DNA from: Trichosporon coremiiforme
Taxonomy: Eukaryota; Basidiomycota; Tremellomycetes; Trichosporonales; Trichosporonaceae
Assembly: GCA_039545355.1 (NCBI GenBank)
Contig: BCJJ01000012.1
Coordinates: 124,001-188,000 of the forward strand
DNA length: 64,000 nucleotides
Direction of reading: 5' to 3'
Shown: positions 1 to 64,000 of the stretch, piece after piece
Numbering within the stretch: the stretch's first letter is position 1
How the letters are laid out: each line of letters starts with the position of its first letter
Made by a program: the position numbers and the translations under genes
The notes under the pieces: generated by a model
The model's database searches: none
What the model was told of the DNA's origin: nothing
What the model saw: the letters and a program-made list of their open reading frames with translations, nothing else

Positions 1-238
1 GTCTCGGCGCGCTTTCTGCGCGTCCCGCATCAGCAGTCACCTCCGAACGCATGTATGTCGTGGCCATGGCTCATCGCGGAGACCTCCACCTTAACGCCCT
101 CCCAACGTCTGCTAAGTGGAGGGCTCTAATAAATCGCTCGGGCGAGCGATCAAGCTCGGTAAGGATAGTCCGACTCCTTCTCTCGACATTTCGAGATTCC
201 TTTCCTTCATTGATACCCCGACTCCACACGCATACACC

Positions 239-1079
239 ATGTCTACTCTCGCCTACGGACTCGGCCTTCTCGGAGCCGGTTTTGCTGGTCGCGTCGCCTA
301 CCAGATGATGAGGGGAGCGAAGGGAGCCGACAAGTTCCTCAAGGGCGGTTTCAAGCCGAAGATGGACAAGGCCGAGGCTGTCCAGATTCTTGGTCTTCGG
401 TGAGTCAAAACGCTTCGAATGACATTGAAAAGGAGAAGGGGGATTGCTGTGCGCTTTTCCAGGCTTAGGAGAAGCGTTGGCCCGACTGCCGGAGCTGAGA
501 GACTCGGACGAGAGCTTGGGTGGCAACGTTCTTCCGAAATCATTTCTTCCCTCGTTCTATCTCAACCGAGCAAGACGCGCTAGTCGCGGCTAGTATTCGC
601 CACGTCTCTGTCGCGTCGTACGGGCGGCCCCCACAATCTTCTCCGTCTTCCCCCCCTTCTCTGCTTCTCGCTCTGTTGCTAACTCCTCAGCGAGCCCCTC
701 ACGGCGAACAAGCTCAAGGATGCGCATCGCCGCCTTATGCTGGCTAACCACCCCGACCGCGGGGGTTCTCCGTTCCTTGCGGGCAAAGTGAACGAGGCCA
801 AAGCCCTTCTTGAGTGAGTAAGAGACGAGAAAAACGAGTGAGAATCTCGTGGGGAAAGTAGCGAGTGTTATGGCTGGTCGGTGGCAAACATCTGTGTTTA
901 GTCCGATTGCCACTCCGATCTGGCCCGCCACACGCCTAGTCTCACTGTTCTGCCTCCTCTCTCCTCCTGAGAGTGACCAGAGTGCACGAACAGACCCACG
1001 AGAGTCGTAACTCGCCTCCCAGCGCTTCCGTTGATGGACCTTCGCTAACATCCTCAGCAAGCAGGTCTCGCGCCGATAA
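239..1079 (+). CDS. PAM18: Mitochondrial import motor J-protein Pam18/Tim14
   Basis: Inner-membrane J-domain protein of the TIM23 presequence import motor; it stimulates mitochondrial Hsp70 on the matrix side. Model: exons 239-399, 691-813 and 1058-1079, which join in frame through GT-AG introns to give 101 residues, the usual family size. The N-terminus holds one hydrophobic glycine-rich membrane segment (residues about 3-20). It is followed by a short matrix J domain with the essential HPD triplet ([11 protein letters not shown]) and a terminal helix ending in [10 protein letters not shown]. The start at 239 follows CACC and is the only one that gives the membrane segment directly. The two introns (291 and 244 nt) are long for this window. 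Family assignment is secure; the 22-nt last exon is inferred from splice sites and a frame ending in TAA. Confidence 0.88.
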
Positions 1080-1389
1080 ATCAATTGTAGCACTGTATCA
1101 ACACCATATGCATCTCACCACTTGCTAGACTGATTTGCACAGGACAGCGCGGGGCTGTACGTCATACGAGGACAGCGAGGAAGGTCGATACAGCGGCCGC
1201 GGAGAGAGTGCCACGAGCCACACTCGGAGGGCACCAAACGCGGATCGGTTGACGCGACTGTCTCACGTCCTGACGATATCTCTGACTCCCTCTCTTGCTC
1301 ACTCACACTTTCAGCTCCGATTTCTCGAGTCTCACCACTACTACGGCCAACGCGCAGCCGTGTTTCCGCGAACGACAGCAGCAGCAACC
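1080..1389. other. Intergenic stretch upstream of F-box copy 1
   Basis: Short spacer between TIM14 and the first F-box-like copy. It holds a CT-rich run just before the ATG at 1390, as expected of a fungal promoter or 5' UTR. I see no gene, RNA or repeat in it. Confidence 0.4.
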
Positions 1390-2595
1390 ATGCCGGCCAC
1401 GTCGACCGCTCCACAACTGCCAGCCGAGTTGCTCTTGTCGGCCGTCAGTCATCTACGACGCCATGATCTCGCCCAAGTCTGCAAAGCAAACTCGTACATC
1501 CGGTCTCTCGCTCGACCTTTGTTCTATCGATTCGGCACCATCACCAAGTTCGGCCTCCACTTTCCCGGCGCGCCGAGTCCATACCCCTTCCTCGACTTGC
1601 CGGAACTTGGCTACGCCAGTCTCTCCAGCGACACTCTGGAGCGCATTACTTCCTGTCTCAGACAGGTTGATCTGCCGACATATGCGGCATCTGACTGCGC
1701 CGCCTATTGGAACTTGGGTTTGGAGGATAAGGTTTGGAAGCCCTTCTCCGTATCCAGTGCGCTAGTCGAGTTCTGGTGGGACCGGAAGACTACGAATGCG
1801 AGCCAAGTCGTGACTTCCCTCACACAGAGGCCGATCCGGCCAGACAATGTGACCGCTCCGCAGATGGCTCGTGCGCATGCGACCAGTCCTGCGACAGCTG
1901 ACTATGCGAGCACTATTGTACATTTCGGGTGTCCTGACGTCCGACAAGACTTTCGACACGGTGGTGCTCAGAGATGCCCCCATGGGAACGATGTGGTACG
2001 ACGAAGATAATCTACCTGAGATAAAGCCGTTGAGGGAGTTCGTGGCCGTGGTCAACTCTCAAGACATCACGAAACTTGTTGACGATAATCAAGAATGCGA
2101 GTGGGTAACCTGGGGCCTGAGACCTTTCTGGCCCTCCCGAATCATTACTGTCGTGTTCTGGACAGGTGACCCATACAAGCACTGGCGTTCTGCCTGCCTT
2201 AGTGATAATCCGGACACGATCTTCGCCAGCTGTGTCGACTCAGAGAAGAAAGGATTTGGTCGGGTATGCGATAGCGTGATGGATATCTGGAGAGATCTGG
2301 GCCGCCAAATAGGTGACCTCGACGGCGAACGAGCCTGTGCCGTCTTCGTATCGTGAACGCTCGCATGATTCTCGAGCAGCTCGTGGATCCTGGCACCGAT
2401 CTCTGCTTCATGCAGCCTATTCACTGTCTTGGGGGCATCGAATCAGCAATCAGGAAGGGGTCCGAGGGGACTCATCGCAGTCCTAAGGAGGAATGGAAGG
2501 GCGAAGTTCAGTTCCTATACATGAAGGAGTGGATTGCGCTCAATCAGTGGGAGGATGCCTTCACCCGTGAGGAGATGAGGCCGTTCCTCTTATAG
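1390..2595 (+). pseudogene. F-box-like protein, tandem copy 1, frameshifted
   Basis: Paralogue of the intact copy at 2922-4148. It opens with an F-box-like N-terminus (LPAELLLSAVSHL, then HDLAQVCKAN, LARPLFYRFG and TKFGLHFPG), which in working members would bind Skp1 in an SCF ubiquitin ligase. Similarity to copy 2 then jumps between frames at least three times: near 1730-1740, where the spacing is 4 nt short; near 1885-1895, with a TGA in the old frame; and near 2342, just before LRIVNA. The last segment (WIALNQWEDAFTREEM) again matches copy 2. The shifts lie inside continuous similarity with no intron-sized gaps, so splicing does not explain them. Either a pseudogene or several sequence errors; I favour a pseudogene because two neighbours are also broken. 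Confidence 0.78.
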
Positions 2596-2921
2596 GGCGC
2601 CGCCACACCCGCGGTCGTGTGACTGAACGCACACGCGGAGTCGTCATCTGTCCTCAGCCGTTCCTTTCCACTATAGCGTTCAGCCATGTGCCATGTATTG
2701 TGATTAGAGCGTACTGCCGATTAAAGGGGGGACTGACAGTGAGGGTACAGAGCGGTGGTGCGACGATGGTTGCAGAGGAGCACACACAGACGCAACCGCG
2801 GCGCCCTTCAGGTGACGTGACAACGAGGGGCAGCTCCTCCACACACTTTCTTTCACACTCCCTTCCACTACCATCACTCCATCATCGTACACAAAACAGA
2901 CCCCTCCCGGGCTGCTCAAAA
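2596..2921. other. Spacer between F-box copies 1 and 2
   Basis: Upstream region of the intact copy. The reading frame of copy 2 stays open back to 2619, but that extension has no family similarity and the ATG at 2922 aligns with the starts of copies 1 and 3. I therefore treat this as promoter and leader. Confidence 0.45.
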
Positions 2922-4148
2922 ATGCCCACATCATCAACGGCTCCCATCCTGCCAGTCGAGTTGCTGCAGACCATCTTCAACCACCTTCGACCGCACGACA
3001 TTGCTCAAGTCTGCAAAGCGAACTCGCACCTTCGCCACGTCGCCCGACCTCTCTTCTACCGTTTCGGAACGTTCACCAAGTTTGGCCTGCACTTTCCTGG
3101 AGCACTGAGCCCTTACCCCTTCCTGGACGTTCCCGAGATCGGGGTGACCGCGCTCGATGCCTCCTCGAGGGGCCGCCTGTTGTCCAAGTGCAAGCAGCTA
3201 ACCATTCCCCCGCACACTCCATCAGAGTGCGCCATCTTCCGCAATCTGGAACTAGGCGAATCTCCCACTACAATCGAGGTCTTGCGCATCGAGTGCGCTA
3301 TGCGTATTATGGAAGACGGCTGGGTGTACCCGACAGGGGATTTCCCTCACACGGAAGCTTATCCAGCGACCACACAAGAAGACGACGGAAACGGTTGTCA
3401 TCACTGCAAATTCCCCTGCTTCTTCATGAAGCCTCTGCTGTCTTCACTGCACGCAGACAAAGTAGTGCTGAGGGATCCTGCCTTGGGACTGAGAGATGTC
3501 TGGGATGACTGTTTGCCTTCCTTCCAGCCAGCGAAGGAGTTTGTTGCCGTGCTGCACTCGGAGCCTATCTCTGATGGTATCGGCTACGTCATGAGCTGCG
3601 AGACGATATCTTGGGGTATCAGACCTTACTGGAGCGCTCCGCTGGTAACAATTGTGATGTGGACTGGGTCCCCGGCCAACACAGAGTGGCTCCCTCCGTG
3701 CATGGACCCCAACCTCTACATCGATTCTCACTACGATCCACACACTCCCGGTACGGACAGCGACTTGGAAGACATGGAGTGGCACTGCTATGCTGCGGAT
3801 AAACTCTGGAGCTCTACTGGTAGGCACCTCGCCCGTGCTGGCAACAGATGCAACACGTTGCGAATCGTAAACGCTACAGCTACCATCGCGTTCTACATAT
3901 TCGGCAAAGACGGCGAGTATTCCGCGAAACAACAGTGCGATACTTCAGACATCGAGAGGACGATTCGAGCGGGGGCTAGGCACTATTTCCGGAACAAGAA
4001 GGACAAAAAGTGGACAGGAGTGATACAGTTCCTCTCGATGGAGGAGTGGGTGGCGCTGGGTGAATGGGAGGACGTCTTCACCAGGAAGGAGATAGCGCCA
4101 TTTCTCGCTGAGAAACAAGCCGCCGCCACTCCTCTCACCAAGGCATGA
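2922..4148 (+). CDS. F-box-like protein, tandem copy 2 (intact)
   Basis: Single-exon gene for 408 residues and the only uninterrupted member of a four-copy tandem array. Residues about 9-40 form an F-box-like motif (LPVELLQTIFNHLRPHDIAQV), followed by ARPLFYRFG and the family-typical TKFGLHFPGA. The middle carries a cysteine/histidine cluster (CHHCKFPC, about residues 165-172). The C-terminus has LRIVNAT and a tryptophan-rich block (MEEWVALGEWEDVFTRKE). F-box proteins usually recruit substrates to SCF ubiquitin ligases, but no substrate domain such as WD40, LRR or Kelch is visible, so function is unknown. Such F-box-like families are expanded and variable in tremellomycete yeasts (family knowledge). 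The start at 2922 was chosen because it aligns with the sister copies. Confidence 0.8.
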   Translation: MPTSSTAPILPVELLQTIFNHLRPHDIAQVCKANSHLRHVARPLFYRFGTFTKFGLHFPGALSPYPFLDVPEIGVTALDASSRGRLLSKCKQLTIPPHTPSECAIFRNLELGESPTTIEVLRIECAMRIMEDGWVYPTGDFPHTEAYPATTQEDDGNGCHHCKFPCFFMKPLLSSLHADKVVLRDPALGLRDVWDDCLPSFQPAKEFVAVLHSEPISDGIGYVMSCETISWGIRPYWSAPLVTIVMWTGSPANTEWLPPCMDPNLYIDSHYDPHTPGTDSDLEDMEWHCYAADKLWSSTGRHLARAGNRCNTLRIVNATATIAFYIFGKDGEYSAKQQCDTSDIERTIRAGARHYFRNKKDKKWTGVIQFLSMEEWVALGEWEDVFTRKEIAPFLAEKQAAATPLTKA

Positions 4149-4483
4149 TACTAAGCGTCTGTTCATGTACCATTTGTTGTAACATCACCTGAAAGCAATT
4201 TGCGATGGTAGTTTAAGCTCATCTCAAGCAAACCCAGAGTGAGAAGAGGGCAAGTGATCAAAGCGCCGGGCACGAACGGACCATGCGGGCCAATGGCTGC
4301 ACATCGCTGCGTTGCCACCGGTGTCTGTGCGCCCCGACCCACGCGCCTGTGGTGCCAAACACGACATTTGACTGTTCTCGTTGTTGCACATCCACCATCC
4401 TTCACTTCTTGCTCCTTTTTTCTCTCTCTCATTTAACTTCGCATACCTCTCGCCACGCATACCCCCACGTCTCACACACGACC
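4149..4483. other. Spacer between F-box copies 2 and 3
   Basis: Intergenic stretch ending in a CT-rich run before the ATG at 4484. No coding or RNA signal is seen. Confidence 0.4.
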
Positions 4484-5726
4484 ATGCCGGAGGCAGCAAT
4501 CGCGTCCCGACTCTCAGCCGAGCTGCTGCTCGAAGCCTTCGACCACCGCCCGCATGACCTCGCCCAAGTCTGCAAAGCGAACTTGTATCTTCGGAAATCG
4601 CCCATCCCTTCTTCTATCGCTACGCAACCATGACCAAATTCGGACTGCACTTCCCCGGTGCCCGTCATCCATGGCCCTTCTTCGACTTGCCCGGCAGTTT
4701 CAAGGGACTTTCCGACAAGAAGCTTCGCCGTATCGCATCGCAAATCAAAGAGGTCCACATTCCCGACCACACAGCGTCTGATTGCGCAGCGTTCTTCAAT
4801 TTGCGACTCAAGACTTTGAAGTGCCGTGTTCCCACCTTGCGAATCGACGGCGGTCCTTGTATCTTGAGGACTCACTGTATCACTGATTGGACCGAGACCT
4901 TCACCTACACCGAGATTTCGACCCAACTGCAGAGAATGACCAGGGTAATCCAGAGCACTACCATGGTTGCGATTGTGAATGTCACTTCGACGATCGTTCA
5001 TGCTACTTCATTCGCACAATCGCCTCCACCGTTAAATTCGACAAGATTGTGATTCGCAAAGCTCCCATGGGAGAAGATAAACCTGGTCTTCTTCTCGAAC
5101 CCGCAGATTCACGTAGTCAAGGTGAAGGAGTTCGTCGCTGTCCTCAACTCCCGGGGTATTTGGAAAGACTCTAACTGCGAGTCCAAGTGCACTGGTTTGC
5201 ATAAGGTCACCGCAGGGCTCAACCCCCTTTCGGAAACGAAGGTGATCACCATTATATTATGGACCGGCCGGCGAGATGCCCCTTGGGTGCCACCTTGCCA
5301 GGCTGATGAATGCCGGGGCAGCCCAAATTACGCTGAGGTGACAAGTAGGCTTGAAGACGATGGGCTCCACCGGCAGTGCTCCTTCATGGAGGACCTGTGG
5401 GCAGACGTCGGCGCTAAGATCAGCTCCAAAGAAAACCGCCACGCCTGCCGCTTACTGCGTATTGTGAACGCCACTGCCGTTCTCGAAACCTATGTGGACG
5501 GTACGGGGAACCACATTGAGAAACGGTAAGCCAGCACCACAGCAATCGAACATGTTATTAGGGCTGCCGGAGAGACACGCACGCTCACGCAAACTTTTAT
5601 TGGAAGGGGAGGATTGACTTGATGTCGATGGAGGAGTGGATCGCACTCGGCGAGTGGGAAGACGTTTTCACCCGCAGGGAGATGGAGCCGTTCCTCCGCG
5701 CTGATGGCTCGTCTTCCCTCACCTGA
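4484..5726 (+). pseudogene. F-box-like protein, tandem copy 3, frameshifted
   Basis: Third tandem paralogue. The F-box (LSAELLLEAFDHRPHDLAQVCKAN) has lost one codon relative to copies 1 and 2. Similarity continues only by changing frame: near 4592 (to HPFFYRYATMTKFGLHFPG), near 4890-4920 (to the Cys/His block HGCDCECHFDD), near 5095-5122 (to KEFVAVLNSRG) and near 5530-5600 after an in-frame TAA at 5527 (to MSMEEWIALGEWEDVFTRRE). The C-terminal block is well kept, so decay seems recent. No GT-AG pair of plausible length would repair these shifts. The most likely state is a non-functional relic. Confidence 0.78.
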
Positions 5727-5888
5727 CGTTACGCACCATCGACGACTCAGTCGGTTAAGCCATGCCAAGTACTGTGAATGCATTCCTTCAGCAGTAATTT
5801 CGGGAATATTATTGTTCCAGTGCCACATTCTCACCAGCCACAGGCTAGTCAACCACACTCACCCCCGAGTCCCACGCTAAGCTGTCAG

Positions 5889-6373
5889 ATGTCTGCTCAT
5901 TCTCCTTCAAACAACATCAGCAACATTCTCATCAACAATGCGAGTGACAATGGCTTGATCGGAGACCTCCCCGCTGCCAGCCTAGCTGCTGCTCTCTATC
6001 TTCGGCCAACTCAGGCAGCACGACCTGGCGCAAGTCGCCCAAGCAACGATGTCTCGCCATGGAGGGGTTGTGGGGCGCCATTGGCGCCGAGATTGCAGGC
6101 GAGAGAAACCAGTGAAAGACGCTGCGGGTCGTGAATGCGTCGGCTATCGTTGATGGCTTGGGAAGACGGGAGTACAGGGAGACCACCTCGCCGGCCCACG
6201 ATGCTATCTGGCACGGATTCTGGCCCTCGATCGGCGAAGGGGCTTATGGGCAGTGGCCCAAGCTGGAGTTTCTCCCCATGCAGGAGTGGATCGCGATGAA
6301 CGAGTGGGAGGACGTCTTCTCACGAAAGGAGCCGGAGCCGTACCTCTCCAAAAGGACGGCGTCTGAATTATAA
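5889..6373 (+). pseudogene. F-box-like protein, tandem copy 4, internally deleted relic
   Basis: Fourth and most eroded copy. After an unrelated Asn/Ser-rich N-terminus (5889-5960), traces of the F-box remain (GDLP, then RQHDLAQVAQAT in a shifted frame, near 6008-6050). The sequence then jumps directly to the late segment MEGLWGAIGAEI (from 6059), a TGA, LRVVNASAIVDG, and the conserved C-terminal block MQEWIAMNEWEDVFSRKE (ending at 6373). Compared with the intact copy, about 250 central residues are missing. This looks like an internal deletion followed by point decay. Confidence 0.72.
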
Positions 6374-6435
6374 CCGTATATCGCATGCACAATGTCATAC
6401 CCAAGTGTCCAAATGCATAAGCTAGCCATGCCTGT

Positions 6436-9029
6436 CTACAGCTCCTGCGCCGTGAGCTTGCGCCTCTGGCCGGCGAGCCCCTCGATGACAATCCTCCTCA
6501 GCGACTTGGGCGCGTCCTCGTTCTGATCGAGCCAATCCTGGGCCGCCTTCTCCACAGTGTTGCTTCCAAGCTTGCCGTCTTCAATGCCCGAGTTGGGGAA
6601 AAGACCGCGCGCCAGCCTCGTCGCCATCGTCATCGTCATCTCCTTCCACCACTTGGTCAGGTTCTCAAAGTACGGGGCGACAAACTCCTTTCTGTCGCTG
6701 GAAGGGCCCTGGTCGAAACCAAAGATGAGGGCACCCTGCCTGTCGTTCGTGAGTGATTCGGTCGTGAGCTCGTTCCAGACGCGGCGCTTGACCTCGACGC
6801 CAGGGAAGGACGCCTCGGCACGCGCAAGTGCAGTGGCACCAGTCATGGTGCTGTCGCGCTTGTACTCGGCCTCGAGCTCGGACTTGTCCGTCTTGCCGAG
6901 CACAGCGAGCGAGGCGAGCGCACGCCAGCGCAGAGTCGGCGTCACCTCGAGTCCCGACACCTTGCCGTCGAGCACATCACGGAGGTGAGCTTCTCCGGAG
7001 GGCGACTCCGAGCTGTCGCGCACGAGCGCGTTCGCCCACTGGCGCTGCTGGTCGCTGCCGGGCTCGGCGGCAGCGAGACCCTTGGCGAGGGTCTTGATAA
7101 GGTTCGCGGCGGCGTCGGGGCGCCCCTTGGGAGGCAGGAAGTTGCCGATGGCCGAGCCCGTCAGACCCAGGACAAGGCCAAGGATACCCGCGTCCGATTC
7201 GGAGAGAAGGTTGTTGTGCACAGCCTCGAGGAAGCGGGCAGCAGGGAGCTTGGCATCGCGCACCATGTTCCACAACGCGGACCAGGCAACGGCACGCGTG
7301 AGCGTAGGCTCGAGCGAGGAGATATTCTCTGTCAGGATATCGACCGACTTGGCGTCGAAGCGGAGAAGCGCATACGTCAGGTCCTCGTCGTTGGCGATTG
7401 CGAGGTCGACGACGGCTCCCTCAGGAAGAGGCACCTCGACACGAGGCTTGTCGAGGAGGACAGAGACGCTGGCAGTGCGCTTCACACCCTGGTCGCCGCG
7501 CGCAAAGGTCGAGACAGTCACGCGGTGGTTGCGCTGCACCGGCTTGCCAGTCATCGCGTCCACCGACTCGGTGGTAACGAAGAGCTTGTCGCCGTCACGC
7601 TCGGTCGTGATAATGGACGGACCTGCGGTCTCGAGCCACGAGGGCACCCAGGTCGAGAGGTCGGCGTCCGAGCTGTCCTTCAGGCACGAGACAAAGTCGT
7701 CCAGCGTCGTCGAGCCGAAGGCGTGCTTGTTGAAGTACGCCTTGGAGGCATCGAGGAAGGCGTCGCGACCCGCGTAGGCCATGAGCTGCTTCAGCACTGA
7801 GGCACCCTTGGCGTAACTGATGCCGTCGAATACCTGGCGGGCGGTCTCGAGGTCGGGGACGTCGGCCGCGATGGGGTGAGTCGAGGGGCGAGTGTCGGCA
7901 ACGTAAGCCCACTGCTTTCGGCCAAGAGCAAAGGAAATCCACGATCCGTTAAAGCCTGCCTGCTCCGTCGACACCAGGTAGCCCATCAGGTCCGCAAAAC
8001 TACACGTCAGCAGCAAGCGAACAGTGAAACTCACCTCTCCTTCAGCCATGTGTCGTTCCACCAACGAGGGGTCGCGAGATCGCCGAACCACATGTGGGTC
8101 ATCTCGTGGAGAATGGTGTTGGCGAGGCGCTCGCGCTGCATCGTCGTCGGGGTGCCGCGGAAGATGTAAGCGTTCTCGGAGAAGGTGACGAGGCCGGGGT
8201 GCTCCATCGCGCCGATGTTGTACTCGGGGAGGAAGATCGTGTCGTACTTGCCCCACGGGTAGGTGTAGCCGAAGGCGTCGTTGAAAAACGTCAGACCCGC
8301 CTTTGTGACACGGAAGACCTCCTTGGCGTCAAGGTACTGCTTCATCGACTCGCGGCAGATGGCAGCAAGGGGAACCTCGAGGTCGCCCTCCTTGTACTCG
8401 TCGCGGACAACGTAGTAAGGTCCGACGGCAATAGAGGTGAGGTAGGTCGACAGCGGACGGGTGGGGTTGAAAGTGACAGTGTGGGTGTCGTTGTCTCCCG
8501 CCTTGTCACTGGCAGCGTCCTGGTTGCTGAAAACACCCGATGTCTTGGGGGCCGTAATGACGAAGGTGATGCAGGCTTTGAGGTCAGGCTGCTCAAAGCA
8601 CGCGTACATTCGGCGAGCGTCGGTCGGCTCAAAGTGGGTGTAAGCGTATGTCTTTCCGTCGGCAGTGTCGGTGAAGCGGTGAAGACCTTCTCCGGTACGG
8701 CTGTACTTGCACTGAGCAACGACGGTCACGGTGTTGTGCTTTCCGACCTCGAGGCCAGTGATAGGCACACGGGCACCGTTGTACGCCTTGGCATCCTCGA
8801 GATGCTCCTTTCCATTGACAGTGACAGAGGTGACGCTGTCAGCGACAAGGTCGAGCCAGGTCTTGTCCTCTGTCGGGGTGAATTCGACAGTCGAGGAAGA
8901 CGCGAAGGTCGTGGTCTTCGGGTCGTCGATGGCATGGAGACCGAGCTCGACGCGGTAAGTGTCGAGGTCAATGACCTTGCTGCGATGGGCGCACTCGTCG
9001 CGCGTGAGGTTGAGGAGCGAGTTGTCCAT
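6436..9029 (-). CDS. M1-family zinc aminopeptidase (PepN type)
   Basis: Zinc metallo-aminopeptidase that removes N-terminal residues from peptides, with no signal peptide and hence probably cytosolic. Exons 9029-8035 and 7999-6436 (35-nt intron) give 852 residues. The zinc site is HEMTH (residues 308-312) with the third ligand Glu331 exactly 18 residues on, followed by SFAD. The exopeptidase motif reads GAMEH (273-277) where the family usually has GAMEN. Several segments (YSRTGEG near residue 109, HRFTD, RPSTHP and FDGISYAKGAS) are, as I recall them, characteristic of actinobacterial aminopeptidase N rather than of fungal Ape2/Aap1. This suggests bacterial ancestry; no alignment was run. Gene start: LTRDE follows closely after the Met at 9029, as in the bacterial enzymes. 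The 3' end faces the F-box relics. Confidence 0.9.
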
Positions 9030-9309
9030 GGTGGGTGTGGTGAGGGAAGAGAAAAAGCAATGTCGAGCAGGTTATTTACGTGGAGGGCGCGATTGCGCCG
9101 CGTGATGTCACCGCGCTAATGGGTACGGCTAGATCCGACGTGCGCCGCCAAAAGTGTATTTCGGTCGATCGGTCCGGGCATGCGGCGACTATGCCGGACC
9201 GCACGGCGCGCTTCCCTCTGATGACCAACCGTTGACACTTGGACACATCGCATCATTCATGCATATACAACATCTTCCAGAGTCTATCAGTGTTGTTGGA
9301 AAAGAGAGG

Positions 9310-9900
9310 CTAGAGTTTCCAATCGATGGGCTTGCCGGTGAAGTCCTTGGCGAGGTCGATCGCAGCGCCGGCGACAAGCTCCTTGGCAGAAAAGCAGAGG
9401 CCATTCGGACCAGTGGGGTAGTTGTCGCCCTCCTTCTCGGGCGACATGCAGACATTGTCTCCGTCCTTGACCCACATGGGGCGGTACTTCTCAGTCGCGA
9501 ACTGGTCGGAGAGCTGGCAGGGGCCGAGAACAGGGGGTCCGAAAGTGTAGCCGTGAACTGGCGTTAATTACTGACGTCGCTGACATTGCAAAGGAGACGT
9601 ACTGGAAACCCTAGAGGCAACGCAGAGTCCACCCTCGCTGTGCAGAGTGAGGTACTCGACACCGGCTTCGGCGCCGTCAAAGGTGAAAGGCTCCCACTTG
9701 AAGCCCTGGTCCTTCTGGCCAGCGGCGCACACGGCGAGCTGCAGGGGAGCGCCCTGATCGAAGCGGCCGGCGCTGGAGAGACAGAGTCCTCCGTCCTTGG
9801 TCTGAATGCTGTTGAACTCATGGCAAGCAGGTGCCGCGATGGCAGTGGCGGCGAGGAAGAGGGCGGAGAGGAGCATGGTTGTGGTGATTAACGAGACCAA
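9310..9900 (-). CDS. Small secreted protein, possibly beta-trefoil (ricin-B-like)
   Basis: Exons 9900-9603 and 9557-9310 join in frame (45-nt intron) to give about 181 residues. Residues 1-23 form a clear signal peptide (LLSALFLAATAIAAPA). The mature part has three loosely repeated blocks with a G-x-C pattern: GGLCLSSAGR, GGLCVASRV and NGLCFSAKE, with QLAVC and GPCQLS between them. Such repeats with paired cysteines recall ricin-B-type carbohydrate-binding domains, but the usual QxW motifs are not clear, so this is only a suggestion. A second Met at 9876 would shorten the signal peptide. Exported or cell-wall function is likely; partner and substrate are unknown. Confidence 0.6.
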
Positions 9901-11330
9901 TGGTTAGATGCGCGTTTGGTTCAAGGAAACCGCAACCCTCGTTTTAAGTATCCGTGACGAGGTCGACAGCCTCGCACCGATGGGGAAAGCAGCCGCGCCG
10001 TCGCAACGATCGACGGCGGGCACGGGGCGACGGCGGTGCAGGCAGCGATCGGCGCGAGAGTAGTGCAGTCTGACCTGCATATTCACCCACCCTGGTCTAC
10101 ATGAGTTGGTCACTAAGGCTCCATTCATTGCTGCCCTTGACGACCATTCACTGGCACATGACGCCGATCCTGGTCCGTCCTTACGTCCTTCGGTATTTCC
10201 AGATACCGGCCGTAGTCACATTCGCCGGTGTACGGCACGCCTGTGACGTTGATGAGGTGAGGTGGCCGTCGACGAATTTTGCAACGCCAAGCGGGCCGAG
10301 GTTGGGTGTGCTCACGAGAAGCCTTCTGCGGTGCGACCATAGCCCGCAAGTACGGCCTCAACATGCCATGGGAGAGCGGGTGAGACACTTTGCTGTGCCG
10401 GCCGCCCGGGCTCAGCACCTATCCCCGCCCCTCCCACCACTCTCTCATTGTAGGGCAAGTCCGTCTCTTGGTGCTCGTCTCGAGGCATTGGGAAGTGCTC
10501 TCATGCCTCCGATACAATCAGCACGCGTGCCGAGAGGGTCAGAAGAGTTCTTCATGTGCAGCCGTAGTCCTGCACTGCAGAACTATCAACAATTTCCACA
10601 TTTTTCGATGCGTGGCCGCCACAGCAGCCCTACTGTAGGTAATTGCATATATCATCCAGCGGGGCGCTGCTGGAGTGGGGACCGTGGTTGACCGTGGGAG
10701 ACATTGAAATTAGCAAAAGCATGCTCCTACCTCGAAGTCCATCGTTGGCGCGGGCTCTTGCAGGGAGTACGAGTGCACACACATGCCAACACGACTTTGT
10801 GCGCGTCCTTGTTGATATGTTGGCGCAGCATAGGTGGCAGCAGCGACCGTGGGAAGGAGCGGGACTAGCAAGACTTGGTCCTCCAACCTCAGATGATGAG
10901 GTTCCTACTGAGTCCATCGTGGGAGATATTGAATCTAGAGAAGGCTCTCTCCGACCGGGCGAGGAGTTCCTACCGACCATCGATGTGGTCCATCGTGGGA
11001 GCCTTTGAATCTAGCCCAGGCTGTCTCCAACTCCATGTCCCCGGATCCCGGCGAGGACTCGATTGACTGCAGTGGCGCTGATCTGTCTGCGGAACTGTAT
11101 GCATTTCTAAGAAGTGGAGGATCGATCGATTACGCCGTCTCACCGGCGTTCTAAACTATAGCTAGGCATCATCTCTCTCATCGTGTCATGCAAAAATCGG
11201 ATGGTGAAATGTGGGCGCTGTCTACTACTATTACTCTCACTCTTCCTCCATCTCTCTCGCACTCCACTTGCCAGCGAACGAGTAACCCTCTCGCTCGCCT
11301 TTTGGTCGAGCTGGCTGCGCTCGCTCCACT
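9901..11330. other. Gene-poor spacer with short degenerate repeats
   Basis: About 1.4 kb between the secreted-protein gene and the 3' end of SPF1. No reading frame here shows protein-like composition. The right half holds imperfect repeats, described separately. Confidence 0.4.
10902..11033 (+). repeat. Two imperfect direct repeats (about 65-75 bp)
   Basis: The block starting TTCCTAC at 10902 and the one at 10977 share TCCATCGTGGGAG, then TTGAATCTAG, then GGCT.TCTCC. A weaker third relative lies near 10686-10725 (CCGTGGGAGACATTGAA, then GCTCCTAC). Probably local duplications; no coding role is seen. Confidence 0.5.
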
Positions 11331-14300
11331 CTACTGGATCTTCTTCTCCTCGATCGTGACCACCTCCTCGATCTCGGGGAGCTGCTTCTGCGCAGCCTCC
11401 TTCTCCTCGATCGCGCGGCGGGCCTCGCGACGCTCGCGGCCGCGAGTGACAAGCTCGGCCGGCTCGAGGTTGGCGAAGAGAGCCTTGCACGCGCGCTCGA
11501 CGATGAAGCAGAGCGCAAAGTCGGCCACCATGGCGCCGGCGAGGCGCCAGCGGAAGTCCCACGCCATGGGGACGAGCTGGAGCCACGAGTTGAGGTCGGG
11601 GAACAGGTCGAGGGCGCCAGAGTACGCGACAAGCGAGGCACCGGCGAGACCGTAGTAGAGAGGCTTGTTCTCCTTGATACCCTCACGGAAGGGACGGCCC
11701 TGGAAGTTGAGCACGAAGGTCGACACCTGCTGCGAGAGACCGAGGAGGTAGATCGCGGTGTTCAGGAGAGTGGGCTCGAACTTCTTCTCGAGGTCGATGA
11801 TGCCGCGGTCCTCGATCGACTTGCAGAGGCCAGTGATGTAGACGAGGGCGATAATGTGGACACCGAACTGAAGAAGGACGGAAAGCAGGACGTAGAGGTT
11901 GAAGATGTTGCCGAGGGGACGCTCACGCGACAGCTTCTCAACAGGCTTGGCACGCGAGATACACAGGAAGCACACGCTCATCAGCATACCGGTGATCGTG
12001 ACCTGGTAGTCGCCGAACTTGATGCCGTCGAGGTACTGGACCGAGAGCGACCAGGCGGTGATAAGACAGTTGAGCGCGAGAATCTTGTACATCTGGATCG
12101 TGGCGACGAGTGTGCAGCGACCCTGGCGGATGACGTTCGAGATCGCCTTGACGTTGGCAAGCTTGGAAGTGAAGGGAGCGGCGCACGAAGCGTCACCAAG
12201 CTTGATCTGGGGAACCTCCTGGCCATCGTCGAGGTCGGCGAGCTTCGAGGTGATAGTCGTCAGGTCGAACTTCTCCATGGGGTTCTGCTTCTTCGCGCTC
12301 TGGTGAGTGGAAGCAACCTCCTGTTGGGTCTGGACGAGCTCAGGGTAAAGGTCGCGGAGCTGAGGAGGAACGGGAGGAGGAGGCTGGTTGAAGCGGGCGG
12401 AGATCTTGCACTGCTGCTCGTAGACCTTCTTGAGGCGCTCGTTGCGCTGGTGCTCAGCGATAGCCTTCAGGTCGTCCTCAGTACCGTCGAGAAGGGCAAC
12501 ACCGACGTGAGCCTGCTTGAGAGCACCGACATCGTTGGTTCCGTCACCAGCCATGAGGGTGGTGTAGCCAAGCTCACGGAGAGTGCCGACGATGAACTCC
12601 TTCTGCGAGGGAGAGACACGAGCGTAGACCCAGGTGTGGGTAACGAGGTCCTTCCACTGCTCGGGGCGGTGCTCGTAGGCGCGAACGGTAGGGCCAGTGA
12701 TACAGATGTCGTAGTTGTCGAGAATGTCCTTGTCGAGGGGCTCCTCGGGGTTGACGGAGATCACCTTGGTCTCGTCGACATTGCGCCAGACGAGCTGGTC
12801 AGACGAGCCCTCCTTCAGGTCGAGAATCATGCAGTCACGGTCGACAATCTCGACCTCGCGAGCGACGTGGATAGCCGTGAGAGGGTTGTCACCAGTGATC
12901 ATGATGCAGCGGTGGGAGGAGTCGGCGAGCATCTTGAGGGTCTCGACAGCGTCAGGCTTGAGAGGGCAGTGGAACACGAGGAAACCAGCGAACTCGAGGT
13001 TGGACTCGACCTCGTCACGGGTAACGGAGTTGATCTTGTCCGGGGTGAGGGCCATCTGCTTGACACCAAGAGCGAGGACACGCGATCCACGACGGGTGTA
13101 GTAGCGGTAGGTGTCCTCGTAGAAGTCGGGAACGTTGGTGTACATGGACTTGAGGGTCTCCGGGGCACCCTTGACGGTAGCAATCCACTTGCGGCCAGAC
13201 TTGTCGGTGACGGAGGCGATAGTCGACATGCGCTTGAGGGCAGACGAGAACTGGAAGCGGCGGCGGATCGTGAGCTGGTAGTCGTGGGTCGAGTTGGTCT
13301 CGTTAGGCGAAACGTTGTCGCCCTTGGAGAGCTTCCAGTTGAGAGCGTCAAGAGTGGTGCGCTCCATGGGGTCACCGACGATGGTGCCGTCGTCGAGAAG
13401 AACGAGCGAGTGCGCACCGGCAAGGGCCAGGGTGGTCTCCTTGCCAACGACCTTGACGTCCTCGAGGCGCTTGGGGTCCTTGGCGTCGACACCACAGACA
13501 CCCTCAACGACGAGGTTCTCGCCGGTGATGGTACCAGTCTTGTCGAAGCAACAAACGTCGACGTTTCCGGCGAAAGGAATGCGGAACGGCTCAGTACAGA
13601 AGATGGCGAACTTCTGCAGGGTGACGAGCGACGTGTTGACAGCGAGCGAGAGCTCCATGGGAAGCTCAGGGGGAACCACCGAGGTGATGATAAGAACACA
13701 GTCGAGGAGGAGCTTGCCCTTGGCCATGCCGCGCTCGAGACCGCGGGTCCAGACATACCAGGAAGCGGCAATGGCGAAGATGAGCAGGAACAGGATGAAA
13801 AGGAAGGACTCGAAGTTGTTAGCGGAGACGCGCTCAGTCGAGAAGATCATGGTGCGGACGAGCTGGCCCTGGGTTGTGCCGAAACCAGTGCGCAAGACAA
13901 CGGCGAGACAGCCGCCGTCGGGTGTCTTCATGCCGGTGTCGTCGCCAGACGAAACCTGGAGAGCCTTAGTGCCAGAGAAGAGGACCTCGTTGCGGTCAGA
14001 CCCGTTGATATCGAGCCTGTCGGCCGGGTCGCGAAGCTCAACGCTCTCCTTCAGGAGGGGAGTCGACTCTCCGGAGAGCATGGCCTCGTTCACAATACAG
14101 GTTCCACGGAGGAGGAGCAGGTCGCAAGGAATGCCAGAGTCAGGCTTGGTGCGGGTGATCGACACCAGGTCTCCGGGAACAAGGTCAGAGGAGATGACCT
14201 CCTTCCACTTGCCGTCACGGAAGACCATGAGGGGGAAGGGGGTGATGCTCATGGTGCGGAACTCGGTAAGAGTGCGAACGCGCTGGAAGACGACGGTGCA

Positions 14301-15136
14301 CTCGAAGACGACGAGCATGAAGGCAGTGAACAGCGAGTAGTACCAGTACTCGTCGAGGCACCAGAGGGCGACACAGAACATCTGGAAGACGAAGAAGGGG
14401 GCAACGGCGTGCTCAGCGAAGAGCTCGGTGAACTTCGGGATGGGGATGTGACACTCGTTCGGGCCGTACATGGCCTTGAGGTAGTCGTAGGACGGCGCCT
14501 TGGTGTTGGTACCGTGGGTCACGATACCGCGCGAGTGCTGGAAGACGCTGAGGGGCGGGTTGCTGTCGCAGGGGTACGGGATGCGCTCAAACTCCTTGAC
14601 GTCCTGGTTGAAGACGTAGGTGTCGCGCTGGTAGATGAAGCTGTAGCGGGTCTGGGTCTCGGCGCCGGGGGTCGGCTGCTTGTCGAGCGGGACGAACTCG
14701 CCCTTGCCCTTGCCCTTCTTGGGGATGACACGGATGGTGGACGCCGTGTCGAGCGAGCTGGCGGGACGGTAGCAGAGGGCGGCGCGGACATTGTTGCTCC
14801 AGCGAGTGGCGAGGAAGCTGAGGAGATGGCCACCGAAGACGATGACGCAGTAGATGAAGGTCCACTCCTCAGAGCCGATGTACTTGTCGTAGGCAAAGTT
14901 GTAGGCGTAGAAGAGGGCGGGCCAAAGGGCTGTATTTGTCAGCTGAGCGTGCACAAGGACTCCAGCATGAGGTGGTACTCACAGAGCCAAGGAAGACCGT
15001 AGATGCGCCATGAGATGGGGATGGGGTTGAGTAGGCTGACCGACTCTATCTCTGGCGATTTGATCGCCGGTCGGGAGCTAGAGGTCAGCAAAAGAGCACA
15101 GACAGAGGGGGGTGCGAATCCGACTTACGAGCTCAT
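11331..15136 (-). CDS. SPF1: P5A-type ATPase Spf1 (ER transmembrane helix dislocase)
   Basis: ER membrane P-type ATPase that extracts mis-inserted or mistargeted transmembrane helices. Exons 15136-15129 (8 nt), 15077-14983 and 14929-11331 give 1,233 residues. The tiny first exon and second exon yield MSSSRPAIKSPEIES followed by SLLNPIPISWRIYG, which fits the known Spf1 N-terminus, so the Met inside the large exon at 14954 is not the start. Seen motifs: the P5 membrane signature PPELPMELSLAVN, the phosphorylation site CFDKTGTIT, TGDNPLTA, and the hinge GDGTNDVGALKQ, with a cluster of C-terminal membrane segments. Length matches yeast Spf1 (about 1,215). The gene diverges from ERD2, another ER/Golgi quality-control component. 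Confidence 0.93.
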
Positions 15137-15895
15137 TGTGAGTAGAGCTGGGTGTCCCGATGAAGTGTGTAGTAGAGAGATAAGGTGGAGATAAAAAGTT
15201 GATGATAAATGAAGGTCGACGCACGGTAATTGCCAGCACACCCCACCGGGCACTATCGACGGTATATCGTACGCGCGGCGTTGATGGCAAGTACCGGCGC
15301 AAACCGAGGCCTCTCCTTCGCTGGCCGTGCTGGCTCACTGGGGTGAGCTGAGCGCCGAAATCTGCTAGTCCCTTAGCCTCGATAGGCTCTAGACGCTCTA
15401 GAGCTCTAGACGCCCGGTCAGCGTAGGCCCGGCAAAATGCCCTGACCCATCCTTTCGCCGGCCGGCTGAGTGCTCCCTGCACGCGACTCTGCAGTGGCCA
15501 GGCATGCCCGCACACCAGCTTTGGACATTTGCTCCCGCCTTCTAATCCGGATTACATCATGTCAAAGCCCCCCCTCCACGTTCCAGTGACCCAAATAGAA
15601 ACACGATCCCCGCTCTAATCACAGGGTGGACGCTGTTGGGGTGCCTTGACGTGCCTAGTCACTCCGCGCCACGTTCACGCACATCTGGCACCTGGCACCT
15701 AGCAGCACACATACTTGCTCTTGGATTTCTACAGCTAGGCTTTGTTCCAACTTCCTTTACCACCCCGAAAGGCCAACCCTCGCCAGTCCGCATCACAAAC
15801 ACACGGACACCGATACCCCCAACGCGAAACCCGGCTCACCCGTCCTCACCTTCCCCCTTCTTGGTCCCCCGGTCATCGAAACAGAGTCGCCCGCC
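15137..15895. promoter_or_regulatory. Divergent promoter region SPF1 / ERD2
   Basis: A 759-bp region between the two divergent starts. It has no coding signal, some palindromic CTAGAGCTCTAGA-type sequence near 15390-15410, and a C/T-rich leader next to ERD2. No defined regulatory element can be named with confidence. Confidence 0.35.
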
Positions 15896-17096
15896 ATGAA
15901 TATCTTCCGGTTCCTTGGTGAGTTGCGCGCGACACCGACATGACGTGGAGATGGCCGACATGAGCGGAGCCGACGGACGCGCACCGATGGATCGCACCGA
16001 CATTGCTGGGATTCAACGACGCAAAACAAAGACACAGCCGTCGCGGTCTATGGGAGCCTGGGAACAGCTGCGGGACTCTTCTGCATACTGCGACGGACCG
16101 ACTCTCGCTGCGTTCGTGGCCCAGGCTGGTGGCTTGGAACGACGTTTCAGACTGCGCCAGTGTGCCGGGCTAGAAGACAGAACACCGCGCCACGACTACT
16201 CCCGAGCGCCGAGTCCGTCGTGACCATTGCAGTCGAGGAAGGCGACTCTGCGCCCCAGCACCAACGTCGAGGCAGCTGTTATGCTTGCGGTGGTCGGCTG
16301 CGGGCCATGAACCTTGCTCGTCTCCCGCCCTCTTCTCCCCGCCTGCTTCGGTCTCAAGAGTGTCCCTTGCCGCCTGCATGCGTCTGCTATCTGCCCGCCT
16401 GACGTCTCCGCGTCATGTCTGCCATCCGATCTCTGCTCTCCCCAGCTCGGCAAGGCTTCGCACCAAGCTAACATTCCAGGCGACATGTCGCACCTCGCGT
16501 CAATCTTCCTCCTGCTGCACAAGATGATCACCTCGCGCTCCGCGCGTGGCATCTCCTTCAAGTCGCAGGCTCTCTACCTCCTGGTCTTCGTGACGCGGTA
16601 TCTGGACCTCCACAAGTTCTACTCTGTGTACAACACGCTCATGAAGATCTTCTTCATCGCCTCTGCCGCCTACACCATCTACATGATGAAGGTCAAGTTC
16701 CGCCCCACGCAGGACCCGTCGCTCGACACCTTCAACGTCGCGTACATCCTCGGTCCTGCCGCCCTCGCCGCCCTCATCTTCACGCAGAAGTACAACTTCT
16801 CTGAGATCACGTGGACGTTCTCGCTCTGGATCGAGAGTCTCGCCATCCTGCCGCAGCTCTTCATGCTCCAGCGCACGGGTGAGGCGGACAACATCACGAC
16901 CCACTACCTCGCCGCCCTCGGTCTGTACCGCGGCCTCTACATCCCCAACTGGATCTACCGGTACTACACTGAGACTGGGCCCTTTGACTGGAGGCCCGTG
17001 CTCCCCGGTCTCATCCAGACTGCGCTTTATGCCGACTTTGGGTATATCTACGTCACCAAGGTGCTCAAGGGAAAGAAGTTTGAGCTCCCCGCTTAA
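15896..17096 (+). CDS. ERD2: ER lumen protein retention (KDEL/HDEL) receptor
   Basis: Seven-helix Golgi receptor that binds C-terminal HDEL-type signals on escaped ER residents and returns them in COPI vesicles. Exons 15896-15917 and 16480-17096 give 212 residues, the family length. The short first exon encodes MNIFRFLG, the invariant N-terminus, and continues in frame into DMSHLASIFLLLHKM. Typical motifs are GISFKSQALY, VFVTRYLDL and NWIYRYY. The 562-nt intron is far longer than most introns here and has no obvious coding content. The gene shares its upstream region with SPF1. Confidence 0.94.
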
Positions 17097-17504
17097 GCTG
17101 CTCAGCGAGCCAGCGAGCGTTCACCACAAGTCTCTGCATGTCGTTGGGCCGAGAGCCCCTCGATACGTCACTTGTGGCTCCCTCCTCCCCCCCCTTCTCC
17201 TCACGCCCCGCCTTGCTCCTCTTTCCCCCTTTAGTCCCTCCTCCCCGTCAAGCTAGCCTCGACATGTCCCCCATAGAATTGACACAAAAACTGCATGAAA
17301 AAAGTGAGAATAAAACTGTGCAAGGTTGCTCGTGAAGTGTAGGATAAAAAGTAAGAATACAATAGTAGTGGCAATAGAATTATCAAGGCTTCAAGGGTCT
17401 TCGCGTTTGTGTGGTGGGGTGATGGGGATGTGTGTGTGTGTGTGTGGGTGTGTGGGTGGAGTGTAAGTGAATGCGATGTGGGTGTGGATGATGGAAGTGC
17501 AGGC
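17097..17504. other. Convergent 3' region ERD2 / GATA gene
   Basis: 3' flanks of two convergent genes with A-rich, polyadenylation-like stretches near 17280-17380. It includes a (TG)9 tract at 17429-17446. No gene is seen. Confidence 0.4.
17429..17446 (+). repeat. (TG)9 microsatellite
   Basis: Nine uninterrupted TG units followed by further TG-rich sequence, just downstream of the GATA-factor stop codon. Confidence 0.85.
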
Positions 17505-19997
17505 CTACGCGGCGGCAGGGAAGTTGTTGAAGAGGGCGAGCAGCTCGTCGGCGTTCCCGACCCCATTGTCCGAGAGCTTGTTGATGAGGTCCTGGAGCTG
17601 CGCCTTCTCGTCGCGGCCGTTGTTCTCCTTGTCGCTGTCGTCGTCATGCGGCGTGACCGAGTGCCGGAGCGCGCTAGGCTGCGGCTGGGCGTGCTGCGGA
17701 GGCGGAGGGGAGACCTTGGAGCACTCGCTGTCCCGCGGCGAAGGGTCGAGCGGGGACTGGTGCGCGGGACTGCCACTCGGCGAAGAGAGGAGCAGCGCCG
17801 AGTGCGGCAGGTTCGAAGGCAGGGCGGGCGGCGAGGAGGGAGGTAACTGGCTGAAGTCGAAGGGCGACGATGCCAGAGACAGAGCGTCGAGCGACGCCGC
17901 GCTCGAGGTGCGCTGGAACAGCTGGCTGAAAACGTCGTCCTCGGACGAGGCGGCGGGATCGGTCTGCTCCTGGTGGGCACGCGCGCGTACCACACTCGAC
18001 ACGTCCGCCTCCGAGTGCCTCCTAGGGCTCGGGTGGGACTTGGCAGTAGACGGGCCCGGGGTCGTAGTGCCGGGCTTCATGGAAAACCCGTCCATATCGA
18101 AGAAGGCGCCGGTCTGGCTGTTCCACGCGGGAGCGGGCGCGTCGTCGCTGAGCGGCATGGCGAGGTTCTGCTCCGTGTCGGCCAGTGGGCGGCGGGCAGG
18201 CGTCTTTGCCTCGCTCGGCGGCTGAGCCCAGCCTCCGGGTGATGAGGCAGCGGCGGCAGCACTCTCGGCGAACTTTGCGTTGCGTACGCGGGCAGCCGCA
18301 GCGGGCGCGCGGGGCGGGGATGTCATGGGCCCGGCCGCCTTGGGTGCCCGAGCAACAGCACGAGTCTGGCGCGCCTTGCCGTTGGCTATCCTCCGCGCAT
18401 CGTTCTCGACTGCTTGCGTCAGAGTCCGCTTGAAGCCCGGCGACGGCGCGATAGGCTGAGGCTCGGACGGCTCGCTTGGCGGCTCCGCAGGGATCGTGGA
18501 CCACAGCGTCGGCGGCCGCATTGTCTTCGTCTTGTTGTAGTACAGGCCGCATGCGTTGCAGACGCGCTCCATCTTGTCGTCGACCTTCTTCGTGCGCCAC
18601 ACGGAACTCTTTGTTGTACCGCAATTGTAGCACTTCGTCACACCGGCGACGGTGGACTGTCGCTGGTTGTTTCGTCGCTTCGCCGGCGGCTGGGAGCTCG
18701 AGGGGTCCGGTGACGAACGCTTCTTAGACGTAGACGCCTCCGCCAGCCGCCTCGCCTCTGCTTCGGCACGCGCCTTCTCTGTCGCCGACTTGATCGGCGC
18801 TCCTGTCAGCTGCTCGAGCATGTTCAGGAATGCCGGCGACTCCAGCAACCTTTGGGCCTGATCCTTGGTCAACGTTTCAGGCTTGGCGTAAATTTCGGCC
18901 GGGATGCCCATCGAGTTCGAGTCGTCGGAACGGATGGGTGTGCTGGAAGGCTGGGGAGCCGGCGCCGATGGCGGAGGGGTGGGGACGGGTGCATGCGAGT
19001 TGTGCGCGATGGCCGGGCGAATGGGGACATTCTGGTCCTTCTGCTGCAGCTTCTCGCGCTCCGCAGCAGCAGCGGCAGCCTTCTTCTTCTTACCGAGCGG
19101 TCGTCCCCTCGGCAGTTTCGGCTTGTCCTGTTGAGAAGGCGGTTGCGACATGTCGGAATGCGGGGCGGAGCTTGAAGGCATCTGTGGCGGAGCGTGAACG
19201 GGAAGAGGAAGTCCGTCGGGGAAGACCGGGACACCAGCAGCACTGCCGTCCTCGACGGACACATGAAGTGGGCCGGGGAAGACGGGGCCAGCCATGGTGG
19301 GCTTGAGACCAACGCAGAGCTCGATGCCCCATGCTGCGCCGTCGATGCCGGCATTCCTGTTGGCGGCAACGAGGGCCTCGAGAGGGTTCGTGTGCTTCGA
19401 CGAGGTGCCTACGGTCACAAACTCTGCTCGCCTGACGAGGCGTCCAGTGATGAGACTCTTTCCGACGCCGGGCTCATCCAGGGCCCAGCTGACCATACCC
19501 TTCCCCGTCCATACCTCTGATGTCGATGCCGCCGAACGCGTCCGTCGCAGGAACGTTTCTCGGGGGTCGAGGACGTAGAGCGAGTGGTCGGGTGAACAAG
19601 GGTGGGCGGGATGTAATTCTGGGCTGTGTCGTCAGCCATCGTTGCACTTCAATGTGGTTCAATGCGGAAGGTGGGTGTGGAGTCGCGTCTATTCATCCTG
19701 ACAAGCCATATGGCGTGACGCGCCCTGTCAAACTCACCTAGCCATGACAATGCCTTGCACCACAGTCTTCAAGTAGATCGCGCCCCATGCTTCATCACCG
19801 TGGCCGACGTCGCTCCGTCCAGGTGCCGCATGCACGTATACTTGTTGCGGGGTGGGGAAGAGTGACGTGAACGTCTGGGCTGATGACGGGAGGTGGTAGG
19901 AAACTTGCACTATCGAATTAGCTTACTGCACGGGCTGAAGTCTTTTCTCACCAGGCAAGTTGTGTATCTTGTTCCCCGCGAGGGAGCCGGACGCCAT
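17505..19997 (-). CDS. GATA zinc-finger factor with Ams2/Spt21-like N-terminus
   Basis: Probable nuclear transcription factor of 778 residues from exons 19997-19952, 19909-19738 and 19623-17505. A single GATA finger (C-x2-C ... C-x2-C; CYNCGTTKSS, then VCNACGLYY) lies near residue 404. An AT-hook-like PRGRPLGKKKK lies near residue 243. The N-terminal 150 residues (TSLFPTPQQVYVH, SPELHPAH, LYVLDPRETF, GMVSWALDEP, LITGRLV) resemble, from memory, the domain shared by fission-yeast Ams2 and budding-yeast Spt21, which control histone gene transcription. The rest is Pro/Ser/Ala-rich and probably disordered. The GATA assignment is firm; the histone-gene role is inferred only from the N-terminal resemblance. 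Confidence 0.8.
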
Positions 19998-20713
19998 GGT
20001 GGGAAGTCTCTGAGGACGTTTTGTCCTGTGAGGTCCACAATAAGAGGCTATGGGTGATGTTGCGATGTTGAGGCGTGTCAGAAGAGACAATTGGTGCCGT
20101 GTGGTGGTGAGTCAATGGTGGGAGAGTGGGACTTCGAAACGAGGCGTCGAGTATCGCGTGAGCAATGGATGAGAGAGTGACGAGAGTGTAGCTGAGAGCG
20201 ATGTCGACGACCTCAAGAGGAGTGGTGGGTGCGAAGGACTCCGGAGTCTGATGGATATGAGCAAAATCAATGTCTGGAGGAGACGCGTCTTGGTCAGGTA
20301 ATGAAGGCTGGCCGTGTTGGGTGCGAGTGGCCCATGGCGCACAAGCCAGCCAGAATGGATGGACGCCCAGGCAGGGGTGTTGACTGCCATTCCACGTGCA
20401 CGACCCTGGAAATCCGCTCCAACAAAACAGTCGCGTCGCGCGGCATCAATTTTCCTCTCGACATGACGTCGTCTGCCGTAGTGTCTCACTGCCCGACCGG
20501 GATGTTGCTGCAGTGGGGCAAGCTCGCTAGTCTATTGTATGCAGCGGAACTCCCGCGCACAGCGGAAGCGTGGACTGGTATGCACTATGCTGTAGGTAAT
20601 ACATCTGTCGGGTCCATGCGAAACAACAAAATCCCAAACTGATCTGACGGCTCTATTGTGTGGAGGGCTGAGGGCGGCTGAGGGGTAGAATGAAGGGGCT
20701 GCTGCGCGCCTTC
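19998..20713. other. Upstream region of the GATA gene and 3' flank of UTP11
   Basis: About 700 bp with no credible coding signal on either strand. It probably contains the GATA gene promoter (near 20000-20300) and the UTP11 terminator region. Confidence 0.35.
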
Positions 20714-21806
20714 TCACTTCCTACGCTCCAGCTTCCACTTCCACTGCTTCCCTTGCCACTTTTTGCGCTCGCCGTTGCGGTCCTCAGGGACGTTCTTGTC
20801 CTCAACGAAACCCGCATCACGGATACGCCTCGCCGCACCCTTGCCCATGAGCCCCTTCTGCGTCTCCAGCCGGCTCTCCGCCTCGCGCAGCAGACGAACG
20901 CGGCCAAGAAGAGCAGACAACCGAGCCAGAAGCTCCATGCGGTATTCCTGCTGTCAGCTCACGGCCCATGACGATGAACTCACCCGTGCCTCGGTGCCAT
21001 CATCGGCCTCGTCCTCAGACTCGGATTCCGGGGTAGGCTCCTTCGCCTTCCGTCGTCGCTTCGGCTTCTCGGGCTCCGCCCATCCGAGGTCCACCGCCTC
21101 CTCGTCTTCCTCGTATTTCTCGACTTCTCCAGCCTTCTGTCCAAACGAGTCGACTGCCGTCAGCTTCAGCCCTGATATGATATCGACTCACAGTCCTCCT
21201 TCGAGTCGACGAAGACGACGTGGCCCTCCGAAGGCACCTGCTTCGCCTTTCCCTTCCTACTGCTTGTCGTCGGTCGGATGATCACGCCCATGTCGGCCAG
21301 CTTCTCCACCTCGGCGAGCTCAGAAGCAGCATCCCACTCGGAGCTGCTGCTAGCAGGGGCGGTAATCTGCAGCTCGGCGCGGAGTTTAGCAATTTTCTAA
21401 TGTTAGCTAACGCTAGCAATCCGAAGCTCACCTTCTCATCCTGTGCAATCTGCACCTTGACGTATCCGACGTCCTGGCTCTTCAGCAGCCGCACCATGTC
21501 CGTCGACAAAGACTCGTTGCCACGATCGGCGATCGCCACACCACCCTTCGTCTGGCCCTTGACCATGCCCCAGTAGAATTCATCCTTGTTGCGGAAGGCG
21601 GCTTTCTCTCGGAGCTTCTTAATCCTGTCCTTCTTCGACTTGTAGTCGCGAGCTCGGTGGACGTAGTCCTTGTGCTTCTCGAGGAGACCGAGCCTCTGGC
21701 GGTTGAGCGGCTGGGCTCGCTCGCGGTGGTTACGCCTCGACATAACATCTGCGGTTAGTTTAGGAGGGCAATCAAGCAACTCACTTTTGCGTGCTGCGTT
21801 GACCAT
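20714..21806 (-). CDS. UTP11: U3 snoRNA-associated protein Utp11
   Basis: Component of the small-subunit processome needed for 18S rRNA maturation in the nucleolus. Five exons: 21806-21785, 21748-21432, 21396-21192, 21153-20984 and 20950-20714, giving 316 residues. The N-terminus ([11 protein letters not shown], then [23 protein letters not shown] and [12 protein letters not shown]) and [11 protein letters not shown] are hallmark Utp11 blocks. The C-terminus ends in a basic, Trp/Lys-rich tail ([15 protein letters not shown]). The four introns are only 33-38 nt long. An in-frame Met at 21815 could add three residues; 21806 was chosen because the family starts close to the basic block. The gene diverges from the ABC-COX10 fusion gene. 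Confidence 0.92.
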
Positions 21807-22144
21807 GATGTGCAATTGAGACGGGAGTCTACGCCTATGCTTGGCAAGGAGTCGAAGGAGCGGTATGCAGCTGAGTGGCGAGGAAGGTGGATGGAGGTGG
21901 ACGTGATGAAATCCGACTTTTGGTTATCAGGGAATGACGTGTGGTGCGGGAGCAATATGGCAGACGGTACTCCCCAGACATGGCTGGGTGGGATGAGGTT
22001 GCCCCGACGGAGACGAGCATGAGAGGAGGTCCTTCGCAGATCGAACTCCTGACTTTTCCCTATCGTTGCCCTCCCCTCGAGCTCAACGCACTCTTCAACA
22101 GCACCCGAAGGGCTCTGTGGAGCGCGTCCTCGACTTTTTCCATC
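21807..22144. promoter_or_regulatory. Divergent promoter UTP11 / ABC-COX10
   Basis: A 338-bp intergenic region between two divergent starts. The frame of the fusion gene stays open upstream to a Met at 21941, but that stretch lacks the character of a presequence, so it is treated as leader. No specific element is recognised. Confidence 0.35.
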
Positions 22145-25100
22145 ATGGCCATGGCCCAACGCGGCGCCTGCGCCATGGCGCTCGCCTTCCGCGCTGCCAA
22201 CCCAGGCCGTGTCGGTCTCGGTTCCGCTTCGGCTACAATGGCACATCGTCCCGGCTTCATGACATTACGAACACTATCGACTACCCCCTTTGCTCGGCCC
22301 AACGTTCCTCTGTCAAGGGTATCTGTGTTTGCGCTCGGAAAACGTTTTGAATCTACGACTTCTTCGGACTCTGAAAAGCGAAAGAACGCCAACGACTCGA
22401 AGGCAGAGGTTGACGTCCTCCTTGCGTCCACGGTGACTCCCCCACCCGTCAAGGTTGATGCCAAGCCCGACACTGCTTCCCTCTGGAAGCTCCTGTCTCT
22501 CGCGAAGCCTCAGAAGAAGCTTCTCACGCTTGGTGTCTCTGCGCTCATCGTCTCCACTGGTGTCTCGCTTTCCGTTCCCTACATCATCGGTAAAATCATC
22601 GACTACTTCGCTCCCGGCTCCAAGGAGACCCTTCTGTTCGGACTTCCGCTGGATCAGGCCGCCATCGCCCTCGCAGGCTTTTTGATCATCGGAGCGGTCG
22701 CCAACTCGATTCGGTCCATCTCGCTACGACTCGCCGGACAGCGCACTGTCGCTCAGATCCGTAACAAAACCTACAAGCAGTACCTCGCTCTGCCTCCGTC
22801 GCACATTGAGACCGCCGGTGTCGGAGATGCCCTGTCGCGTATCGGACAAGACTCGAGCATCGTCGGCCAGTCCCTTTCCGAAAATCTTGGAGAGGGTCTT
22901 AAGGCTGTCATGGGTGCCGCCGTTGGTGTCGGTGCCATGTACATGATCTCGCCGAAACTGTGCGCCGTCATGCTTATCCTGTTCCCGCCTATCTCGATCG
23001 GATCTTACTACTATGGCCGCTACATCCGTAAACTGTCCCTCAAGACCCAGGAGGCGCTCGGTAACATGTCCAAGCTCGCCGAGGAGCGTCTTTCCGCCCA
23101 CCGCACCGTCACTGCCAGCAACACCCAGCCCTCCGAGCGTGCTCTGTTCGCCGGAAAGGTCGCCAGCGTCTTTAACCTGCAGAAGAAGGAGACGTACGCC
23201 AACGGTATTTTCCAGGGAGGCAACGAGGTCGCCGGCGACCTCGCGATGATCGGTCTCCTTATCTACGGTGGAATGCTCGTCCAGCGCGGCGAGGTCACCG
23301 TCGGAGACATGACCACGTCGCTCATTTACGTCAACTGGATCGAGTGGAGTTTGAACAGTGAGTTTTTAGTCTTAATCCAGTGAGACATTGGCTAACGTCA
23401 GCCCTCGCCACATTCTTTACTGGTCTTATGCGTGGTGTTGGTGCCTCGCAGCGCATCATTTCCTTGCACAGCCTGCCTTCCCCCGTGCCCCTGAGCGTTG
23501 GTTCGCCCGTCGAGGAGAAGGACGGCGGTGCTATCGAGCTCCGCGATGTCGGATTTGCGTACCCCTCGCGTCCCGACGTCAAGGTTCTCGACGGCGTCAA
23601 CCTCCGCATCGACCAGGGTGAGCAGGTTGCGCTTGTTGGTGGCTCCGGCTCGGGCAAGTCTTCGATCCAGCTCCTGCTTCTGCGCTTCTACGATCCCACC
23701 AGCGGTCAGATCAAGTTCGGCAGCAAGGACATCCGCGACTTTGAGCCTGAGTCGTGGCGTGGCCGAATCGGTTACGTTCCCCAGGACCCCATCCTCTTCG
23801 CGGGCACGATCAAGGACAACATCAAGTACGGTCACCCGAAGGCCACCGACGAGGACATCATCAAGGCCGCCGGTATCGCCCACTGCGACTTCATTGAGCG
23901 CCTTCCCGAGGGCTACGACACCGTCATCACGAAGGCGTCGCTTTCCGGCGGTCAGCGCCAGCGTATCGCTATCGCCCGTGCTCTTGTCGGCAACCCCTCC
24001 GTTCTGCTCATGGACGAGGCCACCTCGGCCCTCGACTCTGAGTCTGAGCGCGCCGTCAATGCTGCTCTTGACGCTCTGTTCAATGACACCGACATTACTG
24101 TCATTCTGATTGCCCACCGTCTCAGCTCTATCGCCCAGGCCGATCGTGTGGTCTACCTCGAGAGCGGCCACATCATGGAGGACGGCTCGTACGACGACCT
24201 CATCACCCGTCCCCAGGGCCGCTTCCGCAAGATGGTCCAGGGTCAGATGGCTAAGATTGCGGACCCGATCGAGGAGAAGGAGGGTGCGGCTCACGAGCCT
24301 GAGGAGACCCCTAAGCCGAAGAGCGACGGCGAGACCCCCGGCATCACCGTCCGCACTGCCCCCACTTCTCCCTTCGCTGGCCAGAAGCGTTTCGCACACA
24401 CCTCGGCCACTCGTCCCGAAGCTGAGCAGGAGCCTGAGATCCCCCAGCCCCCCAAGTTTCGCACTGTCTATGGCGCTGCCAACGCGCCCGCCTCGCCTCT
24501 CCCCGAGGTCGACCTCCCCATTCCCTCTGCACCCGCCGCCCCTCTTTCGTCCTACAAGCCCCTCCCCGAGCAGACGCCCAAGCGCCTGATCAACCTTTAC
24601 TCGCAGCTGTCGAAGCGCAACCTCAGCATCCTCATGACGCTGACCGCTACGACTGGCTTCGCCCTTTCCCCCCTCCCCCTCAGCATGCCCGTCCTCCTCG
24701 CCCTCACCGCCGGCACGTTTCTGACCTCTGCCGCCGCCAACACATTCAACCAGGTGCTTGAGGGTCCGATCGACGCGCAGACGCCGCGTACCCGCGTTCG
24801 TCCCCTCGTCTCGAGGCGTGTGACTCCCTTCCACGCTACTGCGTTCGGCACGACCTGCATGACTCTCGGTGGTGCCATTCTGTGGTACGGCTGCAACCCG
24901 ACGACTGCTCTGCTCGGTATCGGTAACCTCATTCTTTACTCGGCCGTCTACACGCCCATGAAGCGCTACAGCGTCTGGAACACGTGGGTCGGTGCCGTCG
25001 TCGGTGCGATCACTCCCCTCATGGGCTGGACCGCGACCGGCGGCTCGCTTTGGCCTACGGCTGAGCAGCCTCTGCTGCTTCACTGGCCCTTCTCGAACCT

Positions 25101-25671
25101 GCCCGACCTCCCGAACCCGCTGGCTGCCTGGACGCTCGCGCTTCTGCTCTTCTCGTGGCAGTTCCCGCACTTCAACGCGCTCTCGTATATGATTCGCCCC
25201 TTCTACGCGCTCAGCGGCTACCCGATGCTTTCCGTGCTGAGCCCGAGGCTGAACGCGCTTGTCTCTCTGCGTCACGCTGTGCTGCTTGCGCCGATCTGCG
25301 CCGTGCTTGCTCCCCTCTCGGGCGCCGTCGACTGGAGCTTCGCGCTGACCTCGGCCGTCCCGAATGCCATGTTCATCGCGAGCGCGTACCGCTTCTACAA
25401 GAACATCAACGAGGTGACTGCCAAGAAGTGCTTCTTCGTGTCGCTGTGGTACCTGCCCGTCGTGCTGGGTCTGATGCTGCTGCACAAGAACCTGCGGAAG
25501 TGGTGGACGCAAGAGTCGGACTGGGAGAATTCGGATGCTGGCAAGAACTACATCCACGAGCGCGAACACGCCCGCGGAAGAATACTGTCCGAGCACCACC
25601 TGCCCGAGCACACGCATCGCGTGGACGTTACGAAGCAGCCGCCAGCTGCCCCTACGCCATCAGCGTCGTAG
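22145..25671 (+). CDS. Fusion: mitochondrial ABCB10/Mdl1-like half transporter + COX10 heme O synthase
   Basis: Exons 22145-23357 and 23402-25671 (44-nt intron) encode 1,160 residues without a stop. Residues 1-80 form a basic, Ser/Thr/Arg-rich mitochondrial presequence. Residues about 115-440 are an ABC membrane domain of the ABCB10/Mdl1 type (ISPKLCAVMLILFPP, YGRYIRKLSLKTQ, LAEERLSAHRTV). The nucleotide-binding domain has Walker A GGSGSGKS (484-491), signature LSGGQ (585-589), Walker B VLLMDE (605-610) and H-loop IAHRLSS. A Pro/Glu-rich linker (about 690-797) contains QKRFAHTSA, which looks like a presequence cleavage region. Residues about 798-1110 are protoheme IX farnesyltransferase, with N851, the NQ..E.P.D pattern, RTRVRPL, YTPMKRYSVWNTWVGA and SWQFPHFNAL. 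COX10 makes heme O for cytochrome oxidase and ABCB10 proteins are tied to heme metabolism, so the fusion makes biological sense. Both halves keep their catalytic motifs. Confidence 0.9.
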
Positions 25672-28406
25672 ACCCGAACCTCTCACTCTCCTCTCACAAC
25701 ACAGAAACCATAATAAAACCACGTCTTTGCAAGCCCCCGACGCGCCCGCCGACGGGTCACACACTAAGGACCAAGGGATCATAGACATATCTGTACCATT
25801 ATCATTAAAGGCATTTGACTCCACTTCTGCGACTCGACTGCAGCTGCAAGCAACGTGCTGGTCCATGCTGATGAGACCAGCACGTTCGGCGTTGTTGTCG
25901 TCATCCTCACAATGTTGCGGGTCGAAATCAACCCGGAGGCAGTACGGATGGAGCCCGGAGGTAAGCTAGTGACACTAGCATGTTTATCGGATGCAACCCG
26001 CAACCGCGGCTGCACTCTGTCCCCGCAAGACGAGAGATGGGCCAAGACGCCGATGCCGTATCAACCTGAGAGGTGAGAGTGGGTTGGGTTTGTTCCGGGC
26101 GCCACATGAGATGGATGTCGTCAGCACCCCACCGCTGGTCGATGTGAGAGGCGTGGGTGCCATGTGCATTTCCACTGTTGCATCTGAGTGCGCCGAGTGT
26201 ACAAGAGCACGCAAACAAATGATCGAAACTCTGTTATGCGCGATCGTCCCGCAGCTCCGCCGTCATATCGAACGCCACAGCTTCCTGGGATCAAGCATCC
26301 GAAGCACTGGCGTCGTTCGTCGTGACTGCGGGAACCTGACTCCTTCCTTCAGTCCCCTCATGAACGCCACGCTGCGGCGCTCATCCCCGCGACATCGGCA
26401 GTGCCGGGTCGTCGGACAGGCTGCGCGTCGCACGTCAAGACTTGTGAGTCTTCTTGGGAACGCGCGAGATGTAAGGGGAGTAAAGTTCTAAAGGGCGACA
26501 GTACGAATGAAGGGTTCCTGTCGAAGGGAACGCAGGGAACGGCGAACCGAAGCCTAGGGAGGGAACCCGAAGTCGAAGGGAAGACCGCAGTGAGGTAAGC
26601 ATCCCGGACGACGGCAGTGGGGTGCAGAGCGGGCAGGAGAGAGAGCGGGCAGGTTCGCTGGGAGCGGTGGGTTCTACGGGAAGTGCGGCGTGGCGCACAT
26701 GTGGGGAGTGCGTGCTCCATGTCTTACTGATAACCACGTCGTTGAACTCTGACTGAATTGGAGTTCTGAGCGATCTCTGGGTGCTCTTGGCTCTGACCGA
26801 TCTGTTATGCCCCGCAAAGCTCTCTGGACTGCGTTGCGTAGCAGCAACGCATTGCAGACGTCCGTCTCGACCTCTTCTCGGGTACTGCCCACTTGACACT
26901 CTGCTCGGCCAGTAGCTGTGCCTGCTGCCTCTCCGTCGCCATATTTGGGCGACTGGCAGAGGGGGAAGCACTACCGCCCTCATGGGGACGCGAGCGTGAC
27001 ATGACCTCTTACGAAAGGCGGTTAAGCTTGCCCTCCACGAGCAACAGCAGTGCCTGTGGTTAACCTGACGATTAACACCGGATATGTTGCCCGTGTAGGG
27101 CTGGCTCATGGTTCGTCTCGTAGCTCTGGCACCGCTTAAGGTTTGGTTTGGCCCTGCGTTTGCATCACTCTTCATTAGGCGGTCCACTTCTGGGCTCCTG
27201 CGGCAGTTCCCAGATCTGACCCGATCTGTCCTCGATCTGGGCACGAGCGGAGTTGTGGCGTGCGGCGTGCGGAGTGAGCTCGAGTAAAGAGCAGAGGGAT
27301 AGGTAGAGGAGCCGATCAGACTTGCGGACCAAGGGTTCGGACAACGGGCACTGGGAGCCAGCTCCGAGACTGAATTCAGTGCAGCCCTGAGGAGGGCCAT
27401 CCAGATGTCCCGGTGCCGTATCTTCCTCCCTTTTGCTGACGCGTACGCGTGCTCCGATGGTGTTTCCGCTTCTCTTACCTTATCCCTCCGTGACGCCTCG
27501 CAGCTCTGCATCTCCTCAAACACATGCGGCCGGGTGACTCCCCAGCCCGCCTTACGCACCTCGGAATCGAAGGCACCAGGTTCATTGCAAGGAGTCTTTG
27601 GAAGCCCACGCTCGAATTGAGTCGGTGCTTTTGGTTCAGACCAGTATTGAGCGGGACGAGTCAAGCTTTCGCTGGATCCTGGCACTCCTGAACCTCTTAC
27701 GTCGCCGGGGTCGTCGGGGGGAGGGTCGGGGGGTGGTTGGACCCAGCCGTGCCGTTTGATTCCCGTCTCAAGAGCCACGGCACGAACCACGCTGGCCGCT
27801 TGTGGGCGCTCGCAGCAGAGACGCAGAGAGGGAGAACTGGGACGACTGGGACGACTCTGGGACAGCGCAGATAGAGTTTGCCGATCCTTGGTTCCAAACC
27901 TGGCTTGTCCTGGTTATAACGTCAAGCCGTGCCGCGTGCTGGCTCGTTTGGTTTGGCTCGGTAGACGGCCCCAAAACGCGCGAGACGGCGGACATTGCGA
28001 CGCTGCGACCTAAGTGGAGATGGAGGGGCCAAGCCTGACAAGTCTTACGTTGCTTGAATGAGCAGACCAGGAGACACGGCAACAGGCACATTGTTCCTTC
28101 CTGGTGTTGCTTATCGAGACACACCCGTCACGCTCCTTTATAAGACTTGTGCCGTGGCCATGTCGTTTCCCACCCCCTTGGTTCCCGTCTGCTCGTGCTC
28201 ACTCGCAACCGTGACCGATTGAGCCCAAACTCAGCCTAAACTGACGCAACCCGAAACGCCTGGCCTCCCGACATCACAGCCGGCACTCCCACCTCTCTCT
28301 GATTCTCTCACCGCGACATCTCTTCGTCATTCACTCCCTCTCTTTACGCCGGCATCGTCGCGAGCAGTCGGCCGCTTCGACCGCCTCAACGCGCCCCATC
28401 CCACAC
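25672..28406. other. Gene-poor 2.7-kb stretch with one long non-coding-like frame
   Basis: No recognisable gene. On the minus strand 27790-26435 stays open for 451 codons, but the translation is Ser/Arg/Pro-rich, has no known motif, uses codons unlike the neighbouring genes (many AGA, GTA, CTA and ACA) and shows no domain. A TATA-like TTTATAAGA lies near 28139, some 265 bp before the next possible start. The rest is featureless to me. Confidence 0.35.
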
Positions 28407-29066
28407 ATGACGAACTCACCGTCACCACCCAGCAGCTATCCCTCGGCACCCTCGGCGAACGCTCACGAGGCTAGCATGTCGCAGGGCAGCACGACGTCCC
28501 CTCCCCCACCTCCGAGGGGAAAGATAAGGTCAAGCTGGACCAGCACGACGAGTGGGGAGAGTACGCGGTCCTGGTTGACGAGGAGCGATACGTCGCGGAG
28601 AAAGGCGAAGGCGTTCAGTGAGTTGGCCGCGGCTCCGTCGGGTGCTGAGCCGAGGGCGGGGAGACTGCCGCTGTAGCATGTCCTCTGCTCTCTCAACCCG
28701 ACAGGCTGATGGCGACCATGCAGGTCAGTACTGACAGCAGACCTCTGGCCCTCCAAGCCAGGAATTGACACCCCTGCCCCCGTCCCCCTGCCCCCCGCGC
28801 CCAGCTACGAGACGATCAAGATCGTAGCCACGCGGTCCGAAGATATTGCCGCTGTGCGAGCCAGTGCGGCACACTTGCAGCTGACATGGGCACTGTACCA
28901 GGAGCTCGGGCGGCCGTCACACCTGATAGAGGCTGTGGAACGACAACTGGATAGTTTGGCGAGGAGTGTGAATCGATTGAGCGGGCTGCCGACTAGTAGT
29001 ATCGCTGTGCCTATACCGGAGGAGCCGAGGGGTGAGGACAGGATGAACAGGCCGCCGTGTCTGTAG
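28407..29066 (+). CDS. Unrecognised small protein, gene structure uncertain
   Basis: Two coding-like segments sit around an intron. A single-frame model (exons 28407-28617 and 28738-29066, 120-nt intron) gives 179 residues and is formally consistent. Its second exon looks real (LWPSKPGID, SYETIKIVATRSEDIAAV, LYQELGRPSHLIEAVERQLDSL). However, within 28514-28617 a different frame is much more protein-like (EGKDKVKLDQHDEW, YAVLVDEERYVAEKG) with GC-rich third positions. A 1-nt change in the C-rich run near 28500 would switch into it, but a second shift would then be needed at the intron. The locus may carry sequencing errors, be a fresh pseudogene, or splice in a way I cannot resolve. No function is proposed. 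Confidence 0.4.
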
Positions 29067-29780
29067 TCACTCGTCGGCTTGCGTTCGAGACTAGTGGGAC
29101 TATGCTGCGCTCTGCGCTCTGGTTAGCGTATCGGAGCAAGTGCCGTGCGTCATGACCGGCCTGTCATGCAGAACGCAACCCTCAAACATCGGCTCCGCAA
29201 CTTTGCCCCTTATCAGTTGTAATCAATCACGTTCCTCCCCACACCAACACTCCCATCTCCATATCACCACATGACACACCGGACAATTCTAGTATTCAAA
29301 TGACTAGTCACTCTTCCCAGCATCTAAGCAGTAAAGTAGTTATAAGCTGTAAATAGCAATTCCAGGCCCAAACACACCTCCATGCCGAGAACTCTCGACA
29401 CAACCTTCATTCCGAAACGACACCCTTCCACTTCATTGGGAAGTCGACGTGCCACATGATCACTCCCAAGGCTCTGTCAGGTCTCATCTCCGCTCAGTCA
29501 CTCGTAGTCTTGTGTCATCATCCCGGTCAGTAAGTCTATGGGATTGGGTCACAGCAGCCCAGAACGGCGCTGGCGCGCCGTTCAGAGCCGCATCCGAATA
29601 TTGAAACGTCGCAATGTGGGTTCCATGCATAATTGTAACAACGTCAGCCTCTACGCGAGTGAAGGTGACGCAAGGGCGGCTGTGGGGCTGCCCGCAAGAT
29701 CTTCTCTGTTCCTCTCTCCAGATAGCTGGCTGCACTCGCGACTCGCGACGCGGGCTCACGTCCTCGTCCTCGCTCGCCGC
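29067..29780. other. Convergent 3' region
   Basis: 3' flanks of the small 28.4-kb gene and of SEC65. No coding, RNA or repeat signal was identified. Confidence 0.4.
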
Positions 29781-30842
29781 TTAGCGCTTTCCACGCACAA
29801 CGACACGCTTCATCTTGGGCTGCTTGCCCTCCTCCGGACCCGCAATCGGCTTGTTCTTCTTCTGCTCCTTGGCCTGCTCGAGGTCACGCTTGAGCGCCGA
29901 AAGCGCAACGCCAGCAGCGGCCACAGGCGTGTGAAGCGGGAGACGGTCGTCCATGGCCGGCAGGGGCTGCGGGGGCAGCGGGGCGCGGGTGGGGTGGCGC
30001 GCGACCTGCTTCGTCGGCGCAGCCTTGCCCTTGCCCTTCTTCGACTTCTGGACGGGGGCAGCCGGCGGCGGGTTGAGCGGCTTGCTGTCCTCCTTTGTCG
30101 GGACGAGGGAGGGATTGGAGGCCTGCATGTGCGCCGCGAGGAGGAGGTAGAGCTGCGTCCTGTTCGAGGCGCGGGGGTTGACAACAGCGCCGTCGCGGAC
30201 GAGCTGCACCTTGACACGACCCGGATTCTCCCAGTCGGCGGGGTGGGTCTTCTCGGGCTCAAGGACGGAGGGAAGACCGAGAGACGCACACGCGCGAGCA
30301 ATGTGGGCAGCCTGAGGCCACCACAGCGCCTTCTCGCGGGGAACACGACGGCCGTCCTTCACCGACACCTTGGCGTCGAAGTAGCGCGGATACACCGAGT
30401 GCCAGCTATATGTTAGCTTGGCGAACCATCGGGCAACTCACTTCTTATATGTGCTCGGGTCCTTGGCAATGTTCGAGTTACCAAACTGCTGACGGAGCTT
30501 GGCGATGCGCGCCTCCTCGGCCTCCTGCAGCTTGAGCATGTCGCCCATGAACCCGCCCATAGGGGTGTTAGGGTTGATCTGGGGGGCAGAGGGGCCGGTC
30601 GGGCGCACCTCTCCGGGCTCATCACGCATGACGAGCTTGCCCTTGTTGACCGAGGGCGGGGGCGGCTTCGAGTCGGCGCCGTACTCGCCGCGACCCTGCT
30701 CGGCGGCCTTGTCAAAGTCAAAGTCGTCGGTGATCTCCTCGACAAGGGCTCCCCGCATGCCCGTGTCGGGGAGGTGCCCCTTGGAGGAGGAGGGGAGAGG
30801 GAGGTCGGTGTCGTCGTCAAAGTAGTCCTCGACTGTCGGCAT
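29781..30842 (-). CDS. SEC65: Signal recognition particle subunit Sec65/SRP19
   Basis: RNA-binding SRP protein that helps assemble Srp54 on the SRP RNA for co-translational targeting to the ER. Exons 30842-30442 and 30405-29781 (36-nt intron) give 341 residues. The SRP19 fold is seen as SVYPRYFDAKVSVKDGRRVP, IARACASLGLPSVLEPEK, GRVKVQL and NRTQLYLLLAAHM (about residues 140-245). The N-terminal extension is acidic then Gly/Met-rich (MGGFMGDMLKLQEAEEARI). The C-terminus is strongly basic (KKGKGKAAPTKQVAR ... KMKRVVVRGKR), as in yeast Sec65 and suited to RNA binding. The gene diverges from calcineurin A. Confidence 0.92.
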
Positions 30843-31689
30843 GGTGGCTAGTGTGGAGAAAGGTCAATGTCGAGGAAGGTGTGTCGTAAGACAGGTGTCC
30901 GTCTTGTGGACGGTGACCTCGATCGCGTGGTTGAGGTGGAGGTCGTCCGGCGTTGGCGGCTACGGTGGGGGTTGCCTGTCAGCAGTCAGGACAGTGACGC
31001 TGGGTGGTGAGGTGGAGGTGGTCCGTGCGGTGAGGGAGAGCCCTGGTAGCCCTTGGTAAGTGGGTTGAGCGGGGTTATGCGGCGATACTGTTCCATAGTA
31101 ATGCACGTTAGACGTGTGGCTGTCTTGGGTAAGGCGATGGTGAGATGGACGCGGGCAGGAGTCTGGCGTCAGGAGAGCCCAGGCACGGATTGGCAGGAAT
31201 GGCACAGCTCACGGCGCACAGCGCCCGGGCTCTCTCTCACACTCGTGCGGGACCGCACCGCGCACCGTAGGCTATAGACGCTGTCGCGTGTTGCACCCTA
31301 GCACTGCTGATGCACCCGCCGCCACCGCGTATGCACGCACGCACCCTCCAAAGGTCCACCTAGGCGCTAGGCCTCGCCTCTCTGTCAGTGTCCTCACTCG
31401 ACACCTCAGCACGTCACCAAGTCTCTCTCTCTTTCATCACCCTCTCACATCTCCCACTGACAGAGACCATCACAACCAGCTCGCCTGTCGCCCCGAACCC
31501 AGCACTCCTCGCAGCGCAGTTCATCCCTCCTCCCGAGCAGTGCGCGATCGGGCGACAACCCGCTCATTCGGCCTACCCGCTGTCCCTCCTCCCCCTTCGC
31601 CCCCCGCCAGCGAACACATCGACCGGCAGCGCATTCTGGCGTTTCCCCCTTCGTCCACTTCCCTCCAAGGCTCGTAGGTCCCGCCCACA
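30843..31689. promoter_or_regulatory. Divergent promoter SEC65 / CNA1
   Basis: An 847-bp region between divergent starts. It has GGTGGAGGT-like iterations at 30930-31040 on the SEC65 side and a CT-rich leader (31370-31680) on the CNA1 side. No defined factor site is claimed. Confidence 0.35.
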
Positions 31690-33854
<2,165 letters not shown>

Positions 33855-34614
33855 GTGCGAACGCGAGCAGTAGCGAGCGTGAGCCCCATTCACGCACTTT
33901 CGCACTCGCAAGCGTGCACCCGTCTAGACACTACCACTTTTTCCCGTTCTAATCCATCCCGTTCCCGTCTACTATGCCCCAGCGTACACAAAGAGTACCC
34001 AAAATCACAACCCAAAGACCTACCCCTCAGCGTCCATGCGTCCATAATAGGACGGTATAGGACAGTACACCCCGACAAACGAAATACTGTAGATACCCTG
34101 TTGCCTGCGCTCCGACCGTTGCTCTGGCGCGACGCCGCGAATGCGGAGCCGTGGAAGTGGAGGTTGGGAGCGGGAGCGCGCGCGGGGGATGTATATTTGA
34201 CTACCCGATTCATTATCATAGCGGAGCCGACGGAGTCGGCGTAGCGTGTCAGGCGCCGTGTCAGTTGCAATCACCTCCAAATGTGAGCCGACTGACGATG
34301 ATGTCCCAAAGACAGTTGGTGAATTGAAGGCCTGCATCAAGGAATCATTGGGCAAAAAATTGATACTGCATACGACATACACTGCATCTAAGCGGGCCAG
34401 CCAGAGTGGGACAGACACGCGTCGTGGGAGATTTTGAGAGATTACCAAGATAAGAGACAGGCGGGTGGGGAAGGCAATGATCGGCTCATTCTTTGGCAAA
34501 AAGCTGTCGGTTGGGTCGGGGTCGGGGTGGGTTAGGTTTGGGACTAAATGGTTTGGAGTTGCGTCTATTATGGGGTGTGAGGATGGCTATGCGGGTGCTG
34601 TTCCGTCCGTCTGC
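33855..34614. other. Convergent 3' region CNA1 / ANT1
   Basis: 760 bp between two convergent stop codons. It is AT-richer than coding sequence, as expected of 3' UTRs. No gene is recognised. Confidence 0.4.
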
Positions 34615-36774
34615 TTAGACGGGGAGCTTGACGCCGCGCTCGGCGAGCTTGCCGCGCACGTCGCCCGCGACGCGGAGGATCTGGTGCGCCTGGTCCTCGA
34701 ACTGCTCCTTGGAGACGAAGAGGATGCCTGAAACGTTAGCGATGATGAACGAAGCGAGTGGGAGCGATTCGCAGTGTGCTTTGTCCCTTCCACCGTCCCA
34801 AGCTGAGAGGAGCTGTGAGAAGCGGTGGGAAGGAGAAAGTGTGTCGTGCACGGCAGATGACGGTCCACGGCCTCACCCAACACCGTCGGCCACCTGCGCC
34901 CATCGTTGCATGCACGGTGTGCGCCGGTGTGTGCCGACGGGTTGAGCGATACACGATGCGCGGCCGCTGACTGACGCAATGTGGGCTATTGGGTGTGATT
35001 ACCGAGGAATGGAGAAGCGGGACTCGCCGCCAACCTCGGTAATCCGGCCCCGTGTCGCCGGCTCTCAGCTGGGCGGACGGGACGGGTGGAAATGGTGGAA
35101 TTGGTGTCTGAATTTCGAGCACACTTCCCGGCCGATACCCGCTCCAGCACTGGTCGTCATGACCAGCACTGACGATAGAGCCAGCACTGACGATAGAGCA
35201 TGCAATGCAGTGTTGATAGGTAGGACAGTGGAATCATGAGAAGCATCACGCAGCGTGCAATGCGGAACGGTTGGCTCGGCGCTACGCGCCTCACCAAACT
35301 TCGTACTCACCCTGGCAAAGAACGGCCTTGATGATCTGCGCCGAGAGACCCTGGTACCATCCCTTGATGCCCTGCTCGTGGTAGACGTCCTTGAGGATCT
35401 CGAGGGCGCCCTTGGGGACGTGACCGTCGACGTCGTCCGGGGTGTGGCCCTGGAGACGGACCTTGGCGAAGATGTAGGGGTAGGTGACGACGGTGGCGAG
35501 GGTCTTGGACAGGCATCCGAGCCAGAAGGCCTCTCCGACACCGAGCTTGCCGCCCTCGCGGCCCTGGAGGAGGATGCCCTTGCCGCGCTCGAACACACCG
35601 TACGTAATCGCCGGGTTGACGGTGAGGACGAGGCCGGGCTTGAGGCCCGTCCAGAGGGCCGTGATGCCGCCCTCGGACACGATGGAGCGCGCGGTCGCAA
35701 GCAGCGACGGCTCCTGCGCCGCCTTGCCAGTCGCGCCCTTGGGCGGGTTCCAGAGCTGCTGGCGCGTCGCGACGACCGCGACGGGGATGGTGAAGATCTG
35801 CGCGAGCGCGCCGGCCGCAGCGCCGAGGCCGAGCTCGGCACCGGTCCCGAGCGTGGCGACCTTCTTAAGCGCCGCAGTACGCAGGAAGCTGTGGAAGTAG
35901 AAGTACGCGAACTCTGCGGGGGTTGTCAGTCATCTGAGGTCGATTGATGGTGGATTGAATGGGACGCTTGGTTTCAGGCACACCTGACTGCACCCGAGGC
36001 TTAGGCGAGGCGGCGGCGGCTGATGATGCAATCTTTCGAGTGGAGTGGGCATATGCGCAAGCACCAGCGCCGACGAAGAAGCATCCAGCGCACGAGCGCG
36101 CGGTAGTCACCTGCGACGGCGGTGGGGTTTCTCCGTATGCGCGCAATGCACCGCTCAAGAGTGCACGAGCGCTCGCCTCGGGTGTCGGGTGGGGAGCTCG
36201 CGAGCTCGGCTAGACACCTTGCTTTATGGGGGGTTGTGGAGCGCATGTGCACCTCGTTATCGCAAGCAGCGACAGCGGCGAGGAGAAAGACTTACGCATG
36301 GAGAAAGTGTTGATCATGGACGCGGCGAAGCCACGGAAGGTGCCCGCCAGACCCTCGGTGCGGAGGATGCGGATGAGCATGGCGAGCATAGCCATCTTCT
36401 TGGTCTTGTTCGCGAGCGCGACGATCAGCTTCGCGACAGGGTTGCCCCCCTTGGCCTTCTCCTTGATGCTAGGCGAGACCTCGGTCGCCTCGGCCACTTC
36501 CCGCTCGACCTCGTCGTGCGGCAGCGCCTGGATACGCGTCTTGGCCGTGTCGAGGGGGTAGACGAGCCTGGACGTTAGCTGAGATGCGGTTGTGATGGCC
36601 TGCGTAGCTCCACTGCCTCATGCATTCGACCAGACAGGCAAGAGCCTGAGCGTCTAGTCTGCATGCATGGCAGCAATGCCTGCGGCGGACAACGACTCAC
36701 GCATTAGAGAAAATGGCTCCAAGGGCTCCGGCGAGGGCAGAGCCGAATGGGGTGAGCGGTTCCTGCTGGGACAT
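34615..36774 (-). CDS. ANT1: Peroxisomal adenine nucleotide transporter (Ant1/PMP47 type carrier)
   Basis: Mitochondrial-carrier-family protein predicted to exchange ATP and AMP across the peroxisomal membrane for fatty-acid activation. Exons 36774-36701, 36567-36296, 35913-35311 and 34727-34615 give 353 residues. Three carrier signatures are seen: VYPLDTAKTRIQ (repeat 1), FTIPVAVVATRQQ (repeat 2, variant) and VTYPYIFAKVRLQ (repeat 3). The N-terminus LTPFGSALAGALGAIFSN, GLKPGLVLTVNPAITYGVFER and GLSAQIIKAVLCQ are typical of the PMP47/Ant1 subgroup. The last two introns are long (382 and 583 nt), unlike most of the window. Transport substrate is inferred from the subgroup only. Confidence 0.86.
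35163..35198 (+). repeat. Exact 18-bp tandem duplication in an ANT1 intron
   Basis: CCAGCACTGACGATAGAG occurs twice head to tail, with a partial third copy (CCAGCACTG) at 35144-35152. It lies inside the 583-nt third intron of the carrier gene. Confidence 0.9.
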
Positions 36775-37671
36775 GGCTGTTGCTGTGTTCTGGGTCTACT
36801 TGGGTCTGATGGGGAAGACAAGAAAGGACAGCGTGCTAGTCGGAGTAGACGATGTAGACGACAGTTGAACAGTTGGACAAAAGTCAAAGAGGTGGGAGAG
36901 TTGGCAAGTCGGGAAGGTGGAGAGGTGGTGCGGGCGGTGAGTGGGCCAGAGTGGTCAGGCGGAGTAACAAACTCTCTCTGTCAAGGTGAAGCACAGTGAG
37001 AGAGCCACTGCAGCTAAGGCTAAGGTGTCAAGGATAAGGATATCGGCACGACCGGCCGCAGACGTCCGAGTGGCCCAGCGTACAGGGTGGTGGGGCTCGC
37101 CGGCTCGAGTGTTTGCCGGCAATCCACCCACCGACATAGCCAGCCCAGGTTGACCTCACAGCCGAAGCCCGCGCACCTCCACCTACACCATGTAGCCGAG
37201 GTCACGTGATTAGGCACACGGCCCCGCGCCCGTGGAGTTAGTCGTAGCTTCGCTGGTTCGCTCGCTCGCATCTCCGCATGTCCTCGGCATTGGTTGCGGC
37301 TGGGTTCAGAAGCGATGGGGTTTGTCATGCTCTCATGCTCTGCTTCCTTTCTGTCGTGTCTCATCCTCATGAATAAAGAGTGCGTAACCTCCCCTGACCC
37401 CTCAACCTGCCTTGCCCGCCGGTTGCGTACCTGCTTTTTTCTGACGCTCTGATTTCTGATCACGATCACACAATCGGCTGCCCGGACGCCGCCACCGCCT
37501 GATCTCAGGGGCGCACCTCGGCGCGAGGTACGAGGCATGACCAAAGCATCTTTACTTCATCTCCTGCTTGCGCCTGATTATGATGCACCCGCACACTGCA
37601 CACTCTCCTAAACACACATACATCCCTTCTCCTTCCATTAAAATGCGTATCTACAACGCCCCGCTGCTATC
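36775..37671. other. ANT1 promoter and APL2 3' flank
   Basis: About 900 bp upstream of the carrier gene and downstream of beta-adaptin. No credible gene, RNA or repeat is seen on either strand. Confidence 0.35.
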
Positions 37672-39974
37672 TTAGAACAGGAGGTCGCTCTGCTGCCCCT
37701 GGTTGTTCCGCGGCTGCGGCACGTCCGTCTGGTACCCTCCTCCGCCGAGCAGGTCAATCTCCGCAAGCTGCGCGTACGGGTCGTTTGACACCTGCTGGGT
37801 CGCTTGTCCGTTTTCATTCCCATTCATCGCCGGGCGAGCGGGGACTGACGGCTGCTCGGCAGCAGCAGCCGCGGCGGGAGCGCCAGTTGGCTGCGGCGCA
37901 ACATCGGATGAGCGCGGGGCGCGTGGCCGTGACGCAGGGCCGCCGAAAGATGTGATCAGGTGCCGCTTCGAGGCGAGGTTGAGTGCGGGCGAGTCAGGGA
38001 GGAAACGCGGCTTCGCCGTTCGGATGAACGTCTCGGGGTTCTTGTGGTAGATACTGCCCAGCGTGCCCGTGTGTAGCAGCAGCTGGTCGAGCATGCCCCG
38101 GTCCATGCGATCCGTCTCGGTCGAGATCACGGGCTTGTCGCTGAGCACGACTTCGCGGGCTGCCGTCGGGTTTGTCGTCAACAGGCGCCAGTACATGAAT
38201 CCCTGTGGGGTCAGCTATGTCGTCGTCCATTGCCAGCTGGGGCTACTCACTCGGTCACGCAGATCCGGGTTCTCCGCCTCCTCCGTCGCAAGCTTGAGGA
38301 TCTTCGGGAGCAGCTCCTGCGCCGCCGTCGGACGGCGGATGAACAGCTTCACCGTCGCCGTCAAGAGCGCAAGCTGGACCTCGTTCGTCTCCTCCTTGAA
38401 CGTGAACATGAAGTCCTCGAGAAGCTCGTCCGAGTTCTCGATGCGGTCCGAGTACTGCCCAACGATCCAGATCATGGCGGCCTTGGCCTCGGGCTCGTCG
38501 AGGACGTCGAGGTTCTCGCACAGAATGCTGATGACACGCTCGTACTTGGAGGGGTATCTCCGGAAGATGTCCTTAATGACGACGATGGCCTCCTGGACAA
38601 CGTACGAGATCTTGGTCTTCATCAACTCGAGAAGCACCATGACACACTGGTCGGCCGCGGTGCCGATCTTGATCGCGAGACGACCGATAGAGCGCACCGC
38701 CTTGCGCACAAAGTCGACGTCGACCTCGGACGCATACTCCTTCAGCTCTGTCAGGACTTCGGACACGTTCTCCTCCCGCGTCAGACGGTACATGATCTCG
38801 AGTTTGGCGAGCTTCACGTATACCGGGTCGTTGTACTTGCAGAAGAAGACCTTGACCTCGTTCTGGAGCACGGTCGGCCGCCGCTGGATGATGAGGAGGA
38901 TGTTACGCAGTCCGACGTACTGCACCTCCGGCCCAGAAGACAGCAGCGTCACGAGAGGCGGGCCCATTTTCCGCTCGAGCATGCGGATCAACTGCTCGTC
39001 CTCCATGTAGTTCATGAGGTAGAGCACGACCTTGATCGTGGTCAAGACGACGGCCGAGTTGGCGTGCTGCAGGCGAACTGAGATGCGCTCCGCGAGCATC
39101 TCGGCGTCCATCGCCGTCTGCGGAATAAAGCTCATGAGCGACTCGAGGATGTAGATCTGGCCCCATTCCGAGCATTCTCCGAGCGCCGCGACGAGCTTGC
39201 CGGCCACAGTGGCGTTCAGCCTTAGTGTGATGTCCGAGGAGCGGTCCGAGATCTCGACGAGCGATGCGACAGCGTTCGCGACGACCGTCGGGTTGTGATC
39301 GGCCAGTAAGTCGCGCAGCATGGCGACAAAGTTCTCCCGCTCGATCGTCTTCTTCCCGTAGTCGGACGCGTAGAGCTTGGCGACCGCGATCGCGGCCGTC
39401 TTGCGCACATACGGGTCCTGATCCTCGAGCGCGTGCCGCAACGGGTCCACCAGCGCCTGGATGATAGACGGGAGCGGGATGGATGACATCGTGCGAATAG
39501 CGAGAGCGCGGATCAGTGGGTTTCTATCCGCACAATCCTGTCGTCAGCTCCAGGGACCTCACAGTAGCTTACCGAGAGGAAGCCTCCGATCGCATGGGCC
39601 ACCTCGTCCGGTCTCGATCGTCCATAGTTGACGAGATACAGATATACCACTGCCTGTCAGTTAAGGCCGGTGTTAACCTAACTCACTCTTCTTGATCTCC
39701 AGGACCTGGATTTGCATTGCCTGGATGATCTCGGGGAACAACGGAGACACTGTGGTGAGTTCAAGGCGACAAGCTCCGAACTCACTGTCGTTGCCCATCG
39801 TCATGTTAGCTACGATCTTCTTGAGCGCTGTCGTCTTCTTGCGCTGGAACGCCTTGTCGCGCCTGTCTCCCGCGTTGCGGAGCTCATCGCGGAGGTCCTG
39901 GATCTTCCCCCGGGCTGGGGCGTCAGTTGACATCTGCTACGTTCAAACTCACTGAAGAGCTTTGCGTCGGCCAT
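37672..39974 (-). CDS. APL2: AP-1 clathrin adaptor beta subunit
   Basis: Large subunit of the AP-1 adaptor for clathrin-coated vesicles at the trans-Golgi and endosomes. Six exons: 39974-39953, 39914-39786, 39749-39687, 39649-39573, 39537-38251 and 38202-37672, giving 702 residues. The adaptin trunk is clear: GKIQDLRDELRNAG, KKTTALKKIVANMTMGND, VYLYLVNYGR, NPLIRALAIRTMSSI, DQDPYVRKTAAIAVAKLY and GFMYWRLL. After the trunk comes a short Ala/Pro/Gln-rich hinge with EIDLLGGGG and a final SDLLF, possible clathrin-box-like acidic-dileucine motifs. No C-terminal appendage (ear) domain is present, so the protein is similar in size to yeast Apl2 and shorter than animal AP1B1. It diverges from BOL3. 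Confidence 0.93.
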
Positions 39975-40458
39975 GGTGGAGCGCGTCTCTGATCCGCTCT
40001 GGGCGGCGGTTGATCGGCGGACGTGGGGAGTCGGTGCTGGAAACTAAGGCGTGGGTGGAGGGTGCGCGCTGCGCTGTGTAGAGGCGGATTAGGCGTAAGC
40101 GTATACGAGGTCGTGTAAATGCGGAGATAGGTCGTGAAATGTTCTGAAAGGAAGAGTGAGGTGTGTGTGATGTTGTTGTCGAGGACGAGGAGTGCCGTCG
40201 TCGGCACGTCGAGCAGTCGCAGGCCGCAGGGTGATCCAGCCAGGTCGCGCCCGATCGTGACATCGTGGCTGTGGCTCCGGCCTGTCCGTGTCTCAATTTA
40301 CTCCCGCCAAGCGCTCAAGGAGGGGAACCTCCACTTTCTTTCTCAGCCAGGTTCGGCTGGCTGTACATGAGGCGACGGCCGAGTGCATGAGATGACTGAG
40401 AATTCATTGGGCCCGAAGTCTCGAGCTTGACTCTTGTTGTTCCAAATAATCCAAAATA
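39975..40458. promoter_or_regulatory. Divergent promoter APL2 / BOL3
   Basis: A 484-bp spacer between divergent starts with no coding signal and no recognised element. Confidence 0.35.
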
Positions 40459-40893
40459 ATGTCCCTCCTTCGTTCTGCCTTCCCTCGTCTGACCCGGTCA
40501 GCTCCCTTTGCCCAGCTCGCCGCGCTGCGGTCATACTCTGCCCGTGTCGCGCGCGAGGGCATGGGCGAGGGCGAGAAGTCCATCTACGACAAGCTCGACC
40601 AGCGCTTCCCCGGCAAGCAGCTCGAGGTCCAGGACGTCTCGGGTGAGTCACTTCAGGCGCAGCTTCGGAGGCTTCGGTCAGCTAGCTAACAATACAGGCG
40701 GCTGCGGCTCGTTCTACGCCATCCTCATCTCTTCCCCCGAGTTCGCTGGCCTGTCCATGGTCAAGCAGCACAAGCTCGTTAACGACTGCCTGAAGGAGGA
40801 CATTGCCGGTATCCACGGTCTGCAGGTCAGCTAGCTCGTGCGCAAATCCTTGCTGACATTCAGCTCAAGACAATCGCCGAGAAGGACGATTAA
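40459..40893 (+). CDS. BOL3: BolA-like mitochondrial protein (Bol3)
   Basis: Mitochondrial BolA-family protein that helps pass 4Fe-4S clusters to client enzymes. Exons 40459-40642, 40698-40825 and 40864-40893 give 113 residues. The first about 30 residues form a basic presequence (LLRSAFPRLTRSAPFAQLAALRSYSA). The BolA domain has SIYDKLDQRFPGKQLEVQDVSG, the cluster-ligand region GGCGSFYAI, and the helix-turn motif KQHKLVNDCLKEDIAGIHGLQLKT. The conserved cysteine and the C-terminal histidine of the family are present. The 30-nt last exon is supported by the frame and by KTIAEKDD. Confidence 0.93.
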
Positions 40894-41125
40894 AGCAATC
40901 GGCGCTGCATGCAACTTAGACGACGAAAAAAAGAGACGGAGAAGAAGCAACACACATCTCTCTATTACATCTCGCGCTCATGTACACAAACTATGCATTG
41001 TTATGACAGTATACGGCCGCATGCTGCATGCTGGGACAGTGGGTGCGCAATGGGTCGGGGCTCGCTCGCTCGCGCTGCGAGCTACGAGCAGACGGTGAGA
41101 AGACATATCAGAGACGGAAGATAAT

Positions 41126-42616
41126 CTAATCAGTGGCGGCGGGCGTGCCGGCGTCGGGGGTGGCGTCGTCGTCCTCCTCCTCGTCCTCGGCAGCACCGTT
41201 GGCCGCGGCGCCGTTGGCAGCGTTCTTCTTCTTGTTCTTTTTCTTGTTCTTCTTCTTCTTGCTCGCGCTCGTCCGGGTGAGGATCTCGTATCCGGTCTCA
41301 GTGATGAGGATGGTCTCCTCGAACTGGGCGCTGCGCTTGCCGTCGAGCGTGACGGCGGTCCAGTCGTCGCGCCAGTGGTCGAGGTTGGCGGTGCCCATGT
41401 TGATCATGGGCTCGATCGTGAAGATGTTGCCGGCCTCCATGCGGCCAGGCGTCTTGGAGTTGGCGTAGTGCACAATCGTCGGCGCGCAGTGGAACAGGTG
41501 GTGGATACCGTGGCCCGTATACCGGCGCACGATGCTGTAGCCCTTGGGCTTGACGATGGACTCGATTTTGTTTCCGATCTCGCGGTAGGGGACGCCGGGC
41601 TTGCAGATCTTGATCGCCTCGTCCATCGACTCCTTCGTCGTCTTGATCAGGTCGAGCGACTTCTCGTCACACTTGCCGACGGGGTAGGTCGCGTTCAGGT
41701 CACCGTGGAATCCGCCGTAGTACAGCGACACGTCGAGGTTGATGATGTCGCCCTCCTCCAGCGGTCGCTTGTCGGGGATACCGTGGCAGATGACCTCGTT
41801 CACACTCGTGCACACCGACTTGGGGAACTTGGCGTAGTTCAGCGGCGAAGGGTAGGCTCCGCGGTCGACACAGGCCTGGTGGCAGATCGCATCGAGCTCG
41901 TCCGTCGTGATGCCGGGACGGATGAACGACGCAGTGTAGTCGAGCACCTCGCGCGAGAGCTGGGGTCAGCTCAAGCCTGGACGACAAAAAGCTCCTCCCG
42001 ATCATACTCACCTTGCACACCTTACGCATGCCCTCGATCTCCTCGGCGTTGCACACCTTGACGCCGCGCTCACGCACAGCCTCGGAGGGGGAGAAGCCCT
42101 GCGCTGATTGTCAATTCATCGTTCATCTGGCTCGTCAACTCACGGTGGTCGGCGTAGTCCGGACGAGGGATGTGCGCGGGAACCTCGCGCTTCTCGGACA
42201 GCGGGTAGACCGGTCGCAGCGGGCCGGTGAACTTGTAGTCGCGCATCTGGGGCGGGATCGTGGCGTCGGACTCCTCGTTCTTCTCGACCGCCATCTGCAC
42301 AATGTTGTGCACTAGCTTGTGCTGGACCTGTATTTGTCAGTTGAGCGCCATCAGAGCTGCAACGTCCGTGGACATACCCCTGCATCGTCAGCTAACGTTC
42401 ACGTCTCCACAGCTGCCGCGTCGTGCCACCACTCGCGCAACGCCGCGACGCATCACAACTCACAGTTCTTCTTGAAGCAGTCCTGGTCACAGAAAAAACT
42501 GTTCTGAATGCCGAGCCTGGATCCTGTCAGTTTGGGGGGTTGAGCTCAACTCACTTCTTGCACATCGGGCACTCGAGGCGAGACGCCTCCCTGCATTCGC
42601 AGCCGGCGCAGAGCAT
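41126..42616 (-). CDS. MAP1: Methionine aminopeptidase 1
   Basis: Removes initiator Met from nascent chains at the ribosome. Exons 42616-42555, 42516-42464, 42379-42378 (2 nt), 42327-42144, 42103-42012 and 41959-41126 give 408 residues. The N-terminal zinc fingers are seen as CAGCECREASRLECPMC and FFCDQDCFKKNW, then HKLVH. The catalytic domain has the metal ligands in LDVSLYYGGFHGDLNAT, TGHGIHH, FTIEPM and AQFEETILIT. The Trp after FKKN, invariant in the finger, is encoded by T plus the 2-nt exon GG; direct joining of the flanking exons would break the frame. The C-terminus carries an unusual Lys/Asn-rich then acidic tail of about 45 residues. The start codon follows AACACG and opens directly into the finger. 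Confidence 0.93.
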
Positions 42617-43069
42617 CGTGTTTTGTTCTGGGTGTGGGTGACGAGGACAAAGACAGGCAGCGGCGGCGGTTAAGGATCGGTCATGTCGATGGGCTTGCCT
42701 CCTGGACCTCGGAAATTGAGGTCACGTGCCCACATCCCTGGACGTTGCCACCGAGGTCCGAAGCTGACCCCCTGTCCTAGGCTCCGCGGGCGCTCCGTCT
42801 GACTCAGACGACCGTACTTCTGGGCCTCCGTCTTAGTCTTCGGAGCCCGCGCAACGCCTTCTGGGCTCCGTTCTAAATGCACTCTGCAACGCTGTGAAGT
42901 CTCACGAAACCTATGGCCATATTGGCCTCTGACCTAATCTCAAGACACGACCCTTTTCCCCTTCCCCCTGACTCCGCCGACGTCGGATTCGGCCGGCACA
43001 TGCATCAGACGGGGTAATTAGAATGGTGAATGTTCATACACTGCTTGTTGTGACTGCTTCTGCCTAGAT
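42617..43069. other. MAP1 upstream region and PHB1 3' flank
   Basis: 453 bp with no coding signal. It presumably holds the MAP1 promoter and the PHB1 terminator. Confidence 0.35.
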
Positions 43070-44308
43070 TTACACCTTGCTGTTCTGGTCCTGGACCTGG
43101 AGCAGGAGGTTCGACGAGCTCGAGGGAACGTACGAGACGTTGCGCGACTGGGCGAGCGTGTTGGCTGAGTTTTGTTAGCTGTCGTCGCATGCTAAACCCA
43201 GCTACGTTGCTTGCAAAGCAGAGCAAATCCTTGTACTCACCAACATCCCGTGCCGTCTCGATCTTGCGGAACTGGACGAAAGCATCTCCGGCCTTGTTGA
43301 GGGCCGCGGAGATGACGGCGGCAGCCTCGGCCTCTCCCTCGGCGCGGATGACGGCGGCCTGGCGCTCCTGCTCGGCCTTCTCGACAACGAACTTGGCACG
43401 CTCGGCGTCCTGCTGCGCGATCTGCTTCTGCTCGACGGCCGACGTGAACTCCTTTCCGAACCTGGGGGTCAGCTTGCCTTCTCAACGGGCTAGCGTACGT
43501 CATGTGGGTCTGCTGTTAGCTATCTTTAACAGGCTGGGCAACTTGGCAATACGCACGATGGAAACATCCTCGAGCTCGATACCGAAGTCCTTGGCACGGT
43601 TCAGGAGGTCGTCGCGGATACGCGCCGAGACGATCTCGCGGTTCGTGATGAGCTCGGACGCGTCGAATTGGGCCACAATCGCCTTCAGCACCTCGTTTCC
43701 GATCGAGGGAAGGACACGCTCATCGTAGCTGCGCATGTCAGCTCACTGCTTCAGCGCTTGTGGGGCTTGGACTCACTCCTGTCCGAGGTTCTGGTAGATC
43801 TGCGGGAGCTTGTTGATGTTCGGCCTGGACATGACACGGAGCGTGATCGAGACCATCTGCATGTCCTTGGATCCCGTCGTCGTCGAGATGTTGCGCGGCT
43901 TGATGCGGATGTCGTAAAGGATCGCGCGCTGCATCCAGGGGACAAGAAGGTGCGTTCCCTCGCCGACGGACTGACATTAGCTCGACGCTTCAAGAGACGC
44001 AGCTAGAGAGGGGAAGACACTCACGTTGGGAAGAACACCCTTGAAACGGTCGAACATGACGGCACGGTATCCACCGGGGACGTCGTACATGGCCGAGTCA
44101 ATGACGGCCGCGCCGATCGCGAGGGGGACTGAACATTAGCCATGACCATTCCACCTGGCCAACTGGGTATCACCGCGCTACTAGTGAGGAAGTCATTTGC
44201 CGTCGACCGTCGCCAGTTTCCGAACAACGACTCCTTCGAGGCGCCGAAAAAGCATGACCGAACCAACTACGCACCGACAAACCGTCCGAGGTTCTGAGCG
44301 AAGGCCAT
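43070..44308 (-). CDS. PHB1: Prohibitin 1
   Basis: SPFH-domain inner-membrane protein that forms ring complexes with Phb2 and regulates the m-AAA protease and membrane organisation. Exons 44308-44275, 44128-44025, 43970-43777, 43728-43557, 43509-43499 (11 nt), 43461-43241 and 43164-43070 give 276 residues, the Phb1 length. Key blocks are [66 protein letters not shown] and [28 protein letters not shown], followed by the coiled-coil segment. The 11-nt exon supplies THMT and is preceded by a tandem CAGCAG acceptor, so an extra Gln is possible. The shorter N-terminus argues for Phb1 rather than Phb2. Confidence 0.94.
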
Positions 44309-44933
44309 CCTAGTGTTGTTGCTGTGGTGTAGTGAGCTGTCGAAGCTGGTGACCCGGCTGTAGAATTATGAGAACGGCAAAGAAACTCGCTGACGTCCTT
44401 ACCTCGGCGGAGGCACGGAAGCAAATCGCCCCGGCAGGCATCACTGACGTCGTTCCTCGTTCGGACCGCAGTGGTGAGCGATTCGTAATCTCCCGCCTGG
44501 CTGGTGGCTCAATCGCTTCTCGGCGACTACTAACGAGGTCCATGTATGCTACTAAGGTGCACTCTGCGACAACGAGAACTCGGAACTCCGAAAACAGTGC
44601 AAGTCATGGCATAGGTCAGTCAGTTTAGAGCGTCACTCGCACCAATTGCACCAGGGGAACGTGGCAGCACAGCTACTTTCATTTCTTCTTCCTTCCTTAC
44701 ACCCTTTCGCTATAGTCTATGAGAACCCATCTATTGAGGAGAGAGAAAAATGAAAACAACCTTGTATTGTAAAAACCCATCTATTGATCCCTTACGAAGG
44801 GAGTATACGTTGCTGTGTGTACAGGTGAACCGAAAGTGAATATGCAAAAAAGCATTGCGGGAGGCGAAGTTGATGTTGTTTGAGGGGGAGGGAGAGTTAG
44901 AGAGAGTGAGTGTTAGAACGAACGAGGGGGGGA
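44309..44933. other. PHB1 upstream region and PMC1 3' flank
   Basis: 625 bp without a gene. It contains a 14-bp direct repeat (see next entry) in the AT-rich 3' flank of PMC1. Confidence 0.4.
44724..44787 (+). repeat. 14-bp direct repeat, 50 bp apart
   Basis: AACCCATCTATTGA occurs at 44724-44737 and again at 44774-44787 in the 3' flank of PMC1. Function is unknown; it could be a chance or duplication trace in a 3' UTR. Confidence 0.8.
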
Positions 44934-47900
44934 TTACTGCCTCTTCTCGTTCTGGCTGGGAGGCGTTAAGCCGAACTTGGCGTAGAGCGGGTCGTTGGGG
45001 TCCGTGTCGGGGTGCAGCTGCACCTTGTCCTTGTAGAGGTCGACGGTCGACTTGGTCTGCTCCTGGTTGGCCGGATCCGCGAGCGCCTCGGGGTTCGTCT
45101 GGTAGATCCAGTGTGAACCGGCACCAACAGTGCCCGCGATGAGGGTAGGGACCATGGTGAGGAGGGAGGGAAGGGCAATGTTAGCCTTCTTGAGCTCCTT
45201 GTGGTGCGAGCGACCACCAGTCATCAGGGACGAGCCACGGAGACGGCCACCGCGAATGCTGGCGAAAGTGGTGAGGTCGTCCTTGACCTTCTCGAGAGCC
45301 GGGTTGTAGGTGTAGTCGCCAACGTTCTCCTCCATGAGCTCGAGGTCCTCCTGAGCCTTCTTCGAGGGGTCCTTGTAGACGTGGATCTTGATAAGGAAGC
45401 GCGTAACAGGAGCAGTCGGGAGGAGACGAACAATGACACCGAGGGGAAGAGAGATGAAGCCGACAATGATCGAGATTCCCCAGTCACGGCCGTAGAGACG
45501 AGTGACCTGGAAGGCGGCACCACCAACCTCAATGATGAGGATCTGACCACCAACCATGATAAGGAAGATGGCCATGAACCAGTAGTTCTTGAAGAAGCCC
45601 TCGAGAACGTTGAAGTGGCGATCGAGACGACGACAGTTGAGCTGGTTGAAGATCTGGCAGAACACGAAGCAGTTGAAGACGAGAGTACGGAGGTCGGCAA
45701 CGTCTCCAACGTCGTTGGGGTCGAGACCAATGATCTTCGCACCAGCAAAGTGGAGGACCAAACAGACACAGATCTGGTAGATGGCCTGAATGACGATCAT
45801 CTTGACCATGTCCGTGTTGATGAGGGGTTCGTCCTTACGGTCGGGCTTGCGCCTGAGCGACGCGGGCGTGGCGGGATCGGTGGCAAGAGCAAGCGCGGCG
45901 AAGGTGTCCATGATCAGGTTGACCCAGAGAAGCTGAACGGCAGTCAGGACAGAGCTCTCAGAAGCGGAAGCGACGGCGGAAACGTAGGTGATAACGACGG
46001 CAGTGATGTTGACCGAGATCTGGAACTGGAGGAACTTCTTGACCGAGTCGTTGACACAGCGACCCCACATGATGGCGAGGACAATGTTCGAGAACGAGTC
46101 GTCCATGAGAATAATGTCCGAAGCCTCCTTGGCGACCTCAGTACCGGCGATTCCCATGGCGAAACCGACGTTGGCGAGCTTGAGCGCGGGTCCGTCGTTG
46201 GTACCGTCACCAGTGACACCGACGACCTCACCCTGTTCCTTGAGGGTGCGGACGAGCAGCTTCTTGTCCTCGGGAGAAGAACGGGCGAGAATCTGGAGAC
46301 GAGGGGCGATCATGTGGCGGTCCGCATCGGAGAGGGCGCGGAACACGGGGCCTTCCATGACAATACCACCGGCAGTGAAGATGCCACACTGGCGGGCGAT
46401 GGAGCGGGCTGTCAGAACGTTGTCACCAGTGCACATCTTAACTGCGACACCAGCGCCTTGGCAGGTTCTAACAGCCTCGGCGACACCAGGGCGGAGCGGG
46501 TCCTCGATACCAGTGATGGCGATAAGAGTGAGGTCCTGGTTGGAGAGGGCGAAGGGGACCTGCTCGGGGTCGGTGCCCTCGGCGCCAGCAGGAGGCCACT
46601 GGGGGAAGTCACGGTAGCAGAGAGCGAGGGTACGGAGGGTCTGGTTGGCGTAGAACATGATAGTGTTCTGGATGTTCTCGGCAGCGGCGGCGTCGTACTC
46701 GCTGACGTGGAGGCCCTCGGTGTGGCGGGAGACATCGATGTAGTGAGTGCACTTGGCGGTGATGACCTCGGAGGCACCCTTGACGTAGAGACGGTAGCCG
46801 GTGGCGGTCTTGATGACGACACCCATGCTCTTGAGCTCGGACGAGAACGGAATCATCTGAACGATGTCGGCGCTCTCACGAGTGGTCTTGTAATTGGGCC
46901 AGCCGAGCTCCTTGGCGAAGCGGAGAAGAGCAGTCTCGGTCTTGGAGCCGACGAACTCGGTGTTGCCGTCCTGGTCGGTGTCCTCGAAAGCGGTCGAGTT
47001 GATGCAGATGGCCTCATTGAAGAGGTTGATGACCTCCGGGGAGGCAACCTCGTTCATCTCGGAAGAGTCAAAGGCAAAGTCCTGGCGGTCGGGGTCCTCG
47101 TCGTTGGCAATGTTACGCTCGGCGTTCTCCTTAAGGTTGCGAACAAACTTGCCGTGGACACCGAGGGATCCAGCGACGACCGACATCACGTTTTGCGTGA
47201 GGGTACCGGTCTTGTCGGTACAGATGACAGTCGCGTGGCCCATGGTCTCACAAGAGCCGAGCACACGGACGAGCAGGTTCTGCTTCGTCATACGCTTGGT
47301 GGCGAAGGCGAGAGCGAGAGTGACGGCGAGCGGGAGACCCTCAGGAACGGCAACAACGATAAGGGTGACCGAAATGATGAGAATCTGGACGAAGGACTGC
47401 GCCTTTTCGTTCGGCGTGCGGCCGGGGTCGGTGCGGAGCTGAACAAAGAAGCGGATCATGAGCGAGATGAACAGAATAAGACCGGAGCCGGCACCAGCCT
47501 TGGCGATAAGCTCGGCGAGCTTGTTGAGCTTGAGCTGGAGGGGCGTCTCCTCAGTGTCGGTGCGCATCGCCATCATGATACGGCCATTGAACGAGTACGT
47601 GCCGACGGAAGTGACGACGTACGAGCCAACACCCTCGAGGACCTTGGCACCGGAAACCAGGAAACAGTCAAGCTTGGCGCGCTGGCCGGGCTGGAGGTTG
47701 TCGCGCTCACGGACGCACTCGTCGTAGGTCGACTTCTTGATGGCATCGGATTCACCAGTGGCGCCAGACTCGTCGCAGCGGACGTTGTGACCTCCGAGGA
47801 AAACACCGTCGACGGGAAGGATCTCTCCGGGTTCAAGCATAGCAATGTCACCGACGACGATGTCGCGGACGTTGATGACCTGCTCGCTTCCGCTACGGAT

Positions 47901-49005
47901 AACCTTGACAGTACGGTCCTCGCGCTTCTCGTTCAGCTTCTTAAACTGGCGCTCCTTCTGCCAGTCGTTGATGGAGCCGACCAGAACAACAATGATGATG
48001 GCGACCATAATGGCAACACCCTCAATCCAATCGACCTTGGGGTCCTCACAACCCTGAGGGCACTCATCAGAGTAGGTGATGTGAGGAGGGGCACCGAAGT
48101 CCTGGTAGAGACCGAGGGCGAGCGAGACGACAGCCGCAACGGAAAGAAGAATCTGAGTTGCGTCAGTAGGGAGAAACAAAACACAGGGGCGGTGTAGTAC
48201 GTACCAGGACCTTGTCCTTGAAGGCGTCCCACATGAGCTGGAAGATGGACTTGGACTTGCGCTCGGGCAGGTCATTGCGTCCGTACACCTTGCGGCGCTG
48301 CTCGTAGGTAGCGTTCCACTGGGGGCCATCGCCACCGTCAACGGCCCTCTGCTCAGAAGAAGAGCGGGGAGCACCGCTATGAGCACCGTTTTCGGCGGGA
48401 AGACCACGTGACGGGTCAACACCAAGACCATTCAGGAGGCCCTGGACTCCACCGATCTTCTCGAGGTCGTCGAGCGACTTGGGGTCGACAAGCATGGCGA
48501 GCGTCGACGGCTTCTCGGCGAAGGGGGTGGGGTCGGTCGTGTCCTTGGACGGGTCGAGGTGGGAGACGAGCTCCTCCTTGCCCTTCTTCTTCTTCTTCTT
48601 CTTGTCGCCATCCTCGTCCGAGTCGCTCTCGACGGTGGTGTCGACAACAGAGAGCTCACGCTCCTTGCCGTTAGAAGACCAAGTGCCGATGCTCCATTTC
48701 CGCTTGTGCTTCGAAGGGCTGTCGGGGACACTCAGGCTGTTGTTGGCAGTGGTAGCGCCGCCGATGTCGCTGTGGTACGACGGCGGGATCTGGGACACTG
48801 GGGATCCATCCTCATTGAAGTGGACAGACGAGCTCGTGGTGAGGGTAGGGGAGCCGGGGGCGAGGGCGCCCTGGTTGGTCGGGGAGAGATGGCTGGGGTC
48901 GTTGCCAGAGTGTTGGTTGACGGGAGTGTGCGGCGAGTTGTTGACAGCGTCCTGCGACTGCGGCCCGTCGAGGTCAGTAGTGACGATCTGCGGAGGGGAG
49001 GGCAT
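44934..49005 (-). CDS. PMC1: Vacuolar P2B-type Ca2+-ATPase
   Basis: Pumps cytosolic Ca2+ into the vacuole and is typically a calcineurin-regulated gene in fungi. Exons 49005-48205 and 48152-44934 (52-nt intron) give 1,339 residues. A long N-terminal region rich in Ser/Pro and Lys (including a run of seven Lys) precedes YGRNDLPERKSKS, the usual entry to the pump core. Motifs: CDESGATGESDAI, PEGLPLAVTLALAF with the Ca2+-site Glu, the phosphorylation site CTDKTGTLT, MCTGDNVLTA and VTGDGTNDGPALK. The C-terminal membrane segments include WVNLIMDTFAALALATDP. The calmodulin-binding site, if any, would be N- or C-terminal and is not evident. Confidence 0.94.
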
Positions 49006-50578
49006 TGTGGCCCGTGGTGAGCTTGAAGCTCTCGAGTAGAGGGTGAGGGCTAGAAGCGTAGAGAACTAGGTGGCGAAAATGGTAAAAGAGATGAACGATG
49101 GGTGCCGAGTGTCTCTGAGAAATGAGAAATGGGGGAGTGAGCGACGATGACAGTTGGTGTGTTGAAGGTTATAGATTTAAGCAGAGACGAGATGTGCAGT
49201 GTAGGCTGTGGTGTGGTCGCTGGGACAGTGATGGCCCGGCACTGGTACGGCTGTATGGCTGTACGGTGGTGGTACGGTGGCACGGTGGTACGGTGAGAGT
49301 CGCGCGTGCGTTTGGAGCGGGTCTGCTGGGATCAGAGGTGATTTCAGCGAGGCGGTGCAGATTGGTGCCTGAAGCGAGTGGGGCAAAGCCCTCTGCTGCC
49401 GTGGTGCCGTTGAGCCAAGCCCATGGCTCGCTGGCTCAGGGCTGCAGGGAAAGGAAAGGCAGGACCAAGGCAGGACCACACATTGGGGCCCTGTGCCCTG
49501 GCTCGTCCTGGGCTACGCCCTGCGGTCCTCTGGTCCTGCGGGAGCCAATTCACCGTTCGTTTTCTCTTGTCGCGTTCTTGGCCGCTAAGGAACTCTAAGG
49601 GCTGGGCAGCTGGCCACCGCGTGGATGTTAGTCCATCCGATATTCTTCTTAATTGCTTTGCCTAATCTCTCCCAGCTCGACCCCTGGTATTCCTAATCTT
49701 TGGCTCGGCTTCAATGCTCCGGGCTCCAGATCGAGCAAGTGCGGCAGTAAGGGGGGCCCAGGGGGGCGCTCCGAGTGCCGATGCCCATACGGCGATCGCC
49801 CCTTTCCCTTTGAATCTCCCGGACCTTGGCACGCGCGCACCCCGACAAGCACGCTTGCTCACCGTGACTTTCATGTGTGCCTGCCCGGGACTTGCATAGC
49901 ACATGGGACACTGGGACAGCTTTTGCGGTGTGCATGAGGAGGAGGTTCTGCCAGAGCCTTGAGCATAACCAATTTGCGCCCCACGGAGCAGCTCGAGCAG
50001 CGCGAGCATGCGAGTAGCTCGAGCAGCCGACCGTCAGTAGTACCGTGTTTTGTTTGGCTTCTTTGGCTTGGCGCCAGCCGCCTGCGCCGCGTGCGCCGCC
50101 AGGGGTTTTGGAAGCCGGGGCGGGCCCGGTCTAGCCAGCCTGCTGCGCGTGCTGCCTGTTTCTGCGATTTCTGCTCAATTCTGCCAGTTACGCCAGTGCG
50201 ACGGCGCAACGCAGCGCGAACAAGCGCATCAGTTGGCTGGTCCATTGTCCTCTGCCCAATCCCATGTTTGTGACCAGCACCGGGCCCTGCACGACATGCC
50301 ACTTGACTGATGGGCCCGTTGTTCCACTCGGTGCAACACTGCTTGCCGCCGCCGGTTGTCGCCACTCAGCTCAGACATCAGAAATCAGAATCGTCGCCAC
50401 CCGTACACGACGGCCCCGGGGTCGGCGTATCTCGTTTTCGTCAGCCGGACAGCTCCGTCATCAGTCATCTTGCACAGCATAACAGACGCGTCATAGATCA
50501 TGCAGCAGTGTAATCAACGCTACTCGGCCATCATAGATCTCGCAGAAAGAGAGCCAATGCACGGCGTCGTGCGATCGC

Positions 50579-50594
50579 GGGGGGGGGGGGGGGG
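50579..50594 (+). repeat. Poly-G tract (16 G)
   Basis: Sixteen consecutive G residues, then A and four more G. The tract could form a G-quadruplex and is also a place where sequence length may be unreliable. Confidence 0.85.
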
Positions 50595-51302
50595 AGGGGC
50601 GCAAATTCCCCTGCCCGCACAAGAGATGCATCCGATCGCGCAGACGCGCAGGCGCGCAGGCGCGACGCCTTGGCCAATCCACAGCCCCGGACGATCTTCG
50701 GGGAAACCCGACGAGCTTGCTTGGAGATTCGCCACTGTTCTGCTGCTCGGTCTGCATGGAGATCGGTGAGATCGCCTTTCTGACCTCTCCCAGACCCGCC
50801 AGACTTCCGCACAACGCGTGATGCATGTACTGCCCACCGAATTCTTTTCCAATGCATGCAATGCAGCCAATAGAGCTAATAGAGCCCTTGTAGTTACCCT
50901 GTGAACCTGCTGCAAGCTCCCCTCCCAGGATGTGACATGGTAACATCCTTTCTAGTACGCAGATCTATCACGCCGTATCCGCGCTGGACCCGATGCAACT
51001 GGACGCGGTGGAAAACAACGGTCCGCATTTCCCGGGACTACAGTAAGTGCGTGCGCCTGAGCCTGCGCGCCAATGCAACGAGCGCCATGGCAAGAAGCGA
51101 GAGCAATGCCAAGTGCGCGATTTTATTCTCGGTCAAAATGAACCCAGAATGCTCCAATGACATCTGAGATTAAACGATCATAGCAACGCGAATGTCTTGG
51201 CATTCCATCTGGAGCCCGTGCGGGTCGTGCGGAGCGCGCCTCGAAAGTGCGGAGCCTTGTCAACCTTCGCTTCAGCTGAATTCGAGCCCCCTGTCACGCC
51301 CC

Positions 51303-51345
51303 GACTGTGGACTGTGGACTCTGGACTGTGGCCCTGGGGCCACAG
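51303..51345 (+). repeat. Short CTGTGGA/CTCTGGA tandem array
   Basis: Four 7-bp units of the type GGACTGT or GGACTCT run in tandem and end in a small inverted repeat (TGTGGCCCTGGGGCCACA). Confidence 0.75.
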
Positions 51346-52564
51346 ACGTACGCAGCATAGCCTGGCCCGCCTTCTCGATTCTGCGGCGTCACTGCTTCGA
51401 TGATGGTCAGCGGTTTACATCGCGCTCCATGAACCATATTGATGACATAGCCCGGATCTGAACGTGCGGGCCTTCTTGTCATCGGGCTCAGATGCTTGGC
51501 CACCTCTAAGTTCCTGGACCTTGCGGTCCCACGGTCATGGGCTAGGTCTTGGGCTTGAGTGGTCAAAGCCTGTCAAGAGCTCAGAAGTCTGGGCGCAGTC
51601 CAAGAGCCCGCATCTGCCCTCTGTGCCCAGCATACCCAGCAGCCTATGCTGCCCGCAGGACGAAATGATGAAAGCGTATGAGGTCATTCCCACATGGCGA
51701 ATGTCGCTCAGTCCCCACCGCCAAGATCTGATCATGAACGTGCATGACCGTCGCGAATTGGGGTGAGTGTGGGGGTCCGCCAAGCCTGCACCGCCTTGCG
51801 ACATGTGAACAGGGGTTCTCAGTGGCGAATGTCACCTCCTTGGCTCCAAACGATCATGGCTTGGCTGAGGCACACGACTGGGCTGAATGCTCACGTGCTG
51901 GTACACCGGATCTCTGCGTGCATGCAACATCGAGCGAGGCTGAGATAGCTCGGAAGGCTAGTGCTTGGCCTTGTTTGGGATGGTTTGGTTGGCTTGTTTC
52001 GAACACAGCCGAGTACGACCCAGCATGGCCCAGTGAGTTGGCTGTACCAGACTGACGGCCAGTGTATGATGGCGGTGTACACTAGAAAAACCACCTGCCA
52101 GTGGATCGGTGTTGATGTTCGAGCGGAAGACGGCGCATGCCTCGGTCGTCACTGCTGGTACTCGCTTTCTGCATCCGACTCTGGGTGGGCTAGTGTGGAA
52201 TGAGATGACGCATCTCGCTCTGAAGTGAAGGAGGGAGGAGGCGGTGAAGTATGTGGACAGCGACTAACCCTCCTCTCCAATTCTCCGTTGTGCCACGAAC
52301 AGCACAACATGCGCAGACGGTGCGAGTGACTAAGCCACCACGCCCCTCACTGCCAGATGCCTCGCATCCGAACCACTTGTTCCTCTTGCTTCTGGCTCCG
52401 GAGCATGCGTCAGATCTGACACTCATCACTGTAACGCGGCCCAACATCGTTCCGCATGTGCCTTAAGAGGTGCTTGATTTGAACTGCATGACTTGTACGA
52501 CGTATCTGTATCTTCTCTTCATTCACACATGGCACTCGTGCCTCTATCACTGGTATGCTCGCAC

Positions 52565-55500
52565 CTACTCGTCCAGGTCCATCTTGACCTCCTGCGGCTT
52601 GGCGCCCTTGCCCTGCGCGACCCACTCGTCGATCTGCGCCTTGAGCTCGTCGTTGGGAATGACGTCCTCGTACTTGAGCCTGCGCGTTGTTAGCCTCTAG
52701 GGTGGCGATGAAGCGAGAGACTTACGGGACGTTGTTGAAAGGGTCTAGCTCCTTCGACAAGAGAGCGGCACGGATCGTGCTGCGGTCGACGGTGACGCGC
52801 GACACAGGGAGGATGACCGGGTCCTTCATGACTGTGGGTTAGTTTATTAGTGTCGTCAAGCAGCAGCATACGAGTAGCAAGCAGAGGGTCTGGAGGCGTC
52901 AGTTTGAGACATCTCAATCTAAACTCACCGAGGAACTCGTCGGGAATCTCGCGCTCATCCTCAATCTCGATCGTGGCCTTGGCATCTTCGACGCGCTGCG
53001 TGAACGCGATGATCTCCTGAACCTCGCCATCGGTCATGATCGCGCGGTTCTTAAGGATACGCGCAAAGCGCTCGAACAGCTCCTTCGAGTACGAGCGGCC
53101 ATCGTTCGCAACAGCGCGGATGAAGTCCTGCTCCGAGCCCAGGTTCAGGTAGATCTGCGCCAAGGCTGCGAGCAACTGCTTCGGCTTGAAACCGAAACGC
53201 TCCGGGTCCTTCAGCTTGAGTTCCTGCATCTTGGGTCCGACGAGCGTCGCGAGACTCTCGTCGAGGGACTGGGGTCAGCTAAACGGTGTAAACAGGTTGG
53301 CTAGAGACTACTTACAGCAGTCAGACGGTCAACGATCTCGCCGACCAGGAACGGCTCCTTCTCCGTCGCGGTGATGTCGCGGATGAGCTCAATGTGGTCA
53401 AGACCCATGTGCGTGTGGTACGGCGCCGACTGCTCCGCCTGGCGCAGCTGGGACTCGGTGTCCTCCTTCTCCGCCTGCGTCTTGGCGTTCCACGCCTCCT
53501 CGTCCTCCTTCTCGGCACGCAGACTGTGCACTGCAGCCAGGTTCGTCAGAGATTCCTCGAGGTGGAACGTAGTGTCGCTCATGAGCATGTTGACGAACTT
53601 GATGAACTGGTCGAGGTTGTCACTGTTTGTCAGCTCATGGATGCAAAGTCCAGTAGCTTACTGTCTGGACTTGACGAAGGCTTCACGGTGCAGCGGGTTC
53701 GTCCACATGGACTTCAGAATGCGACTGAGGTCGCGACGGAAGTTGAACTTGTCTGGCGGTTAGCATTGACGGAAAGCCCCAAACTCACCCCAGAACTGCG
53801 TGTGGCCACCTGTGGACTCAACATCGATCCAGAAGCGGATAATCATGGGCATAAGGTGGGCCGTAGATTGGGGGTGTGTGCTGAGGCGGTCGAAAAGAGG
53901 TCCCTTGCGCCAGTATCCGACGGGGTACAGGCCGTTGGCGAGCGCCTGCGTGTTAGCGGAATGCGTAGTGCGACCACTACAGCATGGTCTACTCACAGCA
54001 ACAAGCTTGGCCTTGAGGAAGGGGTTGTTGACGTGGGTGGGGTTCACGAAGGCGATGGCGAAGGTGATGAGGGTGTCCTTGTCAGCATCATCGAGGGCGT
54101 CCGGGCTGTAGCGAGCGAGGAAGTCGTAGTACTCGACGACGTTCTCAAAGAAGAACTCGGGCAGCATGCGGAACTGCACAGGCGATACAGGCGAAAGAGG
54201 GAGGCTGCAATTGTCAGTTATGAGGACTGTACGCACAACTCACGAGATGGGCTTTTGGGGGTGCGCGTGCTCCGGGTCAACCATGCGCAAAAGCCAGTTC
54301 ATGAGGAAGCCGCAGAAGGTAACGTTCAGGCGGACCATGGCGGGGTCCAGCAGCTGGGTGTCGTAGGCGTGAATGGAGGCGTGTATCGTGGCGAGGTCGC
54401 CCTTGTACTTCTTAATCGCAGCCTCGCCCTGCGCCTCAGCGGTCGGGTTGCCAGCCCACTGGCCCCTCATCGCCTCAAGACGCTTTAACTCCTTCTCTAT
54501 GTCGCTAATGTTGCGCTCCAGCTTGGTACGGGTGCCGATCGTCTTGATCGTGCCGAGGTGGTGAATGTGGTTCAGCAGGTAGAAGATGTCAGGGATGAAG
54601 CCAGGCTTCGAGTCAGTGTCCATAACATGGCCGAAGTACTCGTCAGCCTCGGCCTTCTCGGCGTGGATCTTGGTCTCTTCTGAGACGTCGAGACGCTTGG
54701 AGTGACGGTAGTACTCGGGGTCGACCTTGTCAATCTGTCTGTTAGGTCAGGCCAGGTCGCTAAATCTTACCTTTGAGTAATTGAAGTCCATGACAGGCTC
54801 GAACAATTTCAGCAGAACATACTGCAAGTTGATCATGAAGCCGTCAGAGGAGACGGTGCGGTAATCAACCTGAGGTTAGTTATTGCGAGGACAAGTGTAG
54901 CTCACATGACTGCCCGCTCGCTTCACGTTCAAGGCAACGACTTTGGCGAAGAAGTCCAGAGCGCCTTCTCGCGACTCGGGAGAAGCTCGGACAATGGCAT
55001 TGTACAGGGTGAACAGGCCATTCTGCTGGGTTAGCGGAACATCACTCAGCGGCACCCACCTGGAGAGCACCCAGACCATGGCGAAGGTTGGATTTGTTGG
55101 CGTCAATATCCGCCGTCTTCCGCTCCGTCGGGTTTGAGAAGTACGTCTTCCAGATCTGCGGCTACGAATGTCAGATCGTTACTCCCTGTGACACCTACGA
55201 ATTCTCTTGGGAACACGCTCAGCCTCGTGAGCGGTCCGAGTAGCGACTGCCACTCCAGCTTGGCAGCGTCGACATTCGGAGCAACCCAGATGGGAAGTGA
55301 CGGGAGCTGGTATTAGCTTCGAACGCATAATTCAGCTTACAAGGGCAGCAATCGCCTTGACCTGCACGAGCAGCGTCATGGCACCGAGATACTTCTGCCA
55401 GTCCTGACCGAGGAGGTCCGGTGTCGGCGTGATCTTGAACCACTCTTGGAAGAACAAGCTGAGTGTCGGTGTGATCACGTCCGCCATGCCGCCCTCAGGG

Positions 55501-56738
55501 AAGCCGGTCGCGAGGTCGTTGAGGAAGGGCAGCAGGTCCGCCGGCGCAAGCGCGTTAGGGTTGCGCTGGACCACGGGCTGCGGCGCAGACGAGGTCAACG
55601 GATCGCCGGCAGCGCCCGTTCCCGAAACACCCAGCAGCAGGGGGAGGAACTCGGCTGGTCCGACGAGTTTGCTGATGTTAGTTGATCTCCTAGCGGAGGC
55701 AACTCACTCGGCGGGCTGAGGGAACATTGTCGGATCCTCCAGCGTCATGCCGCTGTAGGAAATGACCAATCGCTTGAGCTCGTTGGCCGCCTCGTGCCAC
55801 TTGGCCTTCTCCTCCTTGCTGTATCCGAGTCTGGACATCTCGCGGTTGACGCCGTTCAGTCGCTTCCAACATCCGGTCAGATACTCGAACACGGTCTCGC
55901 CTTCAGGCATGCCCGCCAGGACCGTCAGCTGGTCAGGATCGTCACTGGAGCGTCAGGTCAATACGTGGAGCTAGCTACCTACCTGGACGCCATTGACGTT
56001 GGGTCGAGCGATAGACGGGCGATCAGCAGGCGGTCGCGCGAATCCAGAGAGACCGTTGGCGTGGCCGCTGGCCGTCAGCTAAGTAGCAGAGGTGCGACAG
56101 AATTGTGCACATACCGGGGTTCTCCTCCTGCATTTCTCCGCGAAGTTCCTTCAGCCAGGTCTTCTTCCAGTCAGAAGCCTCGGCCTCCAATTTCTGGTAT
56201 CAGCTGAACGATCACTGAACTCAACTCACGTCAAGAGTTACATTGAAGACCTTGCCGACGGCCAGAGCCTCCCAGTCCGCATAGCTCTGGGTCGGCTTGA
56301 CGGGCGACGCAGCGGCAGGGCGAGGCTTGGACTGCACAGGAGTGCTGGTAGACGAACTCCTAGACGGTCCGCTAGGCGCAGTCGGCTTCGGCGAAGGAGT
56401 CGCCTTAGGGGTGGCGGGGGCGGGGGCGGGTGTCGCCTTAGGTGCGGGGGAAGCCGTCGGCTTGGCAGCTGGCGACGGCACGCGCGCGGGCGACGGGATA
56501 GCCTGCGAGAGGAGACGCGAGGCAGAAGACGGGGGAACGTGTGGGGTCGAGCTGCCAGACCCAGCCTGCTCCTCTGATGGTGTCTGCGGCGAGGCAGCCC
56601 GGGGCTCCTGTGACACTGAGCCGCCGAGGCGGGCCAGGCGCTTCAAGCGCATCTGTTTCGTCAGCTATGTCACCCGGACCCAAGCGCAGCTCAAGTTACC
56701 TTCTCCGCATCGCTCAGGTTGGGGTCGTTCGCGGACAT
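52565..56738 (-). CDS. UFD2: Ubiquitin chain elongation factor E4 (U-box ligase Ufd2)
   Basis: E4 enzyme that extends ubiquitin chains on substrates handled with Cdc48 in the UFD and ERAD pathways. Nineteen exons from 56738 ([22 protein letters not shown]) to the TAG at 52565-52567 join in frame to about 1,150 residues. The N-terminal region is Pro/Ala/Ser-rich and low in complexity. The Ufd2 core follows ([45 protein letters not shown]). The C-terminal U-box has [25 protein letters not shown] and [20 protein letters not shown]. Exon 17 (52889-52872) has only 18 nt and encodes part of the U-box entry. All internal junctions used standard GT-AG sites, with introns mostly of 35-55 nt. Confidence 0.93.
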
Positions 56739-56957
56739 GGTGTCTAGGGGTCCGAATGTGAGACTATGCAGCGTGTGCAGCAAGTGCTAATCGGGTCAGT
56801 CAGCCGGTGGTGGCCAGAGGCGAGGGGTGTGGTGACGCGTTCTCCCACGGTGGCCGAACGGTTGGTTCCGCCTGTGTGCGATCGACCTGAACTTCCTACC
56901 CCTGGCTCGCACTTGGTCACAACAAAAGCTCGTGACACCGTTGTAGCAGCAAGTACC

Positions 56958-57790
56958 ATGTCGCACGTCGTCGCACCCCTCGACCTCCCGTCCAGCTACA
57001 AGGACAGCCAGTCGGAGGTAAGTTCTGCAAAAGACTTTGGCTGACTCGCCCCAGCTCGACCGCGAGACCGAGCGCCGATTGCTCTCGGCCTCGTGTACTC
57101 TCTATGTTGGAAACTTGAGCTTCTACACGACAGAGGCGCAGATCTACGAGCGTGAGTTGCAGTGGTTAGCTCCATAACTCACAGCAGTGTTCGAGACGTG
57201 TGCCAAGCCGGAGGAGGGAGGCGGTATCAAGAGGTATGCGGGACAACAACTGTCAGAGCTAACCAGCCAGAATCATTATGGGTCTCGACCGACACCAGAA
57301 GTGAGTACACCGAGCTAGGCAAATGCCTGTATGAAGCTGACGTACCAGGACGCCGTGTGGTTTTGCCTTCGTGGAGTACTACCTTCACTCCGAGGCTGTC
57401 GCGTGTCTGCGCTACATCTCCGGCACGAAGCTGGACGAGCGCATCATCCGCTGCGACCTCGACCCGGGATACAAGGAGGGACGCCAGTTCGGCCGTGGCC
57501 GAAGTGGTGGCCAGGTCCGTGACGAGTTCAGGCAGGAGTACGACAGCGGACGAGGAGGATGGGGCCACCAGCGGCTTGAGATGGAGCGCCGACAGCAGGA
57601 GCAGGATCGCTTCCGTCAGCAGGTCCAGTTCGACACCTACGCTGCCATCGGTGGTCTCGGACAGGCGGGCGCCGACGTGCCCACTGGAGAGGCTGCGGAG
57701 CGTTCTAAGAGGGCGAGGAGCCATGAGGATTATGACGACCAGGACGGTGACGAGGGCAAGCGATTCCGTAGCGAGCGCGATGACGAGTAG
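56958..57790 (+). CDS. CBC2: Nuclear cap-binding complex subunit 2 (CBP20)
   Basis: RRM protein that, with CBP80, binds the m7G cap of nascent transcripts in the nucleus. Exons 56958-57017, 57055-57151, 57188-57233, 57271-57300 and 57349-57790 give 224 residues. The RRM has RNP2 ([12 protein letters not shown]) and RNP1 (CGFAFVEYY), the cap-stacking tyrosine in SSYKDSQ, and the family signature [34 protein letters not shown]. The C-terminal tail is Gln/Arg-rich then acidic. Introns are 36-48 nt. The gene diverges from UFD2 over about 220 bp. Confidence 0.95.
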
Positions 57791-58017
57791 GCGATACACA
57801 GACCAGTGCGATGTACTCCTATTCTGTAGAATGAACAGACTGGACTCTATCAGAGCAACGAGGAAGCGAGTGAGGCTGTCTCCAACGTCATGTACATGCA
57901 TCGGTACCAAATCTAAGTGTGTGCGCTGAGGAAGGCCGCCGGTGCTGCTACTCATTGGGGGCGTTCAACGCAGTTACAAAACAATGTTACACAGGGTCAT
58001 CTCTAATCAAGAAACTC

Positions 58018-59465
58018 TTACAGCTTGTCGCCTCCAACAGGCTCATTGGGGGACGTCTCCTGGGACTCCGCCGACTCCTGAGGGGGTGCAAGGCCGCTGC
58101 TAGTGGAGGGCGTTTCATTCTGCTTGTCAGTTTGGAGTTGCGAACCGGGTGAACTTACAATCAAGTGTCGCATAATGTCGCTCAGGCTGATGACGCCGAC
58201 CAGCCGGCCCGGATGAGGGTCGTCCTCGCCACTGACAACCACAAGACGGTGAACCCGGCGAACCTTGATAAGAGAAAAGATGGCGCCGAGGGAGTCCTTC
58301 GGGTGGCAAGTGACAACGCCCTCGAAATCGGGCGCGCGCTGCTTCAGAGCCTGCTCGATTGTGAAGTCCAGCGACTGGTAGGCTCCGAGGCGGACGAGAG
58401 TCTTCCGTTAACTCCCGAGAATTTGGTCAACTCACGATAACGTCCACGGTCTCGTAGAGGTCGATAACCTTGCCATCGTCATCGACAATGGGCACAGCAC
58501 TGATACCGAGCTCGGAGAACATGTGCACGACATCAAACACGGTGGTCTTCATGGTAGCCGTAGCAATTTTTCCGAAGGGCTTCTCCTCCGTGGGGTTCTC
58601 GATGTAGGTACCGATGCCCAGCTCGCGGACACCGTAGGTGAGATACTGCGTAATGTCTCGGCACTGAACGTCAGCCCAGATGAGGAAGAATCCAACTCAC
58701 GTTCATCGCAATGAACTTGAGAACACGGTACTGCGTGAGAACGCTGATGACGACTTCGCCGTCCGTTTGGGAGTCTCGGTCGATCAACGGCAGACGACGG
58801 GCGTGAGTCTGGATAAGACACTTGCACGCGTCGAACAACGGCCGAAGCGGGTGGACGGAGACGAGGGGAGGTGGAGGCACCTGCAGCTCCCTCTCGATGT
58901 CTATGGTCAGCGCTTAGTCAGAGAAAGTCACCAACCTCGAAGGCTTCCCAAACGGAACTGCTCGACATCGGCCGCAGCACCCTCCCAGCTGGAGGTGTGG
59001 TAGTAGTACTGGATGAGATGAATAACGTCCTGGACGGTAAACATTCCAGCGAAGGACGCAGTGGCCGTGTTCCATAGTGGCGCAGAAACAACGCCTGCCT
59101 GTGTCAACAATCATCAGCCGTTCCCACATACCGTAGAGCAGCATGACATCCAGCGCCTTCTTGACCTTGAGTTGACTGTCGAGCACAATCAGGCGGAAAC
59201 TGACAGGGAAGACGTCGTAGGAGGACCGCTCCTTGAGGAAGGACCGCAGGGCCTCAAGGGCCTCCTGGTGAGAGAGGGGCTTGTGGGGGACGGGGAGCTG
59301 GTGGCCTGCACGCGATGGCCGACGGACGACAGACGCTCCGGACGGGGTAGACTGAGACGGCCGACGGGTCGTTCGCGACACGGAGGGCATCCTCATCGGA
59401 CCCTCAGAGGCCGACGGGACGGACATGGCGGCGAAGCGGGGGGTGGGAGAGGTAGGTATCTGCAC
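58018..59465 (-). CDS. SNF4: AMPK/Snf1 complex gamma subunit
   Basis: CBS-domain nucleotide sensor of the Snf1/AMPK kinase, for adaptation to low glucose. Exons 59465-59132, 59094-58936, 58900-58701, 58663-58436, 58401-58159 and 58119-58018 give 421 residues (408 if the Met at 59426 is used). Four CBS repeats are visible: DVFPVSFRLIVLDSQLKVKKAL; LFDACKCLIQTHARRLPLID with SVLTQYRVLKF; ATMKTTVFDVVHMFSELGISAVPIVD; and TCHPKDSLGAIFSLIKVRRVHRLVVV with GVISLSDIM. A Ser/Arg/Pro-rich N-terminus and a Ser/Glu/Pro C-terminal tail flank the core. One intron is just 34 nt (58435-58402). Ligand residues such as Arg in VRRVHR are kept. Confidence 0.93.
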
Positions 59466-60347
59466 TAAGAAGATTCGGGCGCGTGCTGCTAAGAAGGATC
59501 TGCGAGATTGATGTTGCCGGGGTGCCGATTAGGCGTGGAGTGTGCGTCGATGGGTGGTTGATGGAGTGGACGGTAGAAGGACCAGTCAGGGTCGCGATAT
59601 GTAACACGGTTGACGGGTCGATCGAGGCGGAGGCATATACACTACGCGACAGCGACACTGCTCTTGCCTTCATTCTTACATCGCCCGTCCTGTACATCCT
59701 ATCGGCGAGCAACGACATGAAGCAGGGCGCATGGATGCTGGACAGTATCTCGTCTGCAAGATAAGCAAAGCTGCAAGTGTTGCCACCACCTGGCGAGCTT
59801 CTGGTGTTGTTGGTTCCTTCGGGTGTCTCCGCTTGTCGGCTCGGTGGCCATCTGCTTCGGTTTAGTCTTACGTCTGCACCCCGTGCAAAGCACTGTAGTC
59901 CGCAATCATAAGCACACCTGCAGGTCTCTGGGACGCGGCCACTGCAGCACGGGTGTTCACGATCCACGATCCCAGGGGTGACAAGCCAACGCGCAACGCG
60001 TATCGGGCGCCCATGTCTCGCTGGATCCCGAATCGCCTTTTCCACTACCGCCCTGCACTGCACAGTTTGTCCATCGGGGACTGCTACCAGATCATTGATA
60101 GAGACTGCGTACTGCGGTGCATTAGCAGACTGGACACATTTGCAGTCAAGTTCTAGCCGCCTACGCGGCCTACACGCCTACGCTATCGATACCACTGACG
60201 CTACCAGCTGCGGTGCCCCTTAACCGTGGTTGGGCACCGTTAGCCACGTGGAGCTGGATACAACCGGGCCACGACCGATGCGTCATTCCACCACCTTCCT
60301 TCTTTTCGCCCCAGGTCCCAACTCTTCCTCTACCTATCCATATCACC
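59466..60347. promoter_or_regulatory. Divergent promoter SNF4 / SGT2
   Basis: An 882-bp region between divergent starts. It has many short, non-coding-like frames and no recognised RNA or repeat. The SGT2 side ends in a C/T-rich leader. Confidence 0.35.
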
Positions 60348-61512
60348 ATGTCCGACACTAGGAAAAAGCAGCTTGTCTGGAACTTGTGAGCTTGGAGGTG
60401 CTCTCACGTAGCTGACTGTGCAGCATCGACTTCCTCCGCCAGTCCGCCGAGGACGGAACCATCAAGGACGATGACAAGGAGTCGCTCGAGGTGGCGAGTG
60501 AGTTGCGCTTGTGAATACACATACTGACAAGCAGTCCAGTGTCTTGGAGAGTCCTTTGGTGTTGACCCCGACTCGGCTGAGGACAAGGCCGCGTACTCGA
60601 TCGCCCCCGCTTCTCTCCTGAGCCTGCTCGACGTCCTCAACAAGACGAAGAGCAAGTCCGCCCCCGCTGCCGCCCAGACTCCCGCCGCTGAGGCCGCTTC
60701 CTCCTCGTCGGGACCGTCTGAGTCTGACAAGAAGGAGGCCGAGGCCCACAAGGTCAAGGGCAACCAGCTCATGTCTCAGAAGAAGTACACCGACGCCATC
60801 AAGGAGTACACTGCCGCCATCGCGCTCGACCCCAACCCCGTCTACTACTCCAACCGTGCTGCCGCCTGGAGCGGACTTGGCAAGCACGAGTCCGCTGTCG
60901 AGGACGCCGAGCGCGCTATTGAGCTCGATCCCCAGTTCGCCAAAGGATACTCCCGCCTTGGGTAAGCTGACTGTAGCCCTCAGCCAGCTGACAATTAGCC
61001 ACGCCTACTACTGCCTGAACAAGTTTGTCGAGGCCGTTGAGGCGTACGAGAACGGACTGAAGATCGACCCCTCGAACCAGAACATGAAGAACTCTCTCGC
61101 TACCGCCAAGAGCCGTGCGGACGACCAGAAGTCGAACGCCGTCTCGGACCGTGAGCCGCGCAGCGGTGGTGGCGCTGGCGCCGGTGCCGGTGGCATGCCT
61201 GACCTTTCGTCTCTCGCGGGCCTCATGGGTGGCCTCGGCGGCGGCGGTGGTGGCATGCCCGACATCGCTTCGCTCATGCAGAACCCTCAGATGATGCAGA
61301 TGGCTCAGCAGCTCATGGCCAACGGCGGCATGGAGCGTCTCATGAATAACCCCACCCTCCGCAACATGGCCGACAACATGCAGAACGGAGGCGGCATGCC
61401 CGACTTCAACCAGCTCGCTCAGGACCCCGCTATGCGTGACCTCGCGCAGCAGTTCATGGGCCAGGGCGGCCTCGGTGGCCAGGGCGGTGCCGGCGGCAAC
61501 GGTGGCCGATAA
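60348..61512 (+). CDS. SGT2: Small glutamine-rich TPR co-chaperone Sgt2
   Basis: Cytosolic co-chaperone that captures tail-anchored membrane proteins and hands them to the GET pathway. Exons 60348-60385, 60424-60497, 60535-60961 and 60999-61512 give 350 residues. The N-terminal dimerisation domain (KQLVWNFIDFLRQSAEDGTI, CLGESFGVD) would bind Get4/5. Three TPR repeats follow (AHKVKGNQLMSQKKYTDAIKEYTAAIALDPN, VYYSNRAAAWSGLG, YSRLGHAYYCLNKFVEAVEAYENGL). The C-terminal region is Gly/Met-rich with STI1-like segments (NPQMMQMAQQLM, NPTLRNMADNM), which bind hydrophobic clients. Length and layout match the family. Confidence 0.95.
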
Positions 61513-61705
61513 TCTTGTATACATTTGTGTTTCGTGATTGATGAGATCGATGTCCTAGCGGCTTACAGGCAGAAAAGGTGATGCACGTGTTCATGACGTT
61601 TTTCCGCTGGTCGGTTGTCGCCGGATGTAAACAATAATCAAACTCGCGTTTCGTTGTCAGTTTTCAGTTGTCTCCCAGTCCTTATCTTATCAAACCTTCG
61701 TAATA

Positions 61706-62672
61706 ATGGCCAGAGACACGCCGCTCACGTACGACGACGGACCCATGGTCTGGGTCGACTGCGAGATGACCGGCCTCGACACGAGCAAGGACGTCATCAT
61801 CGAGATCGCCGTCATCGTCACCGACGGACACATGAACCCTGTCGACAACGGCATCTGCTACGTAATCAACACGGACAAGGCTCTCCTCGACGGGTAAGTC
61901 ACATGTCATGCGACGAGATGAACGGAGCTGGAGATACTGGTGTGGAAAGAAGACAACCGGCTGACATACACCCAGCATGGACGAGTGGTGCCAGACGACG
62001 CACGGCAACTCGGGTCTGATCCAGCAGTGTCTCGACTCGCCGTACAGCTACGCCGATGTTGCGCAGAAGGTGCTCGAATACATTCAGAAGTGGATTCCAG
62101 AGAAGGGTGCTGGTCTGCTTGCCGGTAGCACGGTTCACGCCGACATGCGGTAAGTATACACCACTCGCGTCGGTCCCCCCTCGAAGGATGACAAGTTTAT
62201 CGGCTGCCTGTTCTCCACCGATCCGTATCCACGTCTCCTTCGTCTGGATCGTGAGCTGACCTGCAGCTTCCTCCTCATTGGCATGCCCGAGGTCATGAAG
62301 CATCTGTCGTACCGCATCGTGGACGTGTCGAGTGTCAAAGTGAGTGTTCCTCGGCGCACGAATCATCGGACTGTTCGCCCTAGCTAGACGCCCCTTTTCC
62401 AGAAGCTAACATTGTAAAGGAGATCGCGCGGAGATGGTACCCGCAGCTCATCAAGCGAGAGAAGGAGTCGCGACAGAAGGAGAGTGCGCACCGGTAAGTT
62501 GCGTGGGCCACGACCGTCAACTGATAACAGTGCCCTGGACGACATTCAGGCGAGCATCAACGAGCTCAAGTTCTACCGCGAACACATCTTCCAGCCCATC
62601 GAGCCTATCCAGGAGACTTCTGCTTCCGACGCTGCCAGTAAGCCCGCTGAGCCGCGCAAGACCGCTCTCTGA
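61706..62672 (+). CDS. REX2: Oligoribonuclease (3'-5' exoribonuclease, REXO2/Rex2 type)
   Basis: DEDDh-family nuclease that degrades very short RNAs, usually in mitochondria. Exons 61706-61893, 61976-62149, 62267-62339, 62420-62493 and 62531-62672 give 216 residues. ExoI holds WVDCEMTGLD, ExoII GSTVHADMRFL and ExoIII LSYRIVDVSSVK; RALDDIQASINELKFYRE supplies the catalytic His/Asp region. The frame from 61706 (MARDTPLTYDDGPMVWVDC) has little presequence character, so a cytosolic form or an upstream start is possible. Confidence 0.94.
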
Positions 62673-62806
62673 GTTGTCTTCCTCGCCATCATCCAGGCCC
62701 TTCCCAGCATGTCCACTCCACAGCATCGGCAGCATCGGTACTAGCACAATCCGTGCATCCCAAATCTATCTATCATATTATACTATACCACTACGCACAG
62801 ATGCCA

Positions 62807-63595
62807 TTAGACCCAAGACTTGTAGATGATGTGCGCGTCGTAATACTGTTCCTCGTCGCCGTTGCCCGTCTTCAGCCTTCCAGCTCCGGGAATGACGCCG
62901 ACCTTGGTGAAGCCGAGCTTCTCCCAGAGACGCAAGCTCGCGACATTGTTCTCGTACACGAGGTTGAACACTGAGCCTCGGTACCCCAGCGCGGGGGCGT
63001 AGTGCGTGTACGACTCGGCGAGGGCGTTGCCGATCTTCTTGCCGCGCTGCGAGTTGGGCACAAGGAAGCCCGCGTTGCAGTTCTGCTGTCAGCTAAGGTT
63101 TCTCGCCTAGCAGCCGACAAGACCTCGATGCGCGAGGCGGGGGAGAGTATGTGGGAGGGTGAAGGACACTCACATGACTGCTGCGCCCGGGGTAGTTGGG
63201 CTTGATGTAGTAGCAACCTCCGACGCAGTCCTTCCAGTCCCGTCCAGCATGCGCCGCATCAAGCGTCTGCACGCTGGCCGGATCCGTGCCCTCGGGCGAC
63301 AGGACGCCGATGATAGTGCTAGCGCCGAAGAAGTAGTTCTTGAACTCGTCAAGCGTCATAGGTCCTTCCTGGGGGTACGTCTTGCCCTCTGTCTGTCAGC
63401 TACGCAAGCAAGGCAAGCTAACTCACCCTCGAGTTCTTCAGTGAAGACTTCATGGAGGTACTTGATAAGCGCGGCAGGCGCGTTGCCATTGTGCACCGCG
63501 TGCGTCGTCAGGAGCTCGCCATTCGGCAGCGGATAGGAGTAGGTGGGCAGGTCGGCGTCGAGGGGCTTCACTTGGATGGCACCGTAGGCCGACAT
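62807..63595 (-). CDS. GNAT N-acetyltransferase, Mpr1-like
   Basis: Acetyl-CoA-dependent N-acetyltransferase. Exons 63595-63427, 63388-63174 and 63082-62807 give 219 residues. The GNAT core is seen as GGCYYIKPNYPGRSSH, CNAGFLVPNSQRGKKIGNAL (the acetyl-CoA pyrophosphate-binding R/Q-x-x-G-x-G/A loop), and SVFNLVYENNVASLRLWEKLGF. These segments recall yeast Mpr1, which acetylates toxic proline analogues such as azetidine-2-carboxylate and protects against oxidative stress. The substrate is therefore a guess by similarity. The third exon is preceded by a tandem ACAGCAG acceptor, allowing one optional Gln. Confidence 0.82.
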
Positions 63596-63848
63596 TGTGC
63601 TTCTGTTTTACCGTTGAGGGGAGGAGTTGGAGAAGGGAGCGAGGAGGAGAGACGGTGAGGTCGGGAATGAGCTGATGAGGGAGAAAGTTGGACGGTTATT
63701 ATGGCCGAGTCGAACTCGGCGTCATAGGATAGATGCTTGGCCGAGAGATCTGCAGCTTGGCCGCGGCCAACTTCAGGGTCCGGGGCCGGCCGTTGCCGAC
63801 TCTGGCCGGTCCCCACTGGCACCTCTGGCCCGGCCGAGTCTGGGTCAC

Positions 63849-64000
63849 TCAGTGCATGTCGTGCAGGCCGCCCTGCCATTGCTTGATGATGTTGCAATGA
63901 TGCTCAAGAGCTGCATGTCAGTTCGAAATTCACCGCTAGTCAACTCACCAGAACACGACCACTGATCACTGATGGTGTGCAGCGCCTTGTCGACCTCGGC
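63849..64000 (-). CDS. 3' end of an unidentified gene (cut by the window edge)
   Basis: Two exon pieces, 64000-63949 and 63910-63849, join in frame through a 38-nt GT-AG intron to encode AEVDKALHTISDQW, then ALEHHCNIIKQWQGGLHDMH and a TGA. The reading is protein-like and the splice sites are standard, but too little remains to name the protein. The 5' part lies beyond the window. Confidence 0.5.

Follow-up and report, generated by a model that had tools for sequence, protein, structure and literature searches.

The window, a stretch of 64,000 nucleotides of Trichosporon coremiiforme (C12:124001-188000 in an assembly of 42.0 Mb and 134 contigs), contains one reading frame that holds two complete mitochondrial-type proteins, an ABC half transporter and, downstream of it, a heme O synthase, COX10 (Table 1). 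The extent of the gene, the length of its product and its one short intron had been given correctly in the initial annotation, and an intron-consensus scan across the whole gene returned this intron alone, with zero candidates in the linker between the two parts. Pfam models for UbiA (172.7 bits), ABC_membrane (166.5 bits) and ABC_tran (108.6 bits) all matched the window protein above their cut-offs. The ABC part comprises one ABC transmembrane domain and one NBD; its Walker A, signature, Walker B and H-loop, as well as NQ..E.P.D and SWQFPHFNAL in the COX10 part, were found intact as previously claimed, and the Q-loop is present too. The stretch NQVLEGPIDAQTPRTRVRPL of the COX10 part, at 24748-24807, is the Asp-rich motif of the prenyltransferase. 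The COX10 part of the window protein was scored with Pfam UbiA only, and the heme o synthase model TIGR01473 was run on the fused relative P0006, which passes it (227.8 bits, cut-off 210.3).

Among 60 of the 580 PDB matches to P0006, the best half transporter was human ABCB10 with 405 bits, followed by ABCB9 (291.5) and ABCB8 (287); full-length ABCB transporters outscored ABCB10 in this set (481 bits) because two stretches add up. The ABC part is thus an ABCB10/Mdl1-type half transporter, for which a location in the mitochondrial inner membrane is predicted, given a presequence-like N-terminus. To our knowledge, the known ABCB10/Mdl1 half transporters carry no COX10 part. A UTP11 gene, divergent from the fusion gene, lies on the minus strand at about 21282-21806 (PF03998, 154.9 bits, a partial match with more exons likely).

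Table 1. Features of the fused gene, in positions of the window.
Feature	Position	Strand	Details
Fused gene, MDL1/ABCB10-type half transporter - COX10, 1,160 aa	22145..25671	+	ATG at 22145, stop ending at 25671
Presequence-like N-terminal region, aa 1-75	22145..22369	+	From sequence; weakly constrained, dN/dS about 1.0; putative mitochondrial targeting
44-nt intron, GTGAGT...CTAAC...CAG	23358..23401	+	Consensus scan; same site and 44 nt in the C6 copy
ABC NBD motifs	23638..24126	+	Walker A 23638-23664; Q-loop 23779-23790; signature 23941-23955; Walker B 24004-24021; H-loop 24112-24126
Linker, aa 706-797	24304..24579	+	Met-free, without intron signals
Conserved linker motif SPFAGQKRFAHTSATRPE	24367..24420	+	Core QKRFAHTSA at 24382-24408; presumably a remnant of the COX10 presequence end / processing site
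COX10 / heme O synthase part	24580..25671	+	UbiA domain aa 818-1086; NQ..E.P.D..RVRPL 24748-24807; SWQFPHFNAL 25153-25182

Copies and relatives of the fused gene

A colinear second copy of the locus on contig C6 is also fused and shares 89.6% DNA identity with the window over 5.7 kb. The aligned segments, window positions 20194-25848 and 26490-27461 against C6:187500-195000, are 89.6% and 79.1% identical, respectively, and the two fusion proteins are 96.8% identical. With a dS of about 0.38 between the copies, the genome looks like that of a two-subgenome hybrid fungus. The C6 copy has a 44-nt intron at the position matching the window intron; an early stop shortens its C-terminal tail by 46 residues, apparently past the last membrane span. 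In a simple Nei-Gojobori estimate made with our own script, dN/dS between the copies was 0.022 for the ABC part, 0.122 for the linker, 0.015 for COX10 and about 1.0 for the N-terminal residues 1-75, so that, by this sequence comparison, both the ABC and the COX10 parts are under strong purifying selection.

The whole-genome UbiA search gave eight matches, which include two COX10 loci, both fused, and another UbiA pair, on C6/C24, which is presumably COQ2. Because this search of the assembly found no stand-alone COX10, a second gene of the kind that the initial annotation had proposed to look for, heme O synthase has no visible source there other than the fusion. An Mdl1 paralog that is not fused and has 52% identity was located at C35:18833-20416; the genome search found it in one copy only, with no partner seen in the other subgenome.

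The search for fused proteins, which covered proteins of at least about 640 aa, returned 68 matches, 52 of them with both UbiA and ABC_tran. Twenty-eight are full length, with the frame open throughout in 28/28, and 24 of these are named: Kwoniella (13), Cutaneotrichosporon (2), Vanrija (2), Cryptotrichosporon (1), Cryptococcus wingfieldii, C. depauperatus, Cryptococcus sp. DSM 104549, Naematelia, Kockovaella and one member of the Tremellales without a genus name. According to a taxonomy check of one species per named genus, the named fused genera belong to the Trichosporonales or Tremellales; a search for the fusion in related Trichosporonales genomes had been suggested in the initial annotation. 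Several database records label the fused protein just 'protoheme IX farnesyltransferase' or 'ATP-binding cassette permease mdl1'.

Among the best 120 of 1317 matches to COX10, in a search limited to proteins of up to about 760 aa, COX10 without an ABC part was found in Naganishia (Filobasidiales), Phaffia (Cystofilobasidiales) and Agaricomycetes, and also in P0069 of Cryptococcus bacillisporus, a record with 66 member sequences. Non-fused proteins among the best 120 of 7997 matches to the ABC part were mainly basidiomycete Mdl1/ABCB10 proteins. Given these search ranges and listings, the presence of the fusion is firmer than its absence. Four single records join COX10 to something else, namely a proteasome subunit (P0055), an EF-hand protein (P0060), CLP1 (P0061) and a 900-aa Mycena model (P0053), and are perhaps annotation chimeras. 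Where the intron lies, P0001 (with NSEFDEIFNKQWLTSALATFF) and P0003 have additional residues, which suggests a short stop-free intron that gene callers may have read through.

One window alone might hide a missed stop, and some of the relatives are automatic gene models, so that an artefact of the assembly or of gene modelling has to be weighed. Two diverged subgenome copies are both fused, the intron is at the same place in each, 28 relatives are fused at full length, and the window and several relatives were read directly from DNA. The fused C6 copy and the fused relatives rule out an assembly error or missed stop, an artefact of any kind has a negligible probability, and the fusion is genuine, as the initial annotation had it. 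P0002 was dropped as a candidate spliced transcript over both halves: P0005, whose longest listed contig is 32,647 bases, has the identical uninterrupted junction, and P0002 is no cDNA proof.

Trees of the two parts and the apparent Cryptococcus split

For the trees we used 20 of the 28 full-length fused proteins together with both copies of our own assembly, giving 22 fused rows. In the ABC tree, these rows, P0167 and a partial Tremella record formed one clade (100/100), and the non-fused Mdl1 paralogs of the same genera formed a separate clade (100/99). This separation marks the fused transporter as a duplicate, alongside which an Mdl1 paralog was retained; the point and timing of the Mdl1 duplication are unsure, with support of 90/73 and a long stem. 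Cryptococcus neoformans has two Mdl1-type (MPE) transporters, which PMC2848647 ascribes to a lineage-specific duplication. The COX10 tree likewise united the 22 fused rows, P0069 and a Dioszegia model in one clade (98/99); P0128 and P0063 entered this tree without the trimming motif, and Venturia and Clydaea are long branches in it. The Tremella record (P0168, marked partial) and the Dioszegia model (P0073, which begins within the linker) fall in the fused clade and may be either fused or split.

P0167, a 725-aa ABC protein without COX10, and P0069, a 485-aa COX10 without an ABC part, nest inside fused Cryptococcus in their respective trees, and AU tests rejected a single clade of fused rows without them with p-values of 0.021 and 0.027, which are moderate values for groups named after the trees had been seen and rest on 16 fused rows (15 of the 28 and the window). 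The C-terminus of P0167 is an acidic tail that resembles the first part of the linker. P0069 begins with a stretch resembling the N-terminus of P0167, followed by the linker motif; the two N-termini (MLSRQGLGLAANFI in P0167, MISRKGLGFAANIL in P0069) are alike at 9 of 14 positions, with a score of 49 against a maximum of 48 in 1000 shuffles. Both are gene models, P0069 from C. bacillisporus (gattii complex) and P0167 from Cryptococcus, possibly from different species, and their positions in the trees would place both within the neoformans/gattii group.

Because the separate proteins nest in the fused clade and each retains a piece of the linker, the fusion was apparently split again there. The simplest history would be a duplication of the fused gene followed by the loss of opposite halves. 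Alternative splicing of a common first exon is unlikely because the two N-termini are alike and not identical. The fission shows tolerance of separate halves rather than cutting of the fused form.

The linker and the probable fate of the fused protein

The motif [RK]R.{1,2}H[TSN] occurs in the linker of 67 of 68 fused reading frames, the remaining one having RRMAHV, and in a mean of 0.5 and a maximum of 3 of 68 when the linkers are shuffled. Among 54 ABC proteins lacking COX10, 5 also carry the simple motif in their tail. In an alignment of 25 of the 28 full-length fused proteins, the invariant positions within columns 699-797 (P0006 numbering) are Q744, R746, H749, T770, A774 and P793, and A700, P705, R754, V771, A775, P778, A795 and P796 are at least 90% conserved. 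The 31-aa motif region has a mean of 4.2 K/R and 0.75 D/E (4 and 2 in the window), with no D/E at all in 31 of 67, and the linker ahead of it is variable in length and acidic, with means of 2.3 K/R and 6.2 D/E. A structure prediction, whose mean pLDDT of 51.8 and pTM of 0.36 do not allow contacts to be assessed, showed the linker as mostly coil at low confidence.

The N-termini of stand-alone COX10 proteins, 11 of the 13 tried, align to the linker motif with R-x-x-[SH]-[ST] and then FF, the first part reading RSLSTAV, RSHSTLV or RLLSTAA. A pattern drawn after this alignment was seen, R..[HSA][ST]-5/16-F[FL], matches 42 of 68 fused linkers (shuffle maximum 4) and 30 of the 49 stand-alone N-termini that passed a length and Met rule among P0093-P0166 (shuffle maximum 5); it is absent from the window linker, where the FF part is lost. 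From its sequence, the motif region looks like the retained end of COX10's own presequence. PMC8835746 names Arg at -2 or -3 as a feature of sites cut by the mitochondrial processing peptidase (MPP) and also gives an octapeptide rule. The octapeptide (MIP) pattern was found in just 6 of 68 linkers, the window not among these.

We consider it rather probable that the locus encodes a composite mitochondrial precursor whose linker is cut, probably by MPP. An Mdl1/ABCB10-type gene would have been joined upstream of COX10 in an ancestor of Tremellales and Trichosporonales, with the end of the original COX10 presequence left in place at the junction. The N-terminal presequence would drive import, and both membrane parts would enter the inner membrane, with the linker on the matrix side. 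There a cut near Q(R/K)RxxHT, most likely by MPP, would set the two products free, so that a single mRNA would yield equal amounts of a half transporter and of an ordinary heme O synthase. The likeness of the linker motif to a COX10 presequence end and the Cryptococcus split fit two mature proteins, and separate mature proteins may explain both at least as well as one polypeptide. Two points count against cutting: what is left of the presequence is a short, Pro/Ser/Ala-rich piece, a weak targeting signal, and the linker motif could be kept for a reason other than cutting.

The main rival is an uncut bifunctional protein in which the linker motif serves as a structural or regulatory element. 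The retention of the fusion across two orders and the strong selection on both parts speak for this reading, which we nevertheless regard as rather unlikely in view of the alignment of the motif with the presequence region of stand-alone COX10 and of the separate Cryptococcus halves nested in the fused clade. Alternatively, the joined frame could be incidental, with the two products made from transcripts of their own or from internal starts of translation. Cryptococcus does have annotated separate halves, and 46 of the 68 linkers contain at least one Met; the other 22, those of the window and the C6 copy included, are Met-free, the window linker is without an intron signal, the frame is open in all full-length relatives, the linker is constrained (dN/dS 0.12), and translation begun at the window's last ABC Met would produce an acidic N-terminus. 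Separate products from separate starts are accordingly an improbable explanation.

Known composite precursors and a possible role in heme supply

Etp1 of Schizosaccharomyces pombe consists of Cox15 and a ferredoxin and is thus a composite precursor with an enzyme of the heme A pathway; it differs from the precursor proposed here in that Cox15 is paired with ferredoxin and COX10 with an ABC transporter. PMC8847149 counts Etp1 as a composite precursor and describes internal MPP cutting of Arg5,6 as well as predicted sites in Etp1 and Rsm22-Cox11. In Arg5,6 of S. cerevisiae, one precursor yields two functional enzymes through an internal MPP cut (PMC8847149 and PMC8835746). These are enzymes of arginine synthesis whose cleavage is demonstrated, whereas cleavage of ABC-COX10 is inferred. 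Rsm22-Cox11 of S. pombe, cleaved after import according to PMC12375894, resembles ABC-COX10 in that one gene encodes two mitochondrial proteins, of which one is an assembly factor for cytochrome oxidase. The difference is that the S. pombe protein joins a mitoribosome factor of the matrix, Rsm22, to a copper factor, Cox11, whereas both parts of ABC-COX10 are multi-span membrane proteins and their cleavage is inferred.

We found no description of an ABC-COX10 fusion in open-licence literature, in agreement with the initial annotation, which knew of none; terms for the fusion had no match in the available portions of PMC5666163, PMC2848647, PMC12136443, PMC12474206, PMC11302930 and PMC7049704. 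If the precursor is cut, the pair of an ABC transporter and a heme A pathway enzyme joins the short list of composite mitochondrial precursors.

The fusion had also been read as a sign that the transporter and the first step of heme A synthesis work together. The basis of that reading stands, the fusion being real, intact and present in two orders; a single working polypeptide is less certain, given the presequence-like linker motif and the Cryptococcus split. ABCB10 is a partner of ferrochelatase, and the route of heme b to COX10 is unknown (PMC7140478), which makes any transporter that is coupled to COX10 a natural candidate for it. A functional link between transporter and COX10 is plausible, and the conserved pairing suggests a tie between the fusion's transporter and the heme supply of COX10. 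Tentatively, and with more doubt than confidence, we propose that the transporter, of ABCB10 type and different from the non-fused Mdl1 paralog that the same genomes keep, serves heme O synthase exclusively, by supplying it with heme or by controlling its access. The two parts could do so as one uncut membrane machine or as a pair that a cut precursor yields in equal amounts. Kept across two fungal orders, the fusion singles out one transporter as the partner, which is testable, and the natural fission in one lineage offers a built-in comparison.
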